Shown piece after piece: positions 1 to 64,000 of a DNA stretch of 64,000 nucleotides (its first letter is position 1; each line of letters starts with the position of its first letter). The DNA comes from an uncultured Paracoccaceae bacterium. GTDB lineage: Bacteria; Pseudomonadota; Alphaproteobacteria; Rhodobacterales; Rhodobacteraceae. Location of the stretch: positions 62,001 to 126,000 of the forward strand of contig CAKZOU010000057.1 of assembly GCA_937138255.1 (NCBI GenBank), given 5' to 3'. Below the pieces are notes generated by a model. That model ran no database searches, was not told the DNA's origin, and was given only the letters and a program-made list of their open reading frames with translations. A program made the translations under genes and the position numbers.

Positions 1-449
1 CGGCCCGACATGGCCACGGCAAAGGCGCGGCGGATGTATTCGGGCAGGCGCTCGGTCTGGTCGATCTCGGCGGCCCATTTGGCGAGGCCGCCAAAGACCT
101 CGCGGTAGTTGATCTCCTGAAAGGCCTCACGGTCGCGGTGGCCGCGGTCGATCTGGCCGACGAAGAGGATCATCGGTGTCGAATCCTGCCGGGCGATGTG
201 GATGCCGGCGGAGGCATTAGTGGCGCCGGGGCCGCGGGTGACGAAGGCAATGCCGGGGGTTCCGGTCATCTTGCCATGCGCTTCGGCCATCATAGCCGCG
301 CCGCCTTCGTGGCGGCAGACGATATTCTCGATCCCGCTCTCATAGAGGCCATCGAGGGCGGCAAGAAAGCTCTCGCCCGGCACGGAAAAGACCCGGCGCA
401 CCCCGTGAAGCTTGAGCTGATCGGCAAGAATCTGGCCGCCGTGACGCAT
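1..449 (-). CDS. Thiamine-diphosphate-dependent enzyme (acetolactate synthase large-subunit-like), N-terminal part
   Basis: The first 149 residues are present; the 3' end runs off the window. The protein opens MRHGGQILADQLKLHGV and continues with FSVPGESFLAALDGL, a conserved ThDP-binding Glu in the RHEGGAAMMAEAHGKMTG segment, and TRGPGATNASAGIHIA. This is the typical order of the N-terminal pyrimidine-binding domain of ThDP enzymes such as acetolactate synthase, sulfoacetaldehyde acetyltransferase or benzoylformate decarboxylase-like proteins. The exact substrate cannot be told from this part. The start is supported by a strong GGAGGG ribosome-binding site about 5 bases upstream of the ATG. 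Only about 70 bases separate this start from the insertion sequence, so any upstream promoter or operon link to the VOC gene has been interrupted. The family is clear, the substrate is not. Confidence 0.85.
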   Translation of the reverse strand, partial: MRHGGQILADQLKLHGVRRVFSVPGESFLAALDGLYESGIENIVCRHEGGAAMMAEAHGKMTGTPGIAFVTRGPGATNASAGIHIARQDSTPMILFVGQIDRGHRDREAFQEINYREVFGGLAKWAAEIDQTERLPEYIRRAFAVAMSG

Positions 450-526
450 GGAAATCCCTCCTTCAACGCGGGGCCACCATGTGCCAGCGCCTTGAGAAGT
501 GCAACGGGGCGGCGGCTAGAGATGGG

Positions 527-539
527 GTGGATGCCGCTC
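527..539 (+). repeat. Left subterminal inverted repeat of the IS1111-type element
   Basis: The 13-mer GTGGATGCCGCTC is perfectly inverted relative to 1883-1895. It lies 7 bp inside the inferred left end of the element. Confidence 0.9.
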
Positions 540-606
540 TCCCCAAACGGCATCGCAATGTGCCAAGCTTGGGATGTTTACACACAAGCTACAGGAGAGG
601 GCATCC

Positions 607-1638
607 GTGGAACAGGTTACAATCATCGGCGTTGATCTTGCAAAGAATGTATTTCAGGTGCACGGCGCATCGGACGACGGTTCCGTGGCATTTCGAAAGA
701 AACTGACGCGGCCACAATTTGAGCGATTTATGCGGGAAGTTGATCCGTGTTTAGTTGCGATGGAGGCATGTTCAGGCGCGCATTACTGGGCCCGTGAACT
801 TGCTGCGGTCGGACACGAGGTTCGCTTGATCGCACCGCGCTATGTGAAGCCTTTTTTGAAGCGCCAAAAGAACGATGCAGCTGATGCGGAGGCTATCGCT
901 GAAGCAGCCCTTCGTCCAACTATGCGTTTTGTGGAACCGAAGTCTGCAGAACAACAGGCGCGGGCCATCGTTTTTCGTACACGCGAGCAATTCGTAAGTC
1001 AGCGTACCGATTTGGTGAACGCATTGCGATCTCACCTTTACGAATTTGGCTATTCTGCCCCGCAAGGCATTCAATATCTCTCTCGCCTTGCTGAGGTGGT
1101 TGAGGAGAAAGGCACAGACCTTCCTGATCCGGCACGTTATGCGTGTCGCTTACTGCTTGAGCAGATTGCCACGCTGACCGAACAGATCAAGGCATTACAA
1201 AATAAGGTTGCAGAAATCAGCGTGAAGACGGGGGTTTCAAGACAACTGCAAACGATGCCAGGTGTTGGCCCCATCGGAGCGCTGGCCATTGAGACTTTTG
1301 CGCCCCCTATGGAACAGTTTCGTCGAGGTCGTGACTTTGCCGCCTGGCTGGGTTTGGTGCCTCGCCAACACTCATCTGGCGGCAAGCAAGTGCTCGGAAA
1401 AGTTACAAAGATGGGGCAGCGCGACATACGCCGCCTTCTGATCTCAGGAGCGATGACGGTAATTGTAGCGTGCAAGCGTTTTGGGAAGCATCAAGGAACG
1501 TGGGTTGCACGGATGCTGGAGAAAAAGCCCCCCATGCTTGTGGCCGTAGCACTTGCAAACAAAATGGCCCGCGGGATTTGGGCCATGATTACAAAGGGAC
1601 AAGATTATCGGGAACCATCGGTAAAGGTGATGGCCTGA
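607..1638 (+). CDS. IS110-family (IS1111-type) transposase
   Basis: 343 residues if translation starts at GTG 607, which follows GGAGAGG by 7 bases; a longer in-frame extension from 574 lacks such a site. The N-terminal RuvC-like DEDD domain shows all four acidic residues: D10 (IIGVDLAKN), E53 (VAMEACSGAHYW), D90 and D93 (KNDAADAEAIAEAA). The C-terminal transposase_20 domain contains the helix-hairpin-helix-like QTMPGVGPIGALA (about 215-226) and the serine block RQHSSGGKQVLGK (S256/S257), the place of the catalytic serine in this family. No frameshift or stop is seen, so the protein is probably active. IS110 transposases are guided by an RNA encoded in the element and exchange strands at a dinucleotide core. 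Codon use is more AT-rich than in the neighbours. Confidence 0.95.
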   Translation: MEQVTIIGVDLAKNVFQVHGASDDGSVAFRKKLTRPQFERFMREVDPCLVAMEACSGAHYWARELAAVGHEVRLIAPRYVKPFLKRQKNDAADAEAIAEAALRPTMRFVEPKSAEQQARAIVFRTREQFVSQRTDLVNALRSHLYEFGYSAPQGIQYLSRLAEVVEEKGTDLPDPARYACRLLLEQIATLTEQIKALQNKVAEISVKTGVSRQLQTMPGVGPIGALAIETFAPPMEQFRRGRDFAAWLGLVPRQHSSGGKQVLGKVTKMGQRDIRRLLISGAMTVIVACKRFGKHQGTWVARMLEKKPPMLVAVALANKMARGIWAMITKGQDYREPSVKVMA

Positions 1639-1882
1639 CTGAAAAAAGGAAAAGGAACAAAGAGTTGTGAGGAAGTAACGAAAAGCATGGGCAAATGATC
1701 GAAATGATCCGGGCAGGAAAAACCAGGAACTCTCTCGGAGCTTCGAGCTCGCCCTGGGAGATTTGGATCCGGTCCGCGCATCACCATACCGGCCAGCGGC
1801 GCCACTGTCAGCCGCACAAACAGGCCTGACAAAAGTACGCGCTCGATCACATGTCCAAAGGTTCAGAATTTCCTTGCAAAAC
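1639..1882 (+). ncRNA. Candidate bridge RNA / seekRNA region of the IS1111-type element
   Basis: This 244-base stretch between the transposase stop and the right inverted repeat has no plausible gene of its own. IS1111-group elements are known to encode their guide RNA in this position. The stretch includes a potential stem-loop around 1730-1760 (GAGC TTCGA GCTC core). At 1728-1736 it has AACTCTCTC. As RNA this can pair with GAGAGGGTT of the reconstructed target over 9 contiguous positions with one U-G wobble, across the insertion point. At 1681-1691, AAAAGCATGGG resembles the circular IS end junction AAAAGATGGG with one extra base and could be the donor guide. RNA ends are not determined; the assignment rests on family knowledge plus the target match. 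Confidence 0.55.
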
Positions 1883-2290
1883 GAGCGGCATCCACAAAAG
1901 AGGGTTGGATATTTCGATCAGATTGCCGTCTGGATCGCGCAGGTAAAGCGACAGGATCGGGCCCGTGGCTCCAGTGCGCCGGACAGGGCCTTCCTCGATG
2001 GCGATGCCGAGGGCTCCAAGGTGGCGTTTCCAGTCGGCAAGCGGCTCGGCTGAAAGGAAACAGAGGTCTGCCGAGCCGCGTGTGGGCCGCTCGGCATGAG
2101 GCGCGAACTCGGCCCCCGCCGGATGCAGGTTGATCTTTTGCCGACCGAAATTCAGCGCGGTGCGGGTCGTCCCATCGGCCGCCTCAAAGCGTTCGGCGGT
2201 CATGCCGAGGGCCTGTTTATAGAAGGCCACGGTCACTTCGATGTCCACCACGGTCAGAACCAGATGGTCGAGGCTGTCCACTCGGGGCAT
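1847..2290 (-). CDS. VOC-family (glyoxalase/bleomycin-resistance fold) protein with IS-derived C-terminus
   Basis: 147 residues. A single VOC module starts DHLVLTVVDIEVTVAFYKQALGM, has LNFGRQKINLHPAG and GSADLCFLS in the middle, and ends LYLRDPDGNLIEISN with the usual metal-ligand Glu. These match the small VOC proteins often annotated as virulence-protein-like; no substrate is known. Normal members end just after NLIEIS-N/Y. Here 16 more residues (from LWMPLVLQ onward) are encoded by the right end of the IS, and the stop codon lies inside it. The pre-insertion gene can be rebuilt: CTC TAG across the junction gives a 131-residue protein ending SNPL. The fold should survive, so this is probably still functional. 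AGGA lies 6 bases before the ATG. Confidence 0.9.
   Translation of the reverse strand: MPRVDSLDHLVLTVVDIEVTVAFYKQALGMTAERFEAADGTTRTALNFGRQKINLHPAGAEFAPHAERPTRGSADLCFLSAEPLADWKRHLGALGIAIEEGPVRRTGATGPILSLYLRDPDGNLIEISNPLLWMPLVLQGNSEPLDM
1883..1895 (-). repeat. Right subterminal inverted repeat of the IS1111-type element
   Basis: This is the exact reverse complement of 527-539, lying 3 bp inside the inferred right end. On the minus strand it is read as codons of the VOC gene's new C-terminal tail. Confidence 0.9.
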
Positions 2291-2324
2291 TTCAATCCTT
2301 TCGGCTTCGCGCTAGGCCTTGAGC

Positions 2325-3128
2325 ATGCAGGACAAACCCGACCAGACGCAATCCGTCACCGATCCGCTCGATCCCGCCCGTGCGCGAGCGATGGAGGCGA
2401 CGTTGGGCGCCGCGCCGTCGATCCAAAGCGGCGATCCCCTGCCTCCCTTCTTTCACCAGCTCTATTTCTGGGATCCCCGCCCGCCGCAGGAGCTTGGCCG
2501 TGACGGACACCCCAAGACCGGTGGGTTCATTCCCGACATGGGCCTTCCACGGCGGATGTGGGCGGCGGGCAAGCTGACCTTTCACAGCGCCCTTCTGGCA
2601 GGTGTGAGGGCCGAGCGGCGCTCAGCCATCGAAAGCCTGACGCGCAAGGATGGCAAAACCGGCCCCCTCGCCTTCGTGCGGATCCGGCATGATATCCTTC
2701 AGCGGGGAGGCCTCGTGCTGACCGAATGGCAGGACATCGTCTACCGGCAGGATCCCGCGCCGGATGCCGTGACGCCTGCGCCGCCGGTTGCGGCCACCGA
2801 TGAGGAACGGTCGCTGGTTCGCGGCTTCGATTCCACCGCGCTCTTTCGCTATTCGGCGCTCACGTTCAACGGCCACCGCATCCATTACGACAAGCCTTAT
2901 GCCCAAGCGGTCGAGGGCTATCCCGGCCTTGTGGTTCATGGGCCTTTGTTGGCGCAGATGCTGATGCTTCTGGCGGAGGAGGCGCTGGGGCGGCCCCTTC
3001 GGGAGTTCGGCTATCGCGCCACCGCGCCGCTTTTCGACGGCGAGGAGGCGGCGTTCTGCTGGAAGGCAGGGCGGCTTTGGGTGCGCGGGTCGGACGGGCG
3101 GCAGTGCATGGAGGCGGCGGCAACCTAG
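2325..3128 (+). CDS. HTD2-like / FAS1-like acyl-CoA hydratase (mesaconyl-C4-CoA hydratase family)
   Basis: 267 residues from ATG 2325; a TTG two codons upstream is a less likely start and neither has a strong ribosome-binding site. The N-terminal half has the FAS1-like dehydratase pattern (PLPPFFHQLYFWD, GFIPDMGLPRRMWAAGKL, DILQRGGLVLTEWQDIVYR). The C-terminal half is a hot-dog module with the MaoC-like segment ALTFNGHRIHYDKPYA followed by YPGLVVHGPLLAQML. This organisation belongs to HTD2-type hydratases, including mesaconyl-C4-CoA/itaconyl-CoA hydratase and fungal-type 3-hydroxyacyl-thioester dehydratases. No ethylmalonyl-CoA or 3-hydroxypropionate genes lie nearby, so the substrate is open. 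It is divergent from the VOC gene by 34 bp and ends 4 bp inside the convergent oxidase gene. Confidence 0.8.
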   Translation: MQDKPDQTQSVTDPLDPARARAMEATLGAAPSIQSGDPLPPFFHQLYFWDPRPPQELGRDGHPKTGGFIPDMGLPRRMWAAGKLTFHSALLAGVRAERRSAIESLTRKDGKTGPLAFVRIRHDILQRGGLVLTEWQDIVYRQDPAPDAVTPAPPVAATDEERSLVRGFDSTALFRYSALTFNGHRIHYDKPYAQAVEGYPGLVVHGPLLAQMLMLLAEEALGRPLREFGYRATAPLFDGEEAAFCWKAGRLWVRGSDGRQCMEAAAT

Positions 3129-4165
3129 AGGCTGGCCTCGGGGCGAAAGCCGTCGGGAATCGCGTCGCGCCCGTCGAGAAGCAGGTCGGCCATCACCTCG
3201 CCCACCTTGGGCGCCATGCCAAAGCCGATCTTGAAGCCGCCATTGGCGATGAATTGCCCCTCGTGCAGCGGATGCGCCCCGAGCATGGGCGAGCGGGTCA
3301 TGGCGCGGGGGCGGACACCAGCCCAGCGCTCGAGCACGCGGACGCCTTCGAGGAATGGAAAGGCGGCTTCGGCGCGGAGGAGAAGATCGTCGAGCTGCTG
3401 GTCGATCTCGGTCGGGTCGTCAAAGAAGCGCTCGCTGGTTGAACCCACGCCGAGCGTGCCGTCCTGATGCGGGACAAGATGGATGCCACCCCCGAAAAGC
3501 TGCGGCTTGCCACGCACGTCGAGCGCCAGAAGCGCCGCCTGCCCTTTGACACCGTTGCCCACCACCTTGCCGAGCCGTTCTGACAAGTCCATCAGCCCGC
3601 GCCAGCCGGTGGCGTGGAGCACTTTGCCCTCCTCGCGCCCCTCGGCCACGATCTCGCCGCCGCTCTTTTCAATCGCGCGGGCCAGCGCCACGGTGGCGCG
3701 ACGGGGATGGATGCTGGCCGAGAGCGTATCCCAGACGAGAAAGCCGCTGGGCGAGATCGGCGCCCAAGGGGCATGATCGGCGGCCTCGACGATGTGCCAT
3801 TCGGCCTCGCCCCGCCATAGATCAATCGCGTTCATCGCGCGGGTCTTGGCGAAATCCAGCGCCGCCTCGTCGGCCAGCGGCTGGAGCCGGCCCGATCTGG
3901 CATAGCCGGTGTTGACGCCCGCCGCCACTTCGACGCCGCGCCAAAAGGCTTCCGCCATGACAAGGCTGTGAAACTGGAATTCCTTCTTGTCGTTCCACAG
4001 TTCGGGCACATGCGGCGCCAGTGCGCCCACAAGGCCGCCCGACGATCCCGAGGCCACACCGGCCGGATCAATCACCCGCACCTTTGCGCCGCGCTGGAGG
4101 CAAGCCCAGCCGACCGAAAGGCCAAAGACGCCCGCGCCATAGATCGTTACATCTGCCGTTGTCAT
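3125..4165 (-). CDS. FAD-dependent oxidoreductase, MnmC C-terminal-domain-like (DAAO family)
   Basis: 346 residues. The N-terminal Rossmann FAD site is VTIYGAGVFGLSVGWACLQRG, followed by SGSSGGLVGALAPHVPE. The C-terminal half has GGGIHLVPHQDGTLGVGSTSE, ERWAGVRPRAMTRSPMLGA and NGGFKIGFGMAPKVGEVMADLL. These match glycine/D-amino-acid oxidases and especially the C-terminal oxidase domain of the bifunctional tRNA-modifying enzyme MnmC. The gene is divergent from mnmD, which encodes the methyltransferase half, with 47 bp between the starts. I infer that it oxidises cmnm5s2U34 in tRNA before methylation by MnmD. A general D-amino-acid dehydrogenase role remains possible, because no substrate residue distinguishes the two by eye. 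Confidence 0.82.
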   Translation of the reverse strand: MTTADVTIYGAGVFGLSVGWACLQRGAKVRVIDPAGVASGSSGGLVGALAPHVPELWNDKKEFQFHSLVMAEAFWRGVEVAAGVNTGYARSGRLQPLADEAALDFAKTRAMNAIDLWRGEAEWHIVEAADHAPWAPISPSGFLVWDTLSASIHPRRATVALARAIEKSGGEIVAEGREEGKVLHATGWRGLMDLSERLGKVVGNGVKGQAALLALDVRGKPQLFGGGIHLVPHQDGTLGVGSTSERFFDDPTEIDQQLDDLLLRAEAAFPFLEGVRVLERWAGVRPRAMTRSPMLGAHPLHEGQFIANGGFKIGFGMAPKVGEVMADLLLDGRDAIPDGFRPEASL

Positions 4166-4212
4166 TGCCGCGCCGCGCCTCCAAAGTCGCGCCGACCCTA
4201 AGGCATCCGGCG

Positions 4213-4884
4213 ATGAACGACCAGCAGCCCGAGCTCGATTGGCGCGACGAAAAGATCCCCGTCTCGCGCCGCTTCGACGATCCCTATTTCTCGCTCGACA
4301 ACGGGCTCGAGGAAACGCGTCATGTGTTTCTGGCGGGGAATGACCTGCCAGCGCGGTTTGCGGATGGGTTCCAGATCGCCGAACTGGGCTTTGGAACTGG
4401 CCTCAATTTCCTCGTGACGCTGGCCGCCTGGCGGGAAAGCGGGGCCACGGGCCGGTTCCATTTTACCACCTTCGAAGCCTTCCCGATGGCCCCTGCCGAC
4501 CGCGAGCGGGCGCTGGCGGCTTTCCCTGAACTTGGTGACTTGCGGGCACTGCTCACCCGCGCCCTCACCTCCGGCTCGGGCCCCTACGACTTTGGCGATG
4601 CGACCCTGACGATCATCGCCGGTGACGCCCGCCAGACCCTGCCCGACCATACCCTTGCCGCCGACGCATGGTTCCTCGACGGCTTCTCGCCCGCAAAGAA
4701 CCCCGAGCTTTGGGGCGAGGGCCTTCTGGCCGAGGTCGGCCACCACACCAAGCAAGGCGGCACCGCTGCGACATATACGGCCGCAGGTCACGTGCGCCGG
4801 GCGCTGGCCGCCGCGGGCTTTGACGTGACGCGCGTCGCGGGCTATGGCCGCAAGAGACATATGACCCGCGCAAGGAAAGCCTGA
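4213..4884 (+). CDS. mnmD: tRNA 5-methylaminomethyl-2-thiouridine (U34) methyltransferase MnmD
   Basis: 223 residues from ATG 4213; the open frame continues upstream to 4021 but the conserved protein starts here. It has the family's N-terminal signature (DEKIPVSRRFDDPYFS, then NGLEETRHVFLAGNDLP), the SAM-binding IAELGFGTGLNFLVTL, FEAFPM, and the catalytic region DAWFLDGFSPAKNPELW, ending in AGYGRKRHM. This is the methyltransferase half of MnmC as a separate protein. It makes mnm5s2U from nm5s2U at the wobble position of certain tRNAs. The gene is divergent from an MnmC oxidase-like gene and overlaps the next transporter gene by one base (TGATG), so the two are probably co-translated. Confidence 0.93.
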   Translation: MNDQQPELDWRDEKIPVSRRFDDPYFSLDNGLEETRHVFLAGNDLPARFADGFQIAELGFGTGLNFLVTLAAWRESGATGRFHFTTFEAFPMAPADRERALAAFPELGDLRALLTRALTSGSGPYDFGDATLTIIAGDARQTLPDHTLAADAWFLDGFSPAKNPELWGEGLLAEVGHHTKQGGTAATYTAAGHVRRALAAAGFDVTRVAGYGRKRHMTRARKA

Positions 4885-5750
4885 TGCAGTCGAATACCCG
4901 CCTCGGCATCTGGCTGATGATCGCCACGACCTTCGTCTTCTCGATGCAGGACGGGATCAGCCGCTACCTCGCCAGCCATTACAACGTCTTCATGGTGGTG
5001 ATGATCCGCTACTGGTTCTTCGCCGCCTTCGTGATGGTGTTGGCGCGGCGGAGCAAAGGCTCGATCCGCGCTGCCGCCGCGACCACGCAACCTCTCCTGC
5101 AAATCTTCCGCGGCGTGCTTCTGGCCGCCGAGATCTGCGTCATGGTCGTGGCCTTCGTGAAGCTCGGCCTTGTCGAGAGCCACGCGATCTTTGCAGCCTA
5201 TCCGCTTCTCGTGGCTGCCCTGTCGGGGCCCGTCTTGGGCGAGAGCGTTGGCTGGCGCCGCTGGGCCGCGATTGGCGTGGGGTTCATCGGGGTTCTGGTG
5301 ATCCTGGAGCCGGGGATCGCCGTTTTCTCGCCTGTTGCCATCATCCCGATGATGTCGGCCCTGATGTTTGCGCTCTATGGCCTCCTGACCCGCTATGCCG
5401 CCCGCAAGGACAGCGCGGCGACGTCGTTTTTCTGGACTGGCGTTTCCGGCGCGGTGGTGATGACCGCCGTTGGCGTGTTCCACTGGGAGCCAATGACCGC
5501 CTACGACTGGATGTGGATGGCGCTACTATGCGTGACCGGAGCCACCGCGCATTTCCTCCTTATCAAGTGCTACGAAGTGGCCGAGGCGAGCGCGGTGCAG
5601 CCCTTCGCCTATCTCCAGCTTGTCTGGGCCTCGGCGCTTGGCATCTTCGTCTTCCACGAAACCCTGCGCCTCAACGTGGCGATCGGCGCCGCGATCGTCG
5701 TCAGCGCCGGCCTCTTCACCCTCTGGCGCGAGCGCCGCAAGCGCGCCTGA
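4884..5750 (+). CDS. DMT-superfamily transporter, EamA family
   Basis: 288 residues with about ten hydrophobic segments in two EamA repeats. The first begins LGIWLMIATTFVFSMQDGISRYLA; the second includes ALMFALYGLLTRYAARKDSAATSFFW. A conserved acidic and Gly-rich GPVLGESVGWRRWAAIGVGFIGV segment lies between. It acts in the inner membrane, presumably as a metabolite exporter or importer; the substrate cannot be predicted. It overlaps mnmD by one base (TGATG), which indicates translational coupling. The stop codon directly abuts the stop codon of the convergent lytic transglycosylase gene, with no terminator between them. Confidence 0.9.
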   Translation: MQSNTRLGIWLMIATTFVFSMQDGISRYLASHYNVFMVVMIRYWFFAAFVMVLARRSKGSIRAAAATTQPLLQIFRGVLLAAEICVMVVAFVKLGLVESHAIFAAYPLLVAALSGPVLGESVGWRRWAAIGVGFIGVLVILEPGIAVFSPVAIIPMMSALMFALYGLLTRYAARKDSAATSFFWTGVSGAVVMTAVGVFHWEPMTAYDWMWMALLCVTGATAHFLLIKCYEVAEASAVQPFAYLQLVWASALGIFVFHETLRLNVAIGAAIVVSAGLFTLWRERRKRA

Positions 5751-7802
5751 TCAGGGGCGCGCCTGCGGACGGGGGCTTGTGCCCGGGGCCGTGGCCGATG
5801 ACGGCTCGGCGGGCAAGGCTCCCTCGGGGGTGGGCCGGGCGCGGGGGCGGATCAGCGGCTTTTCCCCGATGAGAAGCTCGGCAAAGCGGATCGTGCCGGT
5901 CTGGCCGGACAGGCGGGCGTGATAGATCGGGATCGCCTCGGTCACACGCTGGACGTAGTTGCGGGTTTCCTTGAAGGGGATCATCTCGATCCAGTCGACC
6001 ACGTCGATCTGCCCCTGCCGCGGGTCGCCTCGGGCAACCATCCATTCCTGAGGACGACGCGGACCGGCGTTATAGCCCGCGGCGATCATCACCGGCGAAG
6101 GGCCGAAGCGTTCCTCAAGGTCGGCAAGATACTGGCTTCCCAGCGTGACATTGTATTCCCAATCGTTCACCAGCCGCCATTTGTCATAGCTGAGACCGAG
6201 GTCTTTCGAGACCATCTCGGCGGTTCCGGGCATGACTTGCATGAGGCCCAGCGCACCCACCGGGCTCGCCACGGTCGCGTTGAATTCCGACTCGCGCCGG
6301 GCGATGGCGAGGGCCAACTCGCGCTCCACCGGCAGGTCCATCTCGGCAAGCGGGTGGATCGGGAAATACGCGGCAGGGATCAGGATGCCGCGGTCAAGCG
6401 CCGTTTTGGCAACGAGGACGCGGAAAAAGGGCTCGTTCATCGCCGCAAGGATCTGGTCGAGCTGGCCCAGCTCGGTCCGCTCAAGGCTGCGGGCGAGTTG
6501 CAAGAAGAACTGAACCGCCCCGCTGCGCTGGCCAGCGCTCAGAAGGGTCAGCGCCGCGCGGGTCTTCTCCGAACCGACGAAAGTGGCTTGCCGCCAGTCA
6601 GGGAAAACTTCTCTCCCGGCCAATGCGGGATCGAGGGAAAGGCCAAGACGCTCGGCGGCGAGGAGGCCGTAGAACGCCGTCTGGAACTGTGCAGCGCCCG
6701 CGTAGGCGGCGGAGGCCGAAACATGATCGCCCCGCCGCTCGTGGGCACGGCCTAGCCAGTAGCCCGCGCGCGACATCGAGATCGGGCCGCTGACAGCGCG
6801 GGCCATCGCGTCGAAATGGGAGATCGCGCTTGTAGGATCGGCGAGGAAGCGCAGAGCGATATAGCCCGCAAGCCATTCGAGATCGGCAAAGGATTCGCCG
6901 TCGGCGGCGGTCAGGTGATGCTGACGAGCCAGATCATAGGCCCGGCCATAATCCCCCTCGCGCATCAACCATCGGGCGACGAGACTGCGGTTGCTGGCCC
7001 AGCGGGCGGGAAGGCCCAGTGCTGAGGCAGAGCCAGAGCGGGCCAAGAGGAATGCCCCCGCTTCAGTATAGTCACCGCGCGCGGCGAGTTGGTTGAAGCG
7101 GGCAAGCGCAACACCCGGTGTTTCCCGTTCGGAGGCAGGCAGCGCAGAATAGAGCCGGTCGGCATCGCCCGCCCCGCGCTGCATCGCGATCCGCGCGGCG
7201 AAGGCGGCCTTGTCGCGCCCGGGGACAAGATCGAGAACCGCCGAGGCATCGGCGATGCGCCCCGCCCAGAGGGCTGTGTCAACTCGTTCAGAATGCAAGG
7301 AGCCAAGGCTCCGGCCATATGCGGCCAAGAGCGCCGCCTTGCCCTCTTCAGTCAGCGATACGGTCCGCCAGACGTCACGCAACATCGCATCGGCTCCGGC
7401 GTTATCGCCATTTGCAGACAGGGCATTGATGAGCTTGACCGCACCTTCGCCGGTCTGTGGCTTTGCGTCACCGAAGAAGGCTATGACCTCGGCGGCAGGT
7501 GTCCCGGTCGGGATCGACCTCTCGCCCTGCGCCCTTAGCCGATCTAGGCCGGGCCAATCGGGGCGGCGGGCCAGAAAATCGCGGTAGGCTGTAAAGGGCG
7601 CGGTCGACCCCTCGGCCCTGAGCCATGTCCAGATCAGCAGATCCTGCGTGAGCGGATCGCTTTGCGGCAGCTGTGCCGTGGCCGCCGTCCAATCGTTCTT
7701 GGCCGCCGCCTCGAACGCAGCCGGGAGCGATTGCGCCGCAAGCGGCTGCGCCGCGCCAGAACCGATAAGGATGGCACACCAAAGAAGGCTGCGAAGGCCC
7801 AT
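5751..7802 (-). CDS. Soluble lytic murein transglycosylase (Slt family)
   Basis: 683 residues from ATG 7802 (MGLRSLLWCAILIGSGAAQPLAAQS is a Sec signal peptide); a TTG start 9 codons earlier is less likely. A long alpha-helical superhelical region with TPR-like repeats (about 30-480) is followed by a C-terminal SLT domain. That domain carries the catalytic Glu in ARRESEFN, then SPVGALGLMQVMPGTAEMV and AGYNAGPRRPQEWM. The enzyme cleaves the MurNAc-GlcNAc bond of peptidoglycan to 1,6-anhydro products in the periplasm. It is divergent from dapA (145 bp apart), whose product feeds peptidoglycan precursor synthesis. Length is normal for the family. Confidence 0.95.
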   Translation of the reverse strand: MGLRSLLWCAILIGSGAAQPLAAQSLPAAFEAAAKNDWTAATAQLPQSDPLTQDLLIWTWLRAEGSTAPFTAYRDFLARRPDWPGLDRLRAQGERSIPTGTPAAEVIAFFGDAKPQTGEGAVKLINALSANGDNAGADAMLRDVWRTVSLTEEGKAALLAAYGRSLGSLHSERVDTALWAGRIADASAVLDLVPGRDKAAFAARIAMQRGAGDADRLYSALPASERETPGVALARFNQLAARGDYTEAGAFLLARSGSASALGLPARWASNRSLVARWLMREGDYGRAYDLARQHHLTAADGESFADLEWLAGYIALRFLADPTSAISHFDAMARAVSGPISMSRAGYWLGRAHERRGDHVSASAAYAGAAQFQTAFYGLLAAERLGLSLDPALAGREVFPDWRQATFVGSEKTRAALTLLSAGQRSGAVQFFLQLARSLERTELGQLDQILAAMNEPFFRVLVAKTALDRGILIPAAYFPIHPLAEMDLPVERELALAIARRESEFNATVASPVGALGLMQVMPGTAEMVSKDLGLSYDKWRLVNDWEYNVTLGSQYLADLEERFGPSPVMIAAGYNAGPRRPQEWMVARGDPRQGQIDVVDWIEMIPFKETRNYVQRVTEAIPIYHARLSGQTGTIRFAELLIGEKPLIRPRARPTPEGALPAEPSSATAPGTSPRPQARP

Positions 7803-7947
7803 GATTGTCTTTCTGCTCGTTTTGCCCAAAGGGTAGCGGCCCCATGCGCCGTGGCAATGGGAATCTTGGCAATCGGCGGAAACCCGTCTAGGTTCCGCGC
7901 GATTTCACACTTGGGCGAGTCAGCCCGGCAAACAAAGGAAGCGCGTC

Positions 7948-8820
7948 ATGATCAAAGGGTCTCTCCCCGCCCTCGTCACGCCGTTCAAGAACGGCAAGCT
8001 GGATCTCGACACGCTGAAGAAACTTGTCGAGTGGCACGTCGGGCAAGGCAGCCACGGCCTCGTTCCGGTCGGCACCACGGGCGAGAGCCCGACCCTCAGC
8101 CACGAAGAGCATGATCTGGTTGTCGAGACGGTGATCAAGGTTGCGGCGGGGCGCATTCCGGTGGTTGCCGGTGCGGGTTCGAACAACACGATCGAGACCG
8201 TCCGCCTCGTCGAAGCCGCCAAGAAGGCCGGCGCCGATGCGGCGCTTGTCGTCACACCCTATTACAACAAGCCGACCCAGCGCGGCCTGATCGCCCATTA
8301 TGAAGAGGCGGCCAAATGTGGCCTGCCGATCATCATCTACAACATCCCCGGCCGCTCGGTCGTCGATATGGCCCCCGCCACCATGGGCGAGCTTGCCAAG
8401 CTGCCGATGATCGTCGGCGTCAAGGATGCGACCGGCGATCTCAGCCGCGTGCCAAAGCAGCGCATTACCTGCGGCAAGGATTTCATCCAGCTTTCCGGCG
8501 AAGACGCGACCGCGCTCGGCTTTAACGCCCATGGCGGCGTCGGCTGCATCTCGGTGACCGCGAACGTCGCCCCCAAGCTCTGCGCCGAGTTTCAGAAAGC
8601 GACCCTCGCGGGCGACTACAAGACCGCGCTCGAGTATCAGGACAGGCTCATGCCGCTGCACGAGGCGATCTTCCTCGAGCCGGGCGTTGCGGGCGCGAAA
8701 TACGGCCTGTCGCTTCTGGGGATGTGCTCGGACGAGGTCCGCTCGCCGCTGACCACCCTCACCGACGAGACCAAGGAACGCATCCGCGCCGCGATGGTCC
8801 ACGCGGGTCTCGTCAACTGA
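7948..8820 (+). CDS. dapA: 4-hydroxy-tetrahydrodipicolinate synthase
   Basis: 290 residues. DapA condenses pyruvate with aspartate semialdehyde, the first step of the lysine/diaminopimelate branch. All family marks are present: T43-T44-G-E (GTTGESPTL), Y105/Y106 ([11 protein letters not shown]), Y131 and R136 (IIYNIPGRS), and the Schiff-base lysine K159 ([10 protein letters not shown]). The C-terminal part is complete. The start is supported by AAGGAAG 7 bases upstream. The stop codon TGA overlaps the putative CTG start of the next transporter gene. Located in the cytoplasm; the TIM-barrel enzyme is usually a tetramer. Confidence 0.97.
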
Positions 8821-9707
8821 AGCACCTGAACGACAACCTGCGCGGCAGCCTTTTCATGGTTGCCGCGATGGCGGGGTTTGCGGTCGAGGATATGTTCCTC
8901 AAGGCCGCCGCCAAAACCGTAGGCCTCGGGCAGGTTCTCCTGATGTTCGGCCTTGCGGGCTTTCTTGGCTTTGCCATCCTCACCCGCCGTCAGGGGCGGC
9001 CCATCTGGGATCGGGCCTATCTCGGGCGGGCGATTCTGATCCGCTCGGGGTTCGAGGTGACGGGGCGGCTGTTCTATGCGCTGGCTTTCGTCCTGACGCC
9101 TTTGACAAGCGCAACGGCGATCCTCCAAGCCACGCCGCTTGTCGTCGTCGGCGGCGCGGCGCTGTTCCTTGGCGAAAAGGTCGGCTGGCGGCGCTGGACG
9201 GCGATCCTTGTTGGCCTTGGCGGCGTCCTCCTGATCCTGCGGCCGGGCGTCGAGGGCTTCAGCCCGCTCTCGATCCTTGCGGTGATCGGCATGATCGGCT
9301 TTGCCGGGCGCGATCTGGCCACCCGCGCCGCGCCGCCGCAGTTGAGCGCCATGCAGCTTGGCGTTTGCGGCTTTGCCATGCTCTCGGTCGCGGGGGCGAT
9401 CCTGATGGTCTGGACCGGCGCGCCGGAGATGCCCGATGCAGGCGCGCTGGCCGCTGTCGGCGGGGCAACGGTCTTCGGCGTCTTCGCCTATTTCATGCTG
9501 ACGCTCGCGATGCGGACAGGCGAGGTGAGCGCGGTCACGCCCTTCCGCTATTCGCGGCTCCTCTTCGGGATGGGCCTAGGCATTCTGGCATTCGGCGAGC
9601 GCCCCGACCTTCTGACTATCATCGGCGCACTGGTGATCGTCCTCAGCGGCACCTTCGCGCTTTTGCGCACCCGCCGCCGTCAGGCCCGCAGCCAGTCGGG
9701 CGCATAG
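8817..9707 (+). CDS. DMT-superfamily transporter, EamA family (possible CTG start)
   Basis: About 296 residues, two EamA repeats and about ten membrane segments ([40 protein letters not shown]). Family members begin a few residues before NLRGSLFMV, so conserved sequence extends upstream of the first in-frame ATG at 8856. The only in-frame triplets upstream and downstream of the dapA stop that could start are CTG 8817 and CTG 8826. CTG 8817 overlaps the dapA stop as CTGA, exactly where an ATGA overlap would normally sit. Either a CTG start coupled to dapA is used, or translation starts at ATG 8856 and loses 13 residues. The gene ends 28 bp inside the convergent ycaQ-like gene. The substrate is unknown. 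Confidence 0.85.
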
Positions 9708-10879
9708 CGGATTCCGTCGAGCCCCGCGAAGGTGGCAAGCCGCTCGATCTCGGCCATCAGACGCGCGATGCGGCCCTTTCCCATCGCCACACCCGCTTCG
9801 GGCCAGAAGGCCGTGACGTCGAGCAAATTGGCGGCACGGTCGGCCTTGGCGTCGATCCGGCCGATCATCCGGTCGCCCTCCATGACAGGGAAGACATAGT
9901 AGCCGTAAATGCGCTTTGGCGCGGGCACGAAAATCTCGATCCGGTAGTTGAAACCGAAAAGCCGCTCGGCGCGGTTGCGGTCGCGCAGCGCCGGATCGAA
10001 GGGCGAGAGGATGCGAACGCGGGCCGAGGGCTCGGGGGCCGCTTCGTCCGCGAAGCCGGGGCGTGCGAAAGAGCGGCGCGGCTTGCCGTCGATCCCTTCG
10101 ATATCCACCTCGATCAGCCGCCCTGCCTTGAGTTCGGCGGCGCACCACTCCCGCGCTTCGGCGGGGGTCACGAGGGCATAGAAAGCCGCAACCTCGCCAC
10201 TCGTCGCAAAACCGAGCGTGTCGATGGCGGTCCGGCAGGCCCAGTCGACGGTTTCTTCCGAGGAGACCTGTTGTTGCCGCTGGCTGTCGGGGATCACCCG
10301 CTCGGTGAGGTCATAGACCTTTTGAAAGCTCTCGCGCCGGACCACAGATATCTCGCCGGTGTGCCAAAGATACTCGAGCGCGGCCTTCGACGGATGCCAA
10401 TCCCACCAGCCGCCCTGCCCCTTGCCCTCGCCCTCCGCCAGATCGCCGCTCTTGCAGGCGCCTTCGGCGTCGATATGGGCCAAGACCTCGTCAATGCGAG
10501 CGTGAAAATCAGTGCCTTGCCAGTCTTCCCAACGCGCCTTGAGGCGCTCCTTGTTGTGGTCAAAGCGCCGCCGCCAATAGGGGAAGCTTTCGATGGGGAT
10601 CGTCGAGGCATCGTGGGTCCAATGTTCGAACAGCCGCCTGTCGCGATCGTGCAAGCGGGCGAGCGCCGCGGGCCGATATTGCTGGCGGCGCGACCAGAGG
10701 ATCATGTCGTGGGCGCGGGCCACGGTGTTGACGCTGTCGAGCTGCACGAAGCCCAGATTGCCGATCACTGCATCGAGGTCGGCCCCCTTGCCGGGGCCGG
10801 AGGGCGCGTCGATCAGGCCGTGACGATCAAGGAAAATGCGGCGGGCAGCTTCGTTGCCAATCAGGGGACGCTTCGCCAT
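9680..10879 (-). CDS. YcaQ/AlkX-type DNA glycosylase (winged-helix HTH_42 family)
   Basis: 399 residues. Diagnostic segments are FVQLDSVNTVARAHDMILWSR (with the catalytic QxD motif of the family), RRLFEHWTHDASTIPIESFPYW, ILSPFDPALRDRNRAERLFGF and YGYYVFPVMEGDRMIGRIDAKADR. E. coli YcaQ unhooks DNA interstrand crosslinks and Streptomyces AlzA-like relatives act on azinomycin adducts, so a role in removing bulky alkyl lesions is likely. It is full length. Its ATG overlaps by one base the stop of the upstream ion-channel gene (TAATG), so the two form an operon. It ends in a 28-bp convergent overlap with the EamA gene. Confidence 0.9.
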   Translation of the reverse strand: MAKRPLIGNEAARRIFLDRHGLIDAPSGPGKGADLDAVIGNLGFVQLDSVNTVARAHDMILWSRRQQYRPAALARLHDRDRRLFEHWTHDASTIPIESFPYWRRRFDHNKERLKARWEDWQGTDFHARIDEVLAHIDAEGACKSGDLAEGEGKGQGGWWDWHPSKAALEYLWHTGEISVVRRESFQKVYDLTERVIPDSQRQQQVSSEETVDWACRTAIDTLGFATSGEVAAFYALVTPAEAREWCAAELKAGRLIEVDIEGIDGKPRRSFARPGFADEAAPEPSARVRILSPFDPALRDRNRAERLFGFNYRIEIFVPAPKRIYGYYVFPVMEGDRMIGRIDAKADRAANLLDVTAFWPEAGVAMGKGRIARLMAEIERLATFAGLDGIRYAPDWLRA

Positions 10880-11319
10880 TATTTGCCCCTGATCGCGTCA
10901 AGTTGGCTGTTGCGAACAACCCGCAGCGCCTCGACCAGAAGCGCCGTCAGAAGTCCCATGTTGAGAAGGCCATTGGCCGCCGCCATGCCGCCAAGGAGCC
11001 GCCATTCCTCGGGCAGGAGGATGTCGCCAAACCCAAGAGTCGTGAAGGCGACGAGCGAGAAATAGACGGATGTCTCGAGCGCCTCGAACACACCAAGCCC
11101 GATCAGGGCGGCCGCCCACATCCAGACGCCGGCGGTGATCTGTCCGAGGATCCAGATCGCCGCGAGGGCGAGGATCAGGCCGAGTTTGGGCCGGTGCGGC
11201 TTGCGCGACAGGAACGGGCTGAACCGGACGAGAAACACCTCCATCGCCCAAAAGCTGATGCCCGCGATCAGGATCGAGACGATCATCAACGCTGATCCTA
11301 TGGCGATTTGAATGAACAT
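10879..11319 (-). CDS. Small potassium-channel-type protein (Ion_trans_2 pore)
   Basis: 146 residues from ATG 11319 (MFIQIAIGSALM). Hydrophobic segments lie at about 1-28 and 46-68. A pore helix with selectivity-filter-like TTLGFGD follows near 103-109, and a last membrane helix runs through GMAAANGLLNMGLLTALLVE. TLGFGD is the usual bacterial variant of the K+-channel TVGYGD filter. No cytoplasmic regulatory (RCK/TrkA) domain is present, so gating is not evident. It probably works as a tetramer in the inner membrane. Upstream codons extending the frame to 11406 lack a good start. The gene is coupled to the ycaQ-like gene by a one-base overlap. Confidence 0.85.
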   Translation of the reverse strand: MFIQIAIGSALMIVSILIAGISFWAMEVFLVRFSPFLSRKPHRPKLGLILALAAIWILGQITAGVWMWAAALIGLGVFEALETSVYFSLVAFTTLGFGDILLPEEWRLLGGMAAANGLLNMGLLTALLVEALRVVRNSQLDAIRGK

Positions 11320-11420
11320 GACTTCCTCGCAACTCCGTGGCCGAGAATAGCGCCGCCGAGCCCCAAGACCAGCGCCGAGTGCTTGCCGAGCGCGGCTTCC
11401 TCGCATATCTCAGCCCGATC

Positions 11421-11897
11421 ATGGCCAAGAAACCGGAAAACAAGAATTACAAAGTGATCGCCGAGAACCGGCGGGCGCGATACGACTATGCGATCGAGAG
11501 CGATCTCGAGGTTGGCATCATGCTGATGGGGTCCGAGGTCAAATCGCTTCGCACCGGGCAATCGAACATCGCCGAGAGCTATGCCAGCGTCGAGAACGGC
11601 GAGCTGTGGCTCACCAACTGCTATATCGCCCCCTATGATCCGGCCAAGACATGGGGCCACGAGGAGCGCCGCCGCCGCAAGCTACTGGTTTCCCGCAAAG
11701 AGCTTTCGCGGCTCTGGTCGGCGACCCAGCGCGAGGGCATGACCCTCGTGCCCTTGGTGATGTATTTCAACGACCGTGGCCTCGTGAAGCTCAAGATCGG
11801 CATCGCCAAAGGCAAGAAGCTGCATGACAAGCGCGCATCGGACGCGAAGCGCGACTGGGGACGCCAGAAGCAGCGGCTTCTCAAACACGGCGAATGA
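11421..11897 (+). CDS. smpB: SsrA-binding protein SmpB
   Basis: 158 residues from ATG 11421 ([23 protein letters not shown]). It binds tmRNA and delivers it to stalled ribosomes for trans-translation. The OB-fold core has [24 protein letters not shown] and [13 protein letters not shown]. The basic C-terminal tail [30 protein letters not shown] is intact. The frame is open further upstream, but the conserved protein begins here. It is divergent from the ion-channel gene by about 100 bp and followed by the sulfotransferase genes. Confidence 0.97.
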
Positions 11898-11957
11898 GCC
11901 TTCGAAAAACGCGGATTTCGTGCTAGATAGCCCCATTGGTTTTTGGGGGATTTCCGT

Positions 11958-12848
11958 ATGGCACAGGCTTTGCCCACGCGCTCTGTCGTTTATGAAGGGC
12001 CGATGAACAACACGGCCATCTGGGAGCGTTTTGACCTTCGCCCCGACGATATCCTCGTGGTGACGCCGCCCAAATGCGGCACCACATGGACCCAGATCAT
12101 CGTCACAAGCATCATCCAAGGGCGGTCGCTCGGCGACACCGAAATGGGCCAGTTTTCCAAATGGCTCGACTGCGGATTTCGCGACCGCGACGAGATCGCA
12201 GCCTTCTTGGATGGCATGACCGTTCGCCGCTGCATCAAGAGCCATTCGCCGCTCGACGGGATCACCTACGATCCCCGCTGCACCTATTTTGCCGTCTACC
12301 GCCACCCGATCGACGTGCATTTCTCGATGCGCAAGCACAACGAGAACATGACCCTCGATATGCTGAACGACCGCTATCCCGACGACATCCACGAAGGTTT
12401 CCGGTTGTTCCTCGAGGATGAGCTTTTCAACGGCGCCACCGACGCGATGGACCTGCATTCGATCATCCATCACTACAAGACCTTCAAGAGGTGGGAGCAT
12501 CTGCCCAACGTGCACCTGCTGCACTACGCCGACATGACGGCCGATCTCGATGGGCAGGTGCGCCGGATCGCCGGCATCATGGGCCATGACCGCGATGATC
12601 CTCACCTCGACGAAATCATCAACGGCTCGACCTTTGCCTCGGTCAAAGCCAAGGCCATCGAAGACGCCAAGAGATCCAGCGGCGGCATCTTCCTCAAGCC
12701 CGAGGAATTCTTCCAGAGCGGCACTTCGAACAAATGGGTCGGCAAACTTACCGATGCCGAGATCGAGGCTTTCGGCGCGCGGATGAAAGAGCTCTTGCCC
12801 GAGGATCAGGCCGCGTGGCTACTTTGGGGGGCCAAGGGCAGAGCGTAG
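11958..12848 (+). CDS. Sulfotransferase (PAPS-dependent, SULT-like), first tandem copy
   Basis: 296 residues from ATG 11958; GGGGGA lies 8 bases upstream. The 5'-phosphosulfate loop is VVTPPKCGTTWTQ (residues 34-46). The likely catalytic histidine is H96 in IKSHSPLD, where cytosolic SULTs have KTHLP. The 3'-phosphate-binding segment is VYRHPIDVHFSM (about 113-124). The C-terminal SGTSNKWVGKLT resembles the RKG..GDWKN region of SULTs. The protein should move a sulfonate from PAPS to an alcohol or amine; the acceptor is not known. A close copy follows 38 bp downstream. A possible promoter, TTCGAA-17-TAGATA, lies just after smpB (about 11902-11930). Confidence 0.9.
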   Translation: MAQALPTRSVVYEGPMNNTAIWERFDLRPDDILVVTPPKCGTTWTQIIVTSIIQGRSLGDTEMGQFSKWLDCGFRDRDEIAAFLDGMTVRRCIKSHSPLDGITYDPRCTYFAVYRHPIDVHFSMRKHNENMTLDMLNDRYPDDIHEGFRLFLEDELFNGATDAMDLHSIIHHYKTFKRWEHLPNVHLLHYADMTADLDGQVRRIAGIMGHDRDDPHLDEIINGSTFASVKAKAIEDAKRSSGGIFLKPEEFFQSGTSNKWVGKLTDAEIEAFGARMKELLPEDQAAWLLWGAKGRA

Positions 12849-12886
12849 CCCGACAAGTATTTGAGATGTGTATTTGAGGATTGCTT

Positions 12887-13771
12887 ATGGAATTGCCGAC
12901 CCGTTCCGTTATCTACAACGGCCCGCTGAACCTCACACCGATCTGGGGGGATTTCGATCTCAGGGCAGATGATGTGCTCGTTGTCACCCCGCCCAAATGC
13001 GGCACGACATGGAGCCAGATCATCCTCACCAGCCTGATCGCCGGAAAGCCGTTGACCCCGCGGGAGATGGGCGATGTCTCACCCTGGCTCGATTGTGGCC
13101 TCGACAATCCCGTGGAGTGCAAGGCAATCCTCGACAAGCAGGAGTTCCGCCGCTGCATCAAGAGCCACACGCCGCTGGACGGGATCACCTATGATCCGCG
13201 CTGCGAATATGTCGTCGTCTACCGTCATCCCATAGACGTGCATTACTCTATGGAAAACCACGCCAAACATATGCAATCGGATCTCATGCGGATCCGCTAT
13301 CCCGAAGAGCCGGGCAAAGCCTTTCGGATGTTCCTTGAGGACGAACTTTATGGCGGCAGCAACGACGCACTCGATCTGCATTCGATCGTTTATCACTACA
13401 AGTCGTTCAAGGACTGGGACCACCTCGGCAATATACACTTTTTCCACTACGCCGACATGGTCGCCGACCTGCCCGGAACCGTCCGGCGCATGGCACGCAT
13501 CCTCGGGCTGGACGACAGCGCGCCGCTGATCGACGAGATCGTGGACGGAACGAGCTTTGCCAAGCTCAAGAAGAGGGCGGTCGAGGCCGACAACGGGGCG
13601 GAGAAGCCCGAGTTTTATCTCGGTGCCAAGTTCTTCAACAGCGGCACTTCGAACAAGTGGGAAGGCCGGCTTAGCGGTGCCGAGCTTGCCGCTTTTGACG
13701 CCCGGATGAAAGAGCTTCTGCCTGACGATCAAGCCGCCTGGCTCTTGTGGGGCGCCAAAGGCCATCCCTGA
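12887..13771 (+). CDS. Sulfotransferase (PAPS-dependent, SULT-like), second tandem copy
   Basis: 294 residues from ATG 12887. It has the same motifs as the preceding gene: VVTPPKCGTTWSQ, IKSHTPLDGITYDPRC, VYRHPIDVHYSM and FNSGTSNKWEGRLS, ending in an almost identical DDQAAWLLWGAKG. By eye a clear majority of positions are identical, so the pair came from tandem duplication. Differences cluster around residues 50-90 and 225-250, parts that often shape the acceptor pocket in SULTs, so the two may act on different acceptors. The next gene, a mercaptopyruvate sulfurtransferase, concerns sulfane sulfur and not sulfonate, so a direct pathway link is uncertain. Confidence 0.9.
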   Translation: MELPTRSVIYNGPLNLTPIWGDFDLRADDVLVVTPPKCGTTWSQIILTSLIAGKPLTPREMGDVSPWLDCGLDNPVECKAILDKQEFRRCIKSHTPLDGITYDPRCEYVVVYRHPIDVHYSMENHAKHMQSDLMRIRYPEEPGKAFRMFLEDELYGGSNDALDLHSIVYHYKSFKDWDHLGNIHFFHYADMVADLPGTVRRMARILGLDDSAPLIDEIVDGTSFAKLKKRAVEADNGAEKPEFYLGAKFFNSGTSNKWEGRLSGAELAAFDARMKELLPDDQAAWLLWGAKGHP

Positions 13772-13858
13772 CGCCGCACCCCGCATCGGCTCCTTGCCTG
13801 TCCGGTCCCTTGCAGGTAGTGACAGACCGACCCGATAGCTGCGGAAAAGGGGCAGGCC

Positions 13859-14725
13859 ATGAGCGTGCAGGATCACTCCAACCCCAAGACCCTCGTATCG
13901 ACCGCCTGGCTCGACGCGCATCTGCGCGACCCCGACCTGCGGATCCTCGATGCCTCGTGGTATCTGCCGACCGAGAGTCGCAACCCCAAGGCCGAGTATC
14001 TCGACCGCCACATCCCCGGCGCGCGGTTTTTCGATATCGACGAGATTTCCGACCTGCGCTCGGACCTGCCGCATATGGTCCCGCCGGTGGAAAAGTTCAT
14101 GAGCCGGATGCGGGCGATGGGCGTGGGCGATGGGCACCAGATCGTCGTTTATGACGGTGCGGGGCTTTTCTCGGCCGCCCGCGTCTGGTGGCTTTTCCGG
14201 CTGATGGGCAAGACCGATATCGCCGTCTTGGACGGCGGCCTGCCCAAGTGGCTGGCCGAAGGGCGGCCGGTGAATGACGACGATCCGGTGATCCGCGACC
14301 GGCACATGACCGTGACCCGCCAGAACCAGATGGTGAAGGACGTCACCCAAGTTGCCCGCGCCTCCAAGCTTGGCGATTTCGAGATCATCGACGCCCGTGC
14401 GCCCGCCCGCTTTCGTGGCGAAGCGCCCGAGCCTCGGGCCGGTCTGCGGTCGGGCCATATCCCCGGCTCGCGCAATGTCTTTTTCAAGGACCTGCTGAAA
14501 GCCGATGGCACGATGAAGGATGCCGCAGGTATCCGTGCGGCATTCGAGGCCGCTGGCGTTGATCTGAACAAGCCCGCGATCTGCACCTGCGGGTCGGGCG
14601 TGACGGCTTCGGTCCTCGCGCTTGGCCTCGAGGTGATCGGCAAGCGCGATCACTCTGTCTATGACGGCTCATGGTCCGAATGGGGCATGTATGCCGACCT
14701 TCCTATCGCAACCGGAGAAGCCTGA
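13859..14725 (+). CDS. sseA: 3-mercaptopyruvate sulfurtransferase
   Basis: 288 residues with two rhodanese domains. The N-terminal inactive domain has ILDASWYLP and YLDRHIPGARFFDIDEI. The C-terminal domain carries the active-site loop CGSGVTASVLALGLEV with Cys near 246; CG-S-G-V-T/S marks mercaptopyruvate sulfurtransferases as opposed to thiosulfate rhodaneses (CRKG-type). It transfers sulfane sulfur from 3-mercaptopyruvate to thiols or cyanide. The stop overlaps the next ATG (TGATG). The following aminotransferase could make mercaptopyruvate from cysteine, which would fit co-expression; this is inference. Confidence 0.93.
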   Translation: MSVQDHSNPKTLVSTAWLDAHLRDPDLRILDASWYLPTESRNPKAEYLDRHIPGARFFDIDEISDLRSDLPHMVPPVEKFMSRMRAMGVGDGHQIVVYDGAGLFSAARVWWLFRLMGKTDIAVLDGGLPKWLAEGRPVNDDDPVIRDRHMTVTRQNQMVKDVTQVARASKLGDFEIIDARAPARFRGEAPEPRAGLRSGHIPGSRNVFFKDLLKADGTMKDAAGIRAAFEAAGVDLNKPAICTCGSGVTASVLALGLEVIGKRDHSVYDGSWSEWGMYADLPIATGEA

Positions 14726-15909
14726 TGCTCGAGCATCTCAAACCCCAGCCCGCCGACAAGATCCTGATGCTCATGCAAACCTTCCGCGAGGATCCGCGGA
14801 CCGACAAGATCGACCTCGGGGTGGGGGTCTACAAAGACCCGACCGGCCTGACGCCGGTGATGCGCGCGGTGAAGGCCGCCGAAAAGAAGATCTGGGAAAG
14901 CCAGAACACCAAGGCCTATGTCGGCCTTGCCGGCGATCCGGCATTCCTTGACGGGATGATCGGCCTCGTCCTCGACGGTGCGGTTGCCCGCGAGCGCATC
15001 GGCGCGGTGGCAACCCCCGGCGGCACCGGCGCGATCCGGCAGGCGCTCGAACTGATCCGGCTGGCCTCGCCCGAGGCCACCGTCTGGCTCTCGAACCCGA
15101 CCTGGCCCAACCACAACTCGATCATCAAATATCTCGGTATGAAGATGGCCGACTACCGCTATTTCGACGAGGCCAGCCGTGGCGTCGATTTTTCGGGCAT
15201 GATGGCCGATCTTCAGGGCCTGAAGGCGGGCGACGTCGTGCTGCTGCACGGCTGCTGCCACAACCCGACCGGCGCCAACCTTGATGCCGCACAGTGGGAC
15301 GAGGTGATTGCCCTCCTCAAAGCCAAGGGCGCGGTGCCGCTTGTCGATATCGCCTATCAGGGCTTTGGCGATGGCCTTGCCGAAGATGGCGCTGCTACCC
15401 GCATGGTTGCCGCCGGCATGGACGAATGCCTGATCGCCGCCTCCTGCTCGAAGAATTTCGGCATCTACCGCGAGCGCACCGGCATCCTGATGGCCGTGGC
15501 CCGCGACGATGCGCAGGCCAAGCTGGCGCAGGCCAACCTCGCCTTCCTCAACCGCCAGAACTATTCCTTTCCGCCCGATCACGGCGCGCGGATCGTCTCG
15601 ACGATCCTTGGCGATCCGGTGCTGCGGGCCGATTGGGAAGCCGAGCTTGAGGAAATCCGGGGCACGATGCTCGGCCTGCGCACCCAGTTGGCCGACGAGC
15701 TTCGCCGCCTGTCGAACTCGGACCGCTTCGATTTCATCGCCCATCATCGGGGCATGTTCAGCCGGATCGGCACCACGCCCGAGAAGGTCGAGAAGATGCG
15801 GGCAGAGAGCGGGATCTACATGGTCTCCGACAGCCGGATGAACATCGCGGGCCTTAATGCGGAAACCATCCCGATCCTCGCCAAAGCGATTATCGACGCG
15901 GGCGTCTGA
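14725..15909 (+). CDS. Aspartate/aromatic amino-acid aminotransferase (class I, PLP)
   Basis: 394 residues from ATG 14725, overlapping the sseA stop by one base. It is a fold-type I aminotransferase of the aspartate/tyrosine (AspC/TyrB) subgroup: KIDLGVGVYKDPTG at the N-terminus, WPNHNSI, HGCCHNPTGANL with the Asn that contacts PLP, VDIAYQGFGDGL, and the PLP lysine in SCSKNFGIYRERTG. The C-terminal arginine that binds the substrate alpha-carboxylate is in DSRMNIAGL. Substrates may include aspartate, aromatic amino acids or cysteine. The coupling to sseA makes cysteine transamination a reasonable guess only. Confidence 0.92.
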   Translation: MLEHLKPQPADKILMLMQTFREDPRTDKIDLGVGVYKDPTGLTPVMRAVKAAEKKIWESQNTKAYVGLAGDPAFLDGMIGLVLDGAVARERIGAVATPGGTGAIRQALELIRLASPEATVWLSNPTWPNHNSIIKYLGMKMADYRYFDEASRGVDFSGMMADLQGLKAGDVVLLHGCCHNPTGANLDAAQWDEVIALLKAKGAVPLVDIAYQGFGDGLAEDGAATRMVAAGMDECLIAASCSKNFGIYRERTGILMAVARDDAQAKLAQANLAFLNRQNYSFPPDHGARIVSTILGDPVLRADWEAELEEIRGTMLGLRTQLADELRRLSNSDRFDFIAHHRGMFSRIGTTPEKVEKMRAESGIYMVSDSRMNIAGLNAETIPILAKAIIDAGV

Positions 15910-15917
15910 CCCATAGA

Positions 15918-15942
15918 AAAATGGGGCGCGTTTCCGCGCCCC
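15918..15942 (-). terminator. Rho-independent terminator of amtB
   Basis: A perfect 8-bp GC stem (GGGGCGCG / CGCGCCCC, 15923-15942) with loop TTTC is followed on the minus strand by ATTTTTCT. It lies 36 bases after the amtB stop. On the plus strand, after the aminotransferase, the stem could also act, but no T-run follows there. Confidence 0.8.
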
Positions 15943-15977
15943 AGTCTCGCTTCATCCTCAGGGAAGGGTCTTTGGAC

Positions 15978-17303
15978 TCAGCTGTGGTAGGCCTGCTCGC
16001 CGTGCGAGCTGAGGTCGAGGCCGCGGCGTTCGTCGTCGCCCTCTACACGCAGGCCGGTGATGGCCTTGGTGATGTAGAGAAGGATCGCCGAGGCGACGCC
16101 ACACCAGACGATGGTGATGGCAACCGCTTCGATCTGAATCCAGGTCTGCGATGCGATCGAGTAGTCGTCGCCGCCGACACCGCCGAGGCCGGGGGCGGTG
16201 AAGATACCGGTGCCAACCGCGCCGATGATGCCGCCGATGCCGTGGATGCCGAAGACGTCGAGGCTGTCGTCATAGCCGAACTTGTTCTTCACGACCGCCA
16301 CGAAGAAGTAGCAGGCCACTGACGCAAGCCCGCCCAGTGCTATCGCACCCACCGGGCCGATCGAGCCGGCGGCCGGGGTCACGGCAACAAGACCTGCGAC
16401 AAGGCCGGAAGCCGCGCCGAGCATCGAGGCTTTGCCACGCAAGATCGCCTCGACGGCAGCCCAAGCGAGGATCGCGCCTGCGGTTGCGGTGAAGGTGTTG
16501 ATCATGGCAAGTGCGGCGCCGCCGTTGGCTTCGAGGTTGGAGCCCGCGTTGAAGCCGAACCAGCCAACCCAGAGTATGCCTGCGCCGACAAGCGTCAGGG
16601 TCATCGAATGGGGGGCCATCATGTCTTTGCCGAGGCCAAGGCGCGGGCCGACGATGATCGAGGCAACGAGCGCGGCAATACCGGCATTGATATGAACAAC
16701 CGTGCCGCCCGCGAAATCAAGCGCGCCCATGTTGAAGATCAGGCCGTTTGCATCCCAGACCATGTGGGCAATCGGGAAATAGACCACCGTCACCCACATC
16801 GCGGTAAAGAGCAGCACCGCCGAGAACTTGATCCGCTCGGCGAAGGCGCCGACGATCAGGGCGGGCGTAATGGCCGCGAAGGTCATCTGGAAGGCGATGA
16901 ACACGAACTCGGGGATCACATAGCCTTCGGAGAAAGTCGCCGCCATGCTGTCGGCTGTGACGCCTGCAAGGAAGAGCTTGGCCGTGCCGCCCCAGAACGC
17001 GCCCTCGCCGCCGCCGAAGGCGAAGGAATAGCCATAGACCACCCAGATCACCATCACCATCGCGGTGATCATCGTGATCTGCATGAGAACCGAAAGCATG
17101 TTCTTTGCGCGGACGAGCCCGCCGTAAAAGAGCGCCAGACCCGGCAAGATCATGAACAGGACCAGAATGGTCGAGACGAGCATCCAGCTCACATCGCCCT
17201 TGTCCATCACAGGCCCGGCGTCTTGCGCCAAAGCCGGAGCCGCCATCAGGGCGGCAAGTCCGGCCGCGCCGGAGAGTTTCAACGTGTTCAGCATTTTTCC
17301 CAT
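15978..17303 (-). CDS. amtB: Ammonium transporter AmtB
   Basis: 441 residues from ATG 17303, preceded by GAGAGG; a longer frame to 17324 is less likely. An N-terminal signal peptide (LNTLKLSGAAGLAALMAAPALAQ) is followed by eleven membrane segments. Family marks include DKGDVSWMLVST, MILPGLALFYGGLVRAKN, and the twin pore histidines in AHMVWD and in HGIGG near the C-terminus. It conducts ammonia/ammonium across the inner membrane and is closed by GlnK. It lies 17 bp downstream of glnK, the common glnK-amtB operon, and is followed by an intrinsic terminator. Confidence 0.97.
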   Translation of the reverse strand: MGKMLNTLKLSGAAGLAALMAAPALAQDAGPVMDKGDVSWMLVSTILVLFMILPGLALFYGGLVRAKNMLSVLMQITMITAMVMVIWVVYGYSFAFGGGEGAFWGGTAKLFLAGVTADSMAATFSEGYVIPEFVFIAFQMTFAAITPALIVGAFAERIKFSAVLLFTAMWVTVVYFPIAHMVWDANGLIFNMGALDFAGGTVVHINAGIAALVASIIVGPRLGLGKDMMAPHSMTLTLVGAGILWVGWFGFNAGSNLEANGGAALAMINTFTATAGAILAWAAVEAILRGKASMLGAASGLVAGLVAVTPAAGSIGPVGAIALGGLASVACYFFVAVVKNKFGYDDSLDVFGIHGIGGIIGAVGTGIFTAPGLGGVGGDDYSIASQTWIQIEAVAITIVWCGVASAILLYITKAITGLRVEGDDERRGLDLSSHGEQAYHS

Positions 17304-17320
17304 TTTCCTCTCGCGCGCGC

Positions 17321-17659
17321 TCACAGCGCGTCCTCGTTTGTTTCGCCGGTCCGAACCCGCAGCGCGGATTCGAGATCGAGAACAAAGATCTTGCCGTCGC
17401 CGATCTTGTCGGTCTTGGCAGTCTTGGCGATCACCGCGACAACCTCGTCGGCGAGGCTGTCGGGTACCGCGATCTCGAGCTTGACCTTCGGCACGAAGTT
17501 CACGGCGTATTCTGCGCCGCGGTAGATTTCGGTGTGGCCCGACTGCGAGCCAAATCCCTTGATTTCCGTCACCATCATCCCGCGCACGCCCGTGGCGGTG
17601 ACGGCTTCACGCACCTCCTCGAGCTTGAACGGTTTGATTGTCGCAATGATAAGTTTCAC
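17321..17659 (-). CDS. glnK: P-II nitrogen regulatory protein GlnK
   Basis: 112 residues, the usual P-II length. The T-loop is complete with the uridylylation tyrosine Y51 (GHTEIYRGAEYAVNFVPK), the B-loop GDGKIFVLDLESALRVRTGE and the N-terminal MKLIIATIKPFKLEEVREA. The trimer senses 2-oxoglutarate and ATP/ADP, and in the unmodified state blocks AmtB. It heads the glnK-amtB operon. The upstream 286 bases carry a TTTTGCAC direct repeat with 11-bp spacing (17785-17803). I did not find a convincing sigma-54 -24/-12 promoter. Confidence 0.97.
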   Translation of the reverse strand: MKLIIATIKPFKLEEVREAVTATGVRGMMVTEIKGFGSQSGHTEIYRGAEYAVNFVPKVKLEIAVPDSLADEVVAVIAKTAKTDKIGDGKIFVLDLESALRVRTGETNEDAL

Positions 17660-17784
17660 GCTGTTCCCCTTGTCCGCTGTCAGATCTTCGGCCGGAGTGG
17701 CAGGCCGTTCGCAAGGCCATGAGGGCCGCGACTCGGGGAGGGCTCAAGGAAATGCTGCAAGTGCGAAGGGGCGAACTCCGAAGA

Positions 17785-17803
17785 TTTTGCACATTTTTTG
17801 CAC
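17785..17803. promoter_or_regulatory. TTTTGCAC direct repeat between glnK and the PBP gene
   Basis: TTTTGCAC occurs at 17785-17792 and again at 17796-17803, exactly 11 bp (one helical turn) apart, in the 286-bp divergent region between glnK and the PBP gene. The spacing suggests a dimer-binding site. It overlaps the -35 of the putative PBP promoter. Confidence 0.35.
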
Positions 17804-17826
17804 TTGCCCGTGGCTTTGCCTAAATT
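17798..17826 (+). promoter_or_regulatory. Putative sigma-70-type promoter of the PBP gene
   Basis: TTGCAC (17798-17803), a 17-bp spacer, and TAAATT (17821-17826). It lies about 120 bases before the ATG at 17946 and agrees moderately with the consensus. Confidence 0.4.
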
Positions 17827-17915
17827 TCGGGCCGAACAAAAAGCTGCCGGGGCCGACTCATCCCGCTCTACATTCGCTGCGGATGCGTCTATGGTCCGGC
17901 CAAACAACGGGCCGG

Positions 17916-17945
17916 CAGACGGGCACAGACGGGCGCAGACGGGCA
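17916..17945 (+). repeat. Three 10-bp tandem repeats abutting the PBP start codon
   Basis: The unit CAGACGGGC plus one variable base occurs three times without gaps (17916, 17926, 17936) and ends at the base before ATG 17946. It occupies the place of the ribosome-binding site, so copy number could affect translation. Confidence 0.75.
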
Positions 17946-20087
17946 ATGAGTGGTTCAGGCAGAAAGAAACCGCCCCTGGTGGCCGACAAGCGCTATGCCG
18001 AAAAGGTTGCCAAGCCCGCGCCAAAGCCAAGCCGTCCCAAAAGCCGAAAAAAGAAACCGGTTCGCCGCGGCCCCCTTGGATGGCTTGCCGCCGCTGTGCG
18101 GGGCATCCTCCGTTGGATCGTCCGGCTTGTCTGGGGCATCGGTTGGCGCGTTGGGGTCATCGCAGCCCTGCTAATTGGCGCCGCTTCTGTTTATCGGGCC
18201 GCAACCCTGCCGCCGGCCTCCGAAATGGTTGATGGGCGCGCGCGTGGTTCGGTGACGATGCTCGACCGCAACGACGAGGTCTTTGCCTGGCGCGGAGATC
18301 AGTTTGGCGGCGTCATCACCGCCGATCTCGTCTCGCCCTATCTCAAGAACGCGGTGATCGCGACAGAGGACAAGCGCTTCTACAGCCACTTCGGCGTGAG
18401 CCCCCGCGGTGTCGCCGGCGCCATCCGCATTAACCTCGCCGAAGGGCGTGGGCCGCTTTCCGGCAACGGCGGCTCGACCATCACCCAGCAGACGGCCAAG
18501 CTCCTCTGCCTCGGCAGGCCCTTCGATCCCGAGGTTTGGAAAGACGAGGCCGCCTACGAGGCCGATTGCCGCCGCACGACGCTGTGGCGCAAGGTGGAAG
18601 AGGCGATTTATGCGTTGGGCATGGAGATCGCCTATACGAAGGACGAGATCCTCACCCTCTATCTCAACCGCGCCTATCTTGGCGCCGGCACCCGCGGCTT
18701 CGAGGCCGCGGCCCAGCGCTATTTCGGCATTTCGGCCGCATCGTTGAACCCCAGCCAAGCGGCAATCCTCGCGGGCCTTCTCAAGGCCCCCTCGACCTAT
18801 GCGCCCACGGCGAACCTTCAGCGCTCGTGGGATCGCGCCAATGTGGTGATCGGGTTGATGGAAGCCCAAGGCTTTCTCACGCCCATCGAGGCGACACTGG
18901 CGCGGACTTCGCCCGCCGAGCTGTCTGCCGCGGCAGAGCAACGGGCGGGCGGCTATTTCGCCGATTGGCTGATGGAGATCACCCCCGATTATTTCGCCAA
19001 GACCACGACCGAAGACGTGATCTATCGCACCACCCTTGATCCGCGCATCCAGTCGGCTGCAGAAGAAGCCCTCGCCTATATCTTTGACGAGAAGGTCAAG
19101 GAAGGATCCGAGGCGCAGGCGGCGATCGTCGTGATGTCGGCCGATGGCGCGGTGCGGGCGATGGTGGGCGGGCGCAATACCAATGTCGCGGGCGCCTTCA
19201 ACCGCGCCACGCAAGCCTCGCGGCAGACCGGCTCGCTCTTCAAGCCGTTCATCTATGCAACCGCGCTCGAGCTTGGCCACTCGCCGCTCGAGATGGTCGA
19301 CGACAGCCCTCTGTGCATGACCATCCCCGGCTCGGGTGAATGGTGCCCCAAGAACTATGACGGCGAGTTCAAGGGCGAGATCCCTTTCGTTCAGGCCCTC
19401 CGCGAGAGCCGCAACATTCCGGCGATCAGGGTCTCCGAGATGGTCGGCCGCGACAATGTGCGGGCGGTCGCAAGCGGCTTTGGCGTGGCGAGCGATCTGG
19501 CCGATGGCCCGGCGCTGGCGCTTGGCGTGTCCGAGTCGACGCTCGTTGACATGGTCGGCGCCTATGCCGGCATCCTCAACGGCGGCTCTGCCGTGGCGCC
19601 CTATGGCCTTGTCGAGCTTCGCCTTCAGGGTGATGACATTCCGCTCATGGGCATGGGCGGCGGCATCGGCGAGCGGGTGGTTCAGGAAAGCGCCGCGCGC
19701 CAGCTGACATGGATGATGACACAAGTGGTCGAGCAAGGCACAGGCGTGCGTGCCCGCATTCCCGGCTGGCAGATCGCCGGCAAGTCCGGCACAACGCAGG
19801 CCTCACGCGATGCGTGGTTTATCGGCTTCACCGGCGATTATGTGACCGGCGTCTGGATGGGCTATGACAACAACACGCCGCTTTCGGGCGTAACCGGCGG
19901 CGGGCTTCCGGCCGAGATCTGGCACGAGACGATGGTGCGGGTTCTCGACGGGATGACGCCCGTGCCCCTGCCGATGGACGAGCCTGTGGAGCCCGGCCCT
20001 GTGCTGTTCGGGCCGCAGCCGGGAGGTGCCACGGATGGCAACTTTCTGATCGACCTTCTGAACTCGATCCTCGGCGGCGGAAACTAG
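17946..20087 (+). CDS. Class A penicillin-binding protein (PBP1A-type transglycosylase/transpeptidase)
   Basis: 713 residues from ATG 17946; the frame is open upstream but the basic cytoplasmic start MSGSGRKKPP fits. A Lys/Arg-rich tail is followed by one membrane anchor (about 60-85). The GT51 domain has AVIATEDKRFYSHFGVSPRG and GGSTITQQTAKLL. The transpeptidase domain has the catalytic serine in TGSLFKPFIYA (SxxK), SRN in RESRNIPAIR, and KSGTT in GWQIAGKSGTTQASRDAWF. It polymerises and crosslinks peptidoglycan in the periplasm. It is somewhat shorter than E. coli PBP1A. A Cys-bearing insertion (LLCLGRPFDP to EADCRRTT) follows the GT motif. Confidence 0.93.
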   Translation: MSGSGRKKPPLVADKRYAEKVAKPAPKPSRPKSRKKKPVRRGPLGWLAAAVRGILRWIVRLVWGIGWRVGVIAALLIGAASVYRAATLPPASEMVDGRARGSVTMLDRNDEVFAWRGDQFGGVITADLVSPYLKNAVIATEDKRFYSHFGVSPRGVAGAIRINLAEGRGPLSGNGGSTITQQTAKLLCLGRPFDPEVWKDEAAYEADCRRTTLWRKVEEAIYALGMEIAYTKDEILTLYLNRAYLGAGTRGFEAAAQRYFGISAASLNPSQAAILAGLLKAPSTYAPTANLQRSWDRANVVIGLMEAQGFLTPIEATLARTSPAELSAAAEQRAGGYFADWLMEITPDYFAKTTTEDVIYRTTLDPRIQSAAEEALAYIFDEKVKEGSEAQAAIVVMSADGAVRAMVGGRNTNVAGAFNRATQASRQTGSLFKPFIYATALELGHSPLEMVDDSPLCMTIPGSGEWCPKNYDGEFKGEIPFVQALRESRNIPAIRVSEMVGRDNVRAVASGFGVASDLADGPALALGVSESTLVDMVGAYAGILNGGSAVAPYGLVELRLQGDDIPLMGMGGGIGERVVQESAARQLTWMMTQVVEQGTGVRARIPGWQIAGKSGTTQASRDAWFIGFTGDYVTGVWMGYDNNTPLSGVTGGGLPAEIWHETMVRVLDGMTPVPLPMDEPVEPGPVLFGPQPGGATDGNFLIDLLNSILGGGN

Positions 20088-20090
20088 CGC

Positions 20091-20456
20091 CTATTCGGTC
20101 GCGTCAGGGCAGCGGGAATAGCGGAAGACATAGCCGTTCCAGATCACGAAGATGCTGCCATCGCCGGGGCCGTCCATGATCATCGCCCGCTCCGCCCAGA
20201 CATCGCCGCCGCCCGAGCACTCCATGGTGTAAAGCGTTGCGTCCATATCGACCACATTGACGGGGCGCGACATCAGGCATTGCATCCCGACACCATAGAA
20301 GATTCCGTCTTCGATCTTGATCGCCGCACCATCGACGCCGACAAGCCCGCATTCGGAATTGGCCGCCTGACGGTAGGTGCCGTCATAGGGCGTCGCCCCT
20401 GCCACAAAGGGCAGTACCGCAAGAAGAAAGGCCGAAGCCTTCAAGGCATGGGTCAT
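20091..20456 (-). CDS. Small secreted protein of unknown function
   Basis: 121 residues. A clear signal peptide (MTHALKASAFLLAVLPFVAGA) is followed by about 100 residues with four cysteines (ANSECGLVG, GMQCLMS, MECSGGG, SRCPDATE) that could form two disulfides in the periplasm. I do not recognise a family. It overlaps the mlaC stop with ATGA, so it is the last gene of an mlaA-mlaC operon. That suggests an envelope role, without telling what it does. It ends 3 bp from the convergent PBP gene. Confidence 0.8.
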   Translation of the reverse strand: MTHALKASAFLLAVLPFVAGATPYDGTYRQAANSECGLVGVDGAAIKIEDGIFYGVGMQCLMSRPVNVVDMDATLYTMECSGGGDVWAERAMIMDGPGDGSIFVIWNGYVFRYSRCPDATE

Positions 20457-21043
20457 AGCGCGCGCAGATCGGCGATCAGACGGTCGAGATCGCCCCGGCG
20501 CTGGTCGAGCATGGCGCCGATCTCGGTCCGCTCCGACAGGAGCATATCGATCCCTTCAATGATGATGTTGAAGAAAAGCGCCTTGCCCGAGGCATCGGAG
20601 ACATGGAAATCGACCCGGAACGGCGCCTGGCCGCGCAGGTTGGCCATGGTCTCGACCTGAACGCCGCGCGGGATCGCGCTCTCGCCCTGAACGTCGATCC
20701 GTCCGCCGATGAACTCGCGGAAGCGGCGGCCATATTTGGCAGAAATGTAGGTGCGAAACGCTTCGGTGAAGGCCTTCATCTGCGCTGACGAGGCACTGCG
20801 GGCATCAGCGCCCAGCGCATAACGCGCCATGATCGGCACATCCGCATAACGATCAAAGATGCCTTCGAAATCCTTGATCATCTCGGCTTCGGATTTGCCG
20901 CTGGCGATCACCGCGTTGATATTGGCCACAAGAAGATCGACGAGCGCGCGCGCCTCGGTCCCACTCAGGGCCCAAGCGCTGCCCGGAAGGCTGGCGGCAG
21001 CGGTGAGAAGCAGGAACGATCTGCGGCGGATCGCGGTGGTCAT
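20453..21043 (-). CDS. mlaC: Phospholipid-binding protein MlaC (Tgt2/MlaC family)
   Basis: 196 residues. A twin-arginine-like signal (RRRSFLLLTAAASLPGSAWA) starts the protein. The MlaC fold shows FEGIFDRYADVPIMARYALG, FTEAFRTYISAKYGRRFREF and VDFHVSDASGKALFFNIIIEGIDML. MlaC shuttles phospholipids through the periplasm between the outer-membrane MlaA complex and the inner-membrane MlaFEDB transporter. Here it follows mlaA directly; the ABC transporter genes are not in the window. The ATG immediately follows the mlaA stop, and the stop overlaps the next start. Confidence 0.93.
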   Translation of the reverse strand: MTTAIRRRSFLLLTAAASLPGSAWALSGTEARALVDLLVANINAVIASGKSEAEMIKDFEGIFDRYADVPIMARYALGADARSASSAQMKAFTEAFRTYISAKYGRRFREFIGGRIDVQGESAIPRGVQVETMANLRGQAPFRVDFHVSDASGKALFFNIIIEGIDMLLSERTEIGAMLDQRRGDLDRLIADLRAL

Positions 21044-21814
21044 CTAGAAATCCTCATAGGGGTCGACAAAGTCGCCATAGGGGTCGGCATAGGGATCCGC
21101 GCCGCCCTCCATATAGGAGCTATCCACAGGCACTCCAAGATCGAACCGGCGGTTCTGCAAATAGAGAAGCCGCGCCTGCGCATAGGGATCGGCGCTTTCG
21201 TAGAGGAGCGAATCCACTGTAGAGCCAAAGCGGCCGCGGCTGATGACCTTCTTGCCGACAAAGGCATAGGGCTGAAGGTCTTGCGCTTCGGGCGGGATGA
21301 GAAACTGCAAAGGGTCGAAGGCGAAATCAATAATAAGGCCGAAGGTATCACGCTCGGTCGATGGGCCCAGAAACGGCAACACGACATAGGCGCCTTCCGG
21401 CACGCCCCAGACGGCCAGCGTCTGGCCGAAATCGGTTGTCTTTTCATAGAGGCCGGCCTCATCCGCCGGGTCGAAAAGTCCGCCAAGTCCTATTGTGGTG
21501 TTCAAGAAAAAGCGGAACGTGTTGGAAATCGCACCTTCCAGATCGCCCTGCAAAAGCCCATTCACCACCATTCCCGGCAGTGCCAAGTTATCCGCGAACT
21601 CCACAACGCGATCGGTCAAAACATCCGGCAAGGCTTCAGTCACTTCTGAGGCAGGCCGCAGAAGTGACTTGTCGAGCCCCGTATTGAAGCCATGCACCCT
21701 ACGGTTTGCAACTTCATATGGATCGTTGATCAGCGTGCCATCCGGCGCGGCAGCGCAGCCGGCAAGCGTGGCCGCCAAAAAGACGAGGGGCAGAATTTGG
21801 CTGCTCTTGTACAT
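21044..21814 (-). CDS. mlaA: Outer-membrane lipoprotein MlaA (VacJ)
   Basis: 256 residues from ATG 21814 (MYKSSQILPLVFLAATLAGC), with lipobox LAGC giving a lipidated N-terminus. The MlaA core is visible in NDPYEVANRRVHGFNTGLDKSLL, NLALPGMVVNGLLQGD, FRFFLNTTIGLGGLFDPA, DFGQTLAVWGVPEGAYVVLPFLGPS and FDPLQFLI. It removes phospholipids from the outer leaflet of the outer membrane and passes them to MlaC. The C-terminus is unusual: three DPY-containing units rich in Asp and Tyr. It starts an operon mlaA-mlaC-secreted protein. Confidence 0.94.
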   Translation of the reverse strand: MYKSSQILPLVFLAATLAGCAAAPDGTLINDPYEVANRRVHGFNTGLDKSLLRPASEVTEALPDVLTDRVVEFADNLALPGMVVNGLLQGDLEGAISNTFRFFLNTTIGLGGLFDPADEAGLYEKTTDFGQTLAVWGVPEGAYVVLPFLGPSTERDTFGLIIDFAFDPLQFLIPPEAQDLQPYAFVGKKVISRGRFGSTVDSLLYESADPYAQARLLYLQNRRFDLGVPVDSSYMEGGADPYADPYGDFVDPYEDF

Positions 21815-22052
21815 CGTTCTCGCCAATCACTGCTCAGTTGGCACCTTTGCCGACCACATAGCCCCTTGCCCGGCAAAAGTCACAAGGTAACACAACAGGA
21901 TTTCCCCGGCGTGTCGCGCAGGATACATCCCCTCTTCCAACTGTTGCACGCCCTCGCCTTCACCTCAACGAAAGCTTTCTCAAGATTCGTGACAAGTCTG
22001 TTCCATCGCCGCGGCGGGCGGACTAGTTTCGTGGAAATACATGGAGACACAA

Positions 22053-22517
22053 ATGACCGGACGTATCGAATCGCGCCTTGCCGAGCTTGGCATCACCCTC
22101 CCGCAAGCCACCGCACCTGTAGCCAACTATGTGCCATCGGTGCGGACCGGATCGCAGGTGTTTGTCTCGGGGCAGGTCTCGAACGGGCCGGATGGATTCA
22201 TCAAGGGCAAGCTTGGCGCGGACATGAGCATCGAAGAGGGCGCCGCCGCCGCGCGGGCCTGTGGGCTTAGCCTCATCGCCCAGCTCAAGGCCGCCTGCGA
22301 CGGCGATCTCGACCGGCTGGTGCGGGTGGTCAAGCTGGTGGGCTTTGTCAATTCCACCGCCGATTTCACCGATCAGCCAAAGGTCATCAATGGCGCCTCC
22401 GACCTGATGGTCGAGGTTTTCGGCGATGCCGGACGCCACGCCCGTTCGGCGGTCAGCGCGGCCTCCTTACCGCTTGGCGTCGCGGTCGAGATCGAAGCGA
22501 TCTTCGAAGTGAAATGA
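22053..22517 (+). CDS. RidA/YjgF-family protein (RutC-like Atu1154 branch)
   Basis: 154 residues from ATG 22053, chosen because GGAG lies 6 bases upstream; an in-frame ATG at 22041 is possible. The protein has VRTGSQVFVSGQVSNGPDG, a central stretch with RVVKLVGFVNSTADF, and ends SAVSAASLPLGVAVEIEAIFEVK. The RidA catalytic Arg position reads ARSAVSAASLP, so R is shifted relative to classical RidA (RxxxxVxxLP); this is typical of the longer branch with unproven deaminase activity. It overlaps the GDPD gene by four bases (ATGA). Confidence 0.9.
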   Translation: MTGRIESRLAELGITLPQATAPVANYVPSVRTGSQVFVSGQVSNGPDGFIKGKLGADMSIEEGAAAARACGLSLIAQLKAACDGDLDRLVRVVKLVGFVNSTADFTDQPKVINGASDLMVEVFGDAGRHARSAVSAASLPLGVAVEIEAIFEVK

Positions 22518-23269
22518 TGCAGCTTCCCGCCGCGTTCCTTGCCAAGCCCATCGCCCACCGCGCCCTGCACAATATAGCGCAGGGGCGACCGGAGAACTCA
22601 CTAGCGGCAGTGCGGGCGGCTGTTGCGGCGGGCTATGGCATCGAGATCGACGTTCAGCCCTCGCGCGATGGCGTGGCGATGGTGTTTCACGACTATGATC
22701 TCGAACGCCTGACGGGCCGGAGCGGGGCAATCGCCACGCTCGATGCCGAGGCCTTGCAGGCGATCCCTCTGCTGGGCGGCGACGAAGGCATCCCGACCCT
22801 GCTTGAGGTCTTGGATGCGGTGGGCGGCAAGGTTCCGCTCCTCATTGAGATCAAGGATCAGGACGGGCACATGGGCCCCAACCTCGGCCCCCTCGGCGCG
22901 GCGGTCGCGCGCGATCTCGAGGGCTACAATGGCCCCGTGGCCGTCATGTCGTTCAATCCCCATTCCGTGGCGGAGATAGGCCGCCTCGCCCCTGCGGTCC
23001 CGCGTGGGATCACGACCTCGGCCTATGTTCCCGAAGACTGGGTGCCGCTGCCAACCCGCATCTGCACACACCTGCGGGCGATCCCGGACTACGAGTCCAC
23101 CGGCTCGTGCTTCATCAGCCACGAAGTGACCGACCTTGATCGCCCCCGCGTGGCCGAGATCCGCGCCCTCGGGGCGGCGATCCTGTGCTGGACGGTGACA
23201 TCCCCCGAGCTTGAGGCCGATGCCCGGAAGGTAGCCGACAACATCACCTTCGAGGGCTATCTGGCGTGA
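22514..23269 (+). CDS. Glycerophosphodiester phosphodiesterase
   Basis: 251 residues, a TIM-barrel GDPD. The two catalytic His-containing motifs are visible: IAHRALHN..RPENSLAAVRAA at the N-terminus and GVAMVFHDYDLERLTG, with the metal ligands in GIEIDVQPSRDG. LLIEIKDQDG is a further ligand segment. There is no signal peptide, so it acts in the cytoplasm like UgpQ, hydrolysing glycerophosphodiesters to sn-glycerol-3-phosphate and an alcohol. It overlaps the RidA-like gene with ATGA, so the two are co-translated. Confidence 0.93.
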   Translation: MMQLPAAFLAKPIAHRALHNIAQGRPENSLAAVRAAVAAGYGIEIDVQPSRDGVAMVFHDYDLERLTGRSGAIATLDAEALQAIPLLGGDEGIPTLLEVLDAVGGKVPLLIEIKDQDGHMGPNLGPLGAAVARDLEGYNGPVAVMSFNPHSVAEIGRLAPAVPRGITTSAYVPEDWVPLPTRICTHLRAIPDYESTGSCFISHEVTDLDRPRVAEIRALGAAILCWTVTSPELEADARKVADNITFEGYLA

Positions 23270-23291
23270 GGCGGGAGCCGTTCGAGACCGC

Positions 23292-24455
23292 ATGAACATC
23301 ACCGTCACCATTCACGAAGGCGTCGCCTCGATTGACGAGGCGGACTGGGTTCGCTGCGCCAGTCCCGACGGCGTGCCGACCGACCCCTTCATCACCCACC
23401 GCTTCCTGCGCGCGCTTGAGGAAAGCGGTTCGGTCGGGGAAGGGACAGGTTGGACGCCCCGCCCCATCGTGGCGCGGAAGGGCGGCGAGGTGATCGGCGT
23501 CGCCCCCCTCTACATCAAGCACCACAGTCAGGGCGAATACGTCTTCGACCACAACTGGGCGCACGCCTACGAACGGGCGGGAGGAAGCTATTACCCCAAG
23601 GCCCAGATCGCCGTGCCCTTTACGCCCGCCACGGGCCGCCGGCTTCTTGCGGCACAGGGGCACGAGGCCGAGGCGCTGGCGGCGCTGACCCAAGGGGCCG
23701 TGCAGGTGGCCGCAGAAAACGGCCTCTCCTCACTCCACATCACCTTCTGCACCGAGGCCGAGGCTATCGCGGGCGAGGCGCTGGGCCTCATGCGCCGGGC
23801 GAGCCAGCAGTTTCACTGGGAGAACCCCGGCTACCAGAGCTTCGACGATTTCCTCGCCGCCCTCTCAAGCCGCAAGCGCAAGACGATCCGGCGCGAGCGG
23901 GCCGAGGCGCAGGGCTTTGGCGGCGAGATCGTCCAGTTGCGTGGCGCGGATATCCAGCCACAGCATTGGGATGCCTTCTGGCGCTTCTACCAAGACACCG
24001 GCAGCCGCAAATGGGGCCACCCCTATCTCAGCCGCGCGTTCTTTGACCTGATCGGCGAAACCATGGCCGACGATTTGCTTCTCGTCCTTGCGATGAAGCA
24101 CGGCCAGCCTATCGCCGGGGCTCTGAATTTCATCGGCAGCGAGACCCTTTTCGGCCGCTACTGGGGATGCACCGAGCATCACCCCTTCCTGCATTTCGAG
24201 CTCTGCTATTATCAGGCCATCGACTATGCCATCGCCCACGGCCTCAGGGTCGAGGCCGGGGCGCAGGGCGATCACAAGCTGGCGCGGGGCTATATGCCCG
24301 CCGAGACCCATTCGCTGCACTGGATCAATGATCCGGGCTTTCGCGAGGCTGTCGCCAAATTCCTGACCGCCGAGCGCCGCGCCATCGACCACGAGATCGA
24401 AGTGCTCACGAGCTATGGCCCGTTCCGGCGGGGCGATGTGCCCGAGCAGGACTAG
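23292..24455 (+). CDS. DUF482 / FemAB-like GNAT-family acyltransferase
   Basis: 387 residues. It matches the DUF482 (peptidogalycan biosynthesis/recognition) family: DPFITHRFLRALEESGSV, PRPIVARKGGEVIGVAPLYIKHHSQGEYVFDHNWAHAYERAG, SSRKRKTIRRERAEAQ, FYQDTGSRKWGHPYLSRAFFDL and GRYWGCTEHHPFLHFELCYYQAIDYA. The fold is related to GNAT/FemAB transferases. The substrate is not established, despite the family name. It may be an operon member with the GDPD gene (22 bp gap). It ends 4 bp inside the convergent peroxiredoxin gene. Confidence 0.9.
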   Translation: MNITVTIHEGVASIDEADWVRCASPDGVPTDPFITHRFLRALEESGSVGEGTGWTPRPIVARKGGEVIGVAPLYIKHHSQGEYVFDHNWAHAYERAGGSYYPKAQIAVPFTPATGRRLLAAQGHEAEALAALTQGAVQVAAENGLSSLHITFCTEAEAIAGEALGLMRRASQQFHWENPGYQSFDDFLAALSSRKRKTIRRERAEAQGFGGEIVQLRGADIQPQHWDAFWRFYQDTGSRKWGHPYLSRAFFDLIGETMADDLLLVLAMKHGQPIAGALNFIGSETLFGRYWGCTEHHPFLHFELCYYQAIDYAIAHGLRVEAGAQGDHKLARGYMPAETHSLHWINDPGFREAVAKFLTAERRAIDHEIEVLTSYGPFRRGDVPEQD

Positions 24456-24934
24456 ATCTGGTCGAGCAGATTCTCGCCGCCTGAGATCGCGCAGCCCTTT
24501 TCGATTTCGGGGTTGAAGATCGTCACGACACCATCCTCGACAAACATCGAATAGCGCTTGGAGCGGTCAAAGAAGCCGGCAGGAGGGGCCGTGAATTCCA
24601 TGCCGATCGCCTTGGTAAACTCTGCCGCCTGATCGGCCAGAAAGGTGATCCCTGCCGCTGCACCGCCGCTGGTCTCGCCCCAGGCCCGCATGACATGGGG
24701 ATCGTTGACCGAGAGGCAGATGATTTCATCGACACCCTTGGCGTCAAACTGCGGCTTGGTGCGCATGAAGCTCGGCAGGTGAGCCGAAGAGCAGGTCGGC
24801 GTAAACGCCCCCGGCAGCCCGAAGATGATGACGCGCCGGCCCTTGAGGCGGCTTGCAAGGTCGACCGGCTGGACGCCATCCGGCCCCATCATCGTCAGCG
24901 TGGCATTCGGCAATCTCTGCCCGACTTCAATCAT
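24452..24934 (-). CDS. Peroxiredoxin, Prx5/AhpE type (redoxin family)
   Basis: 160 residues. The peroxidatic cysteine C48 is in GLPGAFTPTCSSAHLPSF, with the Thr of PxxxTxxC, and the catalytic Arg is downstream. A second Cys in EKGCAISGGENLL near residue 150 probably acts as resolving cysteine, as in atypical 2-Cys Prx5 proteins. It reduces hydrogen peroxide and alkyl hydroperoxides with thiol (glutaredoxin or thioredoxin) reductant in the cytoplasm. It is divergent from a ferredoxin-reductase-like gene (about 80 bp apart). Confidence 0.94.
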   Translation of the reverse strand: MIEVGQRLPNATLTMMGPDGVQPVDLASRLKGRRVIIFGLPGAFTPTCSSAHLPSFMRTKPQFDAKGVDEIICLSVNDPHVMRAWGETSGGAAAGITFLADQAAEFTKAIGMEFTAPPAGFFDRSKRYSMFVEDGVVTIFNPEIEKGCAISGGENLLDQI

Positions 24935-25015
24935 CCGTTACTCTCCCAAAAGCGGTTGCCCGTGTTCTCGGCCACGATATAGGGTGACGTGCTGCAGAGA
25001 CCAGAGGGCAATGTC

Positions 25016-26227
25016 ATGGATCATTTCGTTGTTGTCGGCGGCGGGCAGGCCGGAGCCAGCCTTGTCGCCAAACTGCGTACGACCGGGTTTGAGGGCCGGA
25101 TCACTTTGATCTGTGGCGAGGACGTGCCGCCCTATCAGCGTCCGCCTCTGTCAAAAGGCTATCTCCTTGGCGATATGGAGCTTGAGCGGCTGTTCCTCCG
25201 CTCGCCCGAATTCTATCCCGACCACAACATCGTCCTGCGGCTTTCGACCCATGTGAGCGCGATTGATCCTGCGGCCAAGACGGTGACGGCCGGCGCAGGC
25301 GAGGTGATCGCCTATGACAAGCTGGCGCTAACCACCGGCTCGACCCCCCGCCGCCTTCCCGCCGCTGTCGGTGGCGATCTGGAGGGCGTTTTCACCATGC
25401 GCGACCTCAAGGACGCCGACTGGCTTGCCCCCGAGATGAAGCCAGGGCGGCATATGCTGGTGATCGGCGGCGGCTATATCGGGCTTGAGGCGGCGGCTGT
25501 GGCGGCCAAGAGCGGCCTGAAGGTCACGCTGATCGAGATGGCCGACCGTATTCTCCAGCGCGTTGCAGCGCCGATCACCTCGGATTTCTTCCGCGATCTT
25601 CACAAAGGCCACGGCGTCGATATCCGCGAGGGGATTGGCCTCATGGCCCTCACCGGTGAGGGCCATGTCCGCGGGGCCGACCTCAGCGACGGCAGCCACC
25701 TCGACGTTGATCTGGTGATCGTTGGTATCGGCATCACGCCCAACACCCAGCTTGCCGAGGCCGCAGGCCTCAGGATCGAGAACGGCATCTGGACCGACAG
25801 CCACGGCCGCACCAGCGACGCGCATATCTGGGCGGCGGGCGATTGCGCCTCGCTCGTCTATCATGGCCAGCGCATTCGGCTTGAGAGCGTGGGAAACGCC
25901 ATAGACCAGGCCGAGGTCGTGGCGCAGAACATGATGGGCGGGGATGTCGCCTATCAGCCGCGCCCGTGGTTCTGGTCGGATCAATACGACTGCAAGCTGC
26001 AGATCGGTGGGCTGAATATGGGCTATGACGCGGTGCACCTACGCAAAGCGGCGGGAGAGAGCCAGTCGCATTGGTATTACAAGGGCGATGAGCTGATCGC
26101 TGTCGACGCGATGAACGATCCGCGAGATTACATGGTGGGCAAGCGGCTCATCGAGGCGGGCAAGTCGCCAAGCCCCGAGGTCATCCGCGATCCGGCGACC
26201 GACATGAAGGCGCTTTTGCGCTCGTGA
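25016..26227 (+). CDS. NAD(P)/FAD-dependent oxidoreductase (ferredoxin/rubredoxin reductase type)
   Basis: 403 residues from ATG 25016, after AGAGGG. There are two Rossmann motifs: FAD site DHFVVVGGGQAGASLVAKLR and NAD site HMLVIGGGYIGLEAAAVA. YQRPPLSKGYLLG is diagnostic for the putidaredoxin/ferredoxin reductase class, and DAHIWAAGDCA marks the second FAD segment. The C-terminal reductase domain has RPWFWSDQYDCKLQIGG. It probably passes electrons from NADH to a [2Fe-2S] ferredoxin of an oxygenase or P450, but none is encoded nearby. The stop overlaps the rsmD GTG start. Confidence 0.92.
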   Translation: MDHFVVVGGGQAGASLVAKLRTTGFEGRITLICGEDVPPYQRPPLSKGYLLGDMELERLFLRSPEFYPDHNIVLRLSTHVSAIDPAAKTVTAGAGEVIAYDKLALTTGSTPRRLPAAVGGDLEGVFTMRDLKDADWLAPEMKPGRHMLVIGGGYIGLEAAAVAAKSGLKVTLIEMADRILQRVAAPITSDFFRDLHKGHGVDIREGIGLMALTGEGHVRGADLSDGSHLDVDLVIVGIGITPNTQLAEAAGLRIENGIWTDSHGRTSDAHIWAAGDCASLVYHGQRIRLESVGNAIDQAEVVAQNMMGGDVAYQPRPWFWSDQYDCKLQIGGLNMGYDAVHLRKAAGESQSHWYYKGDELIAVDAMNDPRDYMVGKRLIEAGKSPSPEVIRDPATDMKALLRS

Positions 26228-26787
26228 GGATCATCGGCGGCCAGCATCGCGGGCTGACGCTCGCATCGGTCGGCAAGGGCGACGCGGCGGCGCATCTGCG
26301 CCCCACCGCCGATAGGGTGCGCGAGAGCCTCTTTAACGTGCTTCTTGGCGGCCGGTTCGACGATCCGGTGAGCGAGGCCCGCGTGCTCGACCTTTTCGCC
26401 GGAACCGGAGCGCTTGGCCTTGAAGCCCTGTCGCGCGGCGCGGCCTTTGCCGCCTTCGTCGATGATGGCCGCGTGGCGCAAACGCTGATCCGCGAGAACA
26501 TCAGCAAGTGCCGGCGCGAGGCCGATAGCCGCCTCATCGCCCGTGATGCAACGCGCCTCGCCGCCAATTCCGATGCGCCCTATGCCCTCGTCTTTCTCGA
26601 CCCACCTTATGGCAAGGGCATGGGCGAAAAGGCGCTCGCCGCCGCCTTCGCGGGGGGCTGGATCGCGCCGGGGGCGCTGATCGTCTGGGAAGAGAACTCG
26701 GCCCAAGCCGCGCCGGAAGGGACGACGCTTCTCGACCAGCGCCGCTATGGCGACACCTGGATCACGGTCCTGAGGGCCGATCAGTAG
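26224..26787 (+). CDS. rsmD: 16S rRNA (guanine(966)-N(2))-methyltransferase RsmD
   Basis: 187 residues, GTG start overlapping the upstream stop (GTGA). Characteristic parts are MRIIGGQHRGLTL, LRPTADRVRESLFNVL, the SAM loop VLDLFAGTGALGLEALSRG and the catalytic DPPYG in LVFLDPPYGKGMGE. It methylates N2 of G966 in 16S rRNA. It ends in a 7-bp convergent overlap with map. Confidence 0.95.
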   Translation: MRIIGGQHRGLTLASVGKGDAAAHLRPTADRVRESLFNVLLGGRFDDPVSEARVLDLFAGTGALGLEALSRGAAFAAFVDDGRVAQTLIRENISKCRREADSRLIARDATRLAANSDAPYALVFLDPPYGKGMGEKALAAAFAGGWIAPGALIVWEENSAQAAPEGTTLLDQRRYGDTWITVLRADQ

Positions 26788-27587
26788 GTCGGGTGAAACT
26801 TGCCTGCGGGTGACAGCGTGAAGATATCCGCGCCATCCGCCGTGATCCCCACCGAATGCTCGAACTGCGCCGAGAGCGATTTGTCGCGGGTCACGGCGGT
26901 CCAGTCGTCGGCCAAGACCTTGGTCTCGGGGCGGCCGAGGTTGACCATCGGCTCGATGGTGAAGAACATTCCCTCTTCGAGGACAGGGCCGGTTCCCGCG
27001 CGGCCATAGTGCAGAACGTTGGGCGGGGCATGGAACACACGGCCAAGGCCGTGGCCGCAGAAATCGCGCACAACGCTCATCCGGTTGGCTTCGACATAGG
27101 CCTGGATCGCGTTGCCGATATCGCCAAAGGTATTGCCGGGCTTGGCCGCCTCGATCCCTTTCATCAGCGCATCGTGGGTGACCTGAATGAGCCGCTCGGC
27201 CTTGCGGGAAAGGTTGCCCGCCACATACATCCGGCTCGTATCGCCATACCAGCCATCGACGATCACGGTCACATCGACGTTGAGGATATCGCCATCCTTG
27301 AGAACCTTGGCGGCGGGGATGCCGTGGCAGACCACATGGTTCACGCTGATGCAGCTCGCGTGCTGATAGCCCTTGTAGCCGATGGTGGCCGAGACCGCGC
27401 CAGCGGCTTCGACCATGCGGGTGATCTCGGCGTCGATCTCTTCGGTGGTTCGGCCCGGTTCGATCATCGGGATGATATCGTCGAGGATCTGCGCGGCGAG
27501 GCGGCCTGCCTTGTGCATCCCGGCGAAATCCGCGTCTTCGTAGATGCGGATCCCGTCTCTCGTAAGCCTGCCTCTGGTGTCGTCCAC
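26781..27587 (-). CDS. map: Type I methionine aminopeptidase
   Basis: 268 residues. The pita-bread fold with all five metal ligands is present: two Asp (NVDVTVIVDGWYGDTSR), His (DFCGHGLGRVFH), Glu (FFTIEPMVN) and the last Glu (SAQFEHSVGIT). The substrate-pocket segment NHVVCHGIP is also present. It removes the initiator methionine from nascent proteins. It lies 51 bp downstream of sfsA on the same strand, probably co-transcribed. Confidence 0.97.
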   Translation of the reverse strand: MDDTRGRLTRDGIRIYEDADFAGMHKAGRLAAQILDDIIPMIEPGRTTEEIDAEITRMVEAAGAVSATIGYKGYQHASCISVNHVVCHGIPAAKVLKDGDILNVDVTVIVDGWYGDTSRMYVAGNLSRKAERLIQVTHDALMKGIEAAKPGNTFGDIGNAIQAYVEANRMSVVRDFCGHGLGRVFHAPPNVLHYGRAGTGPVLEEGMFFTIEPMVNLGRPETKVLADDWTAVTRDKSLSAQFEHSVGITADGADIFTLSPAGKFHPTY

Positions 27588-27638
27588 GTCGTGTCCTTTC
27601 GGTCTTTCCCGCCAAATAGGCGAAATTGGCGGGATGAT

Positions 27639-28343
27639 CTAGACCTGCACGAACAGCCGCTCGCCGAAGGTCACGCCCTCTGGGTCGATCACGCAGTCAT
27701 AGGCGACTGCCTCCACGCCCGCGCGGGTCGCCGCCTCGAAGGCCGCGCCATAGGCGGGGTCGATATCCGTGGCGATGCCAGCGTGGGTGATGTCGGTGCG
27801 CATGACGAGGAAGAGGAGGACCGCGCGATTTCCGACGTGAACCTCTTGCGCGAGGTCATGCAGGTGCCGCGCGCCGCGGGCTGTGACCGCATCCGGGAAC
27901 TGGGCGAGGCCAGCGATGCGCGAGAGCGTGACGCTCTTCACCTCGAGAAAGCAGTCGCGCCGCCCCTCGCCGGAGAGCAGGAAATCCACGCGGCTGCGCT
28001 CGCCGTAGCGGACTTCGGGGCGATGAAGATCATAGCCCGAAAGCTCGGGGATACGATCAGCGGCCAGCGCCTCGGCGACCACACGATTGGCGAGCGAGGT
28101 ATCGACGCAGGTGAAATGCCCCGTGCGATGGTCGACCAGTTGCCAGCTATAGCGCAACTTGCGCTTGGGGTCGTCGTTGCGCTCGACCCATATATGGGCG
28201 CCGGGCGCGGCAAGCCCGGTCATCGCGCCGGGGTTGGCGATGTGGGCAGTGGTTTCGGTGCCATCGGGCAGGCGGATATCCGCGAGGAACCGCTTGTAGC
28301 GGCGGATCAGCACCGCGGGCAGAAGAGGAGTGGAAAACCGCAT
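27639..28343 (-). CDS. sfsA: DNA/RNA nuclease SfsA (sugar fermentation stimulation protein)
   Basis: 234 residues with the SfsA pattern: RYKRFLADIRLPDG at the N-terminus, HIANPGAMTGLAAPG, RVDFLLSGEGRRDCFLEVKSVTLSR, which carries the PD-(D/E)xK-like residues D..EVK, and FPDAVTARGARHLHDL. E. coli SfsA has nuclease activity in vitro and affects maltose metabolism; its role here is unknown. It is divergent from the CinA-like gene (about 40 bp). Confidence 0.94.
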   Translation of the reverse strand: MRFSTPLLPAVLIRRYKRFLADIRLPDGTETTAHIANPGAMTGLAAPGAHIWVERNDDPKRKLRYSWQLVDHRTGHFTCVDTSLANRVVAEALAADRIPELSGYDLHRPEVRYGERSRVDFLLSGEGRRDCFLEVKSVTLSRIAGLAQFPDAVTARGARHLHDLAQEVHVGNRAVLLFLVMRTDITHAGIATDIDPAYGAAFEAATRAGVEAVAYDCVIDPEGVTFGERLFVQV

Positions 28344-28384
28344 GGGCCGGACCTATACCGAATTCAGCCCCGAAGGAGAAGACG

Positions 28385-29107
28385 ATGACCAACCCGACCG
28401 CCGCGATGCTTGTGATCGGTGACGAGATCCTCTCGGGCCGGACGCTTGATACCAACACCCAGCACCTCGCCGCCCGACTGACCCAGATGGGCATTCGCAT
28501 GGCCGAGGTTCGGGTCGTGCCGGATGTGCATGAGGTGATCGTTGAGGCGGTCAATGCGCTGCGGGCGGCCTACGATCATGTGTTCACCTCGGGCGGGATC
28601 GGGCCGACCCATGATGATATCACCGCCGAATGTATCGCTGCGGCCTTTGGCGTGGGTATCGGCATCCGCGACGATGCGCGGGCGATCTTGCAGGCGCATT
28701 ACGACCGCTCGGGCCTTGAGTTCAACGCCGCCCGTCAGCGCATGGCCCGCATCCCCGATGGCGCGGCCCTAATCGACAACCCGATCAGTTCGGCGCCGGG
28801 GTTTACCATCGGCAATGTCCATGTCATGGCCGGGGTGCCTGATGTGTTTCATGCCATGGTCGCGGGTGTTTTGCCGACGATCACTGGCGGCGCACCGCTT
28901 CTGTCGCAGACGCTGCGGGTGATGCGGGGGGAAGGCGAGGTTGCCGCAGAACTCGGCGGGATTGCCGCCGAGTTTCCCGAACTGTCGATCGGCTCTTATC
29001 CGTTCCAGCTGAACGGCGCCTATGGCACCAATATCGTCGTGCGCGGCACCGATGGGGGGATGATCGACCGTGCCATGATCCGCGTGGCGGCGCTGGCGGG
29101 GAGATGA
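28385..29107 (+). CDS. CinA-N-like molybdopterin-binding domain protein
   Basis: 240 residues containing only the MoaB/Mog-like N-terminal domain of CinA: AAMLVIGDEILSGRTLDTNTQ, VVPDVHEVIVEAV, FTSGGIGPTHDDITAECIAAAFG, and RMARIPDGAALIDNPISSAPGF. The C-terminal nicotinamide-nucleotide amidase domain of full-length CinA is absent, which is common for this stand-alone family; it may hydrolyse ADP-ribose or similar pyrophosphates. A strong ribosome-binding site (GAAGGAG) precedes the ATG. Its stop overlaps the next gene (ATGA), starting a four-gene operon. Confidence 0.92.
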   Translation: MTNPTAAMLVIGDEILSGRTLDTNTQHLAARLTQMGIRMAEVRVVPDVHEVIVEAVNALRAAYDHVFTSGGIGPTHDDITAECIAAAFGVGIGIRDDARAILQAHYDRSGLEFNAARQRMARIPDGAALIDNPISSAPGFTIGNVHVMAGVPDVFHAMVAGVLPTITGGAPLLSQTLRVMRGEGEVAAELGGIAAEFPELSIGSYPFQLNGAYGTNIVVRGTDGGMIDRAMIRVAALAGR

Positions 29108-29829
29108 CCGAACCAACGGTCGAAAGCCTCTACGCCCTGACCGAAGCCACTTGGCCGCCGGCCGCCAAGGTCCGTGTCGGCCCGTGGGATATCCGCGAGG
29201 GGCGCGGGGCTGGCAGCCGCGTGAGCGCGGCGACGCCTGCGGGCCCGGCCACCGCGGCAGACTTGCCGTTGGCAGAACAGGAGATTCGTAATCTCGGGCA
29301 GACGCCGCTTTTCATGATCCGCCAAGGCGAGGATTGGCTTGATGCCATGCTCGAGGCCCAAGGCTATGCGATCAAAGACCCCGTGTTCCTCCGCCTCGCC
29401 CCCGTGGGGCGGCTCACCGCCCTGCCTCTCGAACGCGCCAAGACATTCCGCGTCTGGCCACCCTTGGAAACCCAGAAAGAGATCTGGGCGGAAGGCGGCA
29501 TTGGCCCCGCGCGGCTGGCGGTGATGGAACGCGCCGAGGGGCCGAAAACGTCGATCCTCGGGCGCGATGGCAATTCTCCGGCGGGCTCCGTGTTTGTCGC
29601 GATGCAAAACGGCGTAGCAATGCTGCACGCGATGGAGGTCGCTGCCGATTTCCGACGCCGCGGCCTTGCCCGCAAGTTGATCGCCGCCGTGGGCCACTGG
29701 GCCGCCGATCACGACGCGAGCCATGTCGCCCTTCTTGTGACCAAAGCCAATACGGGGGCAAATGCGCTCTATGCTTCCATGGGGTTCGAGGTTGTGGGAG
29801 AGTATCACTACCGCACCAAGACAGAGTAA
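29104..29829 (+). CDS. GNAT-family N-acetyltransferase
   Basis: 241 residues. The C-terminal half has the GNAT core: VAMLHAMEVAADFRRRGLARKLI is the acetyl-CoA pyrophosphate loop (RRRGLA), and VALLVTKANTGANALYASMGFEVVGEYHYR is the last conserved block. The N-terminal half (about 1-130) is a divergent, probably degenerate GNAT-like domain. The acceptor is unknown. It overlaps the CinA-like gene by four bases and is followed 6 bp later by the AhpD-like gene. Confidence 0.9.
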   Translation: MTEPTVESLYALTEATWPPAAKVRVGPWDIREGRGAGSRVSAATPAGPATAADLPLAEQEIRNLGQTPLFMIRQGEDWLDAMLEAQGYAIKDPVFLRLAPVGRLTALPLERAKTFRVWPPLETQKEIWAEGGIGPARLAVMERAEGPKTSILGRDGNSPAGSVFVAMQNGVAMLHAMEVAADFRRRGLARKLIAAVGHWAADHDASHVALLVTKANTGANALYASMGFEVVGEYHYRTKTE

Positions 29830-29835
29830 TCCCGT

Positions 29836-30402
29836 ATGACAGACCGCCCCACCGCCCTTGACCTGCCGATGGTCGATCCGCTGCCTGAAGCGACGCAGAA
29901 GTATTTCGACGTCTGTCAGGAAAAGCTCGGCCTCGTGCCCAATGTCCTGCGCGCCTATGCCTTCGATATCGACAAGCTCAACGCCTTCACCGCGCTTTAC
30001 AACGATCTGATGCTGGCGCCTTCGGGGATCACCAAGCTCGAACGCGAGATGATCGCCGTTTGCGTCTCGTCGATCAACAAATGCTACTACTGCCTCGTCT
30101 CGCATGGCGCCGCCGTGCGCCAGTATTCGGGCGACCCCGAACTGGGCGAGATGATGGTGATGAACTGGCGGATGGCAGCGCTCGATGAGCGGCAGACCGC
30201 GATGCTCGAGTTTGTCGAGCGGATCACCACGGCCAGCGCCTCGATCACCGAGGCGCACCGGCAGGCGCTGCGCGATGTGGGTTTCACCGACCGCGATATC
30301 TGGGACATCGCCTCGGTCGCCGGTTTCTTCAACATGACCAACCGCGTCGCCTCGGCCAGTGGAATGCGCCCCAACACCGAGTATCACAGCCAGAGCAGAT
30401 GA
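29836..30402 (+). CDS. Peroxidase-related (AhpD-like, carboxymuconolactone decarboxylase fold) protein
   Basis: 188 residues. The AhpD signature is complete: LEREMIAVCVSSINKCYYC followed by LVSHG, with the redox CxxC at 83/86 and H90. Family members of this size are called uncharacterised peroxidase-related enzymes. It likely reduces hydroperoxides, with the reductant unknown. It overlaps the following OmpA-family gene by four bases (ATGA), so they are co-translated. Confidence 0.92.
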   Translation: MTDRPTALDLPMVDPLPEATQKYFDVCQEKLGLVPNVLRAYAFDIDKLNAFTALYNDLMLAPSGITKLEREMIAVCVSSINKCYYCLVSHGAAVRQYSGDPELGEMMVMNWRMAALDERQTAMLEFVERITTASASITEAHRQALRDVGFTDRDIWDIASVAGFFNMTNRVASASGMRPNTEYHSQSR

Positions 30403-31337
30403 CCCTCCGCGCCGCCGCCTTTCTTCTTGCGATCCTGCCCGGCATGGCCGGAGCGATTTCGCTCGACCTTCCGGCAAGCGCGGCGATGCAAACGGAAGAG
30501 CTTCGGCCCGCCGACAGCTTCGCGTTGCCGGTTGGAGCTTGGGCTAACGGGGCAATCCCGACCCAAACCGTTGAGGGCGATATTTCGATCCGAACCTGGC
30601 GGATCGACTCGCCCGGACTGACCACGCTCCAAATTCTCGCGCCCATCCGCCAGCAACTCGCACGCGAGGGCTTCGAGACTTTGTTCGAATGCCGCGCAGA
30701 TGCGTGCGGCGGATTCGATTTCCGATTTGGAACCGAGGTCGTCCCAGCGCCGGCGATGTTCGTCGATCTGGCCGACTATCGCTTCCTCTCGGCGCGCCAC
30801 AAGTCAGCTGCCGGTCCGGAATACATCGCCCTGATGATCAGCCGCAGCGCCCGCGCCGGTTTTCTTCAGGTGGCGCAGATCGGCCAATCGCCCGCGGCGG
30901 CGCGACCTGTCGAGTTGCCAGCGGCGGCCGAGACCCCTGCGACCGGCCCTTCGGCAAAGCCGGGCGTCATCGCCAGCCTTGCCACCGAAGGGCGGGCGGT
31001 TCTGTCGGACCTTACGTTCGCGTCGGGTTCGGCCGAGCTGGATGATGCGGCCTTCCCTTCGCTCAAGGAGCTTGCTTCAAAGCTCGCAGCCAACCCCGGC
31101 TGGAAGATCGCCCTCGTTGGTCACACCGACACGCTCGGCTCAGCCGAGGCGAATATGGCCCTGTCGCAGCGCCGTGCGGAGGCAGTCAAAGATCGCATGG
31201 TCAATGCCTTTGGCGTGGAGACGACCAGAATCGAAGCAGCTGGCGTTGGTTTCCTCGCACCGATTGCAACAAACCTGTCCCCTGAGGGCCGCGCAATGAA
31301 CCGGCGCGTCGAAGTTGTGCTCATTACCACCGAATAA
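30399..31337 (+). CDS. OmpA-family peptidoglycan-binding protein, secreted
   Basis: 312 residues. Signal peptide MTLRAAAFLLAILPGMAGA; a middle domain (about 20-170) with one Cys pair (ECRADACGG) that I do not recognise; a Pro/Ala linker; and a C-terminal OmpA domain (about 195-312). The OmpA domain has LTFASGSAELDDAAFPSLKE, IALVGHTDTLGSAEANMALSQRRAEAVKD and NRRVEVVL, the meso-DAP-binding Asp/Arg motif. There is no beta-barrel or lipobox, so it should be a soluble periplasmic, wall-associated protein. It is the last gene of the CinA-like/GNAT/AhpD-like/OmpA operon. Confidence 0.9.
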   Translation: MTLRAAAFLLAILPGMAGAISLDLPASAAMQTEELRPADSFALPVGAWANGAIPTQTVEGDISIRTWRIDSPGLTTLQILAPIRQQLAREGFETLFECRADACGGFDFRFGTEVVPAPAMFVDLADYRFLSARHKSAAGPEYIALMISRSARAGFLQVAQIGQSPAAARPVELPAAAETPATGPSAKPGVIASLATEGRAVLSDLTFASGSAELDDAAFPSLKELASKLAANPGWKIALVGHTDTLGSAEANMALSQRRAEAVKDRMVNAFGVETTRIEAAGVGFLAPIATNLSPEGRAMNRRVEVVLITTE

Positions 31338-31339
31338 AA

Positions 31340-31361
31340 ATGCCGCCCCGAAGGGCGGCAT
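31340..31361 (-). terminator. Rho-independent terminator between the OmpA-like and LysR genes
   Basis: A perfect 9-bp stem (ATGCCGCCC / GGGCGGCAT) with tetraloop CGAA. On the minus strand it is followed by TTTTATTC, so it terminates the LysR transcript. In the plus direction it may also stop the OmpA operon, although no T-run follows. Confidence 0.85.
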
Positions 31362-31385
31362 CGTGAATTCGGATCCAGTCGCGAC

Positions 31386-32291
31386 CTACCAGTTTTCCGG
31401 GCCCTTGTCGGCGAAGGAATGGACAAGGAAATCGATGAAGGCGCGAACTTTTGGCTGGGTAAACCGGCCCGGCGGATAGACCGCATAGATGCCTTGGGTC
31501 TCCACCGGAAGATCGGGGATCGCCTCCTGGACAAGACCCTTGGCCATCGCATCCGCATAGAGGAACGAGGGCAGATAGGCGATGCCGAGGCCCGAGATGC
31601 AGGCGTTGAGCAGCGATTGACCGTCGTTGACCGTCAGCCAGCCAGCGGTGCGTACCTGACGCTTCTCGCCAGACGGAGCCGTGATCTTCCAAACCGCGCC
31701 ATTGGCTTGGTTGGAATAGTGAAGGAGCTTGTGCTCGTTCAGATCGTCGATCTTCTCGGGGCGGCCGTAGTGCTGAAAATAGCTTGGCGAGGCGATCATT
31801 TTCTTGGTCGTCTCGGTGAGCTTGCGGGCGCGCAGGGTGCTGTCTTCCAGCTCGCCAATGCGGATCGCCATGTCGAAACCTTCGGAAATCAGCTCGACGT
31901 AACGATTATTGAGAACCATGTTCACCGTGATCTCGGGGAATTCCTGAAGGAACTGACCGAGGACGGGTGAGAGGTGATTGACGCCAAAGTCGGTCGCGAC
32001 CGAGATACGCAAAAGGCCCGAAGGCGCAGACTGCATCGAGGTCACAAGCGCATCGGCCTCGCCCGCATCGTTCAGGACGCGGCGGGCGCGGTCGTAATAG
32101 GCGAGCCCGATTTCGGTGGGGCTGACACGGCGGGTCGTGCGGTTGAGAAGGCGGGCGCCGAGGCGCGCCTCCAGGGCCGAGACGTGCTTGGACACCGCCG
32201 ATTTGGAGATGCCCATCTTCTTGGCCGCGTCGGTAAAGCCACCCTGATCCACCACGGTGGCGAAGGCTTCCATTTCAGTGAGGCGATCCAT
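31386..32291 (-). CDS. LysR-family transcriptional regulator (CrgA-like)
   Basis: 301 residues. The N-terminal winged HTH is MDRLTEMEAFATVVDQGGFTDAAKKMGISKSAVSKHVSALEARLG. The effector domain begins at about 90 (GLLRISVATDFGVNHLSPVLGQF) and shows the CrgA-subfamily pattern NNRYVELISEGFDMAIRIGEL. Target and inducer are unknown. Downstream on the same strand there is only a terminator, so it is monocistronic. The next upstream gene, fadH, reads in the same direction and ends 126 bp before the LysR start. Confidence 0.94.
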   Translation of the reverse strand: MDRLTEMEAFATVVDQGGFTDAAKKMGISKSAVSKHVSALEARLGARLLNRTTRRVSPTEIGLAYYDRARRVLNDAGEADALVTSMQSAPSGLLRISVATDFGVNHLSPVLGQFLQEFPEITVNMVLNNRYVELISEGFDMAIRIGELEDSTLRARKLTETTKKMIASPSYFQHYGRPEKIDDLNEHKLLHYSNQANGAVWKITAPSGEKRQVRTAGWLTVNDGQSLLNACISGLGIAYLPSFLYADAMAKGLVQEAIPDLPVETQGIYAVYPPGRFTQPKVRAFIDFLVHSFADKGPENW

Positions 32292-32416
32292 GCCGATTCC
32301 TCTGCAAGACTAGTTTTCTTGTCAGAGTTTGTGACGGCGAAATCGGGCAGGACTGCGGCCCTAGCCTGACAATATCGGGGATTTGCAAAGACTGATCATG
32401 GCACGGCAACAGTCGC

Positions 32417-34507
<2,091 letters not shown>

Positions 34508-34523
34508 TCAAGGCCGCACGGGA

Positions 34524-34901
34524 TCAGGCCGTTTCGGCGCAGTGGCGGCGAAACGCACGTTTGAGCATATCAAGCTCGGCCCTGAGGAGGCTGATTTCGG
34601 CCCTCAGGTCGTGATCAAGCACGTCCCCCGCCAAAAGCGAGAAGGTTGCCAATATCGCGTCGGTCGCTGCGTCGGTGATCACAAAAGTCTGGACCCCGTC
34701 CGAGATTACTTCGGGTGGAATCGGAAACCGCAGAAACCAAACACCCGGCCCATCGCCAGCGCGCATGGAAAGACCCTCGATCGGCTTGTCGTGATGATGC
34801 ACCTTCAGGCTTGGCGCGGGCATATCCTTCCGAGGCGCCTTCAACACAGCCTCCCAGACCCCTTCGATCAGGCGGGTTTCTGTCAGGGTCATCTGAGACA
34901 T
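34524..34901 (-). CDS. Protein of unknown function following the DUF6478 gene
   Basis: 125 residues from ATG 34901 (MSQMTLTETRLIEGVWEAVL); GAGGAAC precedes it. No signal or membrane segment. The first 80 residues look beta-rich (PSLKVHHHDKPIEG, GVWFLRFPIPPEVISDGVQTFVITDAA). The last 35 form a probable coiled coil (DHDLRAEISLLRAELDMLKRAFRRHC). I do not recognise a defined family, though the protein resembles short Rhodobacterales proteins found beside DUF6478 genes. It starts 14 bp after the DUF6478 stop, so an operon is likely. Confidence 0.75.
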   Translation of the reverse strand: MSQMTLTETRLIEGVWEAVLKAPRKDMPAPSLKVHHHDKPIEGLSMRAGDGPGVWFLRFPIPPEVISDGVQTFVITDAATDAILATFSLLAGDVLDHDLRAEISLLRAELDMLKRAFRRHCAETA

Positions 34902-34915
34902 CTCGGTTCCTCGGA

Positions 34916-35698
34916 TCAAAGGCCAGCGCGGGGGTGTCGGCAGAGTGTCAGTTCGTGAATCGTGACCTGATTCATTTGCGGATTATCAAAGATGAGATCC
35001 AGCCACATCCCTTCGATCCGCTTTTCATTAAGTTTGGAAAATGCCAGATCGAATTCAACCATTGCTGCGGCTTCGGTCAATAGAAGCTCGCGCACGAACT
35101 GTTCGGTATTTGGGCCACACCGGATGTTGAGGCGTGCAAAGATCTCTAGCGGGCGCTCACATTCGATCCGAGCATCGAGCCGGATAAGGTGTTGTTTGTG
35201 AAGCCCCTGACACCCAGCGCCGGGAACCTCAATCGCCAAGGAAAGGAACGATCCGTCAAAGCCGAATACATCCATCCGCAGACCGAACGGGGCCAGGTCA
35301 CTTTCACGCTGGTTGCGCGTTTGGCGCAGCGTCACCTCACTCGCCCGGCAGTCGTGATGAATCGTGATCTCATCACCGAGCTGTGCTTTGGTTTCAACCG
35401 CAGCCGCTCCGGACACAGGCAACGGACGATTCCAAAGCTCAGGTCTCCATGACCAGTCAGTTCCGCTAGGTTTGGGAAAGGTTGCCGCACCAATTCGTGG
35501 CAGCGCCAGGCGATTGTCTGCGATGGCAAGCAGCCGATCAATTTGAATACGAAGCTGCCGGCTTGCCATGCGCATTCGACGCAGGTCGTTCAAATCTGCC
35601 CATTCGGCCCGCCGAACCCAACCGGTCCAACGCATCAAGATCAGGCGCTGAAACAGTTTGCCATTCAAGCCGTTCCATTCAACTTTCATGCGCCCCAC
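34916..35698 (-). CDS. DUF6478-family protein of unknown function
   Basis: 260 residues. From memory it matches the Rhodobacterales family DUF6478: ADLNDLRRMRMASRQLRIQIDRLLAIADNRLALPRIG, GTDWSWRPELWNRPLPVSG, GDEITIHHDCRASEVTLRQTRNQRESDLAPFGLRMDVFGFDGSFLSL. No catalytic motif is obvious; the repeated beta-strand pattern suggests an all-beta C-terminal domain. Base composition is visibly more AT-rich than that of neighbouring genes. It is followed by a small co-directional gene. The upstream neighbour, a lipoprotein gene, ends 68 bp before its start. Confidence 0.8.
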   Translation of the reverse strand: MGRMKVEWNGLNGKLFQRLILMRWTGWVRRAEWADLNDLRRMRMASRQLRIQIDRLLAIADNRLALPRIGAATFPKPSGTDWSWRPELWNRPLPVSGAAAVETKAQLGDEITIHHDCRASEVTLRQTRNQRESDLAPFGLRMDVFGFDGSFLSLAIEVPGAGCQGLHKQHLIRLDARIECERPLEIFARLNIRCGPNTEQFVRELLLTEAAAMVEFDLAFSKLNEKRIEGMWLDLIFDNPQMNQVTIHELTLCRHPRAGL

Positions 35699-35766
35699 CC
35701 AAGAAGCCTACATTCTTTCGAACCAATACGCTCTTGCACGTTATTCTTTCCACTCTTTGGAAACAG

Positions 35767-36414
35767 TTACTCAGTTTCGTGTGGGGCAACAACACTATTG
35801 GCCGCGATCAAAGCTTCGACAGATGCCCGCAAAAGCGCTTGCCCTTCGACAAAGCTCAATGGTGAACGATCGTATCCACGGAGTCGAACTGTCACCAGTC
35901 GTCCGCGTAGATCGAAAAATGCCCGCCACTCGACCGGCTGGAACCCATCGAACACGCCCTGCGGGGCACTGTTGAGATAGACCTCAACGACATGCCCCCA
36001 AACTCCCGTTTTGCCCACCGAAACTCTGCCGGGCGGACCATCGCCCGCCAGCAAGGTCTTTCCACTATCGCTTGCAAGAAACTTTCGAAGGCTCTGTTCC
36101 TCTCCCGTAACGCCTGCACTCGCGTCGGGCCCGAATTGCACCGTGATAAGGCCATCATATCGAGGTGCTGTGCCGCCCCGAGCAAGGAGCGCGCAACTCG
36201 CTTCCACCGCAAAGCCCGTATCGGCCCGTGTCGCATTCCTATCAATACAGTAGCCAGAAGGCGCAGCGACAACGACTGCCCCGTCCAGCAACTCGGCCCG
36301 AGTGACAACCGGCCCCGCAGGCCCGGACAGGAACGAGAACCCGCCGCCGCTCGGCTCACATCCGGCCAGCGCCAGAACGGCGCAGGCCAGAGCCAGTCGG
36401 CGGCAGGTGACCAA
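35767..36414 (-). CDS. Predicted lipoprotein of unknown function
   Basis: 215 residues. The only good N-terminus is a TTG start at 36414, one base after the ilvD stop; it gives a lipoprotein signal RRLALACAVLALAGCEPSG with lipobox LAGC. The body has GYCIDRNATRADTGFAVEASCALLARGG, a central KFLASDSGKTLLAGDG and RAFFDLRGRLVTVRLRGYDRSPLSF. The protein probably sits on the periplasmic face of a membrane. I do not recognise the family. It follows ilvD so closely that it is likely read from the same transcript, though the functions are unrelated. Confidence 0.78.
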   Translation of the reverse strand: MVTCRRLALACAVLALAGCEPSGGGFSFLSGPAGPVVTRAELLDGAVVVAAPSGYCIDRNATRADTGFAVEASCALLARGGTAPRYDGLITVQFGPDASAGVTGEEQSLRKFLASDSGKTLLAGDGPPGRVSVGKTGVWGHVVEVYLNSAPQGVFDGFQPVEWRAFFDLRGRLVTVRLRGYDRSPLSFVEGQALLRASVEALIAANSVVAPHETE

Positions 36415-36415
36415 C

Positions 36416-38146
36416 TCAGAGATCCATATAGATATGGGTCTCGGCCTTGGCGCCGGGATGGGTCACGGCGCCATCGACGGTCGAGCCGACGAGCTGGGCG
36501 TATTTCCAGAGGGCGCCGCTGGCATAGTTGGTCGGGCGCGGGCCCTTCCAATCGGCCTTGCGGGCGGCCAGTTCATCGTCGGTCAGATCGACGCTGATCT
36601 CGCCGGTGATGGCGTTGATGGTGATCTTGTCGCCATCCTTCAAAAGGGCAATCGGGCCGCATTTGGCCGCCTCGGGGCCGACGTGACCCACGCAGAATCC
36701 ACGGGTCGCGCCCGAGAAGCGGCCATCGGTGATAAGGGCGACCTTCTTGCCCATTCCCTGCCCGGAAATCGCGGCGGTTGTGGCCAGCATTTCGCGCATA
36801 CCGGGGCCGCCCGAGGGGCCTTCGTTGCGGATGACGAGAACCTCGCCTTCTTTGTAGTCGCGGGCCTTCACGGCCTCGAAAGCATCCTCTTCGCATTCGA
36901 ACACGCGGGCGGAGCCGGTGAAAACCTGCTCGGCTTCCGACATACCGGCGACCTTCACGATCGCACCTTCTGGGGCGAGATTGCCCTTCAGGCCAACGAC
37001 GCCGCCGGTCTTGGTGATCGGGGTAGCGACGGGATGGATCACGCGGCCATCGGCTTCGGCGGTGATGAGATCAAGCTCTTCGCCCAAGGTGCGGCCCGAA
37101 GCGGTCATGCAATCTTCGTGCAGAAGGCCCGCCTTGCGCAGCTCTTTCATCACGACCGGCACGCCGCCCGCCTCGTAAAGATCCTTGGCGACAAACTGGC
37201 CACCCGGCTTGAGATCGACGAAATAGGGCGTGTCGCGGAAGATGTCGCAGACGTCGAAGAGGTTGAACTCAATCCCCGCCTCGTGGGCGATGGCCGGCAG
37301 GTGCAGGCCGGCATTGGTCGAACCGCCGGTGCAGGCCACAACGCGCGCGGCATTTTCAAGGCTCTTGCGGGTGACGACATCGCGGGCGCGGATGTTCTTC
37401 TCAAGAAGGTTCATGACCGCCTCGCCCGAAGCGATGGCATATTGATCGCGGCTCTCATAGGGGGCCGGGGCGCCCGAGGAATTCAGAAGCGCAAGGCCGA
37501 TGGCCTCCGACACGCAAGCCATGGTGTTGGCGGTGAACTGGCCGCCGCAGGCGCCTGCCGAGGGGCAGGCCACGCGTTCGAGAACGGCAAGCTCGGCGTC
37601 CGAGAAATTGCCGGCCTGATGCTTGCCCACGGCTTCGAAGACGTCCTGAACCGTCACGTCCTTGCCGTCGAGACGGCCCGGCAGGATCGAGCCGCCATAG
37701 ATGAACACTGACGGCACGTTGAGGCGAACCATCGCCATCATCATCCCCGGCAGCGACTTGTCACAGCCGGCAAGACCCACGAGCGCGTCGTAGCAGTGGC
37801 CACGCATGGTCAGCTCGACCGAGTCGGCAATCGCTTCGCGGCTGGCCAGCGACGACCGCATCCCCTCGTGGCCCATGGCGATGCCGTCGGTCACGGTGAT
37901 GGTGGTGAACTCGCGCGGGGTGCCCGAGGCGGCCTTGACGCCCAGCTTGACGGCCTGCGCCTGACGGTTGAGCGCGATGTTGCAGGGGGCCGCTTCGTTC
38001 CAGCAGGTGCCGACACCGATCAGCGGCTGATGGATATCGTCCTCATCCAGACCCATCGCATAGTAATAGGACCGGTGCGGCGCACGGGCGGGGCCCTCGG
38101 TCACATGGCGGCTCGGGAGCTTGGATTTGTCGAAACGGCGGTTCAT
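36416..38146 (-). CDS. ilvD: Dihydroxy-acid dehydratase
   Basis: 576 residues, full length. Iron-sulfur cysteines appear in [19 protein letters not shown] and [17 protein letters not shown], and one more in [17 protein letters not shown] context; the C-terminal [19 protein letters not shown] is diagnostic. It dehydrates dihydroxyisovalerate and dihydroxymethylvalerate in valine and isoleucine synthesis. It is the first gene of a unit with the lipoprotein gene. No leader peptide or attenuator hairpin is visible in the 113 bp to the divergent CPBP gene. Confidence 0.97.
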
Positions 38147-38259
38147 GGGCGTGGTCCTTGTCGGAAAACTATCGGCAAAGGTCTAAAAGACCGGATGCGT
38201 GCAGACAAGGCTGATTAGCCTCGATTGCCTCTGGCAAGGCTGCGGCCTAGGGTCCCGTC

Positions 38260-39174
38260 ATGCGATTTCTCTTTGCCCCCGGCGATTACGACGCCCACCC
38301 CACCTTCGCCGCACTTGCCGGAACCGAAACCGGCCTTGGCAAAACCATGCTGGGAATCATCTCCGTCATCCTCGGCTTTGCCCTGACGCCGCTTGTCCTC
38401 TCGGCCTTCGTTCCGCCCTCGTGGTCGCTGGCAACGGGGACCACCGCCGCGGGGCTGACGGTTCAGTTGGCGGGTTTCGCTCTGCCGCTTGGCCTTCTCG
38501 GGGTCGTGGTCTGGAGCCTGCATGGGCGCAGCTTTGCAAGCCTTTTCGGGCCTCGCGATCATGCGTTTGGCGGCTTCCGCAGCGTCTTTGTGAAGGTCTT
38601 GATCGTCATAGCCATCATGCAGGCCGCGCCGCCTTGGCCGGGCGAAGAGGATATCGCCCTGATCCGGCCGCTCGCCGCGTGGCTTGTCTATCTCCCGCTG
38701 GCTGTTCCGGCCGTGATCATACAGGTCACCGCAGAAGAGGCTTTCTTTCGTGGCTATATCCAGCAGCAGCTCGCAGCGCGGTGGGCCTCACCCCAAGTCT
38801 GGATGATCGCACCCGCCGTTGCCTTTGGTTCGATCCACTTCCTCAATGCCGAAACCCTGATCGAAGGCATCGTCTGGTCGCTCTGGGCCACCCTCTTCGC
38901 CCTCAGCGCCGCCGATCTGACCGCGCGGCACGGCTCGCTCGGCCCTGCCATCGGGCTGCACCTTGCCAACAACCTCTTCGCCATTCTGCTCTTCGGCATC
39001 GACGGGCGCGCCTCGAACGGCCTTGCCCTGATCCTCGTGACCCCGCCCGAAACCGATCTCTCGACCCTCGGCCCCGAGGCGCTTCTGACCCCGTGGGGCC
39101 TGAGCCAGATCGCCCTGACGATCCTCGGCGCGGGCATTCCCTGGCTCGCGGCGCGGCTTGCGCTCAGGCGTTGA
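38260..39174 (+). CDS. CPBP-family intramembrane metalloprotease (CAAX-like)
   Basis: 304 residues with about eight membrane segments. The Abi/CPBP motifs are clear: EExxxR in VTAEEAFFRGYIQQQLA, FGSIHFLN with the first catalytic His, and GLHLANNLFAIL with the second. Members process prenylated or other membrane proteins, or act in bacteriocin immunity; the substrate here is unknown. The upstream ribosome-binding site is weak. It ends 57 bp before accD on the same strand. Confidence 0.92.
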   Translation: MRFLFAPGDYDAHPTFAALAGTETGLGKTMLGIISVILGFALTPLVLSAFVPPSWSLATGTTAAGLTVQLAGFALPLGLLGVVVWSLHGRSFASLFGPRDHAFGGFRSVFVKVLIVIAIMQAAPPWPGEEDIALIRPLAAWLVYLPLAVPAVIIQVTAEEAFFRGYIQQQLAARWASPQVWMIAPAVAFGSIHFLNAETLIEGIVWSLWATLFALSAADLTARHGSLGPAIGLHLANNLFAILLFGIDGRASNGLALILVTPPETDLSTLGPEALLTPWGLSQIALTILGAGIPWLAARLALRR

Positions 39175-39231
39175 TTGCAATTCCCGAACGCTCGGCTTAT
39201 CTCGGATCAACAGATTTCCAAGGCTGGTGCA

Positions 39232-40152
39232 ATGAACTGGATCACCAACTACGTCCGCCCCAAGGTCAACTCGCTCTTCTCGCGCCGTGAGGTTCCCGAG
39301 AACCTCTGGACCAAATGCGATGAATGCGGAACCATGCTGTTCCACCGCGAGCTGGCGGACAATCAGAATGTCTGCACCTCCTGCGGCCATCACATGGCGA
39401 TCACGGCGCGGGCGCGCTTCACCGCCCTATTTGACGGTGGATCGTTCGCCGAGGTCGCCGTGCCCGAACCGTTGACCGATCCGCTGCATTTCCGCGACCA
39501 GAAGAAATACACCGACCGCATGAAGGCCGCCCAGAAATCGACGGGCGAAAAAGAGGCGATGCTGGTAGCCGAAGGCGATATCGGTGGAACGCCGGTTGTC
39601 GCTGCCGCGCAGGATTTCTCGTTCATGGGCGGCTCGATGGGGATGTATGTCGGCAACGCGATCATCGCCGGGGCCGAGAAGGCGGTTGAGCTGCAACGCC
39701 CCTTCATCCTCTTCTCCGCTGCCGGTGGCGCGCGGATGCAGGAAGGCATCCTGTCGCTCATGCAGATGCCCCGCACGACCGTAGCGGTCGAGATGCTGAA
39801 GGAAGCGGGGCTGCCCTATATCGTGGTGCTCACGCACCCGACAACCGGCGGCGTGACGGCCTCTTATGCGATGCTGGGTGACGTGCAAATCGCCGAGCCC
39901 AATGCGCTGATCTGTTTCGCAGGCCCCCGCGTGATCGAACAGACGATCCGCGAGAAGCTCCCCGAAGGGTTCCAGCGGGCGGAGTATCTGCTGGACCACG
40001 GGATGCTTGATCGCGTGACCCCACGCACCAAGCTGCGCGAGGAACTGACCACGATCCTGCGGATGCTTCTGGCACTGCCCGCAGCCGAGATCACGCCGCC
40101 TGCGAAGAGCGAGGCCGCACCGACGCCTGAGGAAAAGGCAGCGAAGAAGTGA
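39232..40152 (+). CDS. accD: Acetyl-CoA carboxylase carboxyltransferase subunit beta
   Basis: 306 residues from ATG 39232 ([26 protein letters not shown]). The N-terminal zinc ribbon has four Cys ([11 protein letters not shown] and [10 protein letters not shown]). The crotonase-like core includes [32 protein letters not shown] and [16 protein letters not shown]. With AccA it transfers carboxyl from biotin-BCCP to acetyl-CoA, the first step of fatty-acid synthesis. It overlaps folC by four bases (GTGA), the standard accD-folC arrangement. Confidence 0.97.
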
Positions 40153-41423
40153 CAACCGGTTCCGATGTCATCCTGCAAAGGATGATGGCGCTCCACCCCA
40201 AGATCATCGACCTGACCCTCGATCGCGTCTGGCGGCTTCTTGAGAAGGTCGGCAATCCTCAAGACCGTCTGCCGCCGGTGATCCATGTCGCCGGGACGAA
40301 CGGCAAGGGTTCGACTCAGGCAATGATCCGCGCGGGGCTCGAGGCCGAGGGGAAGGTCGTCCACGCCTACACCTCGCCCCACCTTGCACGGTTTCACGAG
40401 CGCATCCGCGTGGCGGGCGAGTTGATCTCCGAGGCGGCGCTGACCGAGGTCTTGGACCGCGCCTATAAGGCCAACGGCTCGGACCCGATCACCTATTTCG
40501 AGATTACGACAGTGGCCGCGATCATGGCCTTTGCCGAGACACCGGCGGATTACACGCTTCTCGAGGTCGGCCTCGGCGGCAGGCTCGATGCGACCAACGT
40601 GATTGCCAAACCTGCGCTGACGATCATCACGCCCGTGGACCTCGATCATCAGCAATACCTAGGCGAGACGCTGGCCCAGATCGCCGGCGAAAAGGCAGGG
40701 ATCATCAAGCGCGCCGTGCCTTGCGTGGTTGGGCCGCAGCTCGATGAAGGGCTTGAGGTCATTGAACGGGTCGCGGCGCGGAATGGCGCGCCGGTCTATG
40801 CCTATGGCCAGCACTATCACGTTAGCACCGAGCGCGGCCGCCTGATCTATCAAGACGAGCGCGGGCTGCTCGATTTGCCCCTGCCCAACCTGCCCGGCCC
40901 GCACCAGATCCAAAATGCGGGCGGCGCCGTCGCCGCTCTGCGCGTTTTGGGCTTTGGCGAAGAGGCTTGCGAGGCGGCTGTAACCCGCGCCTTCTGGCCC
41001 GCGCGGATGCAGCACATGAAATCGGGCCACCTTGTCGATCTGGCCAAGCCCGCCGAGCTTTGGCTCGACGGCGGGCACAATCCCCACGCGGGGCGGGCGC
41101 TGGCCGAGACCCTCGCGGCGCTGCCCGACCGCCCGATCCACCTCATCTGCGGGATGCTCAACACCAAGGATATCGGCGGCTACCTGCGCCCTCTGGCCAA
41201 GATCGCCAAGAGCCTCATCGCCCTGTCGATCCCGGGCGAGGCCAATACGCTCCCCGCCGAGGTGACGGCGGAAGAGGCCCGCAAGGCGGGCTTTGAGGCG
41301 ACGACCGCTGCATCCGTTGACGAAGCCATCACCGCGATCACCGCAAAAGACCCGAACGCCCGCATCCTTATTTGCGGCTCGCTCTATCTCGCCGGCCACG
41401 TCCTGCGCGAAAACGGCGCGTGA
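40149..41423 (+). CDS. folC: Bifunctional folylpolyglutamate synthase / dihydrofolate synthase
   Basis: 424 residues, GTG start overlapping accD (GTGA). Mur-ligase family: P-loop [20 protein letters not shown], folate-contacting [21 protein letters not shown]-binding [42 protein letters not shown] with the metal-ligand His, and [16 protein letters not shown] in the C-terminal domain. It adds glutamate to dihydropteroate and folates. An intrinsic terminator follows 8 bp after the stop. Confidence 0.97.
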
Positions 41424-41431
41424 GACGACAA

Positions 41432-41461
41432 CGGGCGCCCGAGGGCGCCCGCGTTCTTTCC
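41432..41461 (+). terminator. Rho-independent terminator of accD-folC
   Basis: Stem CGGGCGCCC / GGGCGCCCG (41432-41451) with a very short loop, followed by CGTTCTTTCCC. It lies between the convergent folC and gabT stops and may serve both strands, but the T-rich tail is on the plus side. Confidence 0.7.
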
Positions 41462-41474
41462 CATTCCAACCCGA

Positions 41475-42752
41475 TCAGGCGGCCTTCGCGGCCTCGACCG
41501 AAGCCTCAAGGATATCGAGCGCCTCGTTGAAATGCGCGTCGGGAATGGTGATCGGCGCGAGGAAGCGCACGACGTTGCCATAGACGCCGCAGGTCAGAAG
41601 GATCAGCCCCCGCTTGAGCGCCTCGTCCTTCACGCGGTTGGTAAAGCCCGCGTCCGGCGCCTTGCCGTCGGCCGTGTTGAACTCGACCGCGACCATGAAG
41701 CCGGGGCCGCGCACATCGGCGATCTGCGGGGTGGTGGCGCGCAGGGCCTCGAGCCGCTGGCGCAGCTTGGAGCCCAGAACGTTGGCGCGGTTGCAAAGGT
41801 CTTCATCCTCGATCACGTCGAGCACGGCGTGCGCCGCAGCGATGCCGATCGGGTTGCCGCCATAGGTGCCACCAAGGCCGCCGGGGTTGGCGGCGTCCAT
41901 GATCGAGGCACGGCCGGTCACAGCAGCAATCGGGAAGCCGCCGCCAAGGCCCTTGGCCATGGTGGTCAGGTCGGCGGCCACATCGTGATGGTTCATCGCA
42001 AACATCCGGCCGGTGCGGGCAAAGCCGGTCTGGACCTCGTCGGCGATCATGACGATGCCATGCTCGTCACAGAGCTTGCGCACAGCGCGCATCAGCTCGG
42101 TCGGGGCCGGATAGAAGCCGCCCTCGCCCTGCACAGGCTCAATGATGATCGCGGCCACGCGCGCGGGATCGAGATCGGCTTTGAAAAGCTGCGTGATTGC
42201 CGCCATCGACGCGTCAACCGAACCGCCATGCAGCTCGACCGGGAAGGGAACGTGATAGACATCGGGCACCATCGTGCCGAAGCCGGCCTTGTAGGGCTGA
42301 ACCTTGCCGGTCAGCGCCATGCCCATGAAGGTCCGGCCATGGAAGCCGCCGCCGAAAGCGATCACGGCATTGCGGCCGGTCGCGGCGCGGGCGATCTTGA
42401 TCGAGTTCTCGACGGCTTCGGCGCCGGTGGTGACGAAAATCGTCCGCTTCTCGAAATCGCCGGGGGTCGCGGCATTCAGGCGCTCGGCCAGTTGGATGTA
42501 GTTCTCGTAGGGCAGAACCTGGTGGCAGGTGTGGGTGAAGCTGTCGAGTTGCTTTTTCACCGCGTCGATAACCTTGGGGTGGCGGTGGCCGGTGTTGACC
42601 ACGGCGATTCCGGCGGCGAAATCGATGTAGCGGTTGCCTTCGACATCCCAAACCTCGGCGTTCTCGGCACGCTCGACGTAGATCTGGGTCATCATGCCAA
42701 CGCCGCGGGCGATGGCGGTATTGCGGCGCTTGGCGATATCGGCGTTCTTCAT
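41475..42752 (-). CDS. gabT: 4-aminobutyrate--2-oxoglutarate aminotransferase
   Basis: 425 residues from ATG 42752 (MKNADIAKRRNTAIARGVGMMTQIYVERAEN); the frame extends upstream without a better start. Class III PLP aminotransferase: IFVTTGAEAVENSIKIAR, FGGGFHGRTFMGMALTG, IIEPVQGEGGFYPAP, MIADEVQTGFARTGRMFA, and the PLP lysine in TTMAKGLGGGFPIAAVTGR. It converts GABA to succinate semialdehyde. The usual gabD partner is not next to it. The 311-bp upstream region carries two candidate operator palindromes. Confidence 0.93.
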   Translation of the reverse strand: MKNADIAKRRNTAIARGVGMMTQIYVERAENAEVWDVEGNRYIDFAAGIAVVNTGHRHPKVIDAVKKQLDSFTHTCHQVLPYENYIQLAERLNAATPGDFEKRTIFVTTGAEAVENSIKIARAATGRNAVIAFGGGFHGRTFMGMALTGKVQPYKAGFGTMVPDVYHVPFPVELHGGSVDASMAAITQLFKADLDPARVAAIIIEPVQGEGGFYPAPTELMRAVRKLCDEHGIVMIADEVQTGFARTGRMFAMNHHDVAADLTTMAKGLGGGFPIAAVTGRASIMDAANPGGLGGTYGGNPIGIAAAHAVLDVIEDEDLCNRANVLGSKLRQRLEALRATTPQIADVRGPGFMVAVEFNTADGKAPDAGFTNRVKDEALKRGLILLTCGVYGNVVRFLAPITIPDAHFNEALDILEASVEAAKAA

Positions 42753-42854
42753 CTCTTCTGTCCTTGACTGACTGGGCGCCTCGCGCCCGAAAACTCTCCG
42801 GCAGAAGCACGCGTGAATGCAGCGGCAGCCGGAACGCAACAAGCATATCTGAAC

Positions 42855-42869
42855 GGCTGCTGCGCAGCC
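42855..42869. promoter_or_regulatory. Palindrome GGCTGC-N3-GCAGCC upstream of gabT
   Basis: A 6+6 bp perfect inverted repeat about 105 bp before the gabT start, next to TAAAAAAATG. It could be an operator or a leader hairpin in the 5' UTR. There is no T-run in the right place for a terminator. Confidence 0.35.
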
Positions 42870-42915
42870 ATAAAAAAATGATCAAATTTTTCCTGAGGTG
42901 GCGAATGAAAGAAAT

Positions 42916-42930
42916 TTCGCGGCTCGCGAA
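42916..42930. promoter_or_regulatory. Palindrome TTCGCG-N3-CGCGAA upstream of gabT
   Basis: A perfect 15-bp dyad about 165 bp before the gabT start. A related half (ACCGCGAATC) recurs 12-20 bp further on. It is a candidate regulator-binding site of unknown cognate protein. Confidence 0.4.
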
Positions 42931-43063
42931 TCATGCCAGTTGACCGCGAATCAGTGATCCGCTTAGATTCGGACAAGTGATTTGCGTCAGCGTGGCCCCA
43001 GATCGCGCGACTGAGCAGTTTGGCAGGGCGGAGAGGCGAGCAAGAGGCTCGTCTTTCTGTTTT

Positions 43064-44140
43064 TCAGGGGTGCGAAACGTGGCGCTGTTCCACGCCCCAG
43101 TCAACCGCCTGCATCTCGCGCAAACGGCTGGCCGTGCGCTCGAATTCAAAGGTTCCTTCGCCCTCGACATAGAGCATTTCCGGTTCTGCCGCGGCGGAGC
43201 AGATCAGCCGAACCCGCGCCTCATAGAGTGCGTCGATCAGGGTCACGAAGCGGCGGGCCTCGTTGAAATTCTGGCGCGAGAGGCGGGGGATATCCTCGAG
43301 GATCAGAACCCGCGCGGCCTCGGCCAAGGCCAGATAGTCGGCCGCGCCAAGAGGCTTGCCGCAAAGATCATAGAAGCTCGCCCGCGCAACGCCGTTGCAG
43401 AAACCGGGGATCTCGACATCGCGCCCATTGACCCGAAGGTGCAGCGGCGCGGCGCGGTCGCCCGCGAAATCGACCCAGATCGCCCGGATCGCCGCGCGTG
43501 CGGCGGCGTTGTTGGGGGTGAAATAGGTCTTCTCGCCCTCAAGCCGCCCCTGCCGGTAATCGGTCTCGCTGGCAAGTTCGTGGATCACCAACTGCTCTTT
43601 CAGCATTGATATGAATGGCAGAAAGAGCTGACGGTTGAGGCCGTTCTTGTAGAGCTCATCGGGGTGCCGGTTCGAGGTTGTCACCACCGTCACGCCTGCA
43701 GCAAAGAGCTTTTCGAAAAGCCGTCCGACGATCATCGCATCGGCGATATCGCTGATTTGCATCTCGTCAAAGGCGAGAAGCCTGACTTCCTTTGCCAGTA
43801 TCTCGGCCACCGGAGCGATGGCGTCATCCACACCCCGCGCCCGGGCCTTGCCCATCTCGGCATGGACCCATTGCATGAAGGCGTGGAAGTGCTCGCGCTT
43901 CTTGGGCGCCTCAACCTCGGCATAAAGCAGGTCCATCAGCATCGACTTGCCACGCCCGACCCCGCCCCAGAGGTAGAGGCCCCTCACTGGCTCGGGCGGC
44001 TTGGCGAACCAGCCGCGTTTGACAGGGTGGGACAGACCTTCGCGCACCCGCTCTAGTTCGGGCAAGGCTGCCAATTGCGCCGGATCGGAACTAATCCGCG
44101 CTGCGTCGATGCCTGCCTGATACGCCTCTTGAATGGTCAT
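43064..44140 (-). CDS. zapE: Cell division protein ZapE (AFG1-like ATPase)
   Basis: 358 residues. P-loop in LYLWGGVGRGKSMLMDLLY, Walker B in LLAFDEMQISDIADA, sensor region VVTTSNRHPDELYKNGLNRQLFLPFI, and the family segments YFTPNNAAAR and RASFYDLCGKPLGAADYLALAE. ZapE interacts with FtsZ in E. coli, and AFG1 homologues act in membrane-protein quality control. It is encoded upstream of gabT on the same strand but separated by 311 bp. Confidence 0.95.
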   Translation of the reverse strand: MTIQEAYQAGIDAARISSDPAQLAALPELERVREGLSHPVKRGWFAKPPEPVRGLYLWGGVGRGKSMLMDLLYAEVEAPKKREHFHAFMQWVHAEMGKARARGVDDAIAPVAEILAKEVRLLAFDEMQISDIADAMIVGRLFEKLFAAGVTVVTTSNRHPDELYKNGLNRQLFLPFISMLKEQLVIHELASETDYRQGRLEGEKTYFTPNNAAARAAIRAIWVDFAGDRAAPLHLRVNGRDVEIPGFCNGVARASFYDLCGKPLGAADYLALAEAARVLILEDIPRLSRQNFNEARRFVTLIDALYEARVRLICSAAAEPEMLYVEGEGTFEFERTASRLREMQAVDWGVEQRHVSHP

Positions 44141-44232
44141 GCCCCGACATAGCCAGAGGTCGCCCGCTTGGGAATACCTCGCTGGATCGGAAATTCGTTT
44201 GACGGCGTGCCGGAAAGGAGGATTGTGGCGCC

Positions 44233-45471
44233 ATGCAGAAATCAGCGCCCCTTTTCACCCCCGTCCTCATCGTCGGCTCGATCATCGTGATGACGGGCTT
44301 TGCGATCCGCGCCTCCTTTGGGGTCTTTCAGATCCCGATTGCCGAAGAGTTCGGCTGGCTCCGCGCCGATTTCTCGCTCGCCATCGCCATCCAGAATCTC
44401 TTTTGGGGCATCGGCCAGCCGATCTTTGGCGCGATTGCCGAAAAGATCGGGGACCGCAAGGCGATCATCCTCGGGGCGCTGTTCTATGCCGCGGGCCTCT
44501 TGCTGTCTGCGGGGGCGACCACTCCCTTGGCGCACCAGTTCTATGAAACGCTCGTCGGCTTTGGCGTGGCCGGCACGGGCTTTGGGGTTGTGCTCGCCGT
44601 GGTTGGCCGCGCCAGCTCGGCCGAGAACCGTTCGATGAGCCTTGCTATCGCCACGGCCGCTGGTTCGGCTGGCCAGATGATCGGCGCGCCGCTCGCCGAA
44701 GTTCTACTGGGCTATATGACTTGGCAGATGGTCTTTATGACCTTCGCGGCGGCGATCCTCGGTGTGCTTCTCCTCCTGCCGCTGATGCGGGCGCCGCAGA
44801 CTGCGACGAAGGCCGAGCTTGAAGAGACCATGGGCCAGATCCTTGTGCGCGCCTTCAAGGATCCCTCCTATTCGATGATCTTTTTCGGCTTCTTTTCCTG
44901 CGGCTATCAGCTCGCTTTTGTGACAGCCCATTTCCCGGCCTTCGTGACCGAGATGTGCAGCCCGATCGGCGAAGCAGGCATTCTGTCGAGCCTTGGTATC
45001 ACCAGCACATCGGCCCTCGGCGCGATCTCGATCTCGCTGATCGGTTTCGCCAACATCGCCGGAACGATTGCCGCCGGTTGGGCGGGCAAGCGGTATAGCA
45101 AGAAATACCTCCTCGCAGGCATCTATCTTGGCCGCACGCTCGTCGCCGCCTGGTTCATCCTGACACCGATGACGCCCACGACCGTGATCCTCTTCTCGCT
45201 TCTGATGGGCTCGCTCTGGCTCGCCACTGTGCCGCTCACCAGCGGCCTTGTCGCCCATATCTATGGCCTGCGCTATATGGGGACGCTCTACGGCATCGTC
45301 TTCTTCAGCCACCAGCTTGGCAGCTTCCTGGGCGTCTGGCTCGGCGGCAAGCTTTACGACATCTACGGCACCTACACCTATGTCTGGTGGGTCGGTGTCG
45401 GCGTCGGCCTCTTCTCGGCGATCATCCATCTGCCGATCCGCGAGAAACGGGCAGGGCTGGCGGCGGCCTGA
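44233..45471 (+). CDS. Major facilitator superfamily transporter
   Basis: 412 residues, twelve predicted membrane segments. It resembles the oxalate/formate-monocarboxylate antiporter type: MTGFAIRASFGVFQIPIAEEFGW, GIGQPIFGAIAEKIGDRKAI with the MFS loop 2-3 motif, AGTGFGVVLAVVGRASSAENRSMSLAIATAAGSAGQ, and GLRYMGTLYGIVFFSHQLGSFLGVWLGGKLYD. A carboxylate substrate is a guess from the subfamily. A strong AAGGAGG lies about 12 bases before the ATG. It converges with the alpha/beta hydrolase gene, with 2 bp between the stops. Confidence 0.92.
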   Translation: MQKSAPLFTPVLIVGSIIVMTGFAIRASFGVFQIPIAEEFGWLRADFSLAIAIQNLFWGIGQPIFGAIAEKIGDRKAIILGALFYAAGLLLSAGATTPLAHQFYETLVGFGVAGTGFGVVLAVVGRASSAENRSMSLAIATAAGSAGQMIGAPLAEVLLGYMTWQMVFMTFAAAILGVLLLLPLMRAPQTATKAELEETMGQILVRAFKDPSYSMIFFGFFSCGYQLAFVTAHFPAFVTEMCSPIGEAGILSSLGITSTSALGAISISLIGFANIAGTIAAGWAGKRYSKKYLLAGIYLGRTLVAAWFILTPMTPTTVILFSLLMGSLWLATVPLTSGLVAHIYGLRYMGTLYGIVFFSHQLGSFLGVWLGGKLYDIYGTYTYVWWVGVGVGLFSAIIHLPIREKRAGLAAA

Positions 45472-45473
45472 GA

Positions 45474-46412
45474 TCAGGCGGCTTTCGTTTCCTTCAAGAA
45501 GGTTTCGAACGCCGCGACGACCTCATCCGAATGGGTATAGGGAAGGCCGTGTCCTGCGTCTTGGACGACGAAGTTGCGGGCGTGGGAATTCCATGCCGAA
45601 AGCACATCGGCGCGTTCGGGCGGGATCACATCATCCACGCCGCCCCAAATGCCCAAGACAGGAATACCCGCCTTCTCGATCGCCTTGTGAACGGCCTGAT
45701 TGTCGCCATGGAACAGGTCACGAGAGATTGCTGAAGAAACCGCGTAGCGAAACCCGCGTCGGTCAAGTTGATCGAGCTGGATCTGGTGAATCTCGGGCAC
45801 GTCGATCTTCTCGCCCATGCTTGCCTCGATGCCGATGCGAAGGATTTGCGACCCCCTGACAGCATAGACCCAGTCGGCAATCAATGGGTGGGAGGCAATG
45901 ATCTTGGTCATGCGGGAGAACTTCTCGGCCCACCAAAAACCACCCGGCACAAGCAGGGTCATGCTGCTGACACGTTCCGGATACCGCTTGGCATAGATCG
46001 GCGCGATGATGCCGCCCATCGAATAGCCCATGATCGCGAACTTGCCGGTGACGCCCTGATCGGCAAGCAAATCCTCAAGTTGCCGCACTAGGAAATCGCG
46101 CGTCTGCGGGCCGTTGCCGTCGCTCGAAAAACCGCGTCCGTAGATGTCGTAGATCAGCACCCGATAGCCCTTGGCCGCGAGCTTTTGCGCCACGGCGAGG
46201 TAGGCGTCCGAGGGCGTCGTCTGCCCGTGCACGCAGACCACCATCGGCCCGCCGTCCGGCCCGAACCAGCGGTAGTGAGTGATGCCTTGCGAAAGCTTGG
46301 CGAGGCTGCCCGGGGCTTTGGATAGATCGACAGGCTTGCGGAAACGTTCGCGGACAAAAGGGGCGGCGATGATCGCGGCAACGATGAGGGCGGCAATTGC
46401 GAGATAGTCCAT
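45474..46412 (-). CDS. Alpha/beta-fold hydrolase, membrane-anchored
   Basis: 312 residues. An N-terminal hydrophobic helix (MDYLAIAALIVAAIIAAPFV) anchors it or serves as a signal. The catalytic triad is visible: Ser in IMGYSMGGIIAP, Asp in GGVDDVIPPERAD, His in DAGHGLPYTH; the oxyanion segment is VCVHGQTTPSDAY. This is a serine hydrolase of unknown substrate. It is the last gene of an operon of four (EamA, HAD, ornithine-cyclodeaminase-like, this), 3 bp after the previous stop. Confidence 0.92.
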   Translation of the reverse strand: MDYLAIAALIVAAIIAAPFVRERFRKPVDLSKAPGSLAKLSQGITHYRWFGPDGGPMVVCVHGQTTPSDAYLAVAQKLAAKGYRVLIYDIYGRGFSSDGNGPQTRDFLVRQLEDLLADQGVTGKFAIMGYSMGGIIAPIYAKRYPERVSSMTLLVPGGFWWAEKFSRMTKIIASHPLIADWVYAVRGSQILRIGIEASMGEKIDVPEIHQIQLDQLDRRGFRYAVSSAISRDLFHGDNQAVHKAIEKAGIPVLGIWGGVDDVIPPERADVLSAWNSHARNFVVQDAGHGLPYTHSDEVVAAFETFLKETKAA

Positions 46413-46415
46413 AGG

Positions 46416-47336
46416 TCAGGCAGTCTTCTTCTTCCAAACGTCCATGATATAGCGGCAGGTCATCAGATCGAGATGCGCGCCGCCGCCGTTCTTGAAGAGT
46501 GTGATGTCATCACCCGAGCGGCGGGCAAACTTGTCGAGGCTGTAGAAATCGGCAAGGACGTGATCTTCACCGAAAACGCCATTGGCGATCGGGGTCTTCA
46601 ATTCGCCAATATGGCCGATGGTCGTATGCCGGTTGTCGACGAAAACGCGCGACCGCAGAAGGGCCGCATCGTCGGCCTCGCGCATATCGGGCCGATAGGC
46701 GCCGATCAGGTCGATGTGCTGGCCGGGCCGGAGCCAGTCGCCGTGGATCAGCGGCTCGGAGCTCATCGTCGCCGAGGTCACGATATCCGCCGCGCGCACC
46801 GCGGCCTCAAGGTCGGTCGCCACGCTGACGCCCGGGCAATCCTTGGCGAACTCTACGGCTCCCTCGGGACTGCGGTTCCAGACGGTGAATTCGGCCCCCG
46901 GAAAGGCCGCACCATAGGCTTCGACAAGGCTGCGCCCCACGGTGCCCGCACCCACGATCAGGATCTTGCGGCTGTCTGGCCGCGCAAGGCGGCGAGCGGC
47001 GAGAAGGCTGTCGCCGGCGGTCTTCCACTTGGTCACGAGGTGGAAATCAATCACCGCCTCGAGCGCCCCGTCCTCGTCGGAGAAAAGGCTCACCGCGCCC
47101 CCAACCATCGGCTTGCCCTTGGCGCGGTTGCCGGGGAACACGGTCGCCGCTTTCACGGCAAGGCCCATGCCGTCGATCCAAGCCGACCGATTGAGAAGGG
47201 TGTCCTTGCCGCGATAGAGGAACACATCCTCGACCTTGGCAGGCGGCCGCTTGTGGCCTGCGGCCAGCGCGTCGGTCAGGGCAAGCCAGTCTAGGCCCTT
47301 TTCACCTTCGGCAAAGGGGATCACATCAAAACTCAT
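46416..47336 (-). CDS. Ornithine cyclodeaminase / mu-crystallin family protein
   Basis: 306 residues. The NAD-binding motif ILIVGAGTVGRSLVEAYGA is central, substrate-binding K and R lie in WIDGMGLAVKAATVFPGN, and GAYRPDMREADDAALLRSRVFVDN is the typical C-terminal block. The family includes ornithine cyclodeaminase, alanine dehydrogenase and delta1-pyrroline-2-carboxylate reductase; members of this form in Proteobacteria are often the last. The ATG overlaps the HAD stop (ATGA). The substrate is not certain. Confidence 0.9.
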   Translation of the reverse strand: MSFDVIPFAEGEKGLDWLALTDALAAGHKRPPAKVEDVFLYRGKDTLLNRSAWIDGMGLAVKAATVFPGNRAKGKPMVGGAVSLFSDEDGALEAVIDFHLVTKWKTAGDSLLAARRLARPDSRKILIVGAGTVGRSLVEAYGAAFPGAEFTVWNRSPEGAVEFAKDCPGVSVATDLEAAVRAADIVTSATMSSEPLIHGDWLRPGQHIDLIGAYRPDMREADDAALLRSRVFVDNRHTTIGHIGELKTPIANGVFGEDHVLADFYSLDKFARRSGDDITLFKNGGGAHLDLMTCRYIMDVWKKKTA

Positions 47337-47953
47337 AGCGCCTCGCGTTCATTCAACAGGCCATCTGCAACCAGTCGCGCGGCCCAGCCCGTAGGCCCGT
47401 CGAAAAGGTGTGTCTGCCAACCGCGGCGGGCGGCGGCTTCGATATTCTCGGCCCGATCATCGGCAAAGAGAAGCCCCCCCGGATCAAGCCCGCAATCCGC
47501 CTCGAGCCTCGCATAGATTTCAGGGCTTGGCTTGGTCACGCCCATCTCGCCCGACAGATAGAGCCGGTCGAACTCGCCTAGGAAGGGATAGGCGCCGAGG
47601 CCCGTGTCATAGGCCTCGCGGCTGATGTTGCTCAGTGCAAAGACCTGAACCCCGCGCTTGCGCAACGCCCCGAGAAGCCGCGCGGAATGATCAATCGCGG
47701 GGCTCGCCATATCGAGCCAGTGGTCGTGCCACATGCGGATCTCGGGGGCGTATTCAGGCAGTGCATCGGCGGCGGCATAGATCGTTTCGCGAAAGGGGTT
47801 GCCGCTGTCGATCTTCTCGTTCACGGCATGAAGATCAACGGCTGCGAACATCGCCTCGCGCCGCGCCCGGCCCACCTTCCGGTCATAGAACCGCTCTGGT
47901 TGCCACTCGATGAGGACGTTTCCGATGTCGAAAATAACGGCTTCGATAGGCAT
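47333..47953 (-). CDS. HAD-superfamily hydrolase (subfamily IA)
   Basis: 206 residues from ATG 47953 (MPIEAVIFDIGNVLIEWQPERFY). Motif I has FDIGNVL (nucleophile Asp, but Gly-Asn in place of the usual acid +2, the YihX/epoxide-hydrolase-like subgroup). Motif II is FALSNIS, motif III Lys is in GVTKPSPEIYARL, and motif IV is LLFADDRAENIEAAARRGW. It is probably a phosphatase of small phosphorylated metabolites. It lies 13 bp after the EamA stop and overlaps the next gene. Confidence 0.9.
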   Translation of the reverse strand: MPIEAVIFDIGNVLIEWQPERFYDRKVGRARREAMFAAVDLHAVNEKIDSGNPFRETIYAAADALPEYAPEIRMWHDHWLDMASPAIDHSARLLGALRKRGVQVFALSNISREAYDTGLGAYPFLGEFDRLYLSGEMGVTKPSPEIYARLEADCGLDPGGLLFADDRAENIEAAARRGWQTHLFDGPTGWAARLVADGLLNEREAL

Positions 47954-47966
47954 TCTTCGTCTCGCT

Positions 47967-48935
47967 TCAACGGCGGCCACGCGGCCCCGTGCGGATACCG
48001 CCCCGGCGCGCCACGGCTTCCCGAAGGATCAAATAGAGTCCCGAGGCGAGGATCAAGGCGATACCTGTGAGACCCACCGCATCGGGCCATTCGCCGAAAA
48101 CGACAATGCCCCAGATCATCGCGAGTGGCAGGGCGAGGTATTCGAACGGCGCGACCAATGCCGCCTCGGCCACGCGATAAGCATGGCTGATGAAATAGCC
48201 GCCGAGCGAGATCACCGCGCCAGTAACGATCAAAAGCGCCCAGTCGCCCGCATCAGGCATGACCCAAGCGCGGAGGAGGAAATTGAGGATCGCGCCGTCA
48301 TCCGAGGCATAGCGCCCGTCGCCAAGGGCGAAACCAGAAACGCTGGCGACGATGATGAAGGCGACCTGAATGTAAAAGCTCATGGTCGCGGCGCTTTCGG
48401 TGCGGCCAATGTAGCGGGTCATCATGTGCATCGCGGCATAGCCTACGGCCGAGGCGATGGGAAAAAGGGCGGCAAGGCGGAAGGTTTCGGCACCGGGGCG
48501 CAACATGATCGTCACGCCGACAAGACCGATCACCACGGCAAGCCAGCGGTGAGGGCCAACGTGTTCGCGCAGGAAAATCACCGAGAATACAGTGATGACG
48601 ATGGGTGCGACGAAGAAGAGCGCGACGCCTTCGGCGAGCGGCAAGACCGAGAGGCCGAGAAAGAAGGTGATGTTGGAAAAGACAACAAAACTCGCCCGCA
48701 GCATATGCAGCCAGAAGCGGTTGGTCCGCGCCGCTGCAAGGCCGCCGTTGAAGGGGAAGATCACAATGAACAGCACGGCCATGGCCACGACCGACCGGAT
48801 CAGGATCACCTCGTGGAGCGGATAACCGCCGCTGAGGAACTTGATCGCCATGTCGTTGACAGAGAAGAAGATCACCGCGATCAACGCGCTGGCGGCACCA
48901 ATAATGGATGGATTGTCTTTATATTGTGCGAACAT
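47967..48935 (-). CDS. DMT-superfamily transporter, EamA family
   Basis: 322 residues, ten membrane segments. The repeats start SALIAVIFFSVNDMAIKFLSGGYPLHEVILIRS and AALFPIASAVGYAAMHMMTRYIGRTESAATMSFY; the basic tail ends RTGPRGRR. It heads the operon with the HAD, cyclodeaminase-like and hydrolase genes. The operon suggests export or import of an amino-acid-like compound, which is inference only. Confidence 0.92.
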   Translation of the reverse strand: MFAQYKDNPSIIGAASALIAVIFFSVNDMAIKFLSGGYPLHEVILIRSVVAMAVLFIVIFPFNGGLAAARTNRFWLHMLRASFVVFSNITFFLGLSVLPLAEGVALFFVAPIVITVFSVIFLREHVGPHRWLAVVIGLVGVTIMLRPGAETFRLAALFPIASAVGYAAMHMMTRYIGRTESAATMSFYIQVAFIIVASVSGFALGDGRYASDDGAILNFLLRAWVMPDAGDWALLIVTGAVISLGGYFISHAYRVAEAALVAPFEYLALPLAMIWGIVVFGEWPDAVGLTGIALILASGLYLILREAVARRGGIRTGPRGRR

Positions 48936-48995
48936 AGGCGCAGCCTAGGCGGAGCCAATTCTGGCGATCTGTCCTGTCCGCGACAGCGCCTTGCC

Positions 48996-49445
48996 CTAGC
49001 CGCCGCGTTTCGCCCTTTGCACCTCGCGCTCGAGCGCGTCGAGAAAGCGGCTCCGGTCGGCCTTGCCGAAGGCTTTCCCGCCGCCTTGCCGGAAGGGATC
49101 GGCGGCGCGGAGATCGGCCATCAGATCGCGCATTCCGAGCACTTGCCCGATATTGGCCTCAGTCAGCGCTTCGCCATTGTGCTTGAGCACCCGCGCTCCA
49201 GAAGCCACGCATTTGGCGGCCAGCGGAATGTCCCCCGTCACCACGATATCGCCTTTGCCGGCCCGCTCGGCGATCCACATATCGGCGATGTCGGGCCCGT
49301 CAGGAACGATCACCGACTCCACCAGCGGATTTGGCGAGGGCCGGATACCGCCATTCGAGACAATGAACATCTTGATGCCGTGGCGGGTCGCCACCTTCTC
49401 GGCCTCGGCTTTCACCGGGCAGGCATCGGCATCGACATAGATCAC
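48996..49445 (-). CDS. YaiI/YqxD-family (DUF188) protein
   Basis: 149 residues, GTG start. The family pattern is complete: [63 protein letters not shown] and the C-terminal [19 protein letters not shown]. Aspartates resemble a PIN-like nuclease centre, but activity is unproven. The start overlaps the fghA stop (GTGA), so it is the second gene of that pair. Confidence 0.93.
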
Positions 49446-50272
49446 GCGAAAAGCGCCTCGGCATGGAAGGCCATGTGATCCTCGGCGAAGGTCGAGACAA
49501 AGAAATAGCTGTGGTCATAGCCCTTTTGCAGACGAACGGTCGCCTGCTGGCGGCGGCGGGCGATGGCTTCGGCGAGCGCCTCGGTTCGCAGGTGTTCGGC
49601 AAAGGGATCGTCGGTGCCGGTGTCGATCAGGATCGGGCCATCAAAGCCGGCCGCCTCTATCAGCGTGGTCGCATCATGCCGCGCCCATCTGCTTTCGTCC
49701 GCGCCGAGATAGGCCGCAAACTGCTTGCGGCCCCAGTCCGTTTTCATCGGATTGCAGATCGGCGAGAAGGCGGAGACCGAAGCATACCGGCCCGGCAAGT
49801 TCATCGCCAAGGTCAGCGCCCCGTGCCCACCCATCGAATGGCCCATGATTGACTGCCGCGCTTCATCTATCGCGAATGAGCCGGTGACAATGCGCGGCAG
49901 CTCGTCGGCCACATAGTCCCACATTTGATAATGCGCGGCCCATGGCGCCTCGGTTGCGTTCACATAGAACCCCGCGCCCTGCCCAAGATCAAAGGCGGGA
50001 TCGTCGGCCACGCCTTCGCCGCGCGGCGAGGTATCGGGAAAGACGACCGCCACGCCCTCGGCGGCGGCCCATTGCTGAAGGCCCGCTTTTGTCATCGCGT
50101 TTTCGTGGGTGCAGGTGAGGCCCGAGAGATACCAGATCACCGGAACCGAGGCGTGCTCGGCCTCTTGGGGAAGAAAGAGGCCAAAAGTCATGTCGCATTC
50201 GCAGGCCACCGAACGGTGCCGATAGACCCCCTGCACGCCGCCAAAGCAGCGGTTTTCCGATACGGTTTCCAT
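49442..50272 (-). CDS. fghA: S-formylglutathione hydrolase
   Basis: 276 residues, esterase D family. [18 protein letters not shown] forms the oxyanion region, the nucleophile Ser is in [16 protein letters not shown], Asp is in [10 protein letters not shown] and His in [11 protein letters not shown]. It hydrolyses S-formylglutathione to formate and glutathione in formaldehyde detoxification. The alcohol dehydrogenase partner is not in the window. It overlaps the following yaiI gene. Confidence 0.94.
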
Positions 50273-50275
50273 CTT

Positions 50276-51220
50276 CTACCCTCCAAGTCCCATCGATGGC
50301 GCGACCCAGGCGATGATCGCCGATACGGTCAGGATGCTCGCGGCGGTCGAAATCAGGATCGACGCCGAGACGCGCTGCGGCGCGACACCATAATGCTGCG
50401 CCAGAATATAGACATTGCCCGCCACCGGAAGCGCGGCAGCGGCCACCATGACACCGGCGGCAAAGGGCTCGACGTCGAAAAGGACGAAGGCCGCAAAGGC
50501 GACGAGGCCGGGATGCAGGACGAGCTTGGCGAAAGAGAGCCAGCCCGCCACAGCCACCCGCTCGGCCGATTTCGTCGCCAGCGAGGCGCCGATGGCGAAC
50601 AAGGCGCCGGGTGTCGCGGCCGCACCGAGGATCGACACAAACTCATTGACCGGTTGCGGCAGGCCATAACCGGTGCTCGAAACGGCAAGGCCAAGGACGA
50701 TCGAGACGATCATCGGGTTCTTGAGAAGGCCAAGGCCCACCGTCCGCAAGATGCCGACCGACATCCGGCCGTCGCGGCTACCGGTGATGAGGATCACAAT
50801 GAGCGAGCCGAAAACGATCAGGTCAACCGCGAGGACCAGCATATTCGGACCGATCGCCTCTTCTCCGAAGAGAAGCGTCAGCATCGGAATGCCGAGAAAG
50901 CCCACGTTGCCGATCGCGCCGCACTGCGCCTCGACCGCCGCTTCCTCGACGCTGCGTTTGCGGGCCAAAGCCACGGCGGTGACGATGAGGTAGACCGCCA
51001 TCGTCCCCGCGAGATAGGCCCAGACGAATTGCCAATCGAGAATTTCGGCGAGCGAGAGATTGGCGGAAAAGCGGAAGAGCATGGCCGAGAGGGCGAAGTA
51101 GAAGACGAACTTCGTCAGATAGGCGGTCGCCTCGGGCGTGAAGAACCGCGTGCGCCCCGCGCCATAGCCCACGCCAATCAGCGCGAAGAACGGCAATGTC
51201 TTCAGAAAGATTTCCCACAT
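50276..51220 (-). CDS. AEC-family (auxin efflux carrier-type) transporter
   Basis: 314 residues with ten membrane helices in two inverted halves. Representative parts: ALIGVGYGAGRTRFFTPEATAYLTKFVFYFALSAMLFR, CGAIGNVGFLGIPMLTLLFGEEA with the conserved N-x-GFLG, and APAALPVAGNVYILAQHYG-like second repeat (AAALPVAGNVYILAQHY). Members transport dicarboxylates such as malate. It ends 3 bp before fghA on the same strand, so it may be co-transcribed with fghA-yaiI. Confidence 0.92.
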   Translation of the reverse strand: MWEIFLKTLPFFALIGVGYGAGRTRFFTPEATAYLTKFVFYFALSAMLFRFSANLSLAEILDWQFVWAYLAGTMAVYLIVTAVALARKRSVEEAAVEAQCGAIGNVGFLGIPMLTLLFGEEAIGPNMLVLAVDLIVFGSLIVILITGSRDGRMSVGILRTVGLGLLKNPMIVSIVLGLAVSSTGYGLPQPVNEFVSILGAAATPGALFAIGASLATKSAERVAVAGWLSFAKLVLHPGLVAFAAFVLFDVEPFAAGVMVAAAALPVAGNVYILAQHYGVAPQRVSASILISTAASILTVSAIIAWVAPSMGLGG

Positions 51221-51287
51221 GGGGCCGACCTAGCATGACGTGGCGGCGGTTGGAATGCGGGGATTGCCCTTGCGGCGAATTGGCGGG

Positions 51288-51758
51288 TCAGACGCGGTGA
51301 TAAGGCGCGCCCGCGAGGATCGAGGCCGCGCGATAAAGCTGTTCGGACAGCATCACCCGCACCAGCATATGCGGCCAGACCATCTTGCCGAACGAGAGGA
51401 GCGCATCGGCCCTTTCCCGCAGGGCCGGATCAATCCCGTCGGCGCCACCGATCACGAATGCCACGTCCTGCCGGCCACGATCGCGCCACTGGCCAAGCTG
51501 ATCGGCAAAATCGGGGGAGGACATCACCTTGCCGCGCTCGTCGAGGCAACAGATCAACGCACCCGACGGGATCGCCTTCTCCAGAAGTGCCGCCTCGGCC
51601 GCCATGCCGCCGCCCTTCTTGTCCTCAACCTCGATCACCTGCGCAGGCCCAAGGCCCAGCGCGCGGCCGGTGCGGTCGAAACGTGTGAGGTAGTCCTTGA
51701 TGAGGTCAAGCTCCGGCCCGGCCCTCAGGCGGCCGACAACGACCAGATGCACCCGCAT
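51288..51758 (-). CDS. rlmH: 23S rRNA (pseudouridine(1915)-N(3))-methyltransferase RlmH
   Basis: 156 residues from ATG 51758 (MRVHLVVVGRLRAGPELDLIKDYLTRF). SPOUT fold with LDERGKVMSSPDFADQLGQW, VAFVIGGADGID for the SAM knot, and the C-terminal MVWPHMLVRVMLSEQLYRAASILAGAPYHRV. It methylates m3-pseudouridine 1915 of 23S rRNA. It follows rsfS with a single base between stop and start, the common rsfS-rlmH pair. Confidence 0.97.
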   Translation of the reverse strand: MRVHLVVVGRLRAGPELDLIKDYLTRFDRTGRALGLGPAQVIEVEDKKGGGMAAEAALLEKAIPSGALICCLDERGKVMSSPDFADQLGQWRDRGRQDVAFVIGGADGIDPALRERADALLSFGKMVWPHMLVRVMLSEQLYRAASILAGAPYHRV

Positions 51759-51759
51759 C

Positions 51760-52122
51760 TCAGTTGGCTTTCGCCGCCGTCCCGGAGGGCTGCCACATCT
51801 TCTCGAGCTGATAGAACTCGCGGACCTCGGGCCGGAAGACATGGACGATCACATCGCCCGCGTCGATCAGAACCCAATCGCCGACCTCGGCGCCCTCGAC
51901 CTTGCAGGAAACGCCAAGATCCTGCTTGAGCCGCTCAGTGAGCTTTTCCGAAATCGCGGCGACCTGACGGGTAGACCGGCCAGAGGCGATCACCATGTAA
52001 TCGGCCATCTCGGTTTTGCCGCGCAGGGAGATCTGCACGATGTCTTCGGCTTTGTCGTCTTCGAGGGAGGCGAGAACAGCCGCAAGGATCTGTTCGCTGG
52101 TGGCTTGCTCGGATGCCGTCAT
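51760..52122 (-). CDS. rsfS: Ribosome silencing factor RsfS
   Basis: 120 residues from ATG 52122; the frame can be extended to GTG 52215 (151 residues), but the added part looks unlike the family. Core: LASLEDDKAEDIVQISLRGKTEMADYMVIASGRSTRQVAAI, GAEVGDWVLIDAGDVIVHVFRPEVREFYQLEKMW. It binds uL14 and blocks subunit joining under nutrient limitation. It is followed at once by rlmH. Confidence 0.94.
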   Translation of the reverse strand: MTASEQATSEQILAAVLASLEDDKAEDIVQISLRGKTEMADYMVIASGRSTRQVAAISEKLTERLKQDLGVSCKVEGAEVGDWVLIDAGDVIVHVFRPEVREFYQLEKMWQPSGTAAKAN

Positions 52123-52345
52123 TCGCAGCGCATTCCGAGGCGCGGCATCGGCCGCGGATAGTTCGAGAGACAGGTCATTGTCCTCCGGTGTGACACGCCC
52201 GTTTTTCAGGGACACTTCTCATAAGCAAAACGTAGCAAGGGCAAAGTATCATTTCAATGAATCCGGCCCCCGGACGCGATCAGCGCCCCCTTTCCTTCAT
52301 AAATCGGACAAGTTCAACGGCAAAAGCGGGGTTTTCCGGCAACAG

Positions 52346-53680
52346 TCAGTCGGCCTTTGCAGGCTCCGCATCGCCAAGTATCCGCACCTCGCGCTGCGGG
52401 AAGGGGATCGAAATGCCGTTTTCGTGGAAGGCATCCCAAAGCGCAAGATACACATTTCCGCGGATATTGGTCAGGCCCTGCGTGGGGTCGCGGATCCAGA
52501 AGCGCAGTACATAGTCGATGCTGGAATCGCCAAAGCCGGTGATGTGGCAGACGGTCTGCTTGTCGGTCAGCACCCGGTCGACCGTTTTGGCCGCGGCAAT
52601 CGCGATGCGCCGCACGTCGTGCGGGTTGTCGTGGTAGGACGTGCCGAAATGAATATCGAGCCGGACGAAATCGTCGGAGTGCGACCAGTTCACCACCTGC
52701 CCGGTGATCAGGTCTTCGTTCGGGATCAGGTATTCGCGCCCGTCCCGCGTGGTGATCGAGACATAGCGGGCGCCAAGGCTGTTGATCCAGCCGAAGGTAT
52801 CGCCAAGGCTGATCACATCGCCGGGTTTGATCGACTTGTCGAGAAGGATGATCACGCCCGAGACAAGGTTGGACACGACCTTTTGCAAGCCGAAGCCGAG
52901 GCCGACACCGATCGCACCGGAGAGAACGGCAAGGCCGGTCAGATCGACCCCAACCGCCTTCAGCCCGACGAACAGGGCGACGCCATAAAGGATCAGCTGA
53001 ATGAACTTGATCGACAGAACCCGCATCGAGGGGCTGAGATCGGTGTTGTCCTGAATCCTCTGCGAAGTGGTTCGTGACAGGAACCGTGCGGCATAGAACA
53101 AGACGCCGATGACCAAGACCGCCTGAAGCACCAGCCAGACCGAGATCCGCAGGTCGCCAAAATGAATGGCCATGCTGTCGAGGATCGCCTGAACCTCGTT
53201 GGTGATATTCAGAACGCTGAGCGTCACCCAGATCCAGGCGCCATAGCGCACCACTGTTCGCAGCGGGCCATAGCTGATCAAGCGCGCCGCGACGGCAACG
53301 ATCAGCCAGGCGAAGGTCAGATTGCCGACGATGGCCAGCAGATAGGAGCGGGACGGCCACGTCACCTCGCGCATGATCAGAACCGTGACCCAGATCAGCA
53401 CGACGAAGCAGATCAGCGTCATACGCTTGTGCACGACAAGCGCCCAACGCATCCGCGACATGGGCCAGCCCTCGCGCGTTCGCAGCCAGTCGTGATATTT
53501 CGGTGCGATCCAGCGCGTCAGAAGATAGGCGACTGCAAAAACGCCCAGTAGGATCGCGACCTGATAGGCGTTCCAGGGGCGGAACAAGGTGCCAAGGAAA
53601 ACCCAGAGCTGCTCAATCAGCCCGCGACTGATTTCTACGGCATCTGTCGTTGTCTGCTCCACCCGCTGATCGCCCTCCAT
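52346..53680 (-). CDS. Mechanosensitive ion channel (MscS family)
   Basis: 444 residues with about six membrane segments. The MscS pore helix and beta domain are visible: GLAVLSGAIGVGLGFGLQKVVSNLVSGVIILLDKSIKPGDVI, then DTFGWINSLGARYVSITTRDGREYLIPNEDLITGQVVNWSHSDDFVRLDI. It opens under membrane tension to release solutes in hypo-osmotic shock. The extra N-terminal helices put it among the mid-size MscS proteins. It is monocistronic as far as can be seen. Confidence 0.94.
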   Translation of the reverse strand: MEGDQRVEQTTTDAVEISRGLIEQLWVFLGTLFRPWNAYQVAILLGVFAVAYLLTRWIAPKYHDWLRTREGWPMSRMRWALVVHKRMTLICFVVLIWVTVLIMREVTWPSRSYLLAIVGNLTFAWLIVAVAARLISYGPLRTVVRYGAWIWVTLSVLNITNEVQAILDSMAIHFGDLRISVWLVLQAVLVIGVLFYAARFLSRTTSQRIQDNTDLSPSMRVLSIKFIQLILYGVALFVGLKAVGVDLTGLAVLSGAIGVGLGFGLQKVVSNLVSGVIILLDKSIKPGDVISLGDTFGWINSLGARYVSITTRDGREYLIPNEDLITGQVVNWSHSDDFVRLDIHFGTSYHDNPHDVRRIAIAAAKTVDRVLTDKQTVCHITGFGDSSIDYVLRFWIRDPTQGLTNIRGNVYLALWDAFHENGISIPFPQREVRILGDAEPAKAD

Positions 53681-53742
53681 TGGGAAGCTATTTTCCCGTC
53701 ATGATGCGGCGCACGAGCCCTAGGCGCAAGCGCCGCCGCGTT

Positions 53743-53934
53743 TCAGCCTTCGGTTTCTGCCTCGTCGCTCGTGTCCGTCTCGGGGCGCCTGAGCCGCCCG
53801 GCCCGCCAAAGCGCGTCGCGCAGGATGAACTCGATCTGGCCGTTGACGCTTCGCAGATCGTCATCGGCCCAACGCGCCACGGCTTCGAGAATGTCTTCCC
53901 GAAGCCGCAGGGGATATGCCTTCTTGGCCGCCAT
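53743..53934 (-). CDS. Small Arc/ribbon-helix-helix DNA-binding protein
   Basis: 63 residues. AAKKAYPLRLREDILEAVARWADDDLRSVNGQIEFILRDAL has the Arc-type RHH layout: short basic beta-strand (YPLRLR), then two helices with the S-x-N-x-x-I-E-x-x-L signature. The acidic tail (TDTSDEAETEG) is variable. It lies 2 bp after the SPFH gene stop, so it is co-expressed. It may regulate its own operon through the GATATC repeats at the promoter. A toxin-antitoxin role is not supported, since no toxin gene is adjacent. Confidence 0.85.
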   Translation of the reverse strand: MAAKKAYPLRLREDILEAVARWADDDLRSVNGQIEFILRDALWRAGRLRRPETDTSDEAETEG

Positions 53935-53936
53935 GA

Positions 53937-54836
53937 TCAGTAGAGGCTGCCGGCGTTTATCACTGGCGTCGGTTCGGCGCCGCTGGACAGAACCACCATG
54001 AGATTGGCCACCATCGCCGCTTTACGTTCGGGATCCAGAGCCATTCCGTCGCTTAGTTCCAGCTCCTTCACCGCAGCAGCGACAATGCTGACCGTGCCCT
54101 TGACGATGGTCTCGCGCGCATCAAGCAAGGCGCTCGCTTGCTGGCGCTTGAGCATCGCAGCGGCGATTTCGGTTGCGTAGGCAAGGTGATTGATCCGCGC
54201 CTCGACGATCTCGATCCCGGCTTCGGCAACCCGCGCCTGAATCGCCTCCATCATCTTTTCGGCCACCTCGGCGGTGTCGCCACGCAGCGACAGGCCATCG
54301 TGGCTGTCGTTGATTCCGAAATCATATGGATAAGAGCTGGCCAGCGAGCGGACAGCGCTTTCCGTCTGGGTTTCGACATAGGTATCGTAGTCTTCGACCT
54401 CGAAAACCGCGCTCACCGGATCGACGACGCGCCAAACGACGATGGAGCTGATCTCAATCGGATTGCCAACCGCGTCATTGACCTTGCTGCGGCTCGATTC
54501 AAAGTTCCGCAGGCGGGTCGAGACCTTCATGCGCGGATAATAGAACGGCAGCGTCCAGCGCAGACCGGCGGTCGCGTCCGTGCCGCGATAGTCGCCAAAC
54601 ATGGTGAGAACCCGCGCTTGCTTGGGCTGGTTGAGGAAGAAGCCGGGAATCAGGAAGGCTGTGAGAACCGCCGACGCGATCAAGATCAATACCGCCCGAG
54701 CCTCGGCCCCGATACTGATACTGCGGATGAACCCTGAAATCGCGAGCACTTCGCCCGCAATCAAAAGCAGCAGGACAGCTACGCCTGAAACGACAAAGGC
54801 GCGGCCGGAAATGGTAGGGACCGGGGAATTAGACAT
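53937..54836 (-). CDS. SPFH/Band 7 (prohibitin-domain) membrane protein
   Basis: 299 residues from ATG 54836, with GGAG 7 bases upstream; a GTG two codons earlier is possible. Two N-terminal membrane segments (about 14-38 and 47-68). The SPFH domain follows: PKQARVLTMFGDYRGTDATAGLRWTLPFYYP, IEISSIVVWRVVDPVSAVFEVEDYDTYVETQTESAVRSLAS, then a helical stretch with IVEARINHLAYATEIAAAMLKRQQASALLDARETIVKG. Such proteins form membrane microdomain scaffolds. No NfeD partner is present; an RHH protein follows instead. The promoter region has a tandem GATATC operator-like pair. Confidence 0.92.
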   Translation of the reverse strand: MSNSPVPTISGRAFVVSGVAVLLLLIAGEVLAISGFIRSISIGAEARAVLILIASAVLTAFLIPGFFLNQPKQARVLTMFGDYRGTDATAGLRWTLPFYYPRMKVSTRLRNFESSRSKVNDAVGNPIEISSIVVWRVVDPVSAVFEVEDYDTYVETQTESAVRSLASSYPYDFGINDSHDGLSLRGDTAEVAEKMMEAIQARVAEAGIEIVEARINHLAYATEIAAAMLKRQQASALLDARETIVKGTVSIVAAAVKELELSDGMALDPERKAAMVANLMVVLSSGAEPTPVINAGSLY

Positions 54837-54851
54837 CGACACACTCCACTA

Positions 54852-54870
54852 TGATATCATCTTGATATCT
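54852..54870. promoter_or_regulatory. TGATATC tandem sites at the SPFH promoter (candidate operator)
   Basis: TGATATCA (54852-54859) and TGATATCT (54863-54870) sit 11 bp apart, one helical turn, between the putative promoter and the SPFH start. This spacing suits a ribbon-helix-helix tetramer such as the Arc-like product of the same operon. Confidence 0.45.
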
Positions 54871-54897
54871 ATCTAGGTGGTCTTGCGAAAAGTTCAA
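54870..54897 (-). promoter_or_regulatory. Putative promoter of the SPFH-RHH operon
   Basis: On the minus strand TTGAAC (54897-54892), a 16-base spacer and TAGATA (54875-54870). Transcription would start near the second GATATC box. Confidence 0.45.
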
Positions 54898-55100
54898 GCC
54901 CAAGCACAGCCCTTGCGAGACTCTGCGTGGCCGTGTATCTGCCCATCCATGACGATGGTTTTCGATATGGCTGATCGCTCGCGCCTGCCCTGGCGGTTTT
55001 ATGGCGCGACCCACACCATTCTAGCGCGACTTTGACCGCGCCGCGCATCCGTGCGCCCGATTCCGACGCCTTTTCATCTGAACATCAAGGGAGAGGACCT

Positions 55101-56504
55101 ATGTCCCCCAAAACGCTCTACGACAAGATCTGGGACGCCCACGTCGCCCACGAATCCGAAGACGGCACCTGCCTTCTCTACATCGACCGTCACCTTGTTC
55201 ACGAAGTGACCAGCCCGCAGGCCTTCGAAGGCCTGCGCATGGCGGGCCGCAAGGTGCGCGCGCCCGAGAAGACCATCGCCGTGCCGGATCACAACGTGCC
55301 CACCACGATTGACCGCGCCAATGCCTCGACCATGACCGAGGAGAGCCGCATTCAGGTCGAGGCGCTCGACAAGAACGCCAAGGATTTCGGCATCCACTAC
55401 TACCCCGTCTCTGACGTCCGTCAGGGAATCGTCCACATCGTCGGCCCCGAACAGGGCTGGACCCTTCCGGGCATGACCGTGGTCTGCGGCGACAGCCACA
55501 CCGCGACCCACGGCGCCTTCGGCTCGCTCGCCCATGGCATCGGCACCTCCGAGGTCGAGCACGTTCTGGCCACCCAGACGCTGATCCAGAAGAAATCCAA
55601 GAACATGAAGGTCGAGATCACCGGCAAGCTCCGCCCCGGTGTGACCGCCAAGGACATCACCCTTTCGGTGATCGGCGCGACCGGAACCGCCGGCGGCACC
55701 GGCTATGTCATCGAATACTGTGGCGAAGCGATCCGCGATCTTTCGATGGAAGGCCGCATGACCGTCTGCAACATGGCGATCGAAGGCGGCGCGCGCGCTG
55801 GCCTGATCGCGCCGGACGAAAAGACCTTCGAGTATGTCAAAGGCCGCCCGCACGCGCCGAAAGGCGCCGCTTGGGAAGCTGCGATGGCCTATTGGCAGAC
55901 GCTCTTCACCGACGAAGGCGCGCATTTCGACAAGGTCATCACCATCAAGGGCGAGGATATCGCCCCCGTCGTGACCTGGGGCACTTCGCCCGAAGACGTG
56001 CTGCCGATCACCGCGACCGTGCCTGCGCCCGAAAGCTTCAAGGGCGGCAAGGTCGAAGCGGCGCAGCGCTCGCTCGACTATATGGGCCTGACCGCCGGTC
56101 AGAAGCTCACCGACATCGAGATCGACACCGTGTTCATCGGCTCCTGCACGAATGGACGGATCGAAGATCTCCGCGCCGCGGCCGAGATCCTCAAAGGCAA
56201 GAAGATCAAGGTCAAACGGGCGATGGTCGTCCCCGGTTCGGGCCTTGTGCGCGCGCAGGCCGAGGAAGAGGGCCTTGCCGATATCTTCAAAGAGGCCGGT
56301 TTCGAATGGCGCCTTGCGGGGTGCTCCATGTGCCTTGCCATGAACCCCGACCAGCTGTCGGAAGGCGAGCGCTGCGCGTCGACCTCGAACCGCAACTTCG
56401 AAGGCCGCCAAGGCTACAAGGGCCGCACGCACCTTGTCTCGCCCGCCATGGCCGCCGCCGCCGCAATCACCGGCCACCTCACTGACGTTCGGGAGATGAT
56501 GTAA
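55101..56504 (+). CDS. leuC: 3-isopropylmalate dehydratase large subunit
   Basis: 467 residues from ATG 55101, preceded by GGGAGAGG. Aconitase family: [45 protein letters not shown], the [4Fe-4S] cysteines in [16 protein letters not shown] and [15 protein letters not shown], and [12 protein letters not shown]. It isomerises 2- to 3-isopropylmalate with LeuD in leucine synthesis. The stop overlaps the leuD ATG by one base (TAATG). No leucine-rich leader peptide precedes it. Confidence 0.97.
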
Positions 56505-57109
56505 TGGAAAAGTTCACCAAGATCAGCGGCGTTGCCGCGCCCCTGCCGCTCGTCAATATCGACACGGACATGATCATCCCCAAGCAGTTCCTCAAGACCA
56601 TCAAGCGGTCGGGGCTGGGGGTGAACCTGTTTGACGAGATGCGCTTTGACCGTCAGGGCAACGAGATCGCCGATTTCGTCCTGAACAAGCCCGCCTACCG
56701 GCAGGCCCAGATCCTTGTCGCGGGCGATAATTTCGGCTGTGGCTCGTCGCGCGAACACGCGCCTTGGGCGCTTGCGGATTTCGGCATCAAGGCGATCATC
56801 TCGACCTCGTTTGCCGACATCTTCTATAGCAACTGCTTCAAGAACGGGATGCTGCCGATCGTTCTGCCGCAAGAGGCCGTCGACGTTCTGATGAAGGACG
56901 CCGAGAAGGGCTCGAACGCGCGGATCGAGGTCGACCTTGAGAGCCAGACGGTGACCTCGTCGGACGGCCAATCGTTCAAGTTTGACGTCGACGCCTTCAA
57001 GAAGCACTGCCTCCTGAACGGCCTCGACGATATCGGCCTGACCATGGAGAAGGCCAAGTCGATCGACAGCTTCGAAGCCAAGGCCGCGATGGAGCGCCCC
57101 TGGGTCTAG
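56504..57109 (+). CDS. leuD: 3-isopropylmalate dehydratase small subunit
   Basis: 201 residues, complete. Swivel domain with [48 protein letters not shown] and [17 protein letters not shown], the segment that closes over the substrate. It is one-base overlapped with leuC and followed by a strong terminator, so the unit is leuC-leuD only; leuB lies 4 kb further on. Confidence 0.97.
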
Positions 57110-57132
57110 GTCCGCCGGCCAGATTCATGCTG

Positions 57133-57165
57133 GAAACCCGCCCTGAAAAGGGCGGGTTTCTTAAT
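57133..57165 (+). terminator. Rho-independent terminator of leuCD
   Basis: Perfect 11-bp stem GAAACCCGCCC / GGGCGGGTTTC (57133-57143 and 57150-57160), loop TGAAAA, then TTAATATA. It lies 24 bp after the leuD stop. Confidence 0.9.
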
Positions 57166-57351
57166 ATAGTGGCGCCTGATGGTTGCAAGAAAGCCGCACC
57201 GATTTCCTGTCTGCCATTCCCGACGCTAACTCGGCGCTTGCCGATTGAGGCAATCTGGGCAAGATTGTGTCAACAATGAGGCGGCCCAATTGGGCTAGAC
57301 TGGAAAAGAGGCGCGGCAAGTATCGCGTCCGGCCAGATCGAGGGACGAGCA

Positions 57352-58203
57352 GTGGGTTTTACGATTATCGGAGCACTAATCCGTGCGTCAGCAGTGATTC
57401 TGCTGATCGCGACGCCGTCGATTATTCTGCCATCGACCCCGGGCGAGACAGGCCAGATGGCCATGCTCGTCGCAATCCTCGCCGCAATCGCAACTTTCGC
57501 TGAATATGCAAGCAAGACCCCATCATTGATCGAGTTCCGCGAAGCACCTCCTGTCAATCGCATTCGGTTCCTGGCCTTGTTTGCCTGCGTATTTTTTCTT
57601 TCTTCGATCCTTCGCGGCCAGGTCGCCCCAACGACCTTTACCGTGTTTCTTGACACTGCCGGCGAGCGCCTTGCCGAGATGATCGACTTTCCTCTCTCTC
57701 CCGTGCGGTTGATGATCGGCCTCTTGCCCGAGTCCACCCCAGAGGCCACAATCTCGATCTTCCGAACTGCGGCGGGCGTTGCCTACATCATTTCAATTCT
57801 GTCCTTGGCCTTCATGGTGATCACGCTCCGTTTTGGCCGGTGGCCATTGCCCGGGCGGTCTTTCAACATCTGGACCAATTTGCCCCTCTTCAATCCGTCG
57901 GTTCATATGGACGTCGTGCAAAAGCTTCGTCGTGACGCTGCCGTTAACGGAATCTTCGGACTCACGCTTCCCTTCTTTGTGCCTGCGGTCCTGCAACTCG
58001 TGGTGCAATTCGTTGATCCAATTTCTCTCACTAATCCGCATACTCTTGTATGGTCGGTGACAGCATGGGCCTTTTTGCCGTCATCATTGATCATGCGAGG
58101 GCTGGCGCTGAGCCGGATCGCGAACATCCTCGAGAGCAAGCAGAAACGCGCTCTTGCAAAGGCGCTCGAAGATGGGTGGGTGCCGGTTCAGCAATCGGCC
58201 TGA
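57352..58203 (+). CDS. Multi-pass membrane protein of unknown function
   Basis: 283 residues, GTG start after GAGGGA. About six hydrophobic segments (GALIRASAVILLIATPSIIL, FLALFACVFFLSSIL, VAYIISILSLAFMVIT, FGLTLPFFVPAVLQLVV, TLVWSVTAWAFLPSSLIM). I do not recognise a family. It is less GC-rich than its neighbours and lies after the leuCD terminator, with its own upstream region. The secreted EEP-family gene begins inside its last 28 bases, so the two are probably co-expressed. Confidence 0.8.
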   Translation: MGFTIIGALIRASAVILLIATPSIILPSTPGETGQMAMLVAILAAIATFAEYASKTPSLIEFREAPPVNRIRFLALFACVFFLSSILRGQVAPTTFTVFLDTAGERLAEMIDFPLSPVRLMIGLLPESTPEATISIFRTAAGVAYIISILSLAFMVITLRFGRWPLPGRSFNIWTNLPLFNPSVHMDVVQKLRRDAAVNGIFGLTLPFFVPAVLQLVVQFVDPISLTNPHTLVWSVTAWAFLPSSLIMRGLALSRIANILESKQKRALAKALEDGWVPVQQSA

Positions 58204-59270
58204 GCCTTTGGCTCGCCTCGGCATCTGCAAGCGCTGATCCTTTCCGCATCGCTACCTACGCCGCGCCCCTGAGCCGTGAGGGGCCAGGGCTACTGCTTAA
58301 GGATATTGTCTCGGGCCAGGACAAGGGCATCACAGCGATCGTAGATGTCATCTCGGCGGCGGATCCGGATCTCCTCCTCCTCACCGATTTCGATCACGAT
58401 GCGGGCCTCGCTGCGCTCAACGCATTCGCCGATCTTCTGGCCAAGCGCGGGACGGCATATCCCTTCAGGTTCGCTCGCCCTTCGAACGCCGGCCTGCCCA
58501 CGGGGCTCGACATGGATGGCAACGGCGCGCTTGGCGAGGCGCGGGATGCCATGGGCTATGGAGATTTTCGCGGCAACGGCGGTATGGCCCTCCTGTCGCG
58601 CGTGCCGATTGACACAGACAATGTTGCCGATTTCACCGGCCTCCTCTGGCGCGATTTGCCGGGCGCGCAGATGCCCCAGATGAACGGCCAGCCCTTCCCC
58701 TCGAAAGAGGCTATGGCGATCCAGCGGCTCGCCTCGGCGGGCTTTTGGGTCGTGCCGGTGCTGCCCGAGGGCGGGCCGCCCTTCGCGCTTTTGGCAAGCG
58801 CCGCGACAACGCCTGCCTTCGATGGGCCGGAAGATCGCAACGGCCTGCGTAATCGTGACGAGATCCGCTTTTGGTCGCTCTATCTGGATGGGGCGTTCGG
58901 CGCCGCTCCTTCAAGCTTTGTCCTCGCAGCCAAGCTCAACGCCGATCCAGAAGATGGCGACGGAGACCATGCCACGATCCGCGCGCTTCTGTCTGATCCG
59001 CGCCTGCAAGATCCCCGCCCTGCCAGCGCGGGCGGCGCATGGGCCGCCGATCCCAGCCACCGTGGCGACCCCTCACTCGACACAGCCGCCTGGCCCGGAA
59101 GCCCGCAAGGCAACCTGCGGGTCAGCTATGTCTTGCCGTCTGCGGATTGGACGGTGACAGGCGCGGGGGTTATCTGGCCCGCGCCTGAAGACCCGATGTC
59201 AGCCCTCCTGGGGGAGGACGGGCAGCTGGCCGGTCCGCACCGCCTTGTCTGGGTGGAACTTCGGCGGTAG
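58176..59270 (+). CDS. Secreted endonuclease/exonuclease/phosphatase-family protein
   Basis: 364 residues from GTG 58176, chosen because it gives a clean signal peptide (GAGSAIGLSLWLASASASA) right before DPFRIATYAAPLSREGPG. EEP motifs: DPDLLLLTDFDHD, NGALGEARDAMGYGDFRGNGGMALLSR, and KLNADPEDGDGDHATIRALLSDPRLQD, followed by LRVSYVLPSADW, where the usual terminal SDH motif would be. It may be a periplasmic or extracellular phosphodiesterase or nuclease. It overlaps the previous gene by 28 bp and the convergent NAD-binding gene by 72 bp. Confidence 0.88.
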   Translation: MGAGSAIGLSLWLASASASADPFRIATYAAPLSREGPGLLLKDIVSGQDKGITAIVDVISAADPDLLLLTDFDHDAGLAALNAFADLLAKRGTAYPFRFARPSNAGLPTGLDMDGNGALGEARDAMGYGDFRGNGGMALLSRVPIDTDNVADFTGLLWRDLPGAQMPQMNGQPFPSKEAMAIQRLASAGFWVVPVLPEGGPPFALLASAATTPAFDGPEDRNGLRNRDEIRFWSLYLDGAFGAAPSSFVLAAKLNADPEDGDGDHATIRALLSDPRLQDPRPASAGGAWAADPSHRGDPSLDTAAWPGSPQGNLRVSYVLPSADWTVTGAGVIWPAPEDPMSALLGEDGQLAGPHRLVWVELRR

Positions 59271-60113
59271 CCCGGCAAGCATCACCGTTTGCATATCGGT
59301 CGGCTGGAAATCGGGCAGACTACGGCGCAACTTCGCGCCGTCGAGCGCGTGCGGCGTATTCCATAGGTAGCGCATCTCGCGCATTTCGCGGGCCAGTTCC
59401 CATACCGGCGAGAGCACGGTGAAGAGCCACCACGGGAAGGCCGTCACCCCAACCTTTCGGCCCAGCGCGGCCTCGAGGGTCACGCGCAGCTCCTCAAGCG
59501 TGAAGGCATGACCGGGGAAGGGGATATCTGCGAACCTCTCAAGGCTCTCGCGCCGATCCGCCAGAAGCGCCGCGGCCCGCGCCCAATCGGGCAGATAGGC
59601 ATAGGCCTGCATCGCGTCGGTGCGCCCCATCGCGGTGAGCTTGCCCTTGCCGATCGTGCGCATCAGCGCGAGCGACATCACATCGCCGTTGTGCTCGGGG
59701 TCAATGAAATTGCCGGCTCGGAGAACGATGGTCTGCACGCCGGACGCCCGATAGGCCGCCTCCATCTCGACGCGAATGCGGCCCTTGCGGCTGACTGGGC
59801 GCTGCGGCGTAGCCTCCGACCAACTGCCCGGCTCGGCGCCGAAGTTATAGACGTTGCCCGGCAGGATCACCGTTGCTCCGCTGGCCTTTGCCGCGGCAAT
59901 CACATCGCGGGTGATCTGCGGGATCAGGGTGGCCCAGTTGTGATAGTTGGGCGGGTTCAATCCGTTGACGATGACATCGACACCGCGCGCGGCCACTTTC
60001 ATGTCGGTCCCTCGCCGGTAGGACCGGACCTGCCACCCCTGCGCCGCAAATGCGCGGGCGGCATGGCGGCCGATCTTGCCGGACGGTCCGAGGATGAGCG
60101 CTGTTTTGGTCAT
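59199..60113 (-). CDS. NAD(P)-binding epimerase/reductase-like protein (SDR-extended)
   Basis: 304 residues. N-terminal Rossmann motif ALILGPSGKIGRHAARAFAAQG, then VDVIVNGLNPPNYHNWATL, GATVILPGNVYNFGAE, and GVQTIVLRAGNFIDPEHNGDVM. The catalytic Tyr-x-x-x-Lys of classical SDRs is not clear, so an NmrA-like or atypical reductase is likely. It is divergent from a LysR regulator gene (95 bp), which probably controls it. The C-terminal 24 codons overlap the convergent EEP gene. Confidence 0.88.
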   Translation of the reverse strand: MTKTALILGPSGKIGRHAARAFAAQGWQVRSYRRGTDMKVAARGVDVIVNGLNPPNYHNWATLIPQITRDVIAAAKASGATVILPGNVYNFGAEPGSWSEATPQRPVSRKGRIRVEMEAAYRASGVQTIVLRAGNFIDPEHNGDVMSLALMRTIGKGKLTAMGRTDAMQAYAYLPDWARAAALLADRRESLERFADIPFPGHAFTLEELRVTLEAALGRKVGVTAFPWWLFTVLSPVWELAREMREMRYLWNTPHALDGAKLRRSLPDFQPTDMQTVMLAGLPPKFHPDKAVRTGQLPVLPQEG

Positions 60114-60208
60114 GGTTGTCTCCTGTTGGGCGTTTCGACAGGATCAAAGTATCCATCCAAATCCAGAATGAAATTGCGCGAACCCGTTCATATGCTATTC
60201 ATTTGTGA

Positions 60209-61105
60209 ATGGATACGCCACTCGACAGTCTGGACTGGACCCTGCTCCGCAGCTTCCTCGCGGTGGCGGAAACCGGCAGCCTGTCTGCCGCAGCGCGAGC
60301 ACTTGGCTCGAGCCAACCCACACTGGGCCGGCAGATCCGGGCGATCGAAACCTCCCTCGGAGCAGATCTATTCCGCCGCCATCCCAAGGGGTTTGACCTG
60401 ACCGAGACCGGACTTGCACTGGTCGAGCCGGCCCGCGCCATGCGCGATGCGGTCCGGCAGATCGGTCTGACTGCCGCCGGGCGGGAGCAGCGCCTCGAGG
60501 GCACGGTCCGCATCACCGCCAGCGAGGTTGTCTCGTTCCATCACCTGCCCGCCATCGTCGCGGCAATCCGCGCCGCCGAGCCGCAGATCGAGATCGAGAT
60601 CGTGCCATCGGACGACAGCCGCAATCTCCTTTACCGCGAAGCCGATATTGCGATCCGAATGTATCGCCCGACCCAGCTCGACCTCGTGACCAAGCATCTG
60701 GGCGACGTCACGCTTTCGCTTTTCGCCGCCGACTCCTATGTCGCCCGCCGCGGCCTACCGCAAAGCCCCCAAGACCTCCTCGACCACGACATCGTCGGCT
60801 ATGACGCAAGCCCGCTCATCATCGAAGGCTTCCGCGCCGCGGGCCTCGCGGTCGACCGCAACTTCTTCAAGACCCGTTGCGACGATCAGCTGGTGGCCTG
60901 GGAGCTGGTCAAGGCGGGCGCAGGCCTTGGCTTTGCCCAGCGCGGTGTTGGGCTTGCCGAACCCTTGGTGCGCGAGGTGACTTTGGGGCTCGACCTGCCT
61001 TCCCTGCCCGTCTGGCTCACCGCGCATCAAGCCATGCGCCACACACCCCGGATCCGCCGCGTCTGGGAAATGCTCGAAGAAGGGCTGCGGCCCCACGTTT
61101 CTTGA
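60209..61105 (+). CDS. LysR-family transcriptional regulator
   Basis: 298 residues. [47 protein letters not shown]. The effector domain begins at about 92 ([20 protein letters not shown]). It sits back-to-back with the NAD(P)-binding gene, the classical LysR arrangement, so that gene is its likely target. It is followed 56 bp later by leuB, but as a general regulator of leucine synthesis it is less likely, because leuB has its own ribosome-binding site and terminator. The inducer is unknown. Confidence 0.93.
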
Positions 61106-61161
61106 CCCTTGGGCAGCAAAGAGCTAGGCGGTGCGGGACACTCCATCCAAGGAAGAATTTC

Positions 61162-62268
61162 ATGTCCAACCCCTCGCTCCTTATCCTCGCCGGCGACGGC
61201 ATCGGCCCCGAAGTCATGGCCGAAGTGAAGAAGATCATCGCCTGGTACGGCGACAAGCGCGCCCTCAAGTTTGACGTGTCGGAAGACCTCGTCGGCGGCT
61301 GCGCCTATGACGTGCACGGAAAGCCCCTGGCCGACGAAACAATGGCCAAGGCGCAAGAGGTTGATGCCGTTCTTCTCGGCGCCGTGGGCGGCCCGCAATA
61401 CGACAACCTCGATTTCTCGGTAAAGCCCGAGCGCGGCCTTCTGCGCCTGCGCAAGGAGATGGACCTTTACGCCAACCTCCGCCCCGCCCAGTGCTTTGAC
61501 GCGCTGGCCGATTTCTCGTCGCTCAAGAAGGATGTGGTCGCCGGTCTCGACATCATGATCGTCCGCGAGCTGACCTCGGGTGTCTATTTCGGCGAGCCGC
61601 GCGGTATCTTCACCGAAGGCAACGAGCGCGTGGGCATCAACACCCAGCGTTATACCGAAAGCGAGATCGCCCGCGTCGCGCGTTCGGCCTTTGAGCTGGC
61701 CCGCAAGCGCGGCAACAAGGTCTGCTCGATGGAAAAGGCCAACGTGATGGAATCTGGCGTTCTGTGGCGCGAGGTGGTCCAGAAGGTCCACGACGAGGAA
61801 TACCCCGACGTTCAGCTGAGCCACATGTATGCCGACGCTGGCGCCATGCAACTCACCCGCTGGCCCAAGCAATTTGACGTGATCGTCACCGACAACCTCT
61901 TTGGCGATCTCTTGTCCGACCTTGCCGCCATGCTCACCGGTTCTCTCGGAATGCTGCCCTCGGCCTCGCTCGGCGCGCCGATGGCCAATGGCCGGCCAAA
62001 AGCGCTCTACGAGCCCGTCCACGGCTCGGCCCCGGATATCGCCGGCCAAGGCAAGGCCAACCCGATCGCCTGCATCCTGTCGTTCGCCATGGCGCTGCGC
62101 TACAGCTTCGATCAGGGCACCGAGGCCGACCGTCTTGAAAAGGCCGTCGAGAAGGTTCTGGCCGATGGCCTCCGCACGGCCGACCTGATGGGCCCCGAGG
62201 GCGGATCGCCGGTCTCGACCTCGGCCATGGGCGACGCGGTTATCGCAGCCCTCGACGCCAGCCTCTGA
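61162..62268 (+). CDS. leuB: 3-isopropylmalate dehydrogenase
   Basis: 368 residues from ATG 61162, AAGGAAG upstream. Isocitrate/isopropylmalate dehydrogenase fold: [47 protein letters not shown] (substrate arginines), [15 protein letters not shown], the Tyr in [43 protein letters not shown] (metal Asp) and [18 protein letters not shown] (NAD). It oxidises 3-isopropylmalate in leucine synthesis. It is 4 kb from leuCD and ends with a terminator. Confidence 0.97.
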
Positions 62269-62288
62269 CAGCTACCACTTCAAATAGG

Positions 62289-62317
62289 AAGCCCCGCCTC
62301 GGCGGGGCTTTTCTTTT
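62289..62317 (+). terminator. Rho-independent terminator of leuB
   Basis: Stem AAGCCCCGCC / GGCGGGGCTT (62289-62298 and 62301-62310) with a 2-base loop, followed by TTCTTTT. Confidence 0.88.
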
Positions 62318-62366
62318 GGCAGGTGTCGCGTCTAAAAGGTGATAGCGCTAACCAGCCGGAAGTTCG

Positions 62367-63329
62367 ATGCATCACAACATCAAAGGGGCGTTGCTCGCCC
62401 TCCTCGCCTTTGCCGTCTATGCGACCAACGACGTGATCGTGAAGTTTCTCGGTGGCGATTATTCCCCGGTGCAAACGATCTTCTTTTCGACCCTGTTCAG
62501 CTTCCCCCTCGCCGTCTTGATGATCATGCGGGATCAGGCCCCCGGAACGTTGCGCCCGGTCCATCCCGGCTGGATGGCGGCGCGGACGGTGGCGACGCTG
62601 ATCACTGGCGTCACGGCCTTCTATGCGTTCTCCGTCCTGCCGCTGGCGCAGACCTATACGATCCTTTTCGCTTCGCCGCTTCTGATCACGCTTCTCGCCA
62701 TTCCGATCCTCGGCGAGCGCATCCATGTCCGCCGCGCCATCGCCATTGTCATCGGCCTGATCGGCGTGTTCGTGGCCCTGCGCCCCGGCGAGACCCACCT
62801 CGGCCTTGGTCATCTGGCGGCCGTTGTTGCCGCAATCGGCGGCTCCTTCGCCTCGGTCGTCGTGCGCCGCATCGGCAGTGACGAGCGGCCTATCGTCATC
62901 ATGCTCTATCCGATGATGGCCAACTTCTTCGTCATGGGCGCCGTGCTTGGCTTTGTCTACGAGCCGATGCCCGCCACCCATATCGGACTTGTCGCGATCA
63001 TGGCGATTCTGGGATCGGCCGCCGGCCTCATCATCATCGGCGCCTACAAATCGGGCGAAGCGATCGTCGTTGCCCCCATGCAATATTCCCAAATCATCTG
63101 GGCGGCGATCTTTGGTTATTTCATCTTCTCGGAATCGGTCGATCTCTATACTGCCGCAGGCGCCGCAATCATCATCGCGAGCGGCCTCTACATCGTGCTT
63201 CGCGAGGGGACACGCGGCGCTTCGAGCAAGCGCCCTGTGCTGCAAACCAGAAGCAGGACAGAGACCGGCACCAACCTCAGGATCGGTGCCTTCCTCGATC
63301 GCGCCAAGGGCACAGATTCCAGCAAATAA
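62367..63329 (+). CDS. DMT-superfamily transporter, EamA family
   Basis: 320 residues, ten membrane segments. Parts: KGALLALLAFAVYATNDVIVKFLGGDYSPVQTIFFSTLFS, SVLPLAQTYTILFASPLLITLLAIPILGERIHVRRAIAIVIGLIGV, and AAGLIIIGAYKSGEAIVVAPMQYSQIIWAAIFGYFIF. GGAAG precedes the ATG. The C-terminal 40 residues are hydrophilic and variable. Substrate unknown. It stands alone between the leuB terminator and the tRNA gene. Confidence 0.92.
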   Translation: MHHNIKGALLALLAFAVYATNDVIVKFLGGDYSPVQTIFFSTLFSFPLAVLMIMRDQAPGTLRPVHPGWMAARTVATLITGVTAFYAFSVLPLAQTYTILFASPLLITLLAIPILGERIHVRRAIAIVIGLIGVFVALRPGETHLGLGHLAAVVAAIGGSFASVVVRRIGSDERPIVIMLYPMMANFFVMGAVLGFVYEPMPATHIGLVAIMAILGSAAGLIIIGAYKSGEAIVVAPMQYSQIIWAAIFGYFIFSESVDLYTAAGAAIIIASGLYIVLREGTRGASSKRPVLQTRSRTETGTNLRIGAFLDRAKGTDSSK

Positions 63330-63332
63330 CGC

Positions 63333-63359
63333 CTTGTCAATTCCGCCGGTTCGGTTTAC
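63333..63359 (+). promoter_or_regulatory. Putative promoter of tRNA-Pro
   Basis: TTGTCA (63334-63339) followed about 15 bases later by TTTACC. The -35 is good and the -10 weak. It sits about 20 bases before the tRNA. Confidence 0.35.
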
Positions 63360-63374
63360 CCCGCACGCCACGGT

Positions 63375-63451
63375 CGGAGCGTAGCGCAGCCTGGTAGCGC
63401 ACCTGCTTCGGGAGCAGGGGGTCGGAGGTTCGAATCCTCTCGCTCCGACCA
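63375..63451 (+). tRNA. tRNA-Pro (anticodon CGG)
   Basis: 77 nt cloverleaf with encoded CCA. Acceptor CGGAGCG / CGCTCCG, D-arm GCGCAGCCTGGTAGCGC, anticodon arm CCTGC-TTCGGGA-GCAGG with anticodon CGG reading CCG, variable loop, T-arm GGAGG-TTCGAAT-CCTCT and discriminator A. Proline is assigned from the CGG anticodon and the overall similarity to bacterial tRNA-Pro. No integrated element abuts it. Confidence 0.97.
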
Positions 63452-63468
63452 TTTCCCGACAATCCCAG

Positions 63469-63642
63469 TCAGCGGCGCTTGCGGTCTTCCGCAGGTTCGT
63501 CGTCATAGTCTGTCCGCAAGATCCGCTCGGCATCGCCTTGGGGGTCTTCGTATTGGCGGTTTTTCATCGTCCAAAAGAAGGCCAGAAGCCCGACGATACC
63601 GAGGCTGATGGAGACGGGGATCAGAATGGCAAGGACTTCCAT
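63469..63642 (-). CDS. ccoS: cbb3-type cytochrome oxidase assembly protein CcoS
   Basis: 57 residues: [30 protein letters not shown] is one membrane helix with the typical N-terminus, followed by [12 protein letters not shown], the conserved ..QFDD/YEDP-G-A-RIL block of CcoS. It is needed for cofactor insertion into cbb3 oxidase. It starts 3 bp after the ccoI stop, the normal ccoGHIS order on this strand. It is too short for many gene-calling cut-offs. Confidence 0.93.
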
Positions 63643-63645
63643 GGC

Positions 63646-64000
63646 CTAGCGGGTCCTGAGCGCATTGAGAGAGACGATGATCGACGAAGTCGACATGGCG
63701 ATGGCGGCGGCAAGGGGCGTTGCGAGGCCGATGAAAGCAATCGGGATCGCAATCATGTTGTAGACGGCCGCAACGCCGAAATTCTCGAGGATGCGCTTGC
63801 GGGCGGAGCGCCCGACGCGCAACGCATCAGCAATCCGCATGAGGTTTGGCGCGAGGAGCACGAAGTCTGCCGCCACGCGCGTTGCCTCGAGCGCCGAGCC
63901 GGGCGCGATAGAGACATGGGCGAGCGCCAGCGCAGCGGTGTCGTTCAGGCCATCCCCCACCATCAGGACGCGCTTGCCCTCGGCTGCCTTGGCGCGAAGC
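63646..64000 (-). CDS. ccoI: Copper-translocating P-type ATPase CcoI, C-terminal part
   Basis: The last 117 codons are present; the 5' part lies beyond the window end. The hinge motif VLMVGDGLNDTAALALAHVSIAPGSA and the last two membrane segments (ILENFGVAAVYNMIAIPIAFIGL, AAAIAMSTSSIIVSLNALR) identify a P1B-type ATPase; MSTSS with downstream ccoS points to CcoI/FixI. It exports copper to the periplasm side for cbb3 oxidase assembly. The Cys-Pro-Cys metal site is outside the window. Confidence 0.92.
   Translation of the reverse strand, partial: LRAKAAEGKRVLMVGDGLNDTAALALAHVSIAPGSALEATRVAADFVLLAPNLMRIADALRVGRSARKRILENFGVAAVYNMIAIPIAFIGLATPLAAAIAMSTSSIIVSLNALRTR

Follow-up and report, generated by a model that had tools for sequence, protein, structure and literature searches.

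On the minus strand of the window, the 64,000-nucleotide stretch of DNA analysed here, an SPFH/Band_7 membrane scaffold gene (54836-53937, 299 residues from its ATG) is followed after a 2 bp gap by a gene for a 63-residue Arc-type ribbon-helix-helix (RHH) protein, a proposed autorepressor (53934-53743). The ORF list also offers an in-frame SPFH start at a GTG at 54842; the ATG was preferred because a GGAG lies 7 nt before it. Profile search identified RHH and an MscS-type channel gene (52346-53680, minus strand), which starts 62 bp past the RHH stop, as the neighbors of SPFH, and no NfeD gene next to it in the window. The original prediction, an SPFH gene with a 63-residue RHH protein 2 bp downstream in place of an NfeD partner, thus agrees with the coordinates, the Pfam Band_7 and Arc matches, and the RHH and MscS genes found downstream.

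The SPFH protein matches Pfam Band_7 (PF01145) with an E value of 6.2e-24 and 85.4 bits against a curated cut-off of 23.6. Scores for the subfamily equivalog models fall below their cut-offs (hflK 30.8 versus 159.4 bits, hflC 27.7 versus 134.4), and with these low scores and no NfeD neighbor in the window, membership in HflK/HflC or the NfeD-linked SPFH1/2 groups was rejected. In a single-chain AF2 model (pLDDT 81.6), two N-terminal hydrophobic helices (residues 18-41 and 45-65), which look like a predicted membrane hairpin, precede the SPFH domain, after which come a long helix and a disordered tail. Foldseek matched the model to human stomatin (E 1.5e-13) and HflK (2.7e-13), with further resemblance to prohibitin, HflC and QmcA. 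The protein ends in a conserved C-terminal tail, P-x-x-N-A-G-S-L-Y.

The RHH protein scores 22.9 bits against the Pfam Arc family (PF03869; cut-off 20.4), with RHH_5 and ParD_like below threshold, and Arc is its top solved relative in a profile search against the PDB. Its model (pLDDT 83.4) also returned Arc at Foldseek rank 1 (E 0.065, probability 1.00), with AmrZ near; for such a short chain no match reached E <0.001, the probability being near 1. Across 26 aligned homologs K5, R10, R28, S29 and N31 are invariant and positions 6 and 8 vary. Positions 6, 8 and 10 are equivalent to the base contacts of the Arc beta-strand; two of these three positions therefore vary, yet the operator is constant. 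Against PHROGs both proteins gave weak matches only: for RHH, Arc-like families no better than E 0.0016, and for SPFH, a "lipoprotein" family at E 1e-7. No relatives of the SPFH protein were found in viral contigs; a phage origin of the pair was set aside on the weak PHROG matches.

Two GATATC boxes with 11 bp spacing lie 16-34 bp 5' of the SPFH ATG. The heptamer TGATATC occurs at 54852-54858 and 54863-54869, and on the minus strand at 54859-54853. Read on the minus strand, box 1 is AGATATCA (54863..54870) and box 2 is TGATATCA (54852..54859), the box conserved across phyla; a third consensus position (54841..54848), read against the consensus, holds the degenerate TGGAGTGT, which contains the ribosome-binding GGAG. 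A weak sigma70-like promoter candidate (54870..54897, minus strand) consists of TTGAAC at 54897-54892, N16, and TAGATA at 54875-54870. By reading, box 1 begins at the final base of the candidate −10 TAGATA and +1 would fall inside box 1; a strict promoter scan found no promoter in the SPFH upstream region.

The heptamer alone is not rare, with 7 copies in the window against 3.9 expected and 10 of 100 shuffles reaching 7. The tandem GATATC-N5-GATATC, however, has a single occurrence in the 2.85-Mb genome, and when the 64-kb window is scored with the cross-phylum operator model described below, the four best sites fall within 54840-54882 (16.4, 14.8, 12.5 and 7.4; next best 0.7). Four close relatives of the same genus retain both genes (RHH identity 78-92%), together with GATATC or ATATCA boxes in tandem. 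Two TGATATC boxes 11 bp apart near the transcription start had been predicted; both are present, but the operator is better described as up to three TGATATCA-type boxes.

Conservation of the pair

The co-occurrence of the two genes was examined in loci picked by SPFH alignment similarity, independently of RHH. An RHH gene (E <1e-18) lies downstream on the same strand in 80/80 of these loci, the best 80 of 586 confirmed relatives. By record titles they come from about a dozen phyla: Pseudomonadota, Actinomycetota, Bacteroidota, Bacillota, Verrucomicrobiota, Acidobacteriota, Gemmatimonadota, Planctomycetota, Armatimonadota, Ignavibacteriota, Aminicenantes and Eisenbacteria. Among 249 Pseudomonadota genomes the SPFH and RHH profiles match in 29 each; the strong matches of both fall in the same 27 genomes, the window's own included, and are always adjacent, the remainder being two weak SPFHs without RHH and two weak RHHs without SPFH. 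The suggested check for the pair in other genomes thus gave a clearly positive answer, in 80/80 loci and 27/27 genomes. Within the family the presence of SPFH is patchy, since no close match was found in 20 other same-family genomes (best E 1e-9) or in the 15 same-family genomes listed in the 249-genome set.

Sampling of three further phyla, centre genomes included, gave SPFH matches in 17/149 Actinomycetota, 32/148 Bacteroidota and 40/149 Bacillota genomes, from which 21, 30 (of 32) and 30 (of 40) loci, respectively, were fetched. RHH lies near SPFH in 17/21 Actinomycetota loci, that is, in 17/17 genomes with an SPFH match. Four of the Actinomycetota genomes that have the pair carry, in addition, a second, remote SPFH paralog (L228, L229, L230, L231), which lacks RHH, the operator and the C-terminal tail alike. 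In Bacteroidota RHH is near in 28/30 loci and 1.8-1.95 kb away in the other two. In Bacillota it is near in 28/30; the genomes of two Bacillota loci (L266 and L287) yielded no RHH at E 0.001, in assemblies that may be incomplete. Plasmids also carry relatives: among 7 of 28 records examined, RHH was found in those of Deinococcus, Nonomuraea, Bosea, Qipengyuania, Prevotella and Acetoanaerobium, and was missing from a divergent Pseudomonas relative (L037).

Immediate adjacency of the two genes held in part: the gap is at most 136 bp in 73 of 91 RHH-positive loci, but 185-1764 bp in the other 18 (9 of them Bacteroidota), mostly with reading frames in between. Reading frames separate SPFH and RHH in the Bacteroidota loci L071, L072, L074, L086, L091, L098, L103, L109 and L117; the intervening genes checked were DUF6141-like, DUF4177 and alpha/beta-hydrolase. 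The SPFH and RHH trees agree, with a cophenetic r of 0.61 over 190 pairs against a permutation maximum of 0.085.

The MscS gene raises the question of whether the operon in the window has three genes. It lies on the same strand, close behind RHH, and is kept next to the pair in 5/5 genus members examined, at 91-98% identity in the four others. The genomes that keep it are close relatives, however, and inclusion of the channel in the operon is possible but less likely than not. Clustering of neighbors over the 80 loci, with following genes read for 17 of them, recovered mainly Streptomyces synteny and no third gene common to many phyla.

The operator across genomes

The exact octamer TGATATCA is found between −250 and +30 of 73 of 92 SPFH genes, with 83 copies in 25.6 kb of promoter regions compared with 7 in 455.5 kb elsewhere in the same loci. 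Six control 8-mers gave at most one copy each in the promoter regions for five of them and two copies for AGATATCT. Alignment of the promoters on TGATATCA revealed weaker boxes 11 bp to each side. An operator model was built as a 32-column matrix trained on the 80 loci, reading.TGATATcAAA.TGATATCAtTTTGATAT; a score at the 99th percentile of 2375 background windows served as its threshold. The array shows palindromic symmetry and an 11-bp period, and its core is kept from Streptomyces to Bacteroidota.

Outside the training set, the model finds a site in 101/101 RHH-positive promoters and in 0/8 RHH-negative ones (Fisher 2.6e-12), so that the boxes are conserved wherever the pair is. Two of the loci (L245 and L248) were set as RHH-positive by hand from a separate RHH search, and three of the 101 (L211, L247 and L262) duplicate the training loci L066, L072 and L114. 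After redundancy was removed by SPFH identity to earlier loci, the counts were 96/96 (<90%, that is, 101 minus five loci with at least 90% identity to earlier ones), 87/87 (<80%) and 68/68 (<70%). Among the eight RHH-less SPFHs, six score as remote relatives (128-316 bits), which leaves L266 and L287 as the only close-family cases. In the SPFH tree L287 sits among RHH-positive loci, nearest to L290 and L283, and repressor and operator therefore look to have been lost together there. A low-core model match on its contig (17.6), about 1.4 kb 5' of SPFH and beyond a gene and an apparent RNase P RNA, is read as chance. Within the training set, four loci fell under the threshold: two with the start wrongly picked (L068 and L095, site at +127 and +88), one (L104) with a weak site only (6.6), and L091. 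In L091, operator-like sites lie 974 bp upstream of SPFH, as if a gene had been inserted between.

The position of the array relative to promoter elements was examined at 111 promoter sites, those at which the model scored best on the gene strand. TTG elements of −35 type are most frequent 19-20 bp upstream of the central box (25/111 sites), and TANNNT starts at +3 of that box in 56/111, in part a property of the box itself. Upstream of the TGATATCA-type box, Streptomyces promoters (L058, L066, L073, L079, L084, L088, L090, L093, L100 and L112) have additional blocks in common, such as GGAACCGACG and GGTTGC in many cases, perhaps the site of another regulator or sigma factor.

Probable autorepression and its alternatives

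The pair and its operator are conserved together, and absent together, across phyla. We infer from these patterns that the RHH protein occupies the boxes and represses on binding. RHH dimers would bind TGATATCA boxes one helical turn (11 bp) apart across the −10/+1 region, where the bound array would block RNA polymerase, keeping expression of the SPFH-RHH operon low and self-limited until a signal lifts repression. An operator over −10/+1, and not upstream of −35, is the usual placement for repression, and because the bound array would cover −10/+1, regulation would be negative and autogenous. The joint conservation of pair and operator favors the self-regulated two-gene unit originally proposed, and we put at roughly 85% the probability that the SPFH scaffold and its own Arc-type autorepressor form a self-repressing module found across much of the bacterial domain.

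The same boxes might instead serve activation, with RHH switching the operon on or alternating between activation and repression. AmrZ-type RHH proteins do both, according to the available text of PMC3325190, and the RHH model also resembles AmrZ; the boxes nevertheless lie on −10/+1 and not 5' of −35, and activation is improbable. Nor do we give much credence to a reading in which the boxes serve some other widespread regulator, or act as an alternative promoter element, and RHH has a different function. The central box often carries a −10-like TATCAT, and many genomes hold further, weaker matches to the pattern. Such a reading is at odds with a palindromic 11-bp array whose core is kept over that phylogenetic range, and with its absence from all eight RHH-less SPFH promoters; it is quite unlikely. 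An antitoxin role, suggested by the database name "HicB family antitoxin" given to the RHH protein in Qipengyuania (L035:2264-2455) and by the sub-threshold ParD_like match, is hardly credible, given a 300-residue SPFH protein as the constant neighbor, the neighbor clustering described above, and no match of either protein to any PADLOC model, and a type II toxin-antitoxin or defence identity was rejected. That name is misleading, as is "PTS ascorbate transporter subunit IIC" in Deinococcus (L032:2406-2603), and public annotation thereby conceals the pairing.

A more speculative reading gives a part to the SPFH tail. The tail, P-x-x-N-x-G-[ST]-L or, written more fully, P-[VI]-x-N-x-G-[ST]-L-Y, matches its strict pattern in 187 of 191 SPFHs counted with RHH, a tally in which a few genes were entered twice, and the remaining four tails are conservative NTS variants. 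It is intact in only 1/9 truly RHH-less SPFHs and lost or altered in 8/9; two SPFHs scored as RHH-less have RHH further off, and their tails match. In both close-family losers (L266 and L287) the SPFH end is altered or shortened, though the final Tyr is also missing in some RHH-positive Bacteroidota. The tail could be where RHH docks, although phylogeny alone could explain the pattern, most RHH-less cases being remote. Going one step further, the SPFH oligomer might be the sensor of the circuit, its tail docking RHH and holding or releasing it according to the state of the membrane. We regard this as speculative and rather unlikely; if true, the pair would constitute a bacteria-wide two-protein membrane-stress switch.

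Each part of the module belongs to a known kind. Arc, the repressor of phage P22 (PF03869), resembles the window protein in its RHH family, by profile, and in RSVN at the start of the second helix. In the Arc operator, too, tandem sites spaced by one helical turn lie across a promoter and are bound by side-by-side RHH dimers. In contrast with Arc, the window protein is chromosomal and linked to SPFH, has TGATATCA as its operator, and departs from Arc at two of the three positions where the Arc beta-strand contacts bases. The SPFH-NfeD operons (QmcA-YbbJ, flotillin-YuaF) likewise place an SPFH gene in a conserved two-gene operon; here the partner is a DNA-binding RHH protein and not a membrane NfeD protein, and the SPFH has its own conserved C-terminal tail. 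PutA and AmrZ are also RHH regulators. PutA is a repressor that moves from DNA to the membrane; here the membrane protein and the RHH protein are separate chains.

To our knowledge, the control and role of the smaller bacterial subfamilies of the very widespread SPFH scaffolds have not been established, and few regulator-operator pairs are conserved across such a range of phyla. The available text of Hinderhofer 2009 (PMC2636767) gives NfeD operon partners for SPFH1, SPFH2 and SPFH5 and no documented members for SPFH6-12. The words "ribbon", "repressor" and "DNA-binding" are absent from the available text of a 2026 study of nine Pseudomonas aeruginosa SPFHs (PMC13086221), and the sole RHH mention in PMC8656257 is a VirC2 reference. 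No description of an SPFH-RHH pairing appeared among the freely available papers listed, and as far as could be seen the combination of a scaffold with its own repressor is undescribed. A regulator and a located operator accompany the scaffold in four evenly sampled phyla, and also in about nine others, each represented by one to five loci. A promoter reporter would offer a handle with which to screen for the inducing condition, and this may reveal the function of the SPFH protein.

Possible further targets

The number of sites per genome points to the operon's own promoter as the main, and often the only, target of the RHH protein, with a few further targets possible in some species. With up to two mismatches, the two-box pattern is present at the SPFH promoter in 27/27 Pseudomonadota genomes. 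With up to one mismatch it occurs at only one other place in the 27 (in G126), within a reading frame, and with up to two it occurs at 37 other places, spread over 15 of the 27 genomes (36 in addition to the one-mismatch place), against 3 matches for the reversed control. The second match in the window's own genome also falls in a reading frame.

Fifteen other genomes, A+T-rich ones included, gave 126 matches against 32 for the control, with strands counted apart. They hold seven one-mismatch places away from SPFH, three in long frames and four outside them, and because four of the seven lie outside long frames a wider regulon is possible in some genomes. One two-box match with a single mismatch, in Maribacter (L305:1535-1552), lies 28 bp before a 411-residue frame and is a possible second target.
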